A stretch of DNA of 39,932 nt. It comes from a virus. The position numbers were made by a program, and so were the translations under genes. Positions 1 through 39,932 of the stretch are shown one piece after another. The stretch lies in the IMG/VR virus record IMGVR_UViG_3300035111_000018, positions 1-39,932 of that record. One strand, written 5' to 3'. Numbering within the stretch: the first letter of the stretch is position 1; every line of letters begins with the position of its first letter. The notes beneath the pieces were generated by a model that saw only the letters and a program-made list of their open reading frames with translations, had not been told where the DNA came from and searched no databases.

Positions 1-1389
1 GGATTAGAAGTAAACAAACTTAATAATCAGGTTTTAATATGGGATGCGACAAACCCTTCCGGAATTATTGTAGATGGTTCAAATAACGTACAGCAATTAA
101 CAGACCTTAGTGGTAATGGTAATCATATGATACCGGCTTCATCCGGAGTCAGACCACCATACAGTTCGACAGGCGGAGGTAATAATCTACCTTACATTAC
201 CTATACTTCAGGCAAAACTTTAGGCTTAAGCTCGCTTAGTTATAATAGCTCGACTTTTAATTCATCTCCATACACCATGTATGCAGTGGTTAAATGTCCC
301 TCTATACCGGCCGACGGTTCTGTAATGTTTAAATTCGGCACATTTCCGGCAATACAAAGAGTAGCTACATTGGGTTCAGATGGATGGCGTATGTATATGC
401 AAGTAAGCCCATTCTATTCCTTAAGTGTTGATCCTGGCCCTTCACGAACTGATTGGATGCTTGTAAAGATTGTTGTTAAGGATGGCGATAGCTTTTGGTA
501 TTCAATCAATGATGAACCAATGGTTAGGCCGCGTGATTCAGCTCTCGGAACACCATTCACTTTGTTGGATGCATTAAGCTTTACAAGCTTTATCAATCTA
601 AGATTTGCTGAGGTTCGAATATTTAGTGAGGCTTTGCATGATGGCAATGGCTATGTGAACTCAAAGGATAACGTCATTAAAAATTATTTCATTTCAAAAT
701 ATGGATTGACTCGGCCAGTCGGACAAAAGAATGTAATAATCTTTGGAGATAGTCACTCATTTGGTGTGATGTCAGGTACCGGAAATGTTCTTGGAAATTA
801 TGTGTATAGAATGCAGCAAACTCATTCTTATAACATTACTAACATGGCTGTGTCTTCTACAGTAGTACAAAACAGTCCACCAGGTACATTTAACATGGCT
901 AATCTTTACCCAGATTTTGTAAAGAGTAAATGGTCTGATTATAATTTGATTTTGGCGTATGGAACGAACGACGCAAACTTGCGGGGGTTCGGTGTAGGAT
1001 TAACACAAGCTCAATGGATCGCTGCTTATAAGAGTTATATTCAGGATTTCATAAACGCGGGTTTCTCTCCTTCCAAAATCATAATTTGCACACCTGTTTA
1101 CTCTACGTCAACAGTTATCAACAATACAAAATTATCTGAGGTAGTGGGGGACATTCGGCAGATAGCAACTGATATGAATTTGACATTATGTGATGTTTAT
1201 CAGGCAATGATTAATGCTGGGCAAGATATAAACTCAATACCAGGTACAGATGGTATACATGGTAATGATGCAGTGCACACAACTTGGTACAATACTGTAA
1301 CCCCATTAATAAATTATATTTTCAAGCCAACTGACAACGTTAGAATGTTACTTGATGATCGTGCAAATGAAATGAAAGAAGCAGCTTAA
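1..1389 (+). CDS. Tail fibre C-terminal part with LamG-like and SGNH hydrolase domains (5' partial)
   Basis: The frame is open from base 1, so the gene starts outside the window; the first internal ATG is at 127. The first ~200 residues resemble a concanavalin/LamG-like binding domain (a WDATNPSG stretch, then DLSGNGNHM, both typical of its start). The C-terminal half is an SGNH/GDSL hydrolase: GDSH at about residue 249 (nucleophile block), AYGTNDAN (block III, Asn) and GTDGIHGND (block V, Asp and His). Such domains on phage fibres usually deacetylate or de-esterify surface polysaccharide; the substrate here is unknown. It is followed 11 bases later by another hydrolase, so this looks like a receptor-processing cassette. 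It may be the end of the fibre gene that runs off the right edge. Confidence 0.85.
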   Translation, partial: GLEVNKLNNQVLIWDATNPSGIIVDGSNNVQQLTDLSGNGNHMIPASSGVRPPYSSTGGGNNLPYITYTSGKTLGLSSLSYNSSTFNSSPYTMYAVVKCPSIPADGSVMFKFGTFPAIQRVATLGSDGWRMYMQVSPFYSLSVDPGPSRTDWMLVKIVVKDGDSFWYSINDEPMVRPRDSALGTPFTLLDALSFTSFINLRFAEVRIFSEALHDGNGYVNSKDNVIKNYFISKYGLTRPVGQKNVIIFGDSHSFGVMSGTGNVLGNYVYRMQQTHSYNITNMAVSSTVVQNSPPGTFNMANLYPDFVKSKWSDYNLILAYGTNDANLRGFGVGLTQAQWIAAYKSYIQDFINAGFSPSKIIICTPVYSTSTVINNTKLSEVVGDIRQIATDMNLTLCDVYQAMINAGQDINSIPGTDGIHGNDAVHTTWYNTVTPLINYIFKPTDNVRMLLDDRANEMKEAA

Positions 1390-1400
1390 ATAAAAAATAT

Positions 1401-2120
1401 ATGAAAAAACTTATCTTCTTACTCTTATTTCCAGTTCTGGCTTTCGGGCAGATGGCGCGCGTTGATACCGCTTACAACGGAATTAAGTTCATCGAATATT
1501 ATCCAACACATACAAAACCTGAAGGTATTATATGTTATCTTCATGGGCTTGGTGAAATTGGTAATGATTTAAATCAAGTTACAGTGAATGAAATACCTCG
1601 CTTAATAGAAGCGGGTGCACAATATCCTTATATTATAATTTGCCCACAAATACCAAAAGCTAAAGGCACATCATGGTCTAAAAATATTCTGCAGACGGTA
1701 ATTAAGATTATTGCAGGATATAAAATAACGCCTCGAAATGTAACTGGATTGAGTTTAGGAGCTACTGGCACATGGGATATTGTCCGATATGCACCCCAAA
1801 ATTTCTTTGAAACAGCGTGTATCGTTACAGGTAAAACATCGACTTATGATAGTGCTAAATGGTCATCTGTTAGGTGGATGATCTATCACGGCACGCAGGA
1901 TAAAACTTATAATATAAGCTTCGATCGCAAATGTTATCAATATCTTATAAAAATTAAAGCTGATGTTTCAATGAAGGAATACCAGGCAGGGCATGCAATT
2001 TGGCCGATGGCTTATCGTGATGGAGAATATTGGCAATTCCTGAAACCAAAATTAACAGGAACGTTGTCACTTACTCCAAATTATTTTTTGAATGGCGGCG
2101 GTACAATTAATGCCAATTAA
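1401..2120 (+). CDS. Secreted alpha/beta hydrolase (esterase-like)
   Basis: The 239-residue product starts with a clear Sec signal peptide (MKKLIFLLLFPVLAFGQ, cleavage probably before Q17, as is common in Bacteroidetes). The body has alpha/beta hydrolase features: HGLGE near residue 49 (oxyanion region), nucleophile elbow GLSLG with Ser118, an acid in HGTQD (Asp167) and the catalytic His in GHAIW (His198). The order and spacing match small carboxylesterases/polyester depolymerases (PHB-depolymerase/LpqC-like). It sits just after the SGNH fibre gene, so an accessory enzyme acting on envelope or capsule esters is likely. A signal peptide is odd for a virion part: either it is exported by the infected cell or it was captured from a host gene. 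Confidence 0.8.
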   Translation: MKKLIFLLLFPVLAFGQMARVDTAYNGIKFIEYYPTHTKPEGIICYLHGLGEIGNDLNQVTVNEIPRLIEAGAQYPYIIICPQIPKAKGTSWSKNILQTVIKIIAGYKITPRNVTGLSLGATGTWDIVRYAPQNFFETACIVTGKTSTYDSAKWSSVRWMIYHGTQDKTYNISFDRKCYQYLIKIKADVSMKEYQAGHAIWPMAYRDGEYWQFLKPKLTGTLSLTPNYFLNGGGTINAN

Positions 2121-2165
2121 TCCGGTTTTTATAAACTAAAGTTAAGTTATGCGTAAATTGTATTT

Positions 2166-2390
2166 ATGCTTTTCTTTTTACTTATAGCTGGCATCTTGCT
2201 AACGATTTTTACTAATTGGGTTAACCAACGCAGGAATAAAATTTTACGGGCACTAACAGATAAGCAAAATGGCAAAAAAGAAAAAAACAAAGAAGGCAAA
2301 ACCAGCAAAGAAATCTGGAAAGGCTACTACGTTCTCTACCGAGGAAGGGTCACCAACGCCCCCAACCAATCCACCAGGGAACGGGAATAA
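2166..2390 (+). CDS. Small membrane protein with basic tail
   Basis: 74 codons. The N-terminus is one hydrophobic helix (MLFFLLIAGILLTIF) followed by a basic, hydrophilic tail. The stop is immediately before the ATG of the next gene. From about 2269 on the same DNA also encodes a Lys/Pro-rich peptide in another frame whose codon use is more like the neighbours, so the tail of this reading may not be real. It heads a run of membrane genes before the endolysin, which suggests a lysis or envelope role, but no family was recognised. Confidence 0.45.
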   Translation: MLFFLLIAGILLTIFTNWVNQRRNKILRALTDKQNGKKEKNKEGKTSKEIWKGYYVLYRGRVTNAPNQSTRERE

Positions 2391-2394
2391 ATGA
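2269..2394 (+). CDS. 41-residue Lys- and Pro-rich peptide (alternative frame)
   Basis: ATG at 2269 opens a 41-codon frame: a Lys-rich start (MAKKKKTKKAKPAKKSGK) and a Pro/Asn-rich end (PTPPTNPPGNGNK). Its TGA overlaps the ATG of the next gene as ATGA, the coupling used throughout this phage. Codons in this frame end in A/T more often than those of the overlapping 2166-2390 frame, which here needs AGG, CGG and many C-ending codons. Either the two overlap and both are used, or this is the real gene and the upstream frame ends earlier. Function unknown; it could bind nucleic acid through its basic stretch. Confidence 0.45.
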   Translation: MAKKKKTKKAKPAKKSGKATTFSTEEGSPTPPTNPPGNGNK

Positions 2395-2768
2395 AGTTTA
2401 AAATACTTTTTTGGTCAATCATAATCTTTGGACTTGAATGGGCTTATTTGCCTGTTTATTTGCTAGAAGATGATACCAATAAAGTACATTCAATGTATCC
2501 GCTATTCAACCAATTAATCACACATCAGACTTATATTGATTACTTGGCGAGGCATATAGAATTGATCATTGCGTCATGGCTGTTCTATTCATTTACAAAT
2601 AACTTAACAGTAAAGATTTTCATATGGCTGTTTATTGGGTACCTGATAGATTACATTTTGACCTATAATCAACCGATAGGCCACTTTTATTTCTTACCTT
2701 TATCATACGGCCTTTACATGGCTATTACAATGGTGTTATTAACGATACGAGAAATCATAAGATCATGA
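2391..2768 (+). CDS. Multi-pass membrane protein, unknown
   Basis: 125 residues with about three to four hydrophobic segments (near residues 5-22, 56-70, 74-90 and 100-120). The start overlaps the previous stop as ATGA, and its own stop overlaps the next ATG (2765), so it is translationally coupled on both sides. The position in the cassette before the endolysin makes a holin or antiholin role possible, but length and topology do not match a family I can name. Confidence 0.75.
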   Translation: MKFKILFWSIIIFGLEWAYLPVYLLEDDTNKVHSMYPLFNQLITHQTYIDYLARHIELIIASWLFYSFTNNLTVKIFIWLFIGYLIDYILTYNQPIGHFYFLPLSYGLYMAITMVLLTIREIIRS

Positions 2769-2995
2769 ACCAAATACCTCAAGAGTTCTGGTATATTCTG
2801 TCCTGCGCGCTTGCCGCTGCCCTTGTTGGGATATTTGGATGGTATGCAAAGGAAACATCAGCAACGTTAAAGGAACTCGTTAAAAACGATATTAAGCAGG
2901 ATGGTAGACTTGAACGCCATGACGAGCAAATAAACGATCTTGAAAGGTTCAAAGATTCAATGCATATTGTGAAGTATAAACAATCCGAAGCATGA
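2765..2995 (+). CDS. Holin-like protein: one membrane helix plus coiled coil
   Basis: 76 residues: a membrane helix at about 9-26 (WYILSCALAAALVGIFGWY), then a charged helical region likely to form a coiled coil (about 30-66). This layout, a single helix with a soluble charged helix, is typical of small phage holin-associated proteins of the XhlA/Mu-like kind. It overlaps both neighbours through ATGA junctions. Role in lysis is inferred from layout and from the endolysin four genes downstream. Confidence 0.65.
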   Translation: MNQIPQEFWYILSCALAAALVGIFGWYAKETSATLKELVKNDIKQDGRLERHDEQINDLERFKDSMHIVKYKQSEA

Positions 2996-3162
2996 CATTC
3001 AAAGAACGATACGGCAAAGATCCGAAATCCTGGTTTGCTGGTGCCTTCATCACTGTCTTTTTAATTCTGGTTGCAATTGCAAACCCTGAGTATTGGTATT
3101 GGTGCCTGATTGCTTTTGGTGTTTATATTGGAATATTTTGGGCTTTACGTAATAATGCATGA
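2992..3162 (+). CDS. 56-residue two-helix membrane protein (holin candidate)
   Basis: ATG at 2992 overlaps the preceding TGA (ATGA) and its TGA overlaps the next ATG at 3159, so it fills the gap between two longer genes exactly. The peptide begins MTFKERYGKDPKSW and then has two hydrophobic helices (about 15-30 and 36-51) with a tight turn containing PEYWYW. Two close helices, short length and the lysis neighbourhood fit a class II-like holin, but there is no recognisable signature. Confidence 0.65.
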   Translation: MTFKERYGKDPKSWFAGAFITVFLILVAIANPEYWYWCLIAFGVYIGIFWALRNNA

Positions 3163-3545
3163 TCGCGCTGAAGCTTCTTATATGGTTCGTTTTCATCTTC
3201 GCTCATGCTTATCGCGATCACTGGCTAATATCAATCAAAAATAAGCATCCGATTTACTGGAAGTCATTTTTGTTTATTAGGCTTCCAATAGGCATATCAT
3301 ATCTATTTCTTTGGTCTTGGCACAATTGGATTCATAAGTTTAATTACATCTTGTTTGAGTGCACTTCATTTTGGCTTATGTTCCCATTAATACTAAATAA
3401 AATGCGTGGTGAGGTTCCTTTTTATCTTGGTAAGTCATCAGGATGGTTCGATGAGCACTTTATAAAGCATCCGGTTCAATTCAGGATAGCTTTAGTCTTA
3501 GCTTTAGCACTTTGTATTTTATCAGTTATTGTAATCTATCAATGA
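3159..3545 (+). CDS. Multi-pass membrane protein, unknown
   Basis: 128 residues with hydrophobic segments near 3-18, 36-52, 66-80 and 107-126. Several His/Trp residues lie between segments (AHAYRDHW, WSWHNWIH), which is unusual for a simple holin and recalls small integral membrane proteins of unknown function in Bacteroidetes phages. It is coupled by ATGA to the genes on both sides (3159-3162 and 3542-3545). Confidence 0.7.
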   Translation: MIALKLLIWFVFIFAHAYRDHWLISIKNKHPIYWKSFLFIRLPIGISYLFLWSWHNWIHKFNYILFECTSFWLMFPLILNKMRGEVPFYLGKSSGWFDEHFIKHPVQFRIALVLALALCILSVIVIYQ

Positions 3546-3736
3546 TAAATATTATGGATGACAAGTTTGAAAAATTAGGCCAATTGATTGATAGAATTGA
3601 GAATCTATCATTCGCATTAAATATGCCAATACCTGACAATACTCATGTGCAGTCATTTCGTGAATCATTGCCTGAAATTGTAAAAGAATTGAAAGAATCA
3701 TTTATTGAAATTTCTGGTGAAAATCCATGGTCATAA
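3542..3736 (+). CDS. Small soluble protein, unknown
   Basis: 64 residues from the ATG at 3542, which overlaps the upstream TGA as ATGA. A longer frame opens at 3512 but would overlap the upstream gene by 34 bases and begins with atypical residues. Mostly helical and acidic (DDKFEKLGQLIDRIENL; ELKESFIEI). The stop overlaps the start of the endolysin gene by 10 bases, so it is probably co-translated with it. Could be a lysis regulator; no family recognised. Confidence 0.65.
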   Translation: MINIMDDKFEKLGQLIDRIENLSFALNMPIPDNTHVQSFRESLPEIVKELKESFIEISGENPWS

Positions 3737-4359
3737 CTAGAAAAATATTCGGTGATTGCTTTCCGCATGCCAGGCCATCTGATGTTGATAAATACTATCC
3801 ATTTGTTCAAGATTTATTCGATAAATATCAGATAAACACACCGCGAAGAGTAGCTGCATTCACAAGCCAAATCGCGCACGAATCAATGTCTCTAAGTAAA
3901 AACAAAGAGAATCTAAATTATACGAGTGCAGAAAGATTACTACAAATATTCCCAAAAGATTTTAAAGACCTGACTGATGCGCAAAATTATGTTCGTAATC
4001 CTGAAAAAATAGCGAATAGAGTTTATCAAAATACTGGCGGCAATGGTCCTGAATCATCTGGCGATGGCTGGCGTTATTCAGGCAAAGGCCCTTTACAAAT
4101 TACATTAAAGGATAATTATATCTGGATTGGCGGGGTCATAAAACAAGATCTTTTAAATCATCCTGAGCTATTAGAAACACCTCAATATGGATTAGAGGCA
4201 GCTTGTGCGTTTTGGCGTGAATGTGGCTTAAACAGACTAGCTGATATTGATGCTTTCGCGAAGATTACCAAGAAAATAAATACAGCCTCAGAAGGTGCAC
4301 AACAAAGAATACAACGATGGGAAGAAAGTAAAAAGGCTTTAGGAGTTGTAACAACATAA
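3727..4359 (+). CDS. Endolysin, GH19 chitinase-like glycoside hydrolase
   Basis: The 210-residue protein matches phage GH19-type lysozymes: AAFTSQIAHES at 43-53, with Glu52 as the likely general acid, ENLNY at 61-65 with a second conserved Glu, and the substrate-cleft block GDGWRYSGKGPLQIT (112-126) followed by DNY. The length is normal for a single-domain phage GH19 endolysin. It would cleave peptidoglycan glycan strands. No signal peptide is present, so release should depend on a holin, for which the preceding membrane genes are candidates. It is the last gene of the left-end plus-strand cassette and is followed directly by a terminator-like hairpin. Confidence 0.9.
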   Translation: MVITRKIFGDCFPHARPSDVDKYYPFVQDLFDKYQINTPRRVAAFTSQIAHESMSLSKNKENLNYTSAERLLQIFPKDFKDLTDAQNYVRNPEKIANRVYQNTGGNGPESSGDGWRYSGKGPLQITLKDNYIWIGGVIKQDLLNHPELLETPQYGLEAACAFWRECGLNRLADIDAFAKITKKINTASEGAQQRIQRWEESKKALGVVTT

Positions 4360-4360
4360 A

Positions 4361-4405
4361 AAAAGACCTGAAGTTAACGACTATTAATCGAACGACAGGC
4401 CTTTC
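4361..4405 (+). terminator. Terminator-like stem after the endolysin gene
   Basis: AAAGACCTG (4362-4370) can pair with CAGGCCTTT (4396-4404), nine pairs including one G-T, around a 25-base loop. It begins three bases after the endolysin stop and has A-rich and T-rich flanks. The long loop makes it weaker than a classic terminator. Confidence 0.5.
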
Positions 4406-4452
4406 TACTTAAACCTAAACCCATGATGCAAACTATCTAAAACAAATATATA

Positions 4453-4485
4453 AAAAAAGCTTGATAGTTTTAGAGACCATCAAGC
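4453..4485 (-). terminator. Rho-independent terminator on the minus strand
   Basis: Read leftward, GCTTGAT (4485-4479) pairs with ATCAAGC (4465-4459), and the hairpin is followed by seven T (plus-strand A run at 4452-4458). It lies at the end of the frameshifted minus-strand gene 4470-4738, whose stop codon falls in the loop, so it supports transcription of that gene. Confidence 0.7.
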
Positions 4486-4738
4486 CAAAGTGTTCTTTTG
4501 CAGGCTAATTCTTTTAATTGTTTTGATGAAAATTGAAGACTCACTTCATCAAAATAGATAGACATGTCAGCCATTGCCAGATGGCCATCATAAACAAGAT
4601 CAACTAAAGTAACGAATGAGTCGTAACCGTTGAAATTGCTGCTGATTGCTCCGTTTTTTCCTTCACAAATCCAAATGGCTGGTTAAGACCAATTGAGAAA
4701 CTGAAGAGGATTGCGATAACATAAATTGTTTTTTTCAT
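4470..4738 (-). pseudogene. Small secreted protein gene, apparently frameshifted
   Basis: From the ATG at 4738 the first frame gives a signal peptide (MKKTIYVIAILFSFSIGLNQ) but stops at 4604-4606 after 44 codons. The -1 frame is open from just after a TAA at about residue 19 to a TAA at 4470-4472. It reads like genuine protein, with IWICEGKNGAIS, NFNGYDSFVTLVDLVYDG, SIYFDEVSLQF and KELACKRTLWLDGL. Signal peptide in one frame and a mature domain in the next, ending at a terminator, indicate one gene with a one-base indel. A canonical slippery heptamer is not evident (GGAAAAAAC lies in the overlap), so decay or a sequencing error is more likely than programmed frameshifting. Confidence 0.6.
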
Positions 4739-4743
4739 AATTT

Positions 4744-4751
4744 TAATTTTG
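4744..4751 (+). promoter_or_regulatory. Possible -7 promoter element (TAATTTTG)
   Basis: TAATTTTG matches the Bacteroidetes -7 consensus TAnnTTTG and lies 22 bases before the ATG at 4774. The only TTG upstream at plausible distance (4726-4728) is 15 bases away, shorter than usual, so this is tentative. Confidence 0.3.
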
Positions 4752-4773
4752 TTTAAACAGAGACTAAAATACT

Positions 4774-5364
4774 ATGAAATACTGGAAAGAAATAGTAATC
4801 CTGATTTTAATTCTATTAATAGGGTCATTCTACCTACTACACACAGAGAAGTCAAACAGCGCTGAGCTAAAGATAAAAGGACTAAAGGCAGACAACAGAG
4901 AATCAGCAAAGCGCTACGACTCATTACAGGCCATACAATCGATCAAAGAAGTTAAGTGGCATAAAGACTCGCTTAATATGGCGATCGATAATCAGAAGCT
5001 AACTAAAGACAATGCCAGGCTGCAGCGAAGAGTTGCTGAAACAAGATCCGTTAAAGAAGTTCAAGAGGCTATTGATTCTATCCCCCAGGTCGCGGAGGCT
5101 TTCAACGCGGATGACTCACTAGCACTTGGATTAAAGCAGCAAGTCGATACACTTACCAATCAATTAACAAGACAAGCCGATAACTATAAAGCTCAATTAA
5201 TTATCTCCGAAGCTAAAAACAAAGAATTGAAAGGACAGCTTGTAAATGATGAAGCTGTAATTGAAGAACAGGAAAAGCAACTAAAGAAACACAAGTTCGT
5301 TGGCAAGTTAAAGACTATCGGAATAGGGGTAGCTTTTATTTTGTGGCTTGCTGTTGGGCTTTAA
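4774..5364 (+). CDS. Spanin-like coiled-coil membrane protein
   Basis: 196 residues: an N-terminal membrane helix (about 8-23), a long highly charged helical region (about 28-175) with heptad-like Leu/Ile spacing, and a second hydrophobic segment at the C-terminus (GIGVAFILWLAVGL). An N-terminal anchor plus a periplasmic coiled coil is the i-spanin (Rz) layout; a second terminal helix would suit a one-protein spanin bridging both membranes. The placement after the endolysin supports a role in outer-membrane disruption. Its last 29 bases overlap, tail to tail, the last gene of the minus-strand operon. No lipoprotein partner frame was found inside it. Confidence 0.65.
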   Translation: MKYWKEIVILILILLIGSFYLLHTEKSNSAELKIKGLKADNRESAKRYDSLQAIQSIKEVKWHKDSLNMAIDNQKLTKDNARLQRRVAETRSVKEVQEAIDSIPQVAEAFNADDSLALGLKQQVDTLTNQLTRQADNYKAQLIISEAKNKELKGQLVNDEAVIEEQEKQLKKHKFVGKLKTIGIGVAFILWLAVGL

Positions 5365-5518
5365 TCGCCGCATCTAAAACAAATGCAATTGTTTCCTGAA
5401 TATCATTAACCATCATTTTTGCTGATTCTAGGTCAGTAACTTCTTCTATTAGATCAAGTGCTTTATTGAGTTTTCGAAGCGTTTCAATAAGTTTGTATGA
5501 TTTTTCTTTATCTGTCAT
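5336..5518 (-). CDS. Small helical protein, unknown (last gene of early operon)
   Basis: 60 residues, almost entirely predicted helix (KLIETLRKLNKALDLIEEV; IAFVLDAAIKAQQQATK). It starts inside the previous stop (ATGA at 5515-5518) and ends within the convergent spanin-like gene. No family recognised. It is the final gene of the long leftward operon. Confidence 0.65.
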   Translation of the reverse strand: MTDKEKSYKLIETLRKLNKALDLIEEVTDLESAKMMVNDIQETIAFVLDAAIKAQQQATK

Positions 5519-5769
5519 TGCTGGTTTGTTGATTGGTCTTTAATAATGTGATTGCGCCATTCGGGATAGAAAGCATTAAGTTCCTCTTCACCGAATCCAC
5601 CACGTTCATTTATTCGTTGTGCAGATTGTCCAGGAAATAGCATTTCATAATTACGCCATGCCATGATATGAGCAAACCAAGAAATTTTTAAATAATATCC
5701 ATTACCGCCAGATATCTGAGTAGTTGCATGGCCGGGTAATTTTTTAGCAATCATTTCTTTCAAATCCAT
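5515..5769 (-). CDS. Small protein, unknown
   Basis: 84 residues: a basic N-terminus (MDLKEMIAKKLPGHA), a GGNGYYLKISWF stretch and an aromatic, mixed-charge C-terminal half. Preceded by a 124-base gap without a gene and coupled to the next gene by ATGA. No recognisable domain. Confidence 0.65.
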   Translation of the reverse strand: MDLKEMIAKKLPGHATTQISGGNGYYLKISWFAHIMAWRNYEMLFPGQSAQRINERGGFGEEELNAFYPEWRNHIIKDQSTNQQ

Positions 5770-5893
5770 ATTTTCCCTTTATTAAAACTCTCCGCTCAAA
5801 CAACTCTTAGCCCACTGCTTTCATTCGTCAAATTGTCCTCAGCGGTCTAGTTGTTCAGTCTGTGACCTATTCGAGAGAAGGTTTAGTTCTTAA
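5770..5893 (-). other. Intergenic region with two crossing complementary pairs
   Basis: The 124 bases between two minus-strand genes hold no convincing frame. CCGCT (5792-5796) complements AGCGG (5841-5845), and AACAACT (5799-5805) complements AGTTGTT (5849-5855). The pairs cross, so the transcript could form an H-type pseudoknot. I see no tRNA or known riboswitch; chance pairing is possible. Confidence 0.3.
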
Positions 5894-6094
5894 TTATTTA
5901 CAACCGTGAGTACTTGGTAATCCTTTGCAATTGCTTACCGGAACGTAGTAAGCAAAGCTTGGCCCTACCTGTAGACATTTACAGTTATCAGTCCAAGTGT
6001 AACTACCAATAACTGCTTTCGCATTTCCCTGCGATGGGGCTATAGATCCTACCACTATGGTAAGAACTAACAGAAGGTAAAATAAACGCTTCAT
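5894..6094 (-). CDS. Small secreted Cys-containing protein
   Basis: 66 residues with a signal peptide (hydrophobic about 4-18, cleavage around SQG/NAKA). The ~42-residue mature part has four Cys (CKC in TDNCKCLQVG, then SNCKG and HGCK), likely two disulfides once exported. It starts in an ATGA overlap with the upstream gene. The function is unknown. Possible roles are an envelope-directed effector or exclusion factor; this is inference from export only. Confidence 0.7.
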   Translation of the reverse strand: MKRLFYLLLVLTIVVGSIAPSQGNAKAVIGSYTWTDNCKCLQVGPSFAYYVPVSNCKGLPSTHGCK

Positions 6095-6360
6095 GATTTC
6101 TTTAGTTTTTCGATTTCTTTATACTCTTTAAATTCTTTTGTTATGCCTTCATTTCGTAGAATTTTGAGCACTGATCTAATAGTCGAATTCACAATCTTAT
6201 TTCTTTCATCTTCTTTAATGAACTCGATTTCTTCGATAGTGAATCCTATTTGTTCTTTCGGTTCCTCTTCTTTAGCAAGCTTTAGAATAGCTACTTCAAT
6301 TTCATCTTCGCAGTTTACACAATCTGGTTTTGGAATTGGTTGTTTATTTTTGTTTTTCAT
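6091..6360 (-). CDS. Charged helical protein, unknown
   Basis: 89 residues, Lys/Glu rich, with a CVNCE pair near residue 14 that could be half of a metal site. The rest is predicted helix (IGFTIEEIEFIKEDERNKI; VLKILRNEGITKEF). It is linked by ATGA overlaps to the genes on both sides. No family recognised. Confidence 0.65.
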   Translation of the reverse strand: MKNKNKQPIPKPDCVNCEDEIEVAILKLAKEEEPKEQIGFTIEEIEFIKEDERNKIVNSTIRSVLKILRNEGITKEFKEYKEIEKLKKS

Positions 6361-6605
6361 GGTTCAACTGTGTTAATTAGATTTAAATTGTTGTAACATT
6401 CCTGTTTTCTGCCTATTAATATAGTTTTCTCAGGAGCATAAGTACAAGATTTTATATTTATTTCAAGCTCCTTTATCCGTTTTTCAATCTCTCTTTTAAG
6501 GGATGATTTGAACATGTCTATGCCATGTAAAAACTCAAGTTGATTATCTGAATTATCTATTGAGCATGAATACCAAGACAATTCTGCTTTTTCAATATTA
6601 TTCAT
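6357..6605 (-). CDS. Small protein, unknown
   Basis: 82 residues, helical in the middle (KSSLKREIEKRIKELEINI), two Cys in the second half. The start lies two bases after the upstream stop and its stop overlaps the next ATG (ATGA at 6357-6360). The spacing and codon use are like its neighbours; function unknown. Confidence 0.65.
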   Translation of the reverse strand: MNNIEKAELSWYSCSIDNSDNQLEFLHGIDMFKSSLKREIEKRIKELEINIKSCTYAPEKTILIGRKQECYNNLNLINTVEP

Positions 6606-6607
6606 AT

Positions 6608-6826
6608 TTAATAATTTATGTCTTTTATTTTAAACTCATTTTTACATTCTGGACAAATAATTGTTTCATTAAAGTCTTTACAACCAAATCCATTATCCCC
6701 TAAAGATCTTGAATGAATATATCCGTCATCTGTCATTGATGATAATTCAAGTAGATCTATTACATCTTCGCAATCTGGGCATTCAACCTCTATTTTTATA
6801 ATCAATTCAGCATCAACAATTTTCAT
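6608..6826 (-). CDS. Zinc-ribbon-like small protein
   Basis: 72 residues with CPDCED near the N-terminal third and CPECKNEF near the end, two CxxC knuckles separated by about 40 residues, plus a lone Cys (GFGCKDF). This is the pattern of a zinc ribbon. Probably binds nucleic acid or protein in the early operon; target unknown. Confidence 0.65.
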   Translation of the reverse strand: MKIVDAELIIKIEVECPDCEDVIDLLELSSMTDDGYIHSRSLGDNGFGCKDFNETIICPECKNEFKIKDINY

Positions 6827-6846
6827 ATCTTATGTATTTAGTAAGG

Positions 6847-7164
6847 TTAAATTTTAAGCTTCGGTTGAATACGTTGTAGCTTCTCCTGAATGATTCTGTC
6901 AATTTCATCACCTTCGAAAATAATGTAAGCCTGATGCATCATGATAATTAAGTCTGCTATTTCCTCATTACAGTTGTCACGCGCTTTTTGTTTTTGTTCG
7001 GGAAGTGATTCACGATTATTGTAACGCTTATATTTTTGCATTGCATGAATAACCTCAGCGCATTCCTCCACGATCATATCGATCTGTTTTTCATTACCCC
7101 ACTTTTCAAGTATTTTAATGGCGGTATCTTCAATTACTAATTTTTGCTTTTCGAATTGTGTCAT
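6847..7164 (-). CDS. MazG-like nucleotide pyrophosphohydrolase
   Basis: 105 residues. The metal-binding helices of the all-alpha NTP pyrophosphatase superfamily are visible: EECAE at 33-37 and EEIAD at 67-71 (ExxxE and ExxD). The length suits a single-domain phage MazG-like enzyme. It would hydrolyse NTPs or dNTPs to monophosphates; in phages this is linked to nucleotide-pool control or blunting of the stringent response. The exact substrate cannot be read from sequence. It lies downstream of the replication genes in the same operon. Confidence 0.8.
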   Translation of the reverse strand: MTQFEKQKLVIEDTAIKILEKWGNEKQIDMIVEECAEVIHAMQKYKRYNNRESLPEQKQKARDNCNEEIADLIIMMHQAYIIFEGDEIDRIIQEKLQRIQPKLKI

Positions 7165-7226
7165 GATTTATAGTTTTTAAATATCCACTCTTTTTCTTCG
7201 AGATAGCCCGGTAGCTTTCTCACCTG

Positions 7227-7970
7227 TTAAATGTCCTCTTCAAGTTCGCCAAGTTCTAACATGCGCTGTACAATTTCTTCTGCATGTTGCTGAGAGCATG
7301 CCATTATCTTTATTCCACGAACTTCAAAATAAGCATATCCAGCAGATACAGACTTTCTTATAGGCTCTTCTTTTCCGTATTTTTTGACATACTCGTCATC
7401 AATTACGTTTCCTGAATTATCGACATTTATTTTTTTAACCTCTTCAAGCCACTTTTTATGCCAGTCTACATTTGAAGGAGTTACCTCAACTGGCTTATAT
7501 ATCTCATCCTTTTCCTTCATTAGGATCGATTCTAAGACCTGATATTTTTCATCCAAATATTTCTCCACCCAACCGAAAATAACTGCACTATCAAGCCTGT
7601 ATATCTCTCCAAACTCGTTTTGTCTAGCTTTCTTGAAGATCAAAATGAAGTCCTCAACGGTTTCATTCGGAAACTTATCCATCAGATCTTCGACAATTTG
7701 CTGAATCTGGCTGTCTGAAAGGTTCCATTTAAGGTTCATACTAGCAACCAATCGAGTTAACTGAATATCGATAGCTTGGGCAACTGGTTTATTTCCAATC
7801 GTTCTACGCAACTCACAAAGCGGTACAGCATCCTTAACAATCTTTTGAATCGTTAGGCCGCGCTCAAACTCTTTTGACTTTTCTTTGTCAGTCAGTATAG
7901 CTATTAAGCCTGTCGCGTGTTCCTTCAGCTGTAATTCCTTTTTTTGCTGTACTGTTAGTCCCTGTTCCAT
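7227..7970 (-). CDS. Replication-region protein, probably helicase-loader-adjacent, unknown
   Basis: 247 residues. A conserved-looking core (CELRRTIGNKPVAQAIDIQL, then FILIFKKARQNEFGEIYRL and IFGWVEKYLDEKY) resembles a Bacteroidetes family seen beside replication initiators on prophages and plasmids (I recall DUF6633-like proteins, unverified). The C-terminus is charged. The ATG at 7970 lies 83 bases inside the upstream initiator-like gene, an unusually long overlap, yet the N-terminal sequence reads like protein. A replication accessory role is inferred from position. Confidence 0.65.
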   Translation of the reverse strand: MEQGLTVQQKKELQLKEHATGLIAILTDKEKSKEFERGLTIQKIVKDAVPLCELRRTIGNKPVAQAIDIQLTRLVASMNLKWNLSDSQIQQIVEDLMDKFPNETVEDFILIFKKARQNEFGEIYRLDSAVIFGWVEKYLDEKYQVLESILMKEKDEIYKPVEVTPSNVDWHKKWLEEVKKINVDNSGNVIDDEYVKKYGKEEPIRKSVSAGYAYFEVRGIKIMACSQQHAEEIVQRMLELGELEEDI

Positions 7971-8598
7971 TTGTTTTTAATTCAAAAAGTCCTTGCCATG
8001 AATTTGATATACTCTCATTAATCATTTTTATTGCCGTTTCCTCACCATATTCTGAAAGCTTTTTTAATGCAGCTTGTTCGGATAACGCCGATCGATAGGG
8101 TTTTTTTATGTCCCCCCTATATTGTTTCCACAACGACCAATGACGTATGAAGTTTTCACTTGTAAAAGGAAAAACAATTTCATCTCCTTTTAATAAATCA
8201 TTTTCATTTACATCTTCATTTCCCATACGGTTACCCGTATGCATAACCTTTGGGTTATCCTTTAGGTTTTTTTTAGCTTTACCTTTAGGTTTTTCTTTTT
8301 TAGGTCTACCGCCCAAATTACCGTTTAATCGCCTACTTTCGGTAAAGTTGTTTCTTCTAGTGGTCTCAAGCTCTAATCGCTCATTGTACCAAAGGCCTTT
8401 TTCGTCTATCTTAAATTTTAACCTAAGCTTATCCGAAATTGAACCTACTATAAACCTAATGGTTTCTTCATCAAGCCTTCCCTGCTGATGCATCTGGCAA
8501 AGGATAGTTATATACTTACCCCTCTCTTCGAAGGGCATTGTCTGAACCCCAACAATGAAGTCCTGAGAATAAAATAAAAAGGCTGGATCTTTAGCCAT
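7888..8598 (-). CDS. Replication initiator-like protein (DUF1376/Lin1244-type N-terminus)
   Basis: 236 residues from ATG 8598, chosen because MAKDPAFLFYSQDFIVGVQT begins the conserved domain; an upstream ATG at 8640 would add 14 atypical residues. The N-terminal part (FEERGKYITILCQMHQQG, then WYNERLELE) matches the winged-helix module of phage replisome organisers. A basic Lys/Pro linker follows (GGRPKKEKPKGKAKK), then a C-terminal helical part (ALSEQAALKKLSEYGEETAI) like those that recruit helicase. It probably binds the phage origin and loads the host helicase. Overlaps the upstream HNH gene by 8 bases and the downstream gene by 83. Confidence 0.75.
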   Translation of the reverse strand: MAKDPAFLFYSQDFIVGVQTMPFEERGKYITILCQMHQQGRLDEETIRFIVGSISDKLRLKFKIDEKGLWYNERLELETTRRNNFTESRRLNGNLGGRPKKEKPKGKAKKNLKDNPKVMHTGNRMGNEDVNENDLLKGDEIVFPFTSENFIRHWSLWKQYRGDIKKPYRSALSEQAALKKLSEYGEETAIKMINESISNSWQGLFELKTNGTGTNSTAKKGITAEGTRDRLNSYTD

Positions 8599-9007
8599 TA
8601 GGTTTAGATAAGAATGTGAAAAATGAATCCTTATTATCATTCCAACATACTTTGTTAAACAATTTGCTTATCACTCCAAATTCAGTTGGATTATTTTTTT
8701 CAATAAATGATAGCGCCCCTAATCCTTTCCAGGTATGAATACATGTTACATTAATAGACCTAGAAAAATCTAACAGTATTTCGTTTTTCTTTAGTATCTC
8801 TTCAAGATCATGGCATTTAGAGCATAGAGTACATAGATATATGTCAGGAGTATCCCATGGATCTTTACCCTTATAATCTTTATGATGCACATGAAGTGTT
8901 TCAGTGCTGCATGAGCATTCTGTACACGTCCAATTATCTAATTCTAATATCTTCAGGCGTTTCTTTTGCCAGCGCGGATCTTTCAGTTTTTCTGAATAGG
9001 ATTTCAT
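8591..9007 (-). CDS. HNH endonuclease
   Basis: 138 residues from the ATG at 9007. The core carries the HNH/Zn pattern: CTEC and a lone Cys, LHVHHKDYKG with the catalytic His pair, then CTLCSKCHDLEE. The start MKSYSEKLKDPRWQKKR is the usual beginning of phage HNH proteins; the frame is open to an ATG at 9067 that would add 20 residues (MLQEPSGSGGSPCNVG). Small HNH nucleases in phages serve in packaging, recombination or as homing enzymes. This one lies among replication genes, away from terminase, so a DNA-metabolism role is more likely. A ~60-residue C-terminal region has no visible motif. Confidence 0.8.
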   Translation of the reverse strand: MKSYSEKLKDPRWQKKRLKILELDNWTCTECSCSTETLHVHHKDYKGKDPWDTPDIYLCTLCSKCHDLEEILKKNEILLDFSRSINVTCIHTWKGLGALSFIEKNNPTEFGVISKLFNKVCWNDNKDSFFTFLSKPNG

Positions 9008-9102
9008 AATAAAACAGCTGCCAACATTACAAGGCGATCCACCCGAACCAGAAGGTTCCTGTAGCATGTAATGAAGGCATGTGTTTTAGTTAATGTTTTC
9101 AT
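9004..9102 (-). CDS. Possible 32-residue peptide upstream of HNH gene
   Basis: ATG 9102 to TGA 9004-9006 encodes MKTLTKTHAFITCYRNLLVR and a hydrophobic end (MLAAVLL). Its stop overlaps the ATG at 9007 as ATGA, the common junction in this operon, which supports it. Against it, codon use is poorer than in the overlapping 9067 extension of the HNH gene, so only one of the two readings is likely real. Confidence 0.35.
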   Translation of the reverse strand: MKTLTKTHAFITCYRNLLVRVDRLVMLAAVLL

Positions 9103-9165
9103 GGTGAATCGCTTTACATAATTACTCATTTCCTACCTTTCCTCAAAACAAATCAGGGAAATAAT

Positions 9166-9663
9166 TTAAAATATAGTCTTCATGCCCATTATTATTTTGC
9201 ATTCTCCTTTGTATCCTTTCTGAAAATGGAAGTTACCAACAGAGAACCCAAATGGAAAGCCTATAAGCGATCCTGAGCCGTATATAATCATAGATTTTAC
9301 CCCCCCCCATTTGTTTATCATCTCCATAATTACCTGTCGCTGGAAGACCTTATTTGTAGGCACAAGGAAGCTTACATTTTGAGCGATGGTAAACGAATGT
9401 TCAAGGAATTCTTTGAAGTTTGAATAAGGTGGATTCCCTATAATCCAATCAACTGGTTCTTTATATTCGAAAAAGTCTTTACCTTCTGTTATCTCGCAAT
9501 AATCTGAATTAAGCATTTGATTGTAAAAGGAGCCATCACCCCTGCAAGGATCTAAGCATTTTCCGACTGGCTGCAGAAATTCAATTATTTGCTTAGATAC
9601 CTCAACTGGGGTATAAACCACATCTGATTGAGGCACAAACCTATCGAACAGTTCTTTTTGCAT
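9166..9663 (-). CDS. N6-adenine DNA methyltransferase with a G9 tract
   Basis: 165 residues. Motif X-like YTPVEVSKQIIEFL (17-30), the SAM-binding motif I DPCRGDGSF (38-46) and the catalytic motif IV GNPPYSNF (76-83) identify an amino-methyltransferase acting on adenine. The end (IGFPFGFSVGNFHFQKGYKG) resembles the C-termini of compact phage methylases, so the gene looks complete. No cognate restriction enzyme is nearby; protection from host restriction is the likely role. A run of nine G (W119-G-G-V122) lies in the second half, a classic slippage site. The gene starts within the end of the preceding 49-residue gene (23-base overlap). Confidence 0.85.
   Translation of the reverse strand: MQKELFDRFVPQSDVVYTPVEVSKQIIEFLQPVGKCLDPCRGDGSFYNQMLNSDYCEITEGKDFFEYKEPVDWIIGNPPYSNFKEFLEHSFTIAQNVSFLVPTNKVFQRQVIMEMINKWGGVKSMIIYGSGSLIGFPFGFSVGNFHFQKGYKGECKIIMGMKTIF
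9300..9308 (-). repeat. G9 homopolymer in the methyltransferase gene
   Basis: Nine consecutive C on the plus strand, that is nine G in the coding strand, spanning codons 119-122 (Trp-Gly-Gly-Val). It is the longest G/C homopolymer I saw in the window. A one-base change would truncate or alter the last ~45 residues. Confidence 0.9.
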
Positions 9664-9790
9664 TTATCTTTTTAGTTAACCCCGTTAAAACTCTGCTTAT
9701 CTTCTCAGTCTTAGACCATCCGGTATTCTCGTTTATCTTTGATAGATGGAACTTTAATAGGTTCCTTAATAGGCGCTGGCGTGGCTTCAT
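9641..9790 (-). CDS. 49-residue basic peptide
   Basis: ATG at 9790 overlaps the upstream TGA as ATGA (9787-9790) and the frame ends at 9641-9643, 23 bases inside the methyltransferase gene. The product is strongly basic (MKPRQRLLRNLLKFHLSK; TKKINAKRTVR), helical, and fills an otherwise unexplained 120-base gap. It may bind nucleic acid; no family recognised. Confidence 0.55.
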   Translation of the reverse strand: MKPRQRLLRNLLKFHLSKINENTGWSKTEKISRVLTGLTKKINAKRTVR

Positions 9791-9999
9791 ATTAAACCAA
9801 GTTCTTTAAGCTTATACAAATCTTCACGTGTCAGAATTACTGAGTGAATAGTAAACTCAGAGTTAGCGAATTCAGGCTCACTAATTTTAGTTAGCGAAAC
9901 CCCTCCATCTGCAAGGCTTTCAGGATACCATCCAAGAAATTTACTTCCGTCTTGTATTGCGTCATCTACAATAATGTGTTCGTCAAGCTTTAGTATCAT
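9787..9999 (-). CDS. Small protein, unknown
   Basis: 70 residues, acidic, mixed strand and helix, ending in a helical REDLYKLKELGLI. It starts five bases after the upstream HNH gene and is coupled by ATGA to the following peptide gene. No recognisable domain. Confidence 0.65.
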   Translation of the reverse strand: MILKLDEHIIVDDAIQDGSKFLGWYPESLADGGVSLTKISEPEFANSEFTIHSVILTREDLYKLKELGLI

Positions 10000-10004
10000 A
10001 CTTT

Positions 10005-10397
10005 TTATTTTTTAGATAGTCTTGATTCTGATAAACCTCGTTTTATAGCTTCTTCAGGATGCAGTTCAATCCACGTATGGCACTGTCTGCAAACTGACAA
10101 CCATGTTTTGATATTTAAAAGATGCTCACCCCTTCCGCGTCGATGGTGAATTTCTTCAGATTTATAAGTGCAAAATAATAATATCCTAGCTTCGCATTTA
10201 GGTTTCGATTCTAAAAACACTCGTCTTAATGCTGTATAAGTTTTTAGATTTTCTTTAAGTTTAGGTGAAATCTTCGCAATCTTATAGACTTTATTCGGTT
10301 TAAGCGCGTCTGTTTCTGCCTTTCTTTTCAGTCTACCGCATGACGAACAATCGCCAGTGTCTTTATTCTCTGAGATTTTACCACAGGAGCAATACAT
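10005..10397 (-). CDS. HNH-type nuclease with N-terminal zinc ribbon
   Basis: 130 residues. The N-terminus has CSCG and CSSCGR (residues 3-21), a zinc knuckle pair. The C-terminal part has a Cys (CTYKSEEIHHRRGRG) with the HH of an HNH motif, then WLSVCRQCHTWIELHPEEA, the second metal-binding CxxC and downstream His. This arrangement is seen in phage HNH proteins of the recombination region (NinG-like in outline, identity unverified). It would be a metal-dependent nuclease. Second HNH gene of the operon, not similar to the one at 8591-9007 outside the motif. Confidence 0.75.
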   Translation of the reverse strand: MYCSCGKISENKDTGDCSSCGRLKRKAETDALKPNKVYKIAKISPKLKENLKTYTALRRVFLESKPKCEARILLFCTYKSEEIHHRRGRGEHLLNIKTWLSVCRQCHTWIELHPEEAIKRGLSESRLSKK

Positions 10398-10507
10398 TAC
10401 TCTTCGTCTTTAGAATCAGGTGCGTAAGGATCAATATAAATTCGTGTTGCTATTTCCAAAACAACTACAACGCAAATTATGATGGCTAATATCTTAATCC
10501 AGATCAT
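10397..10507 (-). CDS. 36-residue single-pass membrane peptide
   Basis: ATG 10507 overlaps the upstream stop (ATGA at 10504-10507), and its TAA shares one base with the next ATG (TAATG at 10395-10399). A hydrophobic helix (IWIKILAIIICVVVVLEIA) is followed by an acidic tail ending DSKDEE. Exact fit between two genes makes it credible despite its size. Function unknown. Confidence 0.6.
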   Translation of the reverse strand: MIWIKILAIIICVVVVLEIATRIYIDPYAPDSKDEE

Positions 10508-10896
10508 GGCTTTTTGTTTATGAATTCATCAACTTTTTTATAAGGATCATCAGGCCAATTTGCATTGATGCTTATCAATAGCTCCTTTGCTTTTAATAGC
10601 TCTGATTCAAGTCTATCAATATAATCTGAATCATCACTATTAAGCCTATCTTTTAAAGCGCATATTTCAGCTAATACAATTCCTTTATCATATTTAAGTT
10701 CTCCTATCTCAATCACCTGCTTAGCGTGACTTTCTGCAAGATCGTTGTAAAGCTTTTTATATGACTCAATATCTTCATTAAGAAGTCTTTCGATTGCTAT
10801 CTTTAATTCTCCATTAACATTTCCTGTTTGTAGAAAATAATAGACCGAGGCATCAAATGGTGGCGTAGATAAATATTTCAGTTTTTCAAAGTTCAT
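10504..10896 (-). CDS. Coiled-coil protein, unknown
   Basis: 130 residues, largely helical with heptad-like spacing from about 30 to 115 (KQVIEIGELKYDKGIVLAEI, DYIDRLESELLKAKELLI), ending KKVDEFINKKP. Three bases separate it from the upstream gene; it is coupled downstream by ATGA. No family recognised. Confidence 0.65.
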   Translation of the reverse strand: MNFEKLKYLSTPPFDASVYYFLQTGNVNGELKIAIERLLNEDIESYKKLYNDLAESHAKQVIEIGELKYDKGIVLAEICALKDRLNSDDSDYIDRLESELLKAKELLISINANWPDDPYKKVDEFINKKP

Positions 10897-10899
10897 ATT

Positions 10900-11097
10900 C
10901 TATCCATGTTTACGTTTAAAAGCTTTTACGCTAGATTCATGCTGTTCAAAGTCATTCCTTGCCCTGATTCTGGTCATAGTATTTTTACGGCTGAACATCC
11001 AATCTTCAATATTATCACTGAACCAAAATGATAAATTTGCTTGAGGTATTGACGAAACAGGAAGCAGTCTTGATGCTTTAGGTATTTTCTTTGCCAT
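10900..11097 (-). CDS. Basic small protein, unknown
   Basis: 65 residues, rich in Lys/Arg (MAKKIPKASRLLP; NTMTRIRARNDFEQ; FKRKHG) with several Trp/Phe in the middle. Possible nucleic-acid binder by charge alone. Tight three-base spacing to both neighbours. Confidence 0.6.
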   Translation of the reverse strand: MAKKIPKASRLLPVSSIPQANLSFWFSDNIEDWMFSRKNTMTRIRARNDFEQHESSVKAFKRKHG

Positions 11098-11100
11098 GGT

Positions 11101-11445
11101 TTATTGAATTAAAAGTTCAGGATTTTCATGCACATTTCCGATTACAATAATGTTGATATCATATTGTCCGAAGAATCCATAAGGAGAATATTTAACCTCA
11201 CGTTTTAATCCTGTTTGCTTAGGTAATCCAAGGCCTTCAGCAAGATCATAATAAATGAAGTCACCTTCGTAAATTTCCTTTCCGTTCTTATCGGTAAGGC
11301 CTGTGAATCTCATTAATTTATTTATATCCCAATCTTCGTAAGCCATTCTATTCAAGTCATCAATTCTTGAACAATCATAATAAACCATTTTTTTTGGTTC
11401 ATTTGAATTAATTGGTATAATAGCCCTGAATTTTATTTCGCGCAT
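11101..11445 (-). CDS. YopX family protein
   Basis: 114 residues with the family hallmarks: MREIKFRA at the start and LMRFTGLTDKNGKEIYEGDF at about 45-63, then a strand-rich C-terminal half ending in the typical VIGNVHENPELL. YopX proteins (PF09643) are common in phages and prophages of Firmicutes and Bacteroidetes; their biochemical role is not established. The full-length family pattern is present. Confidence 0.9.
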   Translation of the reverse strand: MREIKFRAIIPINSNEPKKMVYYDCSRIDDLNRMAYEDWDINKLMRFTGLTDKNGKEIYEGDFIYYDLAEGLGLPKQTGLKREVKYSPYGFFGQYDINIIVIGNVHENPELLIQ

Positions 11446-11447
11446 GA

Positions 11448-11678
11448 TTATTTATCTTTAGGTATAAAATATTTTGCATACGTCTTACCTGACCTCGAAG
11501 TAACGAATTCAGTTTTGATATTGTGCCCTTCATTACGAAGCCTGTTTACAAGCACAGCTAATCGCCAATGATTCCACCACTTCACGCACTGAGCTTGTGT
11601 TACGGTGCTGCCTAGAAGGAGCCTAACTTTTAATCTCTCTTTGATGTTTTTCATACCATTCGATAAATTGTAAAACAC
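11448..11678 (-). CDS. Winged-helix/HTH-like small protein
   Basis: 76 residues from the first ATG; an internal ATG at 11654 (MKNIKERLKVRLL) shortens the overlap with the upstream gene from 56 to 32 bases and may be the true start. The stretch VTQAQCVKWWNHWRLAVLVN followed by RLRNEGHNIKTEF and a strand pair (KTYAKYFIP) fits a small helix-turn-helix with a wing, as in phage helix-turn-helix proteins whose recognition helix reads xxRLAxxIxRLRxxG. Likely DNA-binding; target unknown. Confidence 0.65.
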   Translation of the reverse strand: MFYNLSNGMKNIKERLKVRLLLGSTVTQAQCVKWWNHWRLAVLVNRLRNEGHNIKTEFVTSRSGKTYAKYFIPKDK

Positions 11679-11964
11679 ACATGTAAACTGAATTGATCTT
11701 TTTCATTGTATGAACTTTGAATCGTTTGTCACCAACTATTCGGCATTCATTGCAATCAATAATTACGCGTGTCGGAGCAATCAACTCTATCTCGGCAACA
11801 ACTGACATTAAGTCATCCCAACATGAGTGATATTTTGGATAGAAGTATTGTGTCTGCGTCCACCCATCTTTAACAATTGATTTATAAAATGCCTTAACAT
11901 CTTCATCCCATTTCAGGCCCATGAATTTGCCGATATATATATTTGCTTTCTCAGTATCAATCAT
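11623..11964 (-). CDS. Conserved-looking protein, unknown
   Basis: 113 residues, mixed helix and strand, with Trp-rich first half (GLKWDEDVKAFYKSIVKDGW) and a VIIDCNECRIVG segment followed by VHTMKKINSVYMCVLQFIEW. It starts in an ATGA overlap. Similar small proteins occur in Bacteroidetes phage early regions; no named domain identified. Confidence 0.65.
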   Translation of the reverse strand: MIDTEKANIYIGKFMGLKWDEDVKAFYKSIVKDGWTQTQYFYPKYHSCWDDLMSVVAEIELIAPTRVIIDCNECRIVGDKRFKVHTMKKINSVYMCVLQFIEWYEKHQREIKS

Positions 11965-12128
11965 AATTCCTGATTAAGTTGAATAAGAATAGCAATCAAT
12001 CCAGTAATAGCGGTAACAACTCCTATTAAGATAATGACCGCTAAAAACAGCATGTCTAGTTTGAACTCCTTTTGAGTGTGGTAGACTATTTTCTTTTCCT
12101 GATCTTCAGGATATATATTTCGTTTCAT
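11961..12128 (-). CDS. 55-residue single-pass membrane protein
   Basis: ATG 12128 overlaps the upstream TGA and its own TGA overlaps the next ATG, both as ATGA, so it fits its gap exactly. Charged N-terminus (MKRNIYPEDQEKKIVYHTQK), then one long hydrophobic helix (about 26-50) and NQEL. Possibly an early inner-membrane peptide acting on the host; function unknown. Confidence 0.65.
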   Translation of the reverse strand: MKRNIYPEDQEKKIVYHTQKEFKLDMLFLAVIILIGVVTAITGLIAILIQLNQEL

Positions 12129-12484
12129 GGCTCTAAAATATTAGATTTAAGTGTATTAATAAACAATTCAGTTTTAGCCTGGTAATAAGCCTCAAATGTT
12201 TTATATCCTTCACTTCCTTGTTTCCAAAGAATGTATAAAACATCACGAATTCTTTTGCTTTGCGTCTTACCTTTGAACTCAGGATCAATTTTATCAACCT
12301 GTTCAATCTCTGAATTGTCAATGGATGACTCACAGATATAAATTGAAACAACCTTGTTCATGTAGCCAAGCATTTGAGCTGCCTTATTTGGGTTCATCTC
12401 CTGAGTACCAATAGTAATCTTTAGCGTCCTGTCCTTACGGGTCATTATGCCCTCAATCTGGGCAGCGAATATTTCACCTTTCAT
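12125..12484 (-). CDS. Early protein of the recombination/replication block, unknown
   Basis: 119 residues. The first half is strand-rich (GEIFAAQIEGIMTRKDRTLK, ITIGTQ) and the second is helical (RIRDVLYILWKQGSEGYKTF). It is coupled by ATGA with the genes on both sides, in a trio with the Gp157-like and SSB-like genes. This suggests a partner in DNA recombination, but I cannot name the family. Confidence 0.65.
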   Translation of the reverse strand: MKGEIFAAQIEGIMTRKDRTLKITIGTQEMNPNKAAQMLGYMNKVVSIYICESSIDNSEIEQVDKIDPEFKGKTQSKRIRDVLYILWKQGSEGYKTFEAYYQAKTELFINTLKSNILEP

Positions 12485-12963
12485 CTGATTGATACATTAA
12501 GTCCTGAGATAGAAGTTTTAACCGGCGGATGAATAAGGACGATTTCACCCGTAGATTCATCAACTACTCGTAAAGGTTCTTTTAAAGACTTCAGAAACTC
12601 ACAGCGCACCTTTAGTGCCTCGTTTGCTTTATCAGCAGTCTTTGCTAACTCTTCGTAAATCGTGTCACCACAGCCAGCGTAATTGTATTTGGTGCCATGT
12701 TCAGCCTTTTGGATAGAAGCCCCAAGAAACTCAAACTTTTGTTCTGGATATTTTGCGGCAGCAGTTAATTGATTCTGAATCGTTTCTTTGTTCACGCGTT
12801 CCAAAACCATTTCAATGGCTTTGATTTGTATGCGCACTGCAAGCGGATCAATTTCACCTGATTTCACAGCTTCAATTAATTGATCAGACATTATGTTAAT
12901 GCCTGTTAAAGAAGTGCTAAATTGTTGTAGCACCCCTGTAGCGGTTGTAGGTAGATTATTCAT
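12481..12963 (-). CDS. Conserved phage protein upstream of replication genes (Gp157-like in outline)
   Basis: 160 residues. A helical N-terminal half (LIEAVKSGEIDPLAVRIQIK, AIEMVLERVNKETIQNQL) is followed by FEFLGASIQKAEHGTKYNYA, a helical linker (EELAKTADKANEAL) and a C-terminal DESTGEIVLIHPPVKTSI tail. This matches a widespread phage family beside SSB or recombinase genes; its function is not established. Coupled by ATGA to the SSB-like gene and the next gene. Confidence 0.7.
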   Translation of the reverse strand: MNNLPTTATGVLQQFSTSLTGINIMSDQLIEAVKSGEIDPLAVRIQIKAIEMVLERVNKETIQNQLTAAAKYPEQKFEFLGASIQKAEHGTKYNYAGCGDTIYEELAKTADKANEALKVRCEFLKSLKEPLRVVDESTGEIVLIHPPVKTSISGLNVSIR

Positions 12964-13352
12964 AGCTTTGAAATCATTTCGTTGTAAAGAATATCAAAAT
13001 GTGTAGGCAGGTCTTTAAGATCAAGTTTACCAGCAACAACCAAATCTTTGGTATAAGCCATAGCAAATGAAATCATTTGAACTCTTGGTTCAACTTGTGG
13101 CTTACCACCTTTTTGCCAATTATTTGATTGCTCAGACACTGGCAATGAAATTTTATAATAAGTCGTTCCGTTTTTGCCTTGTTTCTGTTCAATCAAATAC
13201 TCAGCTTCTTGACCACTAATGAATTTAGTTTGATCTTCAGTTTTGCAGGTATAAAAACCTTTATCTGAGTTATCAAATTCGATGATAAAAGAGGTATTGC
13301 CATAGCTATCCTTTTTATCCATTTTAGTTACTTTTGTTACTTTTGCTTTCAT
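12960..13352 (-). CDS. SSB-like OB-fold protein
   Basis: 130 residues from ATG 13352 (MKAKVTKVTKMDKKDSYGN), which begins the strand-rich domain; an ATG at 13424 would add 24 Thr/Arg-rich residues and overlap the upstream gene by 31 bases. The alternating strands (TSFIIEFDNSDKGFYTCKT, QEAEYLIEQKQGKNGTTYYK) suit an OB fold, and a helical C-terminal segment (QMISFAMAYTKDLVV) follows, as in small phage single-stranded-DNA-binding proteins. It lacks the acidic DDDxPF tail of host SSB. Probably binds ssDNA in replication or recombination. Confidence 0.6.
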   Translation of the reverse strand: MKAKVTKVTKMDKKDSYGNTSFIIEFDNSDKGFYTCKTEDQTKFISGQEAEYLIEQKQGKNGTTYYKISLPVSEQSNNWQKGGKPQVEPRVQMISFAMAYTKDLVVAGKLDLKDLPTHFDILYNEMISKL

Positions 13353-13393
13353 ATTCCGTTTATCGGTTGTAGTTGTTGTGTTTCTGGCATGTT

Positions 13394-13792
13394 CTAAAGT
13401 GTTAAATCTGTAGGTTTTTTCCATCCGCTATAATCTGAATAATGCCAACCACATGAACAATTAAAGTATGACCCAGATAAATGCATGTGCATTGAGAAAC
13501 AGTTTGGGCAATAATCCTTAAAGCACTCCTTAACAATAGCAGCCTGAACGTCATCATTCATGTTATCGAATTCAAGTCCAATTACTGAACATATTTGTTT
13601 TGCTCTATTTACAATTTTTGGATTGTGCATGTATGAAGGAGCATTATTTTGTTTATCATCACCACAAACAGGGCACGATAATTCAATTCCTTTCGGTGTT
13701 ATTTTACAACTACCAACGCATTTATGCAATTTAGGATCATCCCTTTTAGCACAATGCGATTTTCTTATTTCTTGAAGAATAGCGTCATCCAT
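13394..13792 (-). CDS. Multi-zinc-finger protein, unknown
   Basis: 132 residues with many Cys: CVGSC, CPVCGDD, CPNCFSMHMHLSG and CSCGWHYSD, enough for at least two zinc sites. Between them is a helical segment (NRAKQICSVIGLEFD). Looks like a nucleic-acid or protein adaptor of the early operon. No exact family recognised. Confidence 0.65.
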   Translation of the reverse strand: MDDAILQEIRKSHCAKRDDPKLHKCVGSCKITPKGIELSCPVCGDDKQNNAPSYMHNPKIVNRAKQICSVIGLEFDNMNDDVQAAIVKECFKDYCPNCFSMHMHLSGSYFNCSCGWHYSDYSGWKKPTDLTL

Positions 13793-13794
13793 AA

Positions 13795-14067
13795 TTAGAA
13801 AGGAAGTTTATTATACCACAATTTCGCTTCGACCATTACAGCACGACTTCTTTCATCTGGTTCAAGATGCTTCTGAAGCTCCTGTGATGATTCCAGGTAG
13901 TTCTTAATTCGCTCCGGAGCTTGCCACTTGCTCATGATGAAGTCATTTTCAAATTGTTCGCAATTGGCTTGTAATAGCTTTATAAGTGTATCCATTTGAA
14001 GAACAAACTTTTCAGGCAGTGGCATTCGCTCTTGTTCTGTGATTGAGTTTAGAGGTGATGGTATCAT
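13795..14067 (-). CDS. Helical small protein, unknown
   Basis: 90 residues, mostly helix (FVLQMDTLIKLLQANCEQFE; RIKNYLESSQELQKHLEPDE). It starts in an ATGA overlap with the preceding 41-residue gene and ends two bases before the next start. No family recognised. Confidence 0.65.
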   Translation of the reverse strand: MIPSPLNSITEQERMPLPEKFVLQMDTLIKLLQANCEQFENDFIMSKWQAPERIKNYLESSQELQKHLEPDERSRAVMVEAKLWYNKLPF

Positions 14068-14189
14068 GATACTATAGCTCTTTGAGCTTTGTAATCATGA
14101 ATCAGATCAGGTAAATACCCAATTGCCTCAGCACGCATGTGAGTTATCATAATTGAACCGTTTGCGAAATAAAATGTGACTTGTTTCAT
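14064..14189 (-). CDS. 41-residue peptide, unknown
   Basis: ATG 14189 overlaps the upstream TGA and its TGA overlaps the ATG at 14067, both as ATGA. Sequence starts MKQVTFYFANGSIMITHMRA and ends with a helix (YLPDLIHDYKAQRAIVS). It is strand-helix like a small folded module. Exact coupling on both sides supports it as a gene. Confidence 0.6.
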   Translation of the reverse strand: MKQVTFYFANGSIMITHMRAEAIGYLPDLIHDYKAQRAIVS

Positions 14190-14338
14190 AGTAGTATATA
14201 AGTTATAAGTGTAGTTAAAAATAAAAAGACTCCAACCAAAACCCAGATCATTAACCTATTTCCGTGAATCGCATCAGCTATGTAGTTGTCTGCTTCTTCA
14301 TCTTCATTGTGGTGGTAATGGTCGGGTTCGTGGTACAT
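14186..14338 (-). CDS. 50-residue membrane peptide with His-rich N-terminus
   Basis: ATG 14338 starts a frame rich in His and acidic residues (MYHEPDHYHHNEDEEADNY), followed by one hydrophobic helix (LMIWVLVGVFLFLTTLITYI). Its stop overlaps the next ATG (ATGA at 14186-14189). The His/Glu/Asp cluster could bind metal. A membrane location is clear, the function is not. Confidence 0.6.
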   Translation of the reverse strand: MYHEPDHYHHNEDEEADNYIADAIHGNRLMIWVLVGVFLFLTTLITYILL

Positions 14339-14349
14339 GGGATTAGTGT

Positions 14350-14973
14350 TTAAAGTTTTGTTTCTTCTTCAGCACATCTTTTAATATCAGCCAATGCCGT
14401 TTTGTTATCCTCATAAAATCTCACCGGCGAAACTTTAATTGAAGATGAGGCGTGGTAAATTTGCATGGCCGCAAAAGGTGTGCTTGTCTCCTGTTCAAGT
14501 TTTTTACCCTGCTCACCGGATAAGAATACAACCCATCCAGCGCGACAATGCGTAGTTTCGCAAGTATGCCAAGTATCCATGTTTAAAGCTTCTGGATTAG
14601 AGACTGCATCAAGAATTTTTTGATGTATATTCTCAATCACTGGAATAGCAGGAAATCCAATATTGGTTTGCTCATTCTGTTCTACTGGCTTTGCATTTTT
14701 TAAGTCAGAGCAGCGAGAGCAGTCAGAGCAGCGATAGCAGTCAGAGCAGCGATAGCAGTCAGAGCAGCGATAGCAGTCAGAGCAGTCAGAGCAACGAGAG
14801 CAGCCAGAGCAGCGAGAGCAGTCAGAGCAGTCAGAGCAGTTCCAACAACCTTTATTAGTCTCGTTTTGTTTTTCAAAATCTAGAGATTCTTCTGAAAACT
14901 CTTTCGATACCCCATTAACGTCTTTATCTACACGAGATAAAAACTCTAAATAGGAATTGAATATTTGTGTCAT
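14350..14973 (-). CDS. Cysteine-triplet repeat protein with conserved C-terminal domain
   Basis: 207 residues. After a charged N-terminus, residues 43-90 are 16 uninterrupted C-x-x triplets, mostly CSD, CSR and CYR. The C-terminal domain (about 115-207) contains LNMDTWHTCETTHCRAGWVV, GEQGKKLEQETSTPFAAMQI and YHASSS. I recognise this as a domain recurrent in phage early proteins, without known function. A Cys every third residue suggests a metal-loaded or helically coiled repeat like a triplet beta-solenoid. No signal peptide, so it should act in the reducing cytoplasm. It follows a 32-residue gene without spacing. Confidence 0.8.
   Translation of the reverse strand: MTQIFNSYLEFLSRVDKDVNGVSKEFSEESLDFEKQNETNKGCWNCSDCSDCSRCSGCSRCSDCSDCYRCSDCYRCSDCYRCSDCSRCSDLKNAKPVEQNEQTNIGFPAIPVIENIHQKILDAVSNPEALNMDTWHTCETTHCRAGWVVFLSGEQGKKLEQETSTPFAAMQIYHASSSIKVSPVRFYEDNKTALADIKRCAEEETKL
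14704..14847 (-). repeat. In-frame 9/18-base coding repeat (C-x-x triplets)
   Basis: The plus strand shows repeated tcagagcag and tcagagcagcgatagcag units. The repeat encodes 16 C-x-x triplets. The near-identity at DNA level points to recent expansion by slippage or unequal recombination, so length may vary between related phages. Confidence 0.9.
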
Positions 14974-15072
14974 CTATTTTTTAAGTTTAATTAAAGCGAT
15001 TTTTATTCTCTCACTCATAGGAGTAGTAGCCATGGAGTGTAATATCTTGCGGTCAGTAATGGTTAGTTTCAT
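14974..15072 (-). CDS. 32-residue basic peptide
   Basis: ATG 15072 overlaps the upstream TGA (ATGA at 15069-15072), and the TAG at 14974-14976 abuts the next ATG at 14973. Sequence MKLTITDRKILHSMATTPMS followed by a basic helix (ERIKIALIKLKK). It fits the gap exactly, so it is plausible despite its length. Confidence 0.5.
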   Translation of the reverse strand: MKLTITDRKILHSMATTPMSERIKIALIKLKK

Positions 15073-15302
15073 TTTATACCAATTTCGTTAGTTAAAAAGT
15101 TAGCTGCATACTCAGCCATTATTTTCATTGAATGCTCGTATCGATCCTTATTTTCATAGGCAACAGAATCAATTTCAATGATTATTAGATTAGCTAAATG
15201 GCATAGCTCTTTTAGATTTTTAAACCGAATCTCATCTTCACTGGATGAACCAATAGGTTTAATCGGCCCGATTAATTTGTTTACAATGTCAATGTATTCC
15301 AT
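15069..15302 (-). CDS. Small protein, unknown
   Basis: 77 residues: an N-terminal IDIVNKLIGPIKPIG segment, then helices (FKNLKELCHLANLIIIEIDS; SMKIMAEYAANFLTNEIG). Similar short helical proteins occur in phage early regions. Coupled downstream by ATGA. Confidence 0.65.
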   Translation of the reverse strand: MEYIDIVNKLIGPIKPIGSSSEDEIRFKNLKELCHLANLIIIEIDSVAYENKDRYEHSMKIMAEYAANFLTNEIGIK

Positions 15303-15306
15303 ATTT

Positions 15307-15549
15307 TTAGTCTTTTAAATAACCCTCACCTTCACAGAAAGAACAGATCACAGGACAGTCACCTAATGTATCATGATGTCCTTCCTTTTCACCATTGCCG
15401 TCACACATATCACATTTGATTATTTGTTCTGAATAGCGGCGGCAGACTTCTGGCCAAATAGAAGGCCAATGTACTACTCCACTAGTACGAAGATGTTCAT
15501 CTGAAATTTCGCTCTTTATTTTTTCAAGTAATTCTAAATTCAGTTTCAT
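15307..15549 (-). CDS. DnaJ-type zinc-finger small protein
   Basis: 80 residues; the C-terminal half has CDMCDGNGEKEGHH and CSFCEGEGYLKD, two CxxCxGxG motifs as in the DnaJ central zinc finger. No J domain. The N-terminal part is helical (LLEKIKSEISDEHLRTSG). Presumably a zinc-binding adaptor; partner unknown. Confidence 0.7.
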   Translation of the reverse strand: MKLNLELLEKIKSEISDEHLRTSGVVHWPSIWPEVCRRYSEQIIKCDMCDGNGEKEGHHDTLGDCPVICSFCEGEGYLKD

Positions 15550-15758
15550 ATAATTTTCAGTTCAAAGTCAAAATATAATTCTTCATGCAATGCTTTTACT
15601 AAGTCATCCTGCCAGCCATCTCCGAATGATTCATTAATAAACCAAGCATTTTTTATAACTATTTTAATAGGCTGAAATGTGCAGTATTCAATTTCATATT
15701 CAAAAGTGAATATGAAAGGCTCCCCGATTGTGTTGTATATGGTGGTGGTTAGAGTCAT
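15546..15758 (-). CDS. Strand-rich small protein, unknown
   Basis: 70 residues alternating hydrophobic and polar residues (FIFTFEYEIEYCTFQPIKIV), followed by a helix (WQDDLVKALHEELYFDF). ATGA junctions on both sides. Probably one small alpha/beta domain; no family recognised. Confidence 0.65.
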   Translation of the reverse strand: MTLTTTIYNTIGEPFIFTFEYEIEYCTFQPIKIVIKNAWFINESFGDGWQDDLVKALHEELYFDFELKII

Positions 15759-16036
15759 AGCTCACCCTCTAAACAAGCTAGTAACAATGTTATATTTTCA
15801 CGCATTGGAGTCATCTTGCCTTGTGAGTAGATATCTATATCTTTTGCTGTTTCTCCTGATGCCCACCAAGTGGAACAAAACCCAGCATCTTCTAATTCTT
15901 CTATCTCATCATCCGAAGGGCATAATAAATCCCAATTTTTTAGATGACTAAAATGCTCGCACAAACCATTTTCACCATCTATACCGTGTTCTATGAATTG
16001 ATGATATTTATTAAGTATAGGCGTTGCCTGTTTCAT
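15755..16036 (-). CDS. First gene of the leftward early operon, unknown
   Basis: 93 residues, acidic, with two Trp-rich segments (HLKNWDLLCPSDDEIEELED; FCSTWWASGETAKD) and a helical C-terminus. It is the promoter-proximal gene: a Bacteroidetes-type promoter lies 35-65 bases upstream. Being first, it is probably made earliest and in high amount; an anti-host or regulatory role is possible but not shown. Confidence 0.7.
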   Translation of the reverse strand: MKQATPILNKYHQFIEHGIDGENGLCEHFSHLKNWDLLCPSDDEIEELEDAGFCSTWWASGETAKDIDIYSQGKMTPMRENITLLLACLEGEL

Positions 16037-16069
16037 ATCCGTTTCGTTTAATTGTCTGCGTTATGAAAT

Positions 16070-16100
16070 CAAAAGTAGGCAACTGCCAATTACTTTGCAA
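16070..16100 (-). promoter_or_regulatory. Leftward early promoter (Bacteroidetes type)
   Basis: On the minus strand TACTTTTG (16077-16070) matches the -7 consensus TAnnTTTG, and TTG (16100-16098) lies 20 bases upstream as the -33 element. It is followed ~34 bases later by the first ATG of the 10.7-kb leftward operon and is the only strong candidate I found for it. Confidence 0.7.
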
Positions 16101-16136
16101 GCGTTTAGTAAAATATTTTATTTATTTTCTTTGTAG

Positions 16137-16166
16137 TTGTTTATTTGCAATTGTTTTGTAGATTTG
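16137..16166 (+). promoter_or_regulatory. Rightward promoter (Bacteroidetes type), possibly leaderless
   Basis: TTG (16137-16139), 19 bases, then TAGATTTG (16159-16166) fits the -33/-7 consensus. The ATG of the next gene is only five bases downstream, so transcription should start at or beside the A of the ATG, giving a leaderless or nearly leaderless mRNA. Confidence 0.7.
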
Positions 16167-16170
16167 AAGC

Positions 16171-16320
16171 ATGATTGACGAGAAGAGATTAAAAACGGTC
16201 GCAAATCACGCTAAAGAAAAAGGTAAGCACCGAAATTGGATATATCATCTTATCAAAGCAGGAAAGATTGAACCTATTAATATAGATGGCATTCTATTTA
16301 TCAAGCAGGATAAGAAATGA
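16171..16320 (+). CDS. Small HTH/excisionase-like DNA-binding protein
   Basis: 49 residues. TVANHAKEKGKHRNWIYHLI reads as a MerR/excisionase-like helix-turn-helix, followed by KAGKIEPINIDGILFIKQDK, the strand wing that in this class carries xGKIExxxIDGxxFI. It is the first rightward gene, right behind the promoter and facing the leftward operon. A switch regulator controlling the divergent promoters is therefore a natural hypothesis. No integrase is present, so an excisionase role is unlikely. The stop overlaps the next ATG (ATGA). Confidence 0.7.
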   Translation: MIDEKRLKTVANHAKEKGKHRNWIYHLIKAGKIEPINIDGILFIKQDKK

Positions 16321-16478
16321 CAGATCGCGAAAAAACCAGGCAATGGATTGAAAAGCTTAAGCAGGAATGTAAGGGTTTAACACCTAAACAACGTGCTGAA
16401 ATTGAAAGCTTCGCAAAATACAAAGCATGGCAAGCAATTGAATTGAAATTTAACGATATACACGCTCAGGCTGAATAA
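16317..16478 (+). CDS. 53-residue helical protein, unknown
   Basis: Starts in an ATGA overlap with the HTH gene. Charged helical sequence (MTDREKTRQWIEKLKQECKG, LTPKQRAEIESFAKYKAWQA). It ends directly at the first base of a long stem-loop (16479). Possibly a partner of the upstream regulator. Confidence 0.65.
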   Translation: MTDREKTRQWIEKLKQECKGLTPKQRAEIESFAKYKAWQAIELKFNDIHAQAE

Positions 16479-16546
16479 GATCCTATTGTGTGTGGCTTGT
16501 GGTAAACCTGTAAAACCCACTTCTAAGAGCCTTCAGGTATAGGATC
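16479..16546 (+). ncRNA. Structured RNA element: three nested helices
   Basis: Perfect 8-bp closing stem GATCCTAT (16479-16486)/ATAGGATC (16539-16546). Nested inside are GGCT (16494-16497)/AGCC (16528-16531) and GTGG (16499-16502)/CCAC (16517-16520). No frame crosses it and no T-run follows, so it is not a simple terminator. Could be a cis-regulatory element, processing site or small RNA. Confidence 0.5.
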
Positions 16547-16568
16547 AGCCGCTCTATGGATGATGACA

Positions 16569-16591
16569 GGGGCTAATAGTTGGTTAGCCCC
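16569..16591 (+). other. Strong 8-bp hairpin with 7-base loop
   Basis: GGGGCTAA (16569-16576), loop TAGTTGG, TTAGCCCC (16584-16591): perfect stem. The following TACTTTGAAAG is too poor in T for an efficient intrinsic terminator. It lies 13 bases before the tRNA-like element and may act in processing or as a weak terminator. Confidence 0.55.
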
Positions 16592-16604
16592 TACTTTGAA
16601 AGAC

Positions 16605-16731
16605 GCGGATGTGGCGGAACCGGTAGACGCTGCGATAAATGGCTGAAGTCTTTACCAACAGACATGTAGGTAGTAGAATACGCGCAAGGTTGATGGACTT
16701 TGTATTGGATGTTCGAGTCATCCCATCCGCA
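16605..16731 (+). tRNA. tRNA-Leu-like element of abnormal length (127 bases)
   Basis: The ends are those of a tRNA: 7-bp acceptor stem GCGGATG (16605-16611)/CATCCGC (16724-16730), discriminator A, and a tRNA-Leu-type D arm (GCGGAACCGGTAGACGC). The T arm is perfect, GGATG-TTCGAGT-CATCC. Between D and T arms there are about 75 bases, where a class II tRNA has about 40-45. I find no normal 5-bp, 7-loop anticodon arm; GCG/TGCG after the D arm could pair with CGCA at about 16682-16685 across a long insert. CCA is not encoded (ACAA follows). It may be an interrupted tRNA, a pseudo-tRNA or a tRNA-like structural RNA; the anticodon cannot be assigned. Confidence 0.6.
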
Positions 16732-16780
16732 CAAACACTTTGAAGAACGGAATGTCGGATAGTAACCGGCAAAATTGTTG

Positions 16781-16809
16781 AAGGGGGCTGTAAATTGTAT
16801 CGCTCCCTT
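16781..16809 (+). terminator. Weak terminator-like hairpin
   Basis: AAGGGGGC (16781-16788) pairs with GCTCCCTT (16802-16809), eight pairs including one G-T, loop 13, followed by ATTTAAAA rather than a clean T-run. Could end the tRNA-like transcript or regulate the next gene 27 bases downstream. Confidence 0.4.
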
Positions 16810-16835
16810 ATTTAAAAAGAAACTAACGCAGGGAC

Positions 16836-17432
16836 TTGGCGAAGCAGTCTAAAACGAATATGAATCTATTACATGAATTTTTCAACAGCAGATCAGATGC
16901 AGCAACACCGTTACTTGCTGAAGATCAGGAGCGCCTAGAAAGCGAATTCAAGGCATTTCAAGACAACTTCTACAAAATAGAAAAGCTTGAAGATATTACA
17001 GACCCTGAATCGCAATTCGTATGGATTGATGATTACGTTGACGTTAAAACAGGAACTGGGCCAGGAACAGAATTGAGAGCAGGCAGGGTAATTAAGAAGC
17101 ATAGCGCTATTGACGATTATCCTTATGCTTATGATCTTGAATTCACCATTTCAATTGATGATGAAAACAAAAAGCGCCACACAAGCAGGATTCATAATGT
17201 GGCTACCGGCCTTTGTGTTAAGAGAACTCCTAGCTACATCGAAAGACAGAGTATTGAGGATCAAAAACTAGGTAAAGAACTTGAAGACTTACGCCGCTGG
17301 AAGAAAGAATTCAGTGACGAATATTTTCCAATCATTGAATTCATGCAGGAAAATGACAAGGACTTGCGCATCGGTAATAGTATCAGAGAAAAGGTGCTAA
17401 ATATTTTAAAGAATCATTTTGGTAAAGAATAG
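16836..17432 (+). CDS. Protein of unknown function, TTG or internal ATG start
   Basis: 198 residues if translation begins at TTG 16836 (MAKQSKTN); an ATG at 16860 (MNLLHEFFNSRSDAATPLL) gives 190 residues. It is acidic, with helical ends and a strand-rich centre (FVWIDDYVDVKTGTGPGTEL; YDLEFTISIDDENKKRHTSR). The C-terminus is helical and basic (REKVLNILKNHFGKE). No family recognised. It is alone between two hairpins, with a strong terminator right after it, so it is probably its own transcription unit. Confidence 0.7.
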   Translation: MAKQSKTNMNLLHEFFNSRSDAATPLLAEDQERLESEFKAFQDNFYKIEKLEDITDPESQFVWIDDYVDVKTGTGPGTELRAGRVIKKHSAIDDYPYAYDLEFTISIDDENKKRHTSRIHNVATGLCVKRTPSYIERQSIEDQKLGKELEDLRRWKKEFSDEYFPIIEFMQENDKDLRIGNSIREKVLNILKNHFGKE

Positions 17433-17445
17433 ATTGGATTGATTG

Positions 17446-17481
17446 AAGTAGTCCTGTTCAAGCAGGCTACTTTATTTTTTT
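17446..17481 (+). terminator. Rho-independent terminator
   Basis: AAGTAGtCCTG (17446-17456, one bulged T) pairs with CAGGCTACTT (17463-17472), loop TTCAAG, followed by TATTTTTTT. A clear intrinsic terminator 13 bases after the stop at 17432. Confidence 0.8.
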
Positions 17482-17503
17482 GAAACTAACATAGAAAGTC
17501 TTT

Positions 17504-17689
17504 ATGAAAAATAAATTATATAAAGTTTGGTGTGAGTGGGATATTGGCCTTGAAAAAAAAGTATTTAAGAGCAAAGAAGAGGCCTTAGAAGCAGCAAAAC
17601 AAGCCTTAGTCGAATCAGATATTGAGGATAATTTTGATGAATTATTGACAGAAGGATATATCGGTACGGAAGAAATTGAAATGGCATGA
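17504..17689 (+). CDS. Small acidic protein, unknown
   Basis: 61 residues: strand-like N-terminus (MKNKLYKVWCEWDIGLEKKV) followed by a helix (SKEEALEAAKQALVESDIED). It overlaps the next gene by ATGA at 17686-17689. It is the first gene after the terminator at 17481; no promoter match is obvious in the 23-base gap. Confidence 0.65.
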   Translation: MKNKLYKVWCEWDIGLEKKVFKSKEEALEAAKQALVESDIEDNFDELLTEGYIGTEEIEMA

Positions 17690-17826
17690 CAACATACGCG
17701 CCCAAATTTCCTGATCATACAAAACCATTCACGGCACCATTTGGCCCAATTGCTGAATATGAGCGAATTGTTTTATTGCGAAATTTGAAGGTAAGCATTG
17801 GAGCTAAGTTAAATTACGGATCATGA
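17686..17826 (+). CDS. 46-residue protein, unknown
   Basis: ATGA junctions on both sides (17686-17689 and 17823-17826). Pro/Phe-rich start (MTTYAPKFPDHTKPFTAPFG) then a basic helix and GAKLNYGS. The exact fit between two genes supports it. No family recognised. Confidence 0.6.
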   Translation: MTTYAPKFPDHTKPFTAPFGPIAEYERIVLLRNLKVSIGAKLNYGS

Positions 17827-18188
17827 TAAAGCCTGAAGAATTGAGAATAGGTAACTACTACCTTTTCCAGGGCGCACCAACTGCTATAGAAGCACATGAT
17901 CTGAAGTATTTATCTAACATGAAATCTAAAGGACAAAAATGTGAAAACTATCAATATTTACCTTTAACTGAAGAAATACTGATAAGGGCAGGATTCAAAT
18001 GGTCAATTTATCATCAGGCATTTCATAAAGATGAATTCAGATTTGATCTTAATTCATTACAAAATGGAGGTTATAGCCTATCAACATTCAAACAGAATTT
18101 AATTATAATTTATAAAATTGAATACGTTCACCAGATTCAAAACCTTTATTGGTGCCTTATTGGTGAAGAATTAGTAATCAATTTTTAG
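17823..18188 (+). CDS. Conserved Bacteroidetes phage protein (VHQIQNLYW type)
   Basis: 121 residues. The start IKPEELRIGNYYLF, the middle LPLTEEILIRAGFKW and the end YKIEYVHQIQNLYWCLIGEE recur in a family very common in Bacteroidetes phages and prophages (xxVHQLQNLYFALTGEEL). Function is unknown. The full family layout is present. Followed at once by a terminator-like structure. Confidence 0.85.
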   Translation: MIKPEELRIGNYYLFQGAPTAIEAHDLKYLSNMKSKGQKCENYQYLPLTEEILIRAGFKWSIYHQAFHKDEFRFDLNSLQNGGYSLSTFKQNLIIIYKIEYVHQIQNLYWCLIGEELVINF

Positions 18189-18236
18189 AAAATGGTAACT
18201 CGATTAGCTTAGCCGGTAGAGACCGGCCCATTTTTT
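18189..18236 (+). terminator. Terminator hairpin with D-arm-like sequence
   Basis: Inner stem GCCGGT (18212-18217)/ACCGGC (18222-18227), loop AGAG, then T6 at 18231-18236. An outer stem AAAATGG (18189-18195)/CCATTTT (18228-18234) stacks on it, leaving a 16-base bulge on the 5' side. The hairpin embeds TAGCTTAGCCGGTAGAG, very like a tRNA D arm, but no anticodon or T arm follows. Best read as an intrinsic terminator after the stop at 18188. Confidence 0.65.
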
Positions 18237-18257
18237 AGTTTCAAAACATTAAAGAGA

Positions 18258-18431
18258 ATGAGAGAAGAAGGTTATTACTGGGTTAAATGGGAAGGAGAAT
18301 ATCATATTGCTCAATATATTATTGATGAAGATAAAGGAGGGGGTCATTGGGGACTAACATTTTGCGACGAATGGATATCAGAATCTGAATTTACGGAAAT
18401 TGACGAAAGACAAATTAAGAGAGATGAATAA
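18258..18431 (+). CDS. 57-residue protein, unknown
   Basis: ATG 18258 is preceded by a purine-rich AAAGAGA. The product is Trp/Tyr rich and strand-like (MREEGYYWVKWEGEYHIAQY; HWGLTFCDEWISESEF), resembling a small beta domain. Overlaps the next gene by 8 bases. Similar short proteins with WVKWxGxxxIAxY patterns occur in Bacteroidetes phages. Confidence 0.65.
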   Translation: MREEGYYWVKWEGEYHIAQYIIDEDKGGGHWGLTFCDEWISESEFTEIDERQIKRDE

Positions 18432-18609
18432 TCCCGAACGAATACCCGGCCGTGAATACGATCTTTGGCGCGATGGTGAATACATCGGACACGCTACCTG
18501 GACTATAGATCAAAACATCGGCCCTGCATTCATAAGCAAGTCTGACGACGAGTTCGGTAATAGCATTAACGAGGTTTTTATAGCTGATAAATGGGAATTA
18601 AGATCATGA
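18424..18609 (+). CDS. Small protein, unknown
   Basis: 61 residues from ATG 18424; a TTG at 18400 would extend it by 8 residues into the previous gene. Strand-rich (PGREYDLWRDGEYIGHATWT; NEVFIADKWELRS). ATGA overlap with the next gene at 18606-18609. No family recognised. Confidence 0.65.
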   Translation: MNNPERIPGREYDLWRDGEYIGHATWTIDQNIGPAFISKSDDEFGNSINEVFIADKWELRS

Positions 18610-18713
18610 GAGACTACTTTTTTGTATCTTCGGTAGACGGGTTAACTCAATGCCGTAATGGTTTAGTTTGTGGTATTTGGAAGTTTAAAGCCTGGAAAGG
18701 GCAGATAATGTGA
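18606..18713 (+). CDS. 35-residue peptide, unknown
   Basis: Begins in an ATGA overlap and ends TGATG with the next gene. Sequence MRDYFFVSSVDGLTQCRNGL then VCGIWKFKAWKGQIM. The fit between two genes is exact. Function unknown. Confidence 0.5.
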   Translation: MRDYFFVSSVDGLTQCRNGLVCGIWKFKAWKGQIM

Positions 18714-18973
18714 TGAGATACACATTCGAAGATTACGAAAAAACCATTAGCTATATCCTTCTTTTATTATCAACCGAAGGGGTAAGTAAAGAAATGCTGC
18801 CGATCGCCGAAAACTGGCTAAGATGGCGTAAATACAAGTTTTTAATCGGATTTAGTTTAAGTTATAATGCAAGACTTGAATTCAAAAATAGACTTGAAAA
18901 ACATCAAAATGATGCCTTTGACAAAGGATTCGATAAAGGACTTGAACAAGCAGGATACGATAATTATAAGTAA
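18713..18973 (+). CDS. Small helical protein, unknown
   Basis: 86 residues from the ATG at 18713, which shares one base with the upstream stop; a GTG at 18710 is less likely. Helical (FEDYEKTISYILLLLSTEGV; IAENWLRWRKYKFLIG), charged C-terminus with DKGFDKGLEQAGYD. Its stop abuts the terminase small-subunit ATG (TAATG at 18971-18975). Confidence 0.65.
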   Translation: MRYTFEDYEKTISYILLLLSTEGVSKEMLPIAENWLRWRKYKFLIGFSLSYNARLEFKNRLEKHQNDAFDKGFDKGLEQAGYDNYK

Positions 18974-19383
18974 TGGCTAGGCCTACAATATATACAGACG
19001 AAATAGCTTTAGAGATATGCATGGCAATAGCTTCGTCTAATCGTGGCATAAAGCCTCTTTGCGAGAAAAACCCTCATTGGCCCAGCCACTCAACAATACG
19101 TAAATGGATCTTTGAAAACAAGGAGTTTTCGGACAAATACGAATTGGCAAAGCAAGAACAGGCTGATTTTATATCGGATGAGATTCTTGAAATAGCCGAT
19201 CACACAGAAGAGGATCATACCGCTTTCATAGGTTCGAATGTGGTTCAGCGTGACAGATTACGCATAGATGCCCGTAAATGGATAGCCAGTAAGCTAAAGC
19301 CTAAGAAATATGGCGATAGGCTTGATTTGAACCATGAAGGGGGGCAGACAATTATTGTAAAGTTTCAGGATGAAGCAGAATAA
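18973..19383 (+). CDS. terS: Terminase small subunit
   Basis: 136 residues. The N-terminal HTH (EIALEICMAIASSNRGIKPL, then WPSHSTIRKWIFENKEF) and the following helix (YELAKQEQADFISDEILEIA) are the pattern of small terminases that bind pac/cos DNA. The C-terminal RDRLRIDARKWIASKLKPKK and the GDRLDLNHEGGQ tail are also typical. It precedes the large subunit, separated by a tRNA-like element and a 43-residue gene. It recognises phage DNA and hands it to the large subunit. Confidence 0.9.
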   Translation: MARPTIYTDEIALEICMAIASSNRGIKPLCEKNPHWPSHSTIRKWIFENKEFSDKYELAKQEQADFISDEILEIADHTEEDHTAFIGSNVVQRDRLRIDARKWIASKLKPKKYGDRLDLNHEGGQTIIVKFQDEAE

Positions 19384-19386
19384 AAC

Positions 19387-19495
19387 GATGTGTTGGTGAA
19401 AAGTTGGTAAACACACCCAGCAAGCGTGAAGGCTCGTCAATGGCTGCGAAACTGGGATTGACTTGCAGATAGTTCGAATCCTGCACACATCACCA
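19387..19495 (+). tRNA. tRNA-like element with encoded CCA and enlarged anticodon loop (109 bases)
   Basis: Acceptor GATGTGT (19387-19393)/ACACATC (19485-19491), discriminator A and encoded CCA (19493-19495). D arm GTG-AAAAGTTGGTAAA-CAC, as in tRNA-Leu. Anticodon-stem position CCCAG (19416-19420)/CTGGG (19452-19456) closes a 31-base loop instead of 7. The T arm is GCAG-ATAGTTCGAATC-CTGC, a canonical arm with about three extra bases (ATA). It shares AATGGCTG with the element at 16605. Could be an intron-bearing or degenerate tRNA, or a tRNA mimic; the anticodon cannot be called. Confidence 0.65.
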
Positions 19496-19509
19496 AATAA
19501 TATTTTGAT

Positions 19510-19641
19510 ATGCCACGGAAAAACACAAAGGAAATTCTGTCAAAGCTTGGAAGTTTAAGGACAAATCAAATAAACTGTAAGAAAGACGGACAATGGTGTG
19601 TATTTGTGTCGATCTATCTGAAATTATCATTTCCTAATTAA
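19510..19641 (+). CDS. 43-residue basic protein between the terminase genes
   Basis: ATG 19510 lies 15 bases after the tRNA-like CCA end and the TAA ends two bases before the large-terminase ATG. Basic N-terminal helix (MPRKNTKEILSKLGSLRTNQ), then CKKDGQWCVFVSIYLKL with two Cys. Plausible small DNA-binding packaging accessory; no family recognised. Confidence 0.6.
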   Translation: MPRKNTKEILSKLGSLRTNQINCKKDGQWCVFVSIYLKLSFPN

Positions 19642-19643
19642 GG

Positions 19644-21080
19644 ATGATCAATATAGTATGGCCAAAATGGAGCAAGCTAATAAACGAAAAGTTCGTACCG
19701 CTCACAAAGTGCACTGATCGTTATGTCATACTTTACGGATCCCGGGGCTCGTCTAAATCCGATTACGTAGCTAAGCAGCTAATCTCGAATTGCCTTACTC
19801 ACAAATACTTTAAGTGTGTTCTATACCGTAAAACGTACAACACAATACAGGAATCAAGCTATGAGAACATAAAGCAGACTATCATTTCTTTGGGACTTGA
19901 AAGCCTGTTTAAATTCAATATCAATCCGCTAAGTATTCGCTGCATCAACGGGAATAGGTTTCTTGCCCGGGGCGGTGACGAACCAGGTAAGATAAAATCT
20001 TTGAAAGATCCTACCTGTGTTTGGTATGAAGAGGATGTGCCGGATGAAAGCGATTTCGCAACGATAAGTCTTTCCATACGATCAGGCAGCGCCGATGTGC
20101 TGCAGGAGTACTTCACTATCAACCCAGAAGTACAAGGCGATTTCACTGAAAATTGGTTCTGGAAAAGGTTTTTCAAAGATCATCATGAGCTCAGTTATCG
20201 CACAACCACCTCAATTGAGGTAGAGGGGCATGAAGTTCTTTATAGCGTAACGGTACATCATTCCACCTATCAAGATAATAAATGGCTACCTGATGCCGTT
20301 AAAGCTCAAATAGAGTCCTACAAGTTCAGTAATCCTTATCTATACTCAGTCTTCGCTAAGGGGCTTTGGACAATGAAGGAAACCGGCGGTAACTTCTATA
20401 AGCTATTCAAGCGGGTAAGGAATACTGCGGATGTGTTATATGAGAAAGAAAAGCCTTTGCACATCAGCTTTGACTTTAACGTTAATCCATACATAACATT
20501 AACTATCTGGCAGATCGAAGGTAAGATAGCCACTCAGGTAGATGAGATTTGCCTACAAACACCAAACAACAAAACATCTAAGCTTTGCCAGGCATTCATT
20601 CAAAAGTATAAGTATCACCCATCCGGTATTTTTATCTACGGTGACCCATCCGGCATTGCTGAAGATACACGACTTGAATCAGGATATAATGATTTTTCAA
20701 TCATACAAGGCGAACTAAAAGACTTTAAACCATCCATGAGGCTATTTAAAGCAGCCCCGGCGGTGGTTATGCGTGGCAACTGGATAAACGAGGTATTCGA
20801 CCACAATGAAAGCGGATTAACGTTTATAATCGGCAACAATTGCACAAACACAATAGCCGATTACATGTATTTGAAGGAGGCCAGCGACGGCACCAAGGCT
20901 AAGATTAAGGAAAAGAACAAAGAAACAGGAATTACATTCGAGCGTTACGGGCACACTTCAGATGCAAATGATTATTTCCTATGCCGTGCTTTCGAAACGG
21001 AATATAATCGATATTTGAATGGTGGCGCCTCACCTCAATATGAAGTAGGTAACGATAGGAGTTTTAGATTTGAAAGATGA
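19644..21080 (+). CDS. terL: Terminase large subunit
   Basis: 478 residues, full length. ATPase domain: Walker A GSRGSSKS at 32-39 and Walker B TCVWYEEDV at about 124-132 with the catalytic Glu pair. Nuclease domain: SFDFNVNPY at about 275-283 (first acidic cluster), YGDPSG at 332-337 and a late SDANDYF supplying the last Asp. This is the packaging motor that cuts concatemers and pumps DNA through the portal. The next gene starts inside its stop. Confidence 0.95.
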   Translation: MINIVWPKWSKLINEKFVPLTKCTDRYVILYGSRGSSKSDYVAKQLISNCLTHKYFKCVLYRKTYNTIQESSYENIKQTIISLGLESLFKFNINPLSIRCINGNRFLARGGDEPGKIKSLKDPTCVWYEEDVPDESDFATISLSIRSGSADVLQEYFTINPEVQGDFTENWFWKRFFKDHHELSYRTTTSIEVEGHEVLYSVTVHHSTYQDNKWLPDAVKAQIESYKFSNPYLYSVFAKGLWTMKETGGNFYKLFKRVRNTADVLYEKEKPLHISFDFNVNPYITLTIWQIEGKIATQVDEICLQTPNNKTSKLCQAFIQKYKYHPSGIFIYGDPSGIAEDTRLESGYNDFSIIQGELKDFKPSMRLFKAAPAVVMRGNWINEVFDHNESGLTFIIGNNCTNTIADYMYLKEASDGTKAKIKEKNKETGITFERYGHTSDANDYFLCRAFETEYNRYLNGGASPQYEVGNDRSFRFER

Positions 21081-21376
21081 TGATTTTAGATGAAATTGAA
21101 AATGTAGGATTTAATATAATTCATGATAATGTGATTCAAAACACAATTGTTAATGCGATTATAGAAAAAAAGGAAGAAATACTAAAGTCTGTATTGAAGC
21201 AATTATTACACAGAGATCCAGTTATTGAAGATGCTAAAAGATGCACCTTATTCAAAACACCCCAAAATATAGATATTGAGATAATTACTTTTGATGGTAT
21301 TAGAGTAGGCTCAATAATAACAAAATATAATGCTACATCAGTGATGGTTAAATTCATACCATATTGGACAAAATAA
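21077..21376 (+). CDS. Protein of unknown function after terL
   Basis: 99 residues (the ATG at 21077 is followed directly by a second ATG at 21080). Ile-rich, helical then strand-rich (IIEKKEEILKSVLKQLLHRD; IDIEIITFDGIRVGSIITKY). Overlaps the terL stop by four bases. Codons are more A/T-rich than in terL, possibly a later insertion. It is followed immediately by a long hairpin. Confidence 0.65.
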   Translation: MMILDEIENVGFNIIHDNVIQNTIVNAIIEKKEEILKSVLKQLLHRDPVIEDAKRCTLFKTPQNIDIEIITFDGIRVGSIITKYNATSVMVKFIPYWTK

Positions 21377-21377
21377 A

Positions 21378-21440
21378 AAATCTAAACACTGTAGAATGCC
21401 TATCCCTTGGCCAAGGAGCTATCCTTGAGTGTTTAGATTT
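21378..21440 (+). other. 13-bp perfect stem-loop after the terL operon
   Basis: AAATCTAAACACT (21378-21390) pairs perfectly with AGTGTTTAGATTT (21428-21440). The 37-base loop contains the palindrome CCTTGGCCAAGG and a repeated CTATCC(C)TTG. On the plus strand no T-run follows; on the minus strand T6 does. A terminator, a protected 3' end or a structural RNA are all possible. Confidence 0.55.
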
Positions 21441-21488
21441 GCTATATAAAACTTAAATGACAAATCAAAGTTAGGAATAATAAACATT

Positions 21489-21499
21489 ATTTCCCAAAT
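21489..21499 (+). promoter_or_regulatory. ATTTCCCAAAT motif upstream of head genes
   Basis: ATTTCCCAAAT occurs 33 bases before the ATG at 21522 and again at 28088-28098 before the protease gene. CCCAAA here can also pair with TTTGGG at 21516-21521. Candidate late-gene control site; no protein known. Confidence 0.35.
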
Positions 21500-21521
21500 T
21501 GGCATTAAATTACATTTTGGG

Positions 21522-22019
21522 ATGGCATATCTAAGCAATGACGATTACACCCTAGCAATTGGGTTAGAGAACCTAACGGAGATTTTAACCCAGGCATCAG
21601 AGACAAGCGGCAGAACGCCAGATCAGGTCAGGCAATTCGCAGAAGCATACGCCAGAGCTTACGTTTCAAGCTTTTTAAAGGTAAAATATCAGATCGACGG
21701 TGAGTACTCAAAAGATTCATCCGACACAGGACGCGACATGTTAATTGTTGCGGTGACCATTGATCTAACGCTTTGCACACTTCATAAAACAATCAACCCG
21801 CGCGACATTCCCGAATTGAGACAAAAAGCATGTGAAGCGGCGGTATTGTGGCTTAAAGATGTTATGAATGGGGATGCTCTTATCTCAGTTCCAAGACTAA
21901 CCACCGGTGAGCAGGTTAATACATTCCTAAGCTCGCAACAAAAGTTCATATCAAAGCCTTTTACAGATGGCTCATTAAATGATATTCCGGCTAACATGTT
22001 ACCATTTATCTACCCATGA
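21522..22019 (+). CDS. Mu gp36-like head protein (DUF1320)
   Basis: 165 residues. MAYLSNDDYTLAIGLENLTE, then a helical core (QVRQFAEAYARAYVSSFLKV) and DMLIVAVTIDLTLCTLHKTI with RDIPELRQKACEAAVLWLKD match the DUF1320 fold of Mu gp36 and relatives, thought to be a head-completion or connector protein. The gene is coupled to the portal gene by ATGA. In Mu the order is different, so this is a rearranged Mu-like head module. Confidence 0.8.
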   Translation: MAYLSNDDYTLAIGLENLTEILTQASETSGRTPDQVRQFAEAYARAYVSSFLKVKYQIDGEYSKDSSDTGRDMLIVAVTIDLTLCTLHKTINPRDIPELRQKACEAAVLWLKDVMNGDALISVPRLTTGEQVNTFLSSQQKFISKPFTDGSLNDIPANMLPFIYP

Positions 22020-23284
22020 GCGATAAACCAACAGTTAAGCAACAGGTAAAGGAAATGCGTAAGGCAGATCGGGAAGCCAAAATACAGACGCGCAAAAACT
22101 CGCCCATTAACTACATAATGGAGCAACAAAAGATCAGGGTACGCCAAGATGCTTTAAAGTTGCGAGTTGCCCGTCAGTCTTGCGAGAACATATTTAACTA
22201 CAATCGCTACTTATTACATAATGTCTTCAGGGACATAATTGACGACCCAAACCTAACGGCACAATGGACTTCACGCAAAATGAAGACATTAGAAAAGCCT
22301 TTCAAGTTCTGTAACGATGCCGGAGAAGAGGATGAAGAATTCACACGGTTATTTGAAACCCAATGGTTTTATGATTTCATAAGTCATGGACTTGATTCAA
22401 AGCTTTGGGGATTCACGCCTTTAGAATTTGGCCCGCTGGTTAATGGGGAGTTTCAGCCATACCAGGTAAAAACACAATACGGATTAAAGAACTTCAATGC
22501 TGTTACTGTTCTAGACCGGGACAATGTAAAACCTGAGCTTGGGATTATTACCAACATGCCAGGCGACACAACCGGCGTTTCGTTCGACGATCCTAAATAC
22601 GCTTCTTATTTAATGCTTATTTCTTCAGACTTCCGTGATTACGGTATTTTGATGAAAGCCGCTAAATACATTCTATTCAAAGACAATGCCTTAGGCAATT
22701 GGTCAGAATGGGCCGAGGTCTTTGGAATGGACACCAGAATAGGGAAAACCAGATCCCAAGGTGCAGATCGAGAAGCTTTTATAAGAAGCATACGAGATAT
22801 GGGCGCAAACTCTTATGGAGTGTTTCAATTGGATGATGAGATAGAGTACGCAGGCACAAGCAGAACTGATGCATACGAAGTTTACGACAAATTAATAGAT
22901 AGGCTTGATGCTGATGTATCAAAATTGATTTTTGGCCAGGATGTAGTAAGCAACGAAACAGGTAAGCTTAAAGGTACCGTAGGCGAGAACATCGCCAACA
23001 TGTACGGCGATAACGATGCCAGGTTCACTACCGGTTTAGTAAATAATAAGCTTAAGCCGTTGATGGAGAATTTAGGCTTTGATTGGAAAGGCCTTCATTT
23101 CAAATATGACACAACAGAGAAACTAAAGCTTGCAGAAAGATCTGACGTTGATTTGAAGATTACTCAGATGGGTTTTAAAATAGACCCCGAGTATATTGAG
23201 CAAACATACGGTACTCCTGTTGAGGAAAAGGTTGAGCCAACAGAATTACCAGCAGATAAGCAATTGAAAAACTTATATGAATGA
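22016..23284 (+). CDS. Portal protein, Mu gp29-like (DUF935)
   Basis: 422 residues. Conserved portal features: YNRYLLHNVFRDIIDDPNLT near 62-81, HGLDSKLWGFTPLEFGPLV, a mid-protein YILFKDNALGNWSEWAEVFG, and DADVSKLIFGQDVVSNETGK, where Mu-type portals have LGQTLT. The dodecameric portal sits at the head vertex and is the channel used by the terminase. It overlaps DUF1320 (ATGA) and the MuF gene by 8 bases, which fits portal-MuF pairs. Confidence 0.9.
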   Translation: MSDKPTVKQQVKEMRKADREAKIQTRKNSPINYIMEQQKIRVRQDALKLRVARQSCENIFNYNRYLLHNVFRDIIDDPNLTAQWTSRKMKTLEKPFKFCNDAGEEDEEFTRLFETQWFYDFISHGLDSKLWGFTPLEFGPLVNGEFQPYQVKTQYGLKNFNAVTVLDRDNVKPELGIITNMPGDTTGVSFDDPKYASYLMLISSDFRDYGILMKAAKYILFKDNALGNWSEWAEVFGMDTRIGKTRSQGADREAFIRSIRDMGANSYGVFQLDDEIEYAGTSRTDAYEVYDKLIDRLDADVSKLIFGQDVVSNETGKLKGTVGENIANMYGDNDARFTTGLVNNKLKPLMENLGFDWKGLHFKYDTTEKLKLAERSDVDLKITQMGFKIDPEYIEQTYGTPVEEKVEPTELPADKQLKNLYE

Positions 23285-24056
23285 AGACTTATTCCCCGAT
23301 GATTGGATACAGCTTTATTTACTTGGTGTCTATAGTGAGGCAATAACAACTGATTCGCTTTCACTTGACTATCATGCAAAAGTAGGTGGAGAATTAGAAG
23401 GCGGAGTCATCAAAGGTTACGGAGGTGCTGTAACCGAATTTACTTATAGTACTCCTGAATGGGAAACAGCCTTGAAGCTACGGAATAACATTTATGCTTT
23501 CAGCGCTGCCAAGCAATACCAGCAGGTCAGAACCATGAGTAAGTTCATAAATGAGAAAGGTGTTAAATCGACCTTCAAAGAATTCAGAGAAAAGGCAGAT
23601 GTTGTCTTCGATGAATACAACAAAAACTATTTGAAGACTGAGTACAATACGGCAATAGGCCAGGGCCAGGAAGCGAGGGAGTGGGTAAGAGCAGTTGAAC
23701 AAAAGGAAACGTTTCCTACTTTGGAGTATAGAACGCAAAGAGATAGCCATGTCAGAGACGAACACGCAATTCTCGATGGAATTAAAAGGCCTGTGGATGA
23801 TCCATTTTGGAATACATACATGCCTAAAAACGGTTGGAACTGCCGATGTTTTACAGTTCAGCACGAAGGAAATGAAAAGACTGATTTAAAAAGTATGGAT
23901 CTATCAGAATTGAATGACGAAAAGAAATTCCCGAAAGTGTTTAGAATGAACCCAGGGAAAGACGGTTTAGTTTTCAATCCAAAATTTCATCCTTACTTTA
24001 GTGTGGCGAAAGGTGATGCAGGTTTGGAGGCTAATAATTTTAATTTACCACGATGA
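23277..24056 (+). CDS. MuF-like minor head protein
   Basis: 259 residues. The signature block RTQRDSHVRDEHAILDGIKR, WNTYMPKNGWNCRCFTVQHE (about 150-200) is the phage Mu F / SPP1 gp7 domain (PF04233). The N-terminal half is helical. MuF proteins associate with the portal inside the head and may be injected with DNA. The 259-residue length is short for the family, with no extra toxin domain at the C-terminus. Confidence 0.9.
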   Translation: MNEDLFPDDWIQLYLLGVYSEAITTDSLSLDYHAKVGGELEGGVIKGYGGAVTEFTYSTPEWETALKLRNNIYAFSAAKQYQQVRTMSKFINEKGVKSTFKEFREKADVVFDEYNKNYLKTEYNTAIGQGQEAREWVRAVEQKETFPTLEYRTQRDSHVRDEHAILDGIKRPVDDPFWNTYMPKNGWNCRCFTVQHEGNEKTDLKSMDLSELNDEKKFPKVFRMNPGKDGLVFNPKFHPYFSVAKGDAGLEANNFNLPR

Positions 24057-24244
24057 TTGATAGAGCACGATTAATTACTGAATTATATGCTTATGCGCAT
24101 GGAGCTGAGATTAAAGAGTATTCTGAAAACTTAGCTATTGACTCTGGGGGGGAATTGGTAAAGGAAGTTTATGTTAAATGTATTGTTACGCCGGTAGTTT
24201 CAGAAATAGAGGTTACGATATCTTTCAATAATGAGCAAATTTAA
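24053..24244 (+). CDS. Small protein, unknown
   Basis: 63 residues, coupled to MuF by ATGA and overlapping the next gene by 14 bases. Helical start, then strands (LVKEVYVKCIVTPVVSEIEV). Contains a run of seven G in codons for DSGGELV. Unknown head- or tail-completion factor by position. Confidence 0.6.
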   Translation: MIDRARLITELYAYAHGAEIKEYSENLAIDSGGELVKEVYVKCIVTPVVSEIEVTISFNNEQI

Positions 24245-24620
24245 CTTCCTACGCAAAGCAGCAAAGTTTCGGTCGGCAATACCAGAACTTTTAGATAGAA
24301 TGGCTAACAATGCAGTCTATCAATTCAAGGTAGTTAATTTTGATTCTGCTGGCTTTGTGGATGGATCAATTAAAAAGTGGACACCGAATAAAGTTAATAC
24401 AGGTCACCAGCAGTTAGTAGATACAGGGAGGATGCGCGAGAGCATTAGGGTGCTTGGCAAGACCTCAAATAGTCGTTTGGTTGGTTCTGATGTTCCTTAC
24501 GCTGAATACCATAACTACGGAACTTCACGTTTACCTCAACGGAAATTTGTAGGAAACTCGCGGCAATTAGAAATGAAGAACGGTAAATTGTTAATGCAGG
24601 TCATAAAATCAATAGTGTGA
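24231..24620 (+). CDS. Phage virion morphogenesis protein (Mu G-like)
   Basis: 129 residues. An N-terminal helix (FRSAIPELLDRMANNAVYQF) is followed by HQQLVDTGRMRESIRV, VGSDVPYAEYHNYGTSRLPQ and RKFVGNS. This is the L.dTGxLrxSI / YAxxHxxGT / RxFlG pattern of the virion morphogenesis family (PF05069, Mu gpG / P2 gpS). These proteins finish the head-tail connection. GTGA junction with the next gene. Confidence 0.85.
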   Translation: MSKFNFLRKAAKFRSAIPELLDRMANNAVYQFKVVNFDSAGFVDGSIKKWTPNKVNTGHQQLVDTGRMRESIRVLGKTSNSRLVGSDVPYAEYHNYGTSRLPQRKFVGNSRQLEMKNGKLLMQVIKSIV

Positions 24621-25186
24621 AAGCTTTCTTTCAATACATATCGGATCAGTTAACAGACAATCTTACAGAGGTTGTACAGCCAGGCGGCACACCTCCACCA
24701 CCGCCGGTAACTGAATGTGTATTCAAGACTATTCGCATGTGGAATAATCAGTTTGTGCACAGTAACGGCACAGATTCAAAGTCAACCGTTAAGACCGGTT
24801 ACAAAGACGAGAAAGCGTTTCGTTATCCGGCATGTTTCATTGAGTTCATCGTGAATGATGTAAATAATTATTGTATGGGCATCAAAGACTATGATTTGAC
24901 AGTTCGCTTTAGATTCGGAATTGAAAGCTTTAAGTTTACCAGATTGGATACATTCGACTTTTGCGATGCCTTCAGCAAACAAATTCAGTTACTTGGCCCA
25001 ACTACATTAAGCGGACTTACTTTCACTTCTTTCCAGGAAACGCTTACTGAATTTGATGAAGATCATAATAACGTTGAGGTACCTTACATTGATTACAAAA
25101 CACGTTATCGTTCGTCAGTAGCTTATAAACGATCTACTGATGTAATAGCAAGCCCTAACACATTGGTAGTAAATACAACATTATAA
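24617..25186 (+). CDS. Putative tail terminator / completion protein, GTG start
   Basis: 189 residues starting at GTG 24617, which overlaps the upstream TGA. Near residue 26 there is a poly-Pro tract (GGTPPPPPVTE). The rest alternates strands and helices, including DLTVRFRFGIESFKFTRLDT, FDFCDAFSKQIQLL and TLTEFDEDHNNVEVPYIDYK. The gene lies between the gpG-like and baseplate J genes where tail terminators are found, so the role is inferred from order. The stop shares a base with the next start. Confidence 0.6.
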   Translation: MKAFFQYISDQLTDNLTEVVQPGGTPPPPPVTECVFKTIRMWNNQFVHSNGTDSKSTVKTGYKDEKAFRYPACFIEFIVNDVNNYCMGIKDYDLTVRFRFGIESFKFTRLDTFDFCDAFSKQIQLLGPTTLSGLTFTSFQETLTEFDEDHNNVEVPYIDYKTRYRSSVAYKRSTDVIASPNTLVVNTTL

Positions 25187-26055
25187 TGGCAAGAACTTTA
25201 GACGTTATACAGACCGAAATAAAAACAGCGATACGCACATATCCATCGTTGGACGTTTATTTATTCCCTGAAGATGGCGGGTCAAAGGTTTCTGTATTCA
25301 ACATTATCATTTACGTTGTTTCATTGTCCATGTTCACGCTTGAGACAATGATTGACATTTTAACTTCAACTATTCAGGACATTGCCGACACTGCAGTCAG
25401 TGGTAACATTGCCTGGGTTCGCCAACAGATTCTTAACTTTCAATATCCTGATGTTGTTACGATAACCGACTTTGTTCCTTCTTATGATCCCTTAGATCCT
25501 ACTCATAGGATTGTAACGAGGTGCTCAGTGAAGCAATTAAGCTCCGGGGTTATTGCGATTAAAGTCGCTAAGGGCGTAGTTCCTTCACTTGCTCCGCTAT
25601 CCGGCACCGAACTAACAGCTTTGAAAGATTACTATTTCGGGACTTCAACCACTCAGGGCGTTGGTTTCGCCGGAGTTCGCACATCGTTTATCAATCTGGA
25701 TGCCGACCGAATGCGCATTGAGGCAACAGTATACTTCTTTGGGCAATACGTTCAAGCAACTGTTAAGGCAAACGTCATTACCGCTATTGATAACTTCCTT
25801 GCTACGTTCTCAGATACCGCTTTCGACGGGACTGTGTTCATGATTAAATTGGTCGATGCCATTCAGGCCGTTGCTGGTGTTTCACGTGTAACATTGGTTG
25901 ATATTAAGGCCAGACAGGCAACTGTAGCTTTGGGCAGCGCTACTGATATTGACGTTCAAGGATACTACACTACTGTGGCAGGTTATCTGATTTCAGAGGA
26001 CACAGCAGCAAACACATTAACCGATACGATCACTTTAACTGAGGAAAGCGTATGA
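25186..26055 (+). CDS. Baseplate J-like protein
   Basis: 289 residues. The C-terminal two thirds show the gpJ pattern: VIAIKVAKGVVPSLAPLSGT, a GTSTTQGVGFAGVRTSFINL segment with ALKDYYFG, then the ferredoxin-like RMRIEATVYFFGQYVQATVK and VKANVITAIDNFLATF, ending with VDAIQAVAGVSRVTLVDIKA. J-like proteins form the wedge of contractile-tail baseplates. Here the gene precedes the capsid genes, unlike the common order. Confidence 0.85.
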   Translation: MARTLDVIQTEIKTAIRTYPSLDVYLFPEDGGSKVSVFNIIIYVVSLSMFTLETMIDILTSTIQDIADTAVSGNIAWVRQQILNFQYPDVVTITDFVPSYDPLDPTHRIVTRCSVKQLSSGVIAIKVAKGVVPSLAPLSGTELTALKDYYFGTSTTQGVGFAGVRTSFINLDADRMRIEATVYFFGQYVQATVKANVITAIDNFLATFSDTAFDGTVFMIKLVDAIQAVAGVSRVTLVDIKARQATVALGSATDIDVQGYYTTVAGYLISEDTAANTLTDTITLTEESV

Positions 26056-26393
26056 GTTTGTTTTCGACTACATGGTCTTTACAAATTCAAAAGATGCTGC
26101 CACCAGTGCTTCGTGATGCTGATTTTGTGGCAACGATTGACGGAGATTTTGAAACGGTTGAGCCGTCAAACTTGTACATTCAGTTCATTTTAGTTAGTTC
26201 TCCTGGCCACTGGAAACAGTTCCCTTTAGTTGGCGTGACCATCTGGAAGTATTTACAAAGCACAATTTCAAAACAAGTGCTGCAGCGAAATATTAAACTG
26301 CAATTAGAATCGGATGTATTCAATAAACCATTAGTTGACGTGACCAATTTCCCGCTAATAATTATTAACAAAGTAGTTCTTACACTGGAATGA
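26052..26393 (+). CDS. Baseplate wedge protein, gp25/Mu gp46-like in context
   Basis: 113 residues. YIQFILVSSPGHWKQFPLVG and VTIWKYLQSTIS, then RNIKLQLESDVF, resemble the region of gp25/gpW-like proteins where a conserved glycine-rich turn follows the first helix. Coupled by ATGA to J and to the next gene. Identification rests mostly on order next to J. Confidence 0.6.
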   Translation: MSLFSTTWSLQIQKMLPPVLRDADFVATIDGDFETVEPSNLYIQFILVSSPGHWKQFPLVGVTIWKYLQSTISKQVLQRNIKLQLESDVFNKPLVDVTNFPLIIINKVVLTLE

Positions 26394-26848
26394 TAGATTT
26401 AAACGTAACATTCGGAGGCACACAACTTAAAGACTTTTTAGCAGCTTTGGTTAAACCATTGCAGACTAATTCAGATACTTTGCTGACTTTTGAAACCCAG
26501 GTTACGAAAGAAGCGCATTGGAATGGTAGGAAGATTGTTTTACAGGCGGCATTGAATGATTTGTTTGGAATTACATCCGCTCCGTTTATTTACATTGAAT
26601 GGAATAGAGCAATATCGACAAACACTTATTTTTATAGGCGTTCAGAGAACACACCGGTTTATTTTAATAGAACATCAGAAAATGATCCTGTTATATTCTT
26701 TAGACGTTCTGAAACTGTTGCTGTTGATTACGACTTCATTGTTTGGATTCCATCAGGAATATTTTCTACTGAAGTAGAAAGACGAATTAAGGCTTACACG
26801 AATATTTACAAATTGGCAGGCCCTTCATTTATAACGAATTCTTATTGA
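26390..26848 (+). CDS. Baseplate-associated protein with RSE repeats
   Basis: 152 residues. The first 70 are a mixed fold (FGGTQLKDFLAALVKPLQTN). At about 80-112 there are three near-copies of a 10-11 residue unit (FYRRSENTPV / YFNRTSENDPV / IFFRRSETVAV), then DFIVWIPSGIFSTEVERRIK. The repeat may be a short beta-fibre or clamp. Between the gp25-like gene and a fibre gene, so a baseplate-to-fibre adaptor is plausible. Confidence 0.65.
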   Translation: MIDLNVTFGGTQLKDFLAALVKPLQTNSDTLLTFETQVTKEAHWNGRKIVLQAALNDLFGITSAPFIYIEWNRAISTNTYFYRRSENTPVYFNRTSENDPVIFFRRSETVAVDYDFIVWIPSGIFSTEVERRIKAYTNIYKLAGPSFITNSY

Positions 26849-26849
26849 T

Positions 26850-27608
26850 ATGAAAAAATATACATCTACCGCGTTAGGCGGTGCACCTGTTGATGATGAC
26901 GACTTACTAGATATTTTTAATTCTGAAATATGGGCTGCTATACAGGGACAATTATCAACATTTGATTCTGATGTAGAAGGCATTGTTATTTCTGGATGTG
27001 TGACTACTGCGAACGCAGGTAATTTTGATATGACCGAGGGGATAGTTTATTTGAACGGTGAATTCATGCGAATATCTGCCGTAACAAACCAAACGTTCAC
27101 TAAATACATTGCTCCCGCAACACCCGTAAATGACGATAGGCAATATGCCGATGGAACCACAAATACGATCGCCGTTACCAAAGGCGCTGGATTGGTTGGC
27201 AGTGCGCCAGGTTCGGGCCAATACATAAAAATAGCTTCATTAACAGATTTAGATGAACGCAGAACTATAAGCGCACCAACAAAATGGAATGATATAGTTC
27301 CAATAAATGGATGGACTGCAAGGTCTGGTGCGGCTAAACCACAATGGAGAAAGGCTAATGATGGAAGAGTTTATCTTAGAGGAATCATAGATAATATAGC
27401 GTCTGCCGCAACATCGAATCAAATATTAAATTCTGGTGATTTACCGCCGATTACTTTATTGTCTGCATCAGGAATTTGGTTTAATGTGTATGATCCTAAT
27501 GCAACGGCATTTATAAGTGTTGAAGTTGAACATACTGGATACTTGGCAGCGGTTAGAGGAACTACATTATCTATTCAGTTGGATCATATTAATTATGCGA
27601 CTTACTAA
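26850..27608 (+). CDS. Tail fibre / receptor-binding protein
   Basis: 252 residues. The N-terminus is helical (LGGAPVDDDDLLDIFNSEIW). The rest is strand-rich with Gly/Thr/Asn repeats (VISGCVTTANAGNFDMTEGI, VYLNGEFMRI), and the C-terminal part has NDGRVYLRGIIDN as in many fibre tips. The position after the baseplate genes fits. Its last 20 bases overlap, tail to tail, the minus-strand metallopeptidase gene. Confidence 0.75.
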   Translation: MKKYTSTALGGAPVDDDDLLDIFNSEIWAAIQGQLSTFDSDVEGIVISGCVTTANAGNFDMTEGIVYLNGEFMRISAVTNQTFTKYIAPATPVNDDRQYADGTTNTIAVTKGAGLVGSAPGSGQYIKIASLTDLDERRTISAPTKWNDIVPINGWTARSGAAKPQWRKANDGRVYLRGIIDNIASAATSNQILNSGDLPPITLLSASGIWFNVYDPNATAFISVEVEHTGYLAAVRGTTLSIQLDHINYATY

Positions 27609-28047
27609 ATAGCTCGTCTAAATAATATTCCCTTGTGTTTGGCAATGAGCTTAACGCATTCGCCTTATAGTAAGAAGGAAGTGAATCAAAATTCATGATT
27701 GACTCTAACATTCCATTAGACAATCTTTTGTTGTCATGCGATCTGTTTAATAAGGCATGCCCTAACTCATGAAATACTAAGGCCTCAGCTTGCATTTTCC
27801 ATGATGATTTAGAGCTATCAATTTTTACTGTCATTGATTCGTGATAGAATTTTCCTGCAATAAATTCAGGCAGTTTACCAAATTCAACTTTCAAATTTAC
27901 TCTTTGAAGGTTCAGTCCTCTTTGCTCAGCTTCTTTATAAAAACTATCCACATAAGGCAATAACTTAGGATCTACTTCGAAATGATTTTCATCAGTAAAA
28001 TCAGTGCAAGAAGTTAATAAAACCAAGGCTAATAATAGCGTTTTCAT
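27589..28047 (-). CDS. Lipoprotein zinc metallopeptidase (moron)
   Basis: 152 residues. Lipobox at the N-terminus (LVLLTSC, Cys14) after a hydrophobic stretch, so exported and lipid-anchored. The zincin motif HELGH lies at 93-97 (AEALVFHELGHALLNR); His104 or a later Glu could be the third ligand. It is the only minus-strand gene within the structural region, with its own candidate promoter upstream, which is the layout of a moron. Possible roles are envelope modification, superinfection exclusion or outer-membrane disruption. The substrate is unknown. Confidence 0.8.
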   Translation of the reverse strand: MKTLLLALVLLTSCTDFTDENHFEVDPKLLPYVDSFYKEAEQRGLNLQRVNLKVEFGKLPEFIAGKFYHESMTVKIDSSKSSWKMQAEALVFHELGHALLNRSHDNKRLSNGMLESIMNFDSLPSYYKANALSSLPNTREYYLDELFSKSHN

Positions 28048-28069
28048 AATGTCTTCGATTTGCTAAATC

Positions 28070-28097
28070 CAAAATTATGTAAAAATAATTTCCCAAA
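28070..28097 (-). promoter_or_regulatory. Possible promoter of the metallopeptidase moron
   Basis: On the minus strand TAATTTTG (28077-28070) matches TAnnTTTG. TTTG (28097-28094) lies 16 bases upstream, slightly short of the usual spacing. The ATG at 28047 is 23 bases downstream. Confidence 0.4.
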
Positions 28098-28134
28098 TAT
28101 TTTGTAGTTTCCATAATTGGGACTAATTTCCCAT
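28088..28134 (+). promoter_or_regulatory. Repeated TTTCCCA motifs before the capsid operon
   Basis: ATTTCCCAAAT (28088-28098) and ATTTCCCAT (28126-28134) lie upstream of the protease start, the second at 30 bases. TCCCAAAT and AATTGGGA between them are nearly complementary. The first copy is identical to the site at 21489. Candidate shared late regulatory site. Confidence 0.35.
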
Positions 28135-28155
28135 CATAAACGGTAAAATACCAAA

Positions 28156-29295
28156 TTGGAAACACTTCAAGCAAGCAAGTACACCAATAAATTAATAGGA
28201 AATACGGCCTTTATGCTGTTAAATAAGCCTATTGGTGTGTCTTCTGCTAAAGAGCCAGCCATTTCCGGTGAGGCTTTCGCTTCTGAGATGTACGGTTGGA
28301 AAAGTGAAGGAAAAGACGTTACAGTTAAAATAAATTGTATTGGCGGCAGTGTTCTTCAGGGCTGGGATATGGTTGATTCCATAATTGAGACTAAAGCCAA
28401 AACGGAAAACATAGGATTTGCTTACTCAATGGGTGGCATTTGCCTAATAGTAGGTTCCGATAGAACAGCTTACCCACACTCACGCGCAATGATTCACGCA
28501 CCACGCCGTGAAGATGGAAAGAAAGATTATCACACCGAATTACTAAAGGATCAATTCCGCACGATCCTAAAAAATCACACCAAGTTTACAGAACCCGAGA
28601 TCAACGAAATGGTTGATTCAGGCAAAGACTATTTCTTCGATGCTAAACAGCAACTTGAAAAAGGAATGGTTGACCGTATCGCCAATACCGGCGGTTACAA
28701 CAATGAAGTTATGAAGCTTTCAGAGATGGAGGCCTACGCCTATATAAACAAGCAATTTGAAACAGAAAATAACGAAGACATGAACGTAACGGAATTCATT
28801 GCCAAATTATTCCCAGGCAAAAACGATGCAGAGAGCATTATCAACATGGCTCAAATGAAATCGGAAAATGAAGCCCTCGTAAAAGCTAAGGCCGAATACG
28901 AAGCTAAAATTACCGCCCTGGAAACAGAGAACACAACCCTTAAAACAGAAAAGGGCCAAGTTGATGCGAAGGTTAAGGCAGCTACTCTAATCGATGGTGC
29001 TGTGAAAGCTGGCAAGTTCAAAGATATGGATGCAGCCACTAAAGCCAAATGGGTTGAAAATGCTACAGCGAACTATGATGTAGTTAAATCCATGATCGAT
29101 TCTTTGCCTTCAGGTAAGATCGTTGCAGCAGCTACTATTGCTAACGCTGAAAACAAAGGCGGTGGAGATATGACCTATGAGTGGTTAATGAAAAACAATC
29201 CTACTGAGCTTGCCCGCATTGCTGAGGAAGATGTTCCGCTTTTCAATCGCCTTTCTGAAGAATGGGTTGCAAAGCAAAAAGAGGCAGTTAAATAA
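28156..29295 (+). CDS. ClpP-like prohead protease fused to scaffold-like domain
   Basis: 379 residues from TTG 28156; the first ATG is at 28213 (residue 20). The protease part has VKINCIGGSVLQGWDMVDSI, the catalytic Ser in GFAYSMGGICLIVG (Ser91) and His114 in AMIHAPRRE, as in S14 head-maturation proteases. From about residue 200 the protein is a charged coiled coil (ALETENTTLKTEKGQVDAKV), then a helical C-terminus, like a scaffolding protein. So protease and scaffold are probably one polypeptide, cleaved during maturation. The major capsid gene follows 20 bases on. Confidence 0.85.
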   Translation: METLQASKYTNKLIGNTAFMLLNKPIGVSSAKEPAISGEAFASEMYGWKSEGKDVTVKINCIGGSVLQGWDMVDSIIETKAKTENIGFAYSMGGICLIVGSDRTAYPHSRAMIHAPRREDGKKDYHTELLKDQFRTILKNHTKFTEPEINEMVDSGKDYFFDAKQQLEKGMVDRIANTGGYNNEVMKLSEMEAYAYINKQFETENNEDMNVTEFIAKLFPGKNDAESIINMAQMKSENEALVKAKAEYEAKITALETENTTLKTEKGQVDAKVKAATLIDGAVKAGKFKDMDAATKAKWVENATANYDVVKSMIDSLPSGKIVAAATIANAENKGGGDMTYEWLMKNNPTELARIAEEDVPLFNRLSEEWVAKQKEAVK

Positions 29296-29315
29296 TTTAA
29301 AGACCAGAGAAAGAT

Positions 29316-30272
29316 ATGGCATCAGCAAGTTTATTGACCCAGTATTTTTATACTGAAGTTCAGCCCAAGTTATTCGCGATTAACGATTTTCTTTCACGTG
29401 CTGTTAACGATGACGGTTATGTGAATTACGACCAGGTTAATTTACCGCATGCGGGTTCTATCCCATTAGCGACAATTGACCGTGCGGTACTTCCTGCAAG
29501 CGTTTCGTCTCGTACTGACGTGGCTACTTCATATAGCTTGGAAGAAATTACCACAGACCCAACACGTTTGGGACATTCTGAAGAACTTGTCATCAACTAT
29601 AACAAGCGTCAAAGCATTTTGGATCAGCACGCAAGCTCAATTATGACAACATGCGGCGATCGTGCATTGTGGAGATGGGCGGCAGGAGCAAGCGGTGCAC
29701 GTGTTATAAAGAGTACAGGCGTTACAGATGGCGGCACAGCTCAAACACGCACAGCAACAGGCCCAAGCCAGTCAGGAACTAGAAATAGATTCGGTAAAGA
29801 TGATCTTGTAAAGATTCGTCAAATGTTCTTCGCGGACAATGTTATCAAAGGTAACGTTGACCTATCAGGAGTAGCAATTCTTACAGCTCAGCAATATGGT
29901 GACCTTATAGGTCTGCCAAACGTTGCTGAAGCTCAAAAATACGGACGTGCAACTTTCCCAAGTGGAGTAGTTGACCGCGTACTTGGTTTCGATATCTATG
30001 TGCGTTCTAATGTTCTCGTTTACGACAACTCAGACGTATTGAAGATTCAACCAACAGCTAACGGTTATTTAGCAGCGGCAACAGATCAGGATGCAGCTTT
30101 GTTCTTCCATCCTTCAATGGTACGTAGAGCAGTAGGTGCAATTATTCCTTTCGTTCGTCTTAATGATCCACTATACTATGGTGACATTATGGACATGCTT
30201 GTTCGTTTCGGCGCAGCGCCGGTAAGAAATGACAATAAAGGTATTGTAGTAATGATGGAAGATAACGGTTAA
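29316..30272 (+). CDS. Major capsid protein
   Basis: 318 residues, starting MASASLLTQYFYTEVQPKLF. It contains VNYDQVNLPHAGSIPLATID and a SYSLEEITTDPTRLGHSEEL block typical of Bacteroidetes phage capsid proteins. The C-terminal part (FFHPSMVRRAVGAIIPFVRL, YGDIMDMLVRFGAAPVR) resembles the end of HK97-fold coats. It directly follows the protease/scaffold gene, as expected. Codon use is the most biased in the window, consistent with high expression. No processing site can be assigned. Confidence 0.85.
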   Translation: MASASLLTQYFYTEVQPKLFAINDFLSRAVNDDGYVNYDQVNLPHAGSIPLATIDRAVLPASVSSRTDVATSYSLEEITTDPTRLGHSEELVINYNKRQSILDQHASSIMTTCGDRALWRWAAGASGARVIKSTGVTDGGTAQTRTATGPSQSGTRNRFGKDDLVKIRQMFFADNVIKGNVDLSGVAILTAQQYGDLIGLPNVAEAQKYGRATFPSGVVDRVLGFDIYVRSNVLVYDNSDVLKIQPTANGYLAAATDQDAALFFHPSMVRRAVGAIIPFVRLNDPLYYGDIMDMLVRFGAAPVRNDNKGIVVMMEDNG

Positions 30273-30277
30273 TCAAC

Positions 30278-30622
30278 ATGGCAGCAACACAAGTAATTTC
30301 ATACCCAGCAGGTAACGCAGATGTTCAGACACCTACGTATGCAACACCATTGACAGTTAACATTACTAATCTGGTGACTATTATTAATCCAGCAACGTTG
30401 ACTGGCGCTTTAACCATCAATCTAACAATTGATCCTGGTATTAAAGCAGGTGCACGAATCATATTCACCGCACTAAGCGACACGACAGCACGGACAGTAA
30501 CGTTCGGAACTGGTTTCAGATCGCCAACACTTGCGGGCGTAATCAGTAAGACGAAGTCAATTGAGTTCGTGTATAACGGAACTACTTTCGATGCCACTTC
30601 AGTAGGTGTACAAATCGACTAA
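30278..30622 (+). CDS. Strand-rich head or decoration protein
   Basis: 114 residues, rich in Thr/Ile/Val with Ig-like alternation (TPLTVNITNLVTIINPATLT; IIFTALSDTTARTVTFGTGF). The position five bases after the coat gene suits a capsid decoration protein. The sequence also recalls short fibre beta repeats; no family confirmed. Confidence 0.6.
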   Translation: MAATQVISYPAGNADVQTPTYATPLTVNITNLVTIINPATLTGALTINLTIDPGIKAGARIIFTALSDTTARTVTFGTGFRSPTLAGVISKTKSIEFVYNGTTFDATSVGVQID

Positions 30623-30885
30623 TGGCTAAAGAGGATAAAGATAATGTCACACCGAAAGGTGAGGATGTAGCGGAGGCGGCACCGGTAGCGATATCGGTCG
30701 CCGTTTCGCGTGTCTTGTCTGAATCTGATGCTAAAGAATTTGTAAAAATTTCAGGCCTTCAGAATTATTCAGGTGAGTTAATAGTAACGGAAGATCTTAA
30801 TATTTTCCTGAGCGACAATAAAAAAGAGGCTTTGAAACACGCTTCTAAACAGAAGCTTAAATACTTCACGATAACATGGCCCTAA
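30622..30885 (+). CDS. Small head-tail protein, unknown
   Basis: 87 residues: a charged, Ala-rich disordered N-terminus (MAKEDKDNVTPKGEDVAEAA), then a folded part (ELIVTEDLNIFLSDNKKEAL). Shares a base with the previous stop and overlaps the sheath gene start by 10 bases. Function unknown. Confidence 0.65.
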   Translation: MAKEDKDNVTPKGEDVAEAAPVAISVAVSRVLSESDAKEFVKISGLQNYSGELIVTEDLNIFLSDNKKEALKHASKQKLKYFTITWP

Positions 30886-32057
30886 GTAAAGTAACGGTAA
30901 ATTTAGGGGCTAACGGTTTAGGTCGTCGCCCACTGAATCTGGATAAAATATCTGGCTTATTGTTCTACAACAATACGCCTCCATCTGGCTTTGCATCGGT
31001 AGCGGTTCAAAAAGTGTATTCATTATCTGAGGCTGAGGCTTTGGGCATTGCAGAACTTAGTTCAGGTCATGGTGTTGAGTGGTATCACATAAGTGAATAC
31101 TTCAGGATGAACCCTGATGGTGAGCTTTGGATTGGTTATTATGCCGTACCTGGCGGATCATATACTTTTGCTGAAATAGCAACTATGCTATTATCTGCAG
31201 GAGGTGAAATAAGACAACTTGGTGTTTATGCTAATGGGCTGACTTATGCCAGCACTCAGCTAACCACTATTCAGGCTATCTGGGCGGCAATGGACGATGC
31301 TTACAAACAAGTTGACATTTTATATGTCGGCAACACATCTGCCGTAACTGCGGTTACCGGATGGTCCTCTATTGCAGATACGCGTGCACTCGCTTGTCCT
31401 AATGTAACGGCCGTAATTGGTCAGGATGGATCAGGAGCAGGCAAAGCACTATTTGTTTCTAAGGCTTATACAATCTCGCATTTAGGTGCGTTGTTGGGTG
31501 CGCTTTCGAAAGCAAGCGTTGAACAATCCGTTGGAAATCCTGACAACTTTAACTTTTCAAACGGCACTGAGTTAGAAATCCCTGCCCTTGGAAATGGTGA
31601 TTTAGTTTCGGCATTGACTTCATCATCTTTAGGTGGATTGAAAGATAAAGGTTACGCTATTTTGAGAAAGTATACACCTGATATTTCAGGTACTTACTCA
31701 GAGCGCGTACCAACCGCAACGCCTTCAACGGATGATTATGCATGGATTGAGGTAAGGCGTACAATTAACAAGGTCATTCGACTTGTTCGTTCTGCCCTGA
31801 TTCCAAAGCTTCAAGCGACACTATATGTGAAGGCCGATGGAACGTTGCGAGATGACACGGTAGGTTTCTTCCAGGATCTTGCTCAAAGCCCTTTGGATCA
31901 AATGAAAAATGACGGTGAGATTAGCGACGCGCAAGCCTTGGTTGATCCCACTCAGGACGTTTTAGGTACATCGACGCTTACGATCAGCGTTGCTGTTATC
32001 CCTGTAGGAATTGCCGAACAGATCGTTGTAAATATTGGACTTGTAACTAGCTTATAA
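30876..32057 (+). CDS. Contractile tail sheath protein (DUF2586-like)
   Basis: 393 residues. GLGRRPLNLDKISGLLFYNN at the start, then YFRMNPDGELWIGYYAVPGG, VTAVIGQDGSGAGKALFVSK and SHLGALLGALSKASVEQSVG. The conserved C-terminal domain (DYAWIEVRRTINKVIRLVRS ALIPKL) interlocks in sheath assembly. The full-length sheath plus a tube gene directly after it shows that the phage has a contractile tail. It overlaps the upstream gene by 10 bases. Confidence 0.9.
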   Translation: MALSKVTVNLGANGLGRRPLNLDKISGLLFYNNTPPSGFASVAVQKVYSLSEAEALGIAELSSGHGVEWYHISEYFRMNPDGELWIGYYAVPGGSYTFAEIATMLLSAGGEIRQLGVYANGLTYASTQLTTIQAIWAAMDDAYKQVDILYVGNTSAVTAVTGWSSIADTRALACPNVTAVIGQDGSGAGKALFVSKAYTISHLGALLGALSKASVEQSVGNPDNFNFSNGTELEIPALGNGDLVSALTSSSLGGLKDKGYAILRKYTPDISGTYSERVPTATPSTDDYAWIEVRRTINKVIRLVRSALIPKLQATLYVKADGTLRDDTVGFFQDLAQSPLDQMKNDGEISDAQALVDPTQDVLGTSTLTISVAVIPVGIAEQIVVNIGLVTSL

Positions 32058-32059
32058 CT

Positions 32060-32488
32060 ATGGCAGTAATAGGATTACCATTAATAAACGGAGTTGAGTA
32101 TGTTCACGCGAATATTCTCATTAATATCCTTGGAGCTCCTGTAGTTGGAGTGACTGACATAAAGTACAGTGACATTCAGGCAATTGAGAATAACTATGCG
32201 ACTGGATCAGAACCTGTAAGCAGAACTTTCGGAACGATTGTTTACGAAGGATCTATTACACTTTTGCAAAAAGAGGTTCAGAGATTAAGTGCAGCAGCAC
32301 CTAATGGAAGAATACAAGATATTCCAGATTTTGATATCGGTGTAAACTTTGGAACTGAAGTTGGAGACTTCCAACGTCACAGACTTGTAAGGTGCAGATT
32401 CAAAGGCCGTTCAATGGCATCAACAGTTAACAACACACAAATTGAAGAGGAATTGCAATTAGCAATAGGAACAATAAAATACGTTTAA
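32060..32488 (+). CDS. Tail tube protein
   Basis: 142 residues. MAVIGLPLINGVEYVHANIL and GVTDIKYSDIQAIENNYATG, then IGVNFGTEVGDFQRHRLVRC and EEELQLAIGTIKYV, give the beta-barrel tube pattern common after Bacteroidetes phage sheaths. It starts two bases after the sheath stop. Hexameric rings would line the sheath. Confidence 0.85.
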   Translation: MAVIGLPLINGVEYVHANILINILGAPVVGVTDIKYSDIQAIENNYATGSEPVSRTFGTIVYEGSITLLQKEVQRLSAAAPNGRIQDIPDFDIGVNFGTEVGDFQRHRLVRCRFKGRSMASTVNNTQIEEELQLAIGTIKYV

Positions 32489-32508
32489 CCCAATAACTCC
32501 GCAACGTT

Positions 32509-32814
32509 ATGGCAGAAGAAAAAAAAGAAGTTCCTAAGGGAGCGTTCCAATCATTAACAGTCCCTTTAAATAGGGAAAAAACATCTTTCGCAACATTTCA
32601 TTTGAAGGATCTTACTGAGGATGTTTATATGTATCTCATGACCTTGATTGATGAGCAAAAAAGTAATGTTGCCGCAAAGACATTTGTTAAAACATTATGG
32701 ATAGGAGGTGATGATCCTGGAATACTTGAAAATAATCTGGTTGCATTGCTTGCCACTCGCAAAATAATGTACACTTTAATGACTCCACTAGATGGAGAGT
32801 TAAAAAAAAATTAA
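32509..32814 (+). CDS. Tail assembly chaperone, short (G-like) form
   Basis: 101 residues. Ends ELKKN at the TAA at 32812-32814, immediately after the A9 slippery run. The N-terminus (EVPKGAFQSLTVPLNREKTS) and the helical middle (TEDVYMYLMTLIDEQKSNVA) fit tail chaperones placed between tube and tape measure. It likely coats the tape measure during tail assembly. A -1 shift yields the longer form. Confidence 0.8.
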   Translation: MAEEKKEVPKGAFQSLTVPLNREKTSFATFHLKDLTEDVYMYLMTLIDEQKSNVAAKTFVKTLWIGGDDPGILENNLVALLATRKIMYTLMTPLDGELKKN

Positions 32815-33029
32815 GTGATACATTAAAGTGCGACCGTGATAAGAACGGGTTAATTGATCTAAAAAGAATCGGGGAACATGGCGGAATAGTACAACGCATG
32901 GCCCTTATAAGATTCTATCTTCATGAAAGACCTAAAAACATAACTGAATTTGCGGAAGCATGGAATCACTTATCTTTCGCATTACAATTTGATGGAAAGC
33001 TTAGAGTAACTGAAAAGATCAAAGGATGA
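32509..33029 (+). CDS. Tail assembly chaperone, frameshifted (GT-like) form
   Basis: The -1 frame opens at the A run and continues for 73 residues (KLSDTLKCDRDKNGLIDLKR, then GIVQRMALIRFYLHERPKNI, TEFAEAWNHL) to the TGA at 33027-33029. That TGA overlaps the tape-measure ATG as ATGA. This extension has no good start of its own, so it should be made only by frameshifting at 32802-32808, giving a G-T fusion of about 173 residues as in lambda-like phages. The T part would contact the tape measure. Confidence 0.75.
32802..32808 (+). promoter_or_regulatory. Slippery heptamer A AAA AAA (-1 programmed frameshift)
   Basis: Zero frame reads TTA AAA AAA AAT TAA. Slippage by -1 keeps both Lys tRNAs paired and continues AAA TTA AGT into the T frame. 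The A run (32802-32810) is nine long and a stop lies one codon downstream, the classic setting for tail-chaperone frameshifting. Confidence 0.8.
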
Positions 33030-34579
33030 ACGAAAAGGCTATTTATGAAATTGTCTTAAAAAATCAGAAGTTCAACAATGATCTAAAGGACACAGAAAAG
33101 CAACTCAATCATTTTGAAGGTTCTTTAAAAGATATTCAAAGTACAATAGTAACTGCTTTCTCAGCGGGGGCATTAATAGCTTTTGGAAACGAGGCTTACA
33201 AAACATCCACACAATTACAATCTCTTCGAAACTCAATAGTATTCGCTTCAGGATCTTCTAAAGAAGGCGCTGAAAATCTTAAATTCCTTTCTGATATTTC
33301 TGAACGAATGGGCCTTAATCTATTGGCGACAACAGAAGGTTTTAGAACATTCTCAGGTGCTTTGATAGGATCTAAATTCGAAGGTCAGAAAGCGCGTGAC
33401 ATTTTCGAAAAGATATCTACCGGTGTATCCGTTATGGGCCTTAGTGCTGATGACGCTAAGGGTGCTTTTCTAGCACTTGGTCAGATGGTATCAAAGGGTA
33501 CAGTTTCAGCTGAAGAATTAAGAGGACAGTTAGGCGAACGTTTACCAGGTGCATTTCAGATTGCTGCAAGATCACTCAATGTGACCACAAAACAACTTGG
33601 TGACATGCTGAAGGCCGGAACTGTTCTTACAGAAGATTTTCTACCTAAATTCGCTGATGAAGTAGAAAAAACTTTCGGCGGAGGACTCTCAAAGTCAGCA
33701 CAAAGCCAAGCTGCTGATATGGCCCGAATAGAAAATCTATGGTTAGGATTTAAAAGCATTGTAGGTGATGTTGAAGGGTTCTATATTCACAAAATTGTAG
33801 GTGGCAACGAAGATGTTTCTAAATCATTCCAGACTCAAAAACAAGAGGTTGAAGGATTAGAAAAAAGTCTTAATCCTTTGGTTGATCGTTACAAAGAAAT
33901 TTCACGAAAGTTAAATCCAACCATTGACGAAAGTAATGAGCTAAAAAGTATCATCAATACAATTGCAATGCAGATGCCATCAGCCATTACAGCTTGGGAT
34001 AATTACGGGAATGCAATTGACATAAATACTGCAAAGATTCAGAAAAATATTACTACAAACCGAGAGGCATTACGAATATTAAATCGTGAAGCAATAGAAA
34101 GTAAAGAAGCCGAATTATCATCAGCGGCCCAAAATGCCATAGGATTAAAAGAAATATTAAACAATCCTAATGCTGGTGAGGTATGGAAACGAGAAGCGGC
34201 ATCACAATTACAAGGTCTTACAGGATCAGGAGGTATAATTGAAATATTGCGTAACGAATTGGATGACCTCAAAGGGGGTAATAGAAATTCAGATTTATTA
34301 AAAGGTGTGGCCGATAGAAATAAATTATTTGCCGGTCTAACACCGGGTGATACAGCTTCAACAGGTGGAGTTACGACTAAAAAATCAGGCATGTCATCAT
34401 CTTCAGGGAGTGGAATTGATAAAGTATCAAGCGCAACCAGAAATGTAAACATAACCATCAATAAGCTTTTAGAAGTAAATAATAAAAACGCTGGCGAAAT
34501 GCTAGACTCTGCTTTCCTGAAGAAACTTCAGAAGGCATTATTAACGGTAGTAAATGATGTAAACATAGTGGCGCAATGA
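33026..34579 (+). CDS. Tape measure protein
   Basis: 517 residues. The N-terminal helical region (LKDTEKQLNHFEGSLKDIQS) and AFLALGQMVSKGTVSAEELR, GQLGERLPGAFQIAARSLNV, MLKAGTVLTEDFLPKFADEV are the conserved tape-measure N-terminal domain. The C-terminal third is Ser/Gly- and Asn-rich. Tape length sets tail length; 517 residues would suit a short to medium tail. No lytic domain is visible. Confidence 0.9.
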   Translation: MNEKAIYEIVLKNQKFNNDLKDTEKQLNHFEGSLKDIQSTIVTAFSAGALIAFGNEAYKTSTQLQSLRNSIVFASGSSKEGAENLKFLSDISERMGLNLLATTEGFRTFSGALIGSKFEGQKARDIFEKISTGVSVMGLSADDAKGAFLALGQMVSKGTVSAEELRGQLGERLPGAFQIAARSLNVTTKQLGDMLKAGTVLTEDFLPKFADEVEKTFGGGLSKSAQSQAADMARIENLWLGFKSIVGDVEGFYIHKIVGGNEDVSKSFQTQKQEVEGLEKSLNPLVDRYKEISRKLNPTIDESNELKSIINTIAMQMPSAITAWDNYGNAIDINTAKIQKNITTNREALRILNREAIESKEAELSSAAQNAIGLKEILNNPNAGEVWKREAASQLQGLTGSGGIIEILRNELDDLKGGNRNSDLLKGVADRNKLFAGLTPGDTASTGGVTTKKSGMSSSSGSGIDKVSSATRNVNITINKLLEVNNKNAGEMLDSAFLKKLQKALLTVVNDVNIVAQ

Positions 34580-35169
34580 TACCAGTTCCAAACATAAAGG
34601 ATCGTGTACCGGAATTACTGAATAGGATAATTCCGCACTATAATATTCAACCGGAAGAGCAAAGCGACACACCGGACTTAATAAGCATACTTGGAACACC
34701 AGTCTATTCAAATCTTCAATTTAAGATGGTGTCAGGGACAAGTCTTGACAACTCGTTAAACGTAGGCGGACAGGGTAGCGACAGTGATGTTATTCTAAGA
34801 ATAGATACTTGTTTGATTACCGTTACTCAGGACAATATTATCAACAGCACTGAGATACAAGGCGGCCGGCCCGTACTTGAATACATTGGGCAGAGTAATT
34901 ATAACATCATGATTCAAGGTGAGCTCGTTACGCAGTTCTCAAATGTATTCCCACACGACGAATTAAGCTTACTTAATGAATTATGCAATCTTAAAAAGCC
35001 TTTGCCAATAGCATCAAATTTCCTGAATATATTTTCGATTGATACGCTTGTGGTCATTCGTCCGACATTCGGTGAGCGACCAGGCGGAAGAAACTCAGTG
35101 CCTTTTCAATTGGAATGCATTTCAGATTACCCGTTAGAATTTAAGTTGAATGATACGTCTTTCGTCTGA
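34576..35169 (+). CDS. DUF6046-like tail protein
   Basis: 197 residues. ISILGTPVYSNLQFKMVSGT, IDTCLITVTQDNIINSTEIQ and GRPVLEYIGQSNYNIMIQGE match a Bacteroidetes phage family placed between tape measure and hub; DUF6046 by my recollection. Probably a distal tail or tail-initiator adaptor (LysM-adaptor-like place). Overlaps the tape measure by ATGA and the hub gene by 20 bases. Confidence 0.75.
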   Translation: MIPVPNIKDRVPELLNRIIPHYNIQPEEQSDTPDLISILGTPVYSNLQFKMVSGTSLDNSLNVGGQGSDSDVILRIDTCLITVTQDNIINSTEIQGGRPVLEYIGQSNYNIMIQGELVTQFSNVFPHDELSLLNELCNLKKPLPIASNFLNIFSIDTLVVIRPTFGERPGGRNSVPFQLECISDYPLEFKLNDTSFV

Positions 35170-36133
35170 TATAACCATAGGGCCAGCTAATTTCAATTTC
35201 GTAAATGAAGTTGAGATTACTTCTACGTGGGAAAATCTTACAGACACGTGTCGTATAGTAATGCCTAATAACATAAGACCAAAATCAAACGGTAATGTTA
35301 CGTATGAGATAACGGCAGGCGCAAACAACATTTGGAAACGAGGCGATTCAGTTGTGGTTAAGTTAGGTTATGATGACAATAACGCACAGATATTCAAAGG
35401 CAAATTAAAAATGATTAGTCCTAAGAAGCCTTTAGAGTTTGAATGTGAGGATGATATGTATGTGCTAAAACAATCAAGTGTTAAGTATAGCACGCCGTCA
35501 GCAACGCTTAAAAGTCTTATGACTGCAATAGTGCCCACTGGTATTACTGTAGAGACTGAAGATATTACACTAGGAAAATTTGTAGTTACTAATGCATCAG
35601 TGGCGGAAGTTTTGGACTACCTAAGGAAGAAATTTGGCCTTTCTTCCTACTTCCTGCCATCTGGTAATTTATATGTCGGGTTCGCTTACAGAAACATTAC
35701 AGGAATAGCAACAGGAGTGCTGAATGAATTCACCTTTCAAAAAAACATTATTGATGATTCCCAATTGAAGTATACGCGTGATGACGATACGCGGTTCAAA
35801 GTTACTGCTATAAATATCAAACCTGATAATACCAGAAAATCGGTTGTTGTTGGCGATACGCTAGGTGAACAGAGAACGCTTTACTTTTACGATGTTACCG
35901 ATAGTGAACTCACTACATTAGCGACAGAATCGCTTCAAAAAATGAAATACGAAGGGTTTACAGGATCGTTTTTAACCTTCCTGCAACCTACTGTTCGACA
36001 TGGTGACGCGATCAACATTGTAGATCCAATAATCCCTGATCGTAACGGTGCTTACTTAGTTCGAAAGGTAGTTACGCGTTTTGGAATGGACGGAGGTCGC
36101 CAGGAAATAACTTTAGATAGAAAAATAGCATGA
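35150..36133 (+). CDS. Baseplate hub protein (gpD/gp27-like)
   Basis: 327 residues. NFVNEVEITSTWENLTDTCR at the N-terminus, IWKRGDSVVVKLGYDDNNAQ with IFKGKLKMISPKKPLEFECE is the first barrel, then LRKKFGLSSYFLPSGNLYVG and a C-terminal VVTRFGMDGGRQEITLD. This is the hub arrangement of gpD-like proteins, which hold the spike. The start ATG lies 20 bases inside the previous gene. Next gene is coupled by ATGA. Confidence 0.8.
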   Translation: MIRLSSDITIGPANFNFVNEVEITSTWENLTDTCRIVMPNNIRPKSNGNVTYEITAGANNIWKRGDSVVVKLGYDDNNAQIFKGKLKMISPKKPLEFECEDDMYVLKQSSVKYSTPSATLKSLMTAIVPTGITVETEDITLGKFVVTNASVAEVLDYLRKKFGLSSYFLPSGNLYVGFAYRNITGIATGVLNEFTFQKNIIDDSQLKYTRDDDTRFKVTAINIKPDNTRKSVVVGDTLGEQRTLYFYDVTDSELTTLATESLQKMKYEGFTGSFLTFLQPTVRHGDAINIVDPIIPDRNGAYLVRKVVTRFGMDGGRQEITLDRKIA

Positions 36134-36627
36134 GCATAAAAGAAGCTATTCAAAAGATAATGGAAGAGAAGATCGGCGGATCTGCTTCTATGTTATGCAC
36201 CGTCACGGCTGTTGATGGGTCTACATGTTCAGTTACTACGTTGGATACTGAGATTGATTTATATGGCGTACGTCTTCAGGCTGCGGCCTCTAACGGGATA
36301 TTGCTAAAGCCTAAAGTAGGATCTATTGTAGTCATTACTCCGATCACTGATTTTGAATTCGTGGTTGTAATGTTCAGTGACATTGATGAAATAACGCTTT
36401 TGGATGGTTCTTTCGGTGGCCTTACAAAGACGCAGGAACTTAAAACGCAATTGGATAAGACAAATCAAGTAGTTCAGGCGTTAGTAAATTCACTTACTAC
36501 CTGGACACCGGTGGCAAACGACGGCGGCGCGGCATTGAAAGCCTTTGCAACATCTGCATTAGCTGGTAAAGTTGTTGGAGACTATACAGATATTGAAAAC
36601 ACACTTATAAATCATGGCCAAGTCTAG
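36130..36627 (+). CDS. Baseplate spike protein, gpV/OB-fold type
   Basis: 165 residues. SMLCTVTAVDGSTCSVTTLD followed by LLKPKVGSIVVITPITDFEF and VVVMFSDIDEITLLDG is the OB-fold start of gpV/gp45 spikes. The C-terminal part is helical and Thr/Ala-rich instead of a long beta-helix, and no iron-binding HxH tip is visible, so the point may be formed by another protein. It overlaps the next gene by 14 bases. Confidence 0.75.
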   Translation: MSIKEAIQKIMEEKIGGSASMLCTVTAVDGSTCSVTTLDTEIDLYGVRLQAAASNGILLKPKVGSIVVITPITDFEFVVVMFSDIDEITLLDGSFGGLTKTQELKTQLDKTNQVVQALVNSLTTWTPVANDGGAALKAFATSALAGKVVGDYTDIENTLINHGQV

Positions 36628-36928
36628 CACATATCTAACAAGGGATTCACAATCGGTCTATGACTTGGCTGTACAATTGTATGGTGATGTGTCTAAGATT
36701 GGGATTTTACTGAAATTATTCCCAAATTTGGATAGCGCTATTAGTCTGAATTCACCTATTGTAGTTGAAACTCAGATTGACCCGATCGCTATTTTCTTCA
36801 GTGATAACAGAATAATTGTTGCTACTGATATTATTCCGATAGTGTCAACTCCTTCAAGGGTATTGCGCGAAGATGGTTCTTTCGCATTACGTGAAGATGG
36901 TAGTTATATTTTACGAGAAACAGCTTAG
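36614..36928 (+). CDS. gpX-like tail protein with C-terminal repeat
   Basis: 104 residues. TRDSQSVYDLAVQLYGDVSK then IGILLKLFPNLDSAI and SPIVVETQI resemble the LysM-like fold of tail protein X, which binds near the hub. The C-terminus is a three-fold repeat (VLREDGSFA / LREDGSYI / LRETA) that could form a short triple-beta stalk. Next gene starts two bases downstream. Confidence 0.7.
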   Translation: MAKSSTYLTRDSQSVYDLAVQLYGDVSKIGILLKLFPNLDSAISLNSPIVVETQIDPIAIFFSDNRIIVATDIIPIVSTPSRVLREDGSFALREDGSYILRETA

Positions 36929-36930
36929 TT

Positions 36931-37281
36931 ATGGCAGATACCAAAATTAGTAATGAGACAACGGCCAGTACATTGACGGGTGCTGAATTTATTCTTGGCG
37001 TTCAAGGTGGAGTTAATGTCAAGATTCCAGTATCGATGATTCTTGCTTACATGCAGTTGAGTTCGCTTATTACTTTAAAAGGAGACTTCAGTCTTGCTGG
37101 TAATCTTTTCCCTGGAACATCTGTTAAAAAGGGTTATCAATACTACATTACAGCAAGTAGCACAACATTGTTAGGGCATGATGGTGGAATTATTCCAATC
37201 GGTTCGTCAATCGTTGCCCGGGTTGATTCACCCTCAACAACATCTTATACAGACTGGTTAATATTAATGGGTCAATACTAA
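36931..37281 (+). CDS. Short tail appendage protein
   Basis: 116 residues: MADTKISNETTASTLTGAEF and ILGVQGGVNVKIPVSMILAY are typical starts of Bacteroidetes phage fibre proteins, with a strand-rich end (IPIGSSIVARVDSPSTTSYT). Probably attaches to or forms part of the fibre. No enzymatic motif. Confidence 0.65.
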   Translation: MADTKISNETTASTLTGAEFILGVQGGVNVKIPVSMILAYMQLSSLITLKGDFSLAGNLFPGTSVKKGYQYYITASSTTLLGHDGGIIPIGSSIVARVDSPSTTSYTDWLILMGQY

Positions 37282-37286
37282 AATTT

Positions 37287-37559
37287 ATGGCAGATATAGC
37301 AACTAACATGAACCCGAAACATAATCCGGTAACAACATTATTAGGAGGTGTTTTTATTTTAATAAGTGCTGCAATGTACATTGTTAAATACATCATTCCG
37401 GCTTTTGTGGTTTTGAAACAAGACATACCATACGATTGGTGGATACCGATCATTCCTTTAGTTATAGGGCTTGTTCTAGTATTTATGAATGATGACTATT
37501 TCGCAAAGATTTTCAATCGTGCTGATAAGATTGCAGGTAAAAAGACAGATACAAACTAA
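37287..37559 (+). CDS. Two-helix membrane protein among tail genes
   Basis: 90 residues. Two hydrophobic helices (GGVFILISAAMYIVKYIIPA; WWIPIIPLVIGLVLVFM) with a short DIPYD loop and a charged C-terminus (DDYFAKIFNRADKIAGKKTD). It resembles small phage holin-like proteins, lying between an appendage gene and the long fibre gene. The next ATG is two bases on. A second holin candidate or an infection-stage pore protein is possible; unproven. Confidence 0.65.
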   Translation: MADIATNMNPKHNPVTTLLGGVFILISAAMYIVKYIIPAFVVLKQDIPYDWWIPIIPLVIGLVLVFMNDDYFAKIFNRADKIAGKKTDTN

Positions 37560-37560
37560 C

Positions 37561-39932
37561 ATGAAAAAACTATTAATATTCATACTCACACTTTGTTCTA
37601 TTTCCGGCTTAAGTCAGATTTTAATTGATCCAAGTACCGGAAGTATAACAACAACAAAGTATAACACTGCTATTCAGGGCAAGGTAGTAGCGTCAGGAAC
37701 CGATACTTATACGCTATCATATTCCTTAATCACATCCTATACAGATGTTGCTTTAACTGTTCAATTCACAAATGCAAATACAGGTACATCCACATTAAAT
37801 ATAAATGGTATTGGGGCAACTACTATAAAAAAACAATCTGGTGGATCATTGGTAAATCTTTCTGCTAATGACATTGGCCCGAACGATAGGAAAGATATTT
37901 ATTACGATGGTACATTTTGGATTTTAAAGGGCGGAACAGGCGCTAGTACTTCAGGTACAGTTACGACAGTATCAGTTACAACGGCTAACGGGGTTTCTGG
38001 AAGTGTGGCAAATGCAACCACCACGCCGGCAATAAGCCTGACTTTAGGAGCGATTACCCCAACTTCGGTAAACGGCACTACATCAACAGAAATAGGCTAC
38101 GTTTCAGGCGTTACGTCAGCGATACAAACACAATTGAATAGTAAACAGGCATCAGGTAGTTATGCGGTTACGACTAACAACTTATCTGATCTTTCAAGTG
38201 CTTCAACAGCTAGAACTAATTTAGGTTTAGGAACAGCGGCTACAATTAGTTCAACGGCAGGAGGTGACCTATCAGGAACACTACCTAGCCCGACAGTTTC
38301 AAAGATTAAAGGAAACACAGTGCCCGCAGATGCCTCAGGAGTACTTACAAATGACGGCGCTGGTAATTTAACCTGGGGGGCATCCGGATCATCAGGAACG
38401 GTAACAAACATTGCCACTACAGCGCCTATTACAGGAGGCCCAATAACAACCACAGGAACTATCGGAATAAGTGACGCCACAACAGGAGCAAAGGGAGCTG
38501 CAAGCTTTAATAGTAACGACTTTGATGTTGCCAGCGGTGCTGTTACAATTGATTATGTTAATGGTCAGGCTGCCAGCGCAACTAATAACGGATTTATAAA
38601 TACAACTACTCAAACAATTGCTGGCGCGAAGACATTTTCAAGTACAATATCGGGATCTATTTCAGGTAATGCAGGAACGGCAACAACAGCATCTAATTTA
38701 TCAGGCACCCCTGCTTTACCTAATGGTACAACAGTAACGACCCAAACCCCAGGAGATGCTACCACAAAAATTGCTAATGATGCTTTTGTCAGCGCAGCTA
38801 TTACAGCCGCAGCATTACCAGCAGCAGACGCATCTCATGATGGCTATTTAACACAAACTGATTGGACTAATTTCAATAATAAACTTTCAGCCAATCAGAC
38901 AATAACATTTGCACCTACAGGGGATGTTACGGGGTCTACTACTGGCACTACATCTTTAACACCAGTATTTGCAATAGGTGTAGGAAAGGTGACTAATACG
39001 ATGTTAGCCGGATCAATAGATTTAACCTCTAAAGTAACAGGAGTATTGCCTATTGCAAATGGAGGAATAGGCTCAACTGTAGGAGCTTGGCTATTATCCG
39101 GAACGTCAAATATTGCAGGGAATACTACTCAATCAGGAGCATTCACCAATACATCAGCTTTAAACGGAGAACTTATTACACAAAATGCTTTATCATCTGG
39201 GCATATTCCAGCATTAAAAATAACACCAGGAACTCATACAGCAATGCAGCTGAGTACTGAATTTCCTGCATTTACATTAGAATCAGCTACTCAAACACAC
39301 GCCACAGGGACATTAACTACACAAAGAGATTTTTGGGCTAAAGCTCAAACACATGCATTTGCAGGCGCATCAACTTTAACAAATGCCTATACGGGATATT
39401 TTGAAAGGCCAATAGCTGGTACTAACGCGACAATAACACACCCTTATGCACTGGGCACCAATGGGGATGTTAAGATAGCATCAGCAACAGCAACTTCAAC
39501 AGATTATGTTTTGGAAGTAGTCACAAATACTAATACAAATGCTTTTAGAGTTACAGGCAATGCGATCACTCAGGTGGGTCAAATAAATTCATTTGGTACA
39601 GGAAATGGTATTGGTTTTAGTTCAGGTAATACGGCTTCGTCAGCATTTACATTCGGTCACCTGAATAACGTAGCTCTTAATTCAAATAACTTAATTAACA
39701 CTGCCGGATTATTAGCACTTACACAGAATAGCACATTAAACTGTACAATGCTACGATTAGCTCAGACTATAAATAATAGCGGATCTGGGCCTTACAATAT
39801 TTATGCTGTTCATTATATACCTACTGAAACATCATTGACAAGTACAAATCATTACAGTTTTGTATCTGATTCGCAGACGGCATTAGGAGGTACCGGTGGA
39901 GCAACTCCACATAGTTCATGGTTTGTAAATGG
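37561..39932 (+). CDS. Long tail fibre with signal-peptide-like start (3' partial)
   Basis: The ATG at 37561 opens a frame with no stop before the window edge: at least 790 residues. It begins MKKLLIFILTLCSISGLSQ, a Sec signal-like segment. It continues with Thr/Ser/Gly/Asn-rich fibre sequence: LSDLSSASTARTNLGLG (the phage-fibre NLGLG motif), SGTLPSPTVSKIKGNTVPAD, GVLPIANGGIG, and later strand-rich parts. No catalytic motif is visible within the window. The last bases can be joined to the fibre fragment at bases 1-1389 (see findings). This is the largest gene in the window. Confidence 0.85.
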   Translation, partial: MKKLLIFILTLCSISGLSQILIDPSTGSITTTKYNTAIQGKVVASGTDTYTLSYSLITSYTDVALTVQFTNANTGTSTLNINGIGATTIKKQSGGSLVNLSANDIGPNDRKDIYYDGTFWILKGGTGASTSGTVTTVSVTTANGVSGSVANATTTPAISLTLGAITPTSVNGTTSTEIGYVSGVTSAIQTQLNSKQASGSYAVTTNNLSDLSSASTARTNLGLGTAATISSTAGGDLSGTLPSPTVSKIKGNTVPADASGVLTNDGAGNLTWGASGSSGTVTNIATTAPITGGPITTTGTIGISDATTGAKGAASFNSNDFDVASGAVTIDYVNGQAASATNNGFINTTTQTIAGAKTFSSTISGSISGNAGTATTASNLSGTPALPNGTTVTTQTPGDATTKIANDAFVSAAITAAALPAADASHDGYLTQTDWTNFNNKLSANQTITFAPTGDVTGSTTGTTSLTPVFAIGVGKVTNTMLAGSIDLTSKVTGVLPIANGGIGSTVGAWLLSGTSNIAGNTTQSGAFTNTSALNGELITQNALSSGHIPALKITPGTHTAMQLSTEFPAFTLESATQTHATGTLTTQRDFWAKAQTHAFAGASTLTNAYTGYFERPIAGTNATITHPYALGTNGDVKIASATATSTDYVLEVVTNTNTNAFRVTGNAITQVGQINSFGTGNGIGFSSGNTASSAFTFGHLNNVALNSNNLINTAGLLALTQNSTLNCTMLRLAQTINNSGSGPYNIYAVHYIPTETSLTSTNHYSFVSDSQTALGGTGGATPHSSWFVN

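Follow-up and report, generated by a model that had tools for sequence, protein, structure and literature searches.

A tRNA-Leu-like shell with a putative cargo domain in a hypervariable non-coding cassette of a virus

The stretch of DNA analyzed here (the window; W in comparisons) is a virus record from IMG/VR, 39,932 bases long. It contains a real non-coding stretch, whose central element is a tRNA-Leu-like shell carrying another domain, the cargo, where the anticodon arm would be. We consider this element very probably a functional tRNA-shell RNA. The structure and modularity of the cassette that holds it are well supported; its processing and its function in trans we infer.

The locus and its structures

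An earlier note on this DNA had described four structures in a stretch without a credible gene (16479-16836). All four were found at the coordinates given there; no + strand ORF of at least 60 aa starts within 16479-16835, and none is kept in relatives from 16479 to about 16836 (Table 1). Region 15500-17800 gave no blastn match among 50,697 GenBank phages. At the start of the rightward transcript, 5′ of the stretch, are two ORFs that overlap, one of 49 aa and the next of 53 aa; conservation of the first in L024 extends up to the hairpin, while the second is absent from the corresponding place there. The candidate promoter matches TTG/TAnnTTTG, which we take to be the Bacteroidota-type consensus, and a Bacteroidota host is suspected, this promoter-like sequence being the sole basis. 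The next gene, orf16860, is 83% identical in L002 and 77% in L003 and has no Pfam or PHROG match. The packaging genes of the window are an Sf6-type small subunit and a Terminase_3 large subunit. The - strand at 14350-14973 encodes a protein in which cysteine repeats of the CSDC/CSRC type follow one another over a long run; L015 has part of it as well.

Table 1. Features of the cassette locus, in window coordinates
Feature	Position	Strand	Description
Promoter-like sequence	16137-16166	+	TTG-N19-TAGATTTG; candidate, read from sequence
ORF1	16171-16320	+	49 aa; putative small DNA-binding-like protein
ORF2	16317-16478	+	53 aa; ATGA overlap with ORF1
Three-helix element	16479-16546	+	outer stem GATCCTAT/ATAGGATC, loop GUAAACCUGUAAAA
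Module-start hairpin	16569-16591	+	GGGGCTAATAGTTGGTTAGCCCC, loop AGUUG
Hairpin tail	16592-16604	+	TACTTTGAAAGAC, 13 nt; invariant in four phages
tRNA-Leu-like shell	16605-16731	+	127 nt
Shell acceptor	16605-16611/16724-16730	+	7 bp
Shell D arm	16614-16630	+	stem 3 bp
Cargo domain	16631-16684	+	54 nt; replaces anticodon arm
Cargo invariant single strand	16635-16652	+	AUAAAUGGCUGAAGUCUU, 18 nt
Cargo covarying hairpin	16653-16672	+	4+3 bp
Shell long variable arm	16685-16702	+	7 bp
Shell T arm	16707-16723	+	stem 5 bp
Shell discriminator	16731	+	A
Small hairpin	16754-16770	+	GTCGG/CCGGC; predicted fold, between shell and last hairpin
Terminal hairpin	16781-16809	+	followed by TTATTTRAAAAGA in W, L002, L003, L024 and L147
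orf16860	16860-17432	+	190 aa; next gene in W, L002 and L003

Folding energies were compared with 200 dinucleotide shuffles. The three-helix element (-18.9 kcal/mol) scored z -2.2, with 6 of the 200 shuffles equally good, the module-start hairpin z -3.1 (0/200) and the terminal hairpin z -3.0 (1/200). The tRNA-like element, folded as 16603-16735, scored z -1.5 (12/200) and would not stand out by energy alone. Comparison of relatives gives much stronger evidence for three of the structures: the 8-bp hairpin, the last hairpin and the tRNA-like element itself. The module-start hairpin, with eight Watson-Crick pairs and one U.G, shows two one-sided changes in relatives, both with pairing kept. The three-helix element, whose loop GUAAACCUGUAAAA is similar to a loop in L147, is the weakest of the four structures.

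ARAGORN called no tRNA or tmRNA in the window, and Rfam at curated cut-offs called nothing there, with no hit for tmRNA; the best sub-threshold match is to tRNA, at 14.5 bits (cut-off 29), over the 3′ half of the element. Across the window and the related loci, Rfam 15 at curated and permissive thresholds assigned these elements to no family, and the GOLLD and ROOL models matched nowhere. By membership the element is not a tRNA, having no anticodon arm and falling below the Rfam and ARAGORN cut-offs, and it is not a tmRNA.

Three other readings of the small hairpins were rejected: a promoter at TACTTTG in the hairpin tail (wrong spacing), a small peptide across the last hairpin (16775-16852; the L002 and L024 frames are without a start codon), and a CRISPR-repeat mimic. 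The hairpin-plus-tail pattern has 0 matches in 84,980 host genomes, hence no known host repeat is shaped like it. The sequence GGAAAGAC resembles 23S rRNA near 2056-2063, presumably by chance.

Cassette boundaries and the tRNA-like shell

An exact scan of 2.9 million viral contigs for the hairpin tail AGCCCCTACTTTGAAAGAC returned L021, L022, L023 (the L003 contig) and L024, each with the whole hairpin; L022 and L024 are near-identical in the hairpin region. A second scan, for the last hairpin's tail, gave L147, L022, L023, L024 and the L002 contig, which is also that of L004. Between these landmarks the tRNA-like element is found in W and L021, and other sequences in L003, L022/L024, L002 and L147.

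W and L021 share one block of 87% identity, 16568-16732, consisting of hairpin and tRNA-like element, with no similarity flanking it on either side. These homology limits are the cassette edges, and therefore hairpin and shell moved as a single unit. The block shared by W with L003, L022 and L024 ends at 16604, one base before the tRNA-like element, so that hairpin and 13-nt tail form a unit with an exchangeable module next to it. These alignments show that the constant hairpin and tail mark the module start; they recur in four phages, with different modules behind them. Identity between W and L004 ends at 16067 and returns at 16783. The L004 terminase is 99% identical to that of W (92% for terminase DNA), and L002/L004 hold a different insert at the cassette locus; the locus is therefore hypervariable, turning over much faster than its surroundings. 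In a second example of module exchange, L021 and L022 have a near-identical structured block of ~190 nt around a GAAAGA hairpin (AACCCAGGTTCCTAATGA...GTATCGAGGC), and the remaining modules of their islands differ. The islands of L022 and L024 also have a module of ~330 nt that CTAAACAGG/CCTGTTTAG closes and that contains a small ORF for a basic product.

The 5′ 26 nt of the shell match tRNA-Leu genes. Acceptor, D and T arms are in register in the window, and one acceptor pair (pair 2) is broken in L021. An anticodon arm, defined as 5 bp closing a 7-nt loop that has U33, is absent in the window by a test that finds it in 47 of 56 canonical tRNAs. Immediately 3′ of the discriminator, CCA is encoded in L021 and ACAAA in the window.

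In a hand-corrected alignment of two sequences, W and L021, we counted four compensatory changes of both bases of a pair. They fall in three helices, the inserted hairpin having two and the variable arm and T stem one each. Seven of the eight pairs touched by substitution are kept, against a mean of 3.1 when substitutions are placed at random in the same columns (P = 0.007). RNAalifold on the uncorrected alignment of this pair recovers these main helices, and three of the changes it reports are two-sided. The four changes support the shell fold, from two sequences and thus one homologue of the cargo. Compensatory change in a homologue was a test named in the earlier note, and its reading of a functional non-coding RNA is borne out to that extent. 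Within the cargo, the invariant strand and the hairpin loop region could form a pseudoknot through GUCU/AGAC. The invariant 18-mer has no second site in the window at up to 3 mismatches, and autoregulation through it was rejected; looser shell or cargo patterns found, besides L021, coding sequence only.

Shells and GAAAGA hairpins in other phages

We searched the related loci and the window for shells, defined as acceptor, D-loop signature and T arm with 28-150 nt between, and found 79: 56 ARAGORN tRNAs and 23 non-canonical shells (63-169 nt), against 2 shells of any kind in a complement-only control. The window element, in its non-coding island, is one of the 23. Eighteen of these lie within 1.5 kb of a same-strand GAAAGA hairpin and none by one on the opposite strand; the loci had been fetched by the hairpin, which biases proximity and not strand. 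An anticodon-arm-like stem is present in 4 of the 23, a few of which may be ordinary tRNAs missed by ARAGORN, and in L096 the shell as found probably includes a distant false acceptor. Among the Leu-like shells of L194, L210, L251 and L300, identity is 82-93% for the shell but falls to 41-49%, the background level, for the cargo. Exchanging the cargo while conserving the tRNA body is therefore a pattern and not the accident of one phage.

Several other RNA-like sequences turned up at these loci. L251, which has tRNA shells, also has a tmRNA (9493-9958, - strand; 54 bits, above cut-off), and L173, likewise with shells, has a permuted-tmRNA-like match (220-515, - strand; 43 bits, below cut-off). 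The L118 region 8343-8447, with 4021 (- strand), contains an apparent shell with a second T arm in its cargo, nested in appearance. A non-coding RNA island of L060 (499-546, + strand) contains a hammerhead-ribozyme-like sequence, CCCATCTGATGAG...CGAAACCGAAAGGTCATGGG, a sub-threshold match to Rfam HH9.

The sequence GACAGCCGGAAAGACGGCA also occurs in the cassette island of L003, L021 and L022, which at the same locus have a hairpin of the form UGACA-stem-GAAAGA-stem′-A; by inspection, this hairpin is absent from the window island. As a 19-mer GACAGCCGGAAAGACGGCA is found in at least 120 viral contigs, where about one is estimated by chance, and the corresponding 20-mer, among the matches listed, in 33 contigs from bacterial genomes that span several phyla. 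Close matches occur in the cultured phages Xanthomonas FoX1 (47 nt 3′ of a tRNA), Vibrio 1.123.O and Oceanospirillum GJ44. A hairpin was distinguished from a conserved word by scanning for TGACANNNNGGAAAGACNNNNA with the N positions free, which gave 123 distinct sites, counts that include related contigs and are not independent. All four N pairs are Watson-Crick at 71 sites (89 with G.U included), against a mean of 7.9 and a maximum of 14 fully Watson-Crick sites when the 3′ arms were re-dealt. There are 18 different stems among the 123 sites, and because of this diversity the clear reading, despite kinship, is a genuine hairpin whose stem covaries around a GAAAGA hexaloop.

Where GAAAGA hairpins lie outside ORFs, the median length of the non-coding gap around them is 731 nt; the median over all gaps at the same loci is 181 nt. 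Of 263 hairpins, 98 are within ORFs of at least 100 aa (194 expected from coverage), so some hairpins are chance occurrences or some ORFs spurious; 121 have an ORF start within 80 nt. A canonical tRNA follows closely 3′ of the hairpin in 18 cases; in 19 cases the distance between hairpin and tRNA 5′ end is 3-12 nt, and greater distances are few. The hairpin matches no Rfam 15 family, and a literature search by motif sequence gave no match, though it may bear another name elsewhere. A second recurrent hexaloop hairpin, with loop GGCTGA (TGAATGCGCAGGCTGATGCGC), occurs in similar islands of L040, L047 and L134.

Known systems, possible function and alternatives

The closest known object to the window element is T4 species 1 RNA (rnaC), a stable, northern-validated late RNA of the tRNA cluster whose function is unknown (PMC9697503); a change in the adjoining rnaD is shared by evolved lines of a T4-like phage (PMC12685909). 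The rnaC sequence (NC_000866 70908-71046) folds with z -4.6; in the fold a T arm and a variable-arm-like hairpin accompany a long inserted domain and partial acceptor pairing. These features give it an architecture that looks like that of the window element, and rnaC is a phage-encoded stable RNA beside tRNAs. Unlike the window element, however, it has no recognizable D arm, a mismatched acceptor and unrelated sequence, and it is made late, from a tRNA cluster, whereas the window element follows the genetic switch. tRNA-Leu shares with the element acceptor, D arm, long variable arm, T arm and 5′ sequence, but the element has a 54-nt domain instead of an anticodon arm and anticodon. GOLLD and ROOL, two large structured RNAs of phages, have no known function and are frequently encoded close to tRNA islands (PMC12286853); their setting is similar but their make-up is not, the window module being a single short tRNA shell.

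The explanation we lean towards is a hypervariable cassette encoding a stable small RNA that is processed like a tRNA, carries exchangeable cargo and probably acts on a host factor. The cassette would sit in the first rightward transcript after the genetic switch, transcribed from the promoter-like sequence of Table 1. The hairpin and 13-nt tail open the module, and the module itself is the tRNA-Leu shell with its cargo. Host enzymes, through RNase P cleavage at 16605, 3′ trimming and CCA addition, may then release a stable RNA of ~130 nt, as suggested by the shell and the CCA encoded in L021, and the tRNA body would give it stability. Of the roles proposed in the earlier note, a processed small-RNA precursor fits best, given the shell, the L021 CCA and the exact module boundaries; processing itself is presumed from sequence. 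The cargo, invariant strand and hairpin together, might act in trans by binding a host target, the likeliest effect being titration of a factor that serves defence or is directed at tRNA; such titration would explain module exchange among otherwise similar phages. That the cargo is a decoy or inhibitor of a host factor we put forward tentatively, as a possibility less probable than not. Antidefence is the leading guess for its role because of the turnover, the position behind small regulators (ORF1 in the window; small ORFs in L021 and L003; in the E. coli prophage of L191, a gene resembling a repressor and a hypothetical one ahead of the island) and the precedents for phage RNA in antidefence: phage pseudo-ToxI RNA acts against host defence (PMC3475682), and phage tRNA arrays are regarded as antidefence (PMC12803027), both functional analogies with no sequence resemblance claimed. 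The last hairpin may end the unit as a weak terminator or serve as leader of the next gene.

A cis-acting leader, in which the structures control orf16860 and the late operon as terminator/antiterminator or put-like RNA, is unlikely. The stretch does separate the early switch from packaging genes that share its strand, and in other phages roughly every second GAAAGA hairpin is followed by an ORF start within 80 nt. What stands of this proposal of the earlier note is the terminal hairpin, kept in five relatives before different sequences. A leader does not explain the complete replacement of the middle module next to a downstream gene that is still 83% identical; the same cassette has a different context in L021, and a leader does not need a tRNA shell. 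That shell could instead be a decaying tRNA-Leu gene or the functionless remnant of an attachment site, given its tRNA-Leu-like 5′ end, the missing ARAGORN call and the lack of an encoded CCA in the window, but the compensatory changes between W and L021, a new invariant 18-nt segment, conserved module boundaries and the many further shells near the same hairpin class make this improbable.

We give very little credence to an unusual tmRNA-like or coding element, with the cargo AUG (AUAAAUGGCUGAAG...) starting a short peptide. The shell of the window does contain an ORF of 34 codons (16639-16743), and related arrays include the L251 tmRNA and the L173 permuted-tmRNA-like hit, but in L021 the frame is shifted and stops after 11 codons, the D stem and variable arm are tRNA-like, and the window is without an Rfam tmRNA hit. 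Least credible of all is a packaging-related RNA, which the earlier note had also suggested and which has in its favour a position upstream of the terminase genes: the cassette is missing from a phage with 99% identical terminase, and the terminase subunits are not of the pRNA-using phi29 type.

Beyond this clade, the exchangeable-cargo explanation extends to a broader reading that we hold with some reserve, as conceivable rather than probable: phages of bacteria from many phyla may share a modular RNA system in which the GAAAGA hairpin marks module starts, tRNA shells serve as scaffolds and the cargo is host-directed. The AGUUG-loop hairpin would also mark module starts in this clade, and T4 species 1 RNA would be one old relative. 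If so, the tRNA body is a natural scaffold for other RNA domains, as in RNA engineering, with cargo swapped between phages, and the function of T4 species 1 and 2 RNA, long open, becomes testable by comparison. The widespread hairpin motif is a handle for finding cassettes in culturable phages, including E. coli prophages (strain SE11). L191, at about 4565-5594, corresponds to this SE11 prophage, with ~1 kb of island-type sequence without an annotated gene, flanked by a small ORF behind a repressor-like gene and by the Gp157/integrase side; a repressor-like gene and a hypothetical gene precede the island. Most of the L157 query is found in 11 E. coli genomes, and part of it in 692.
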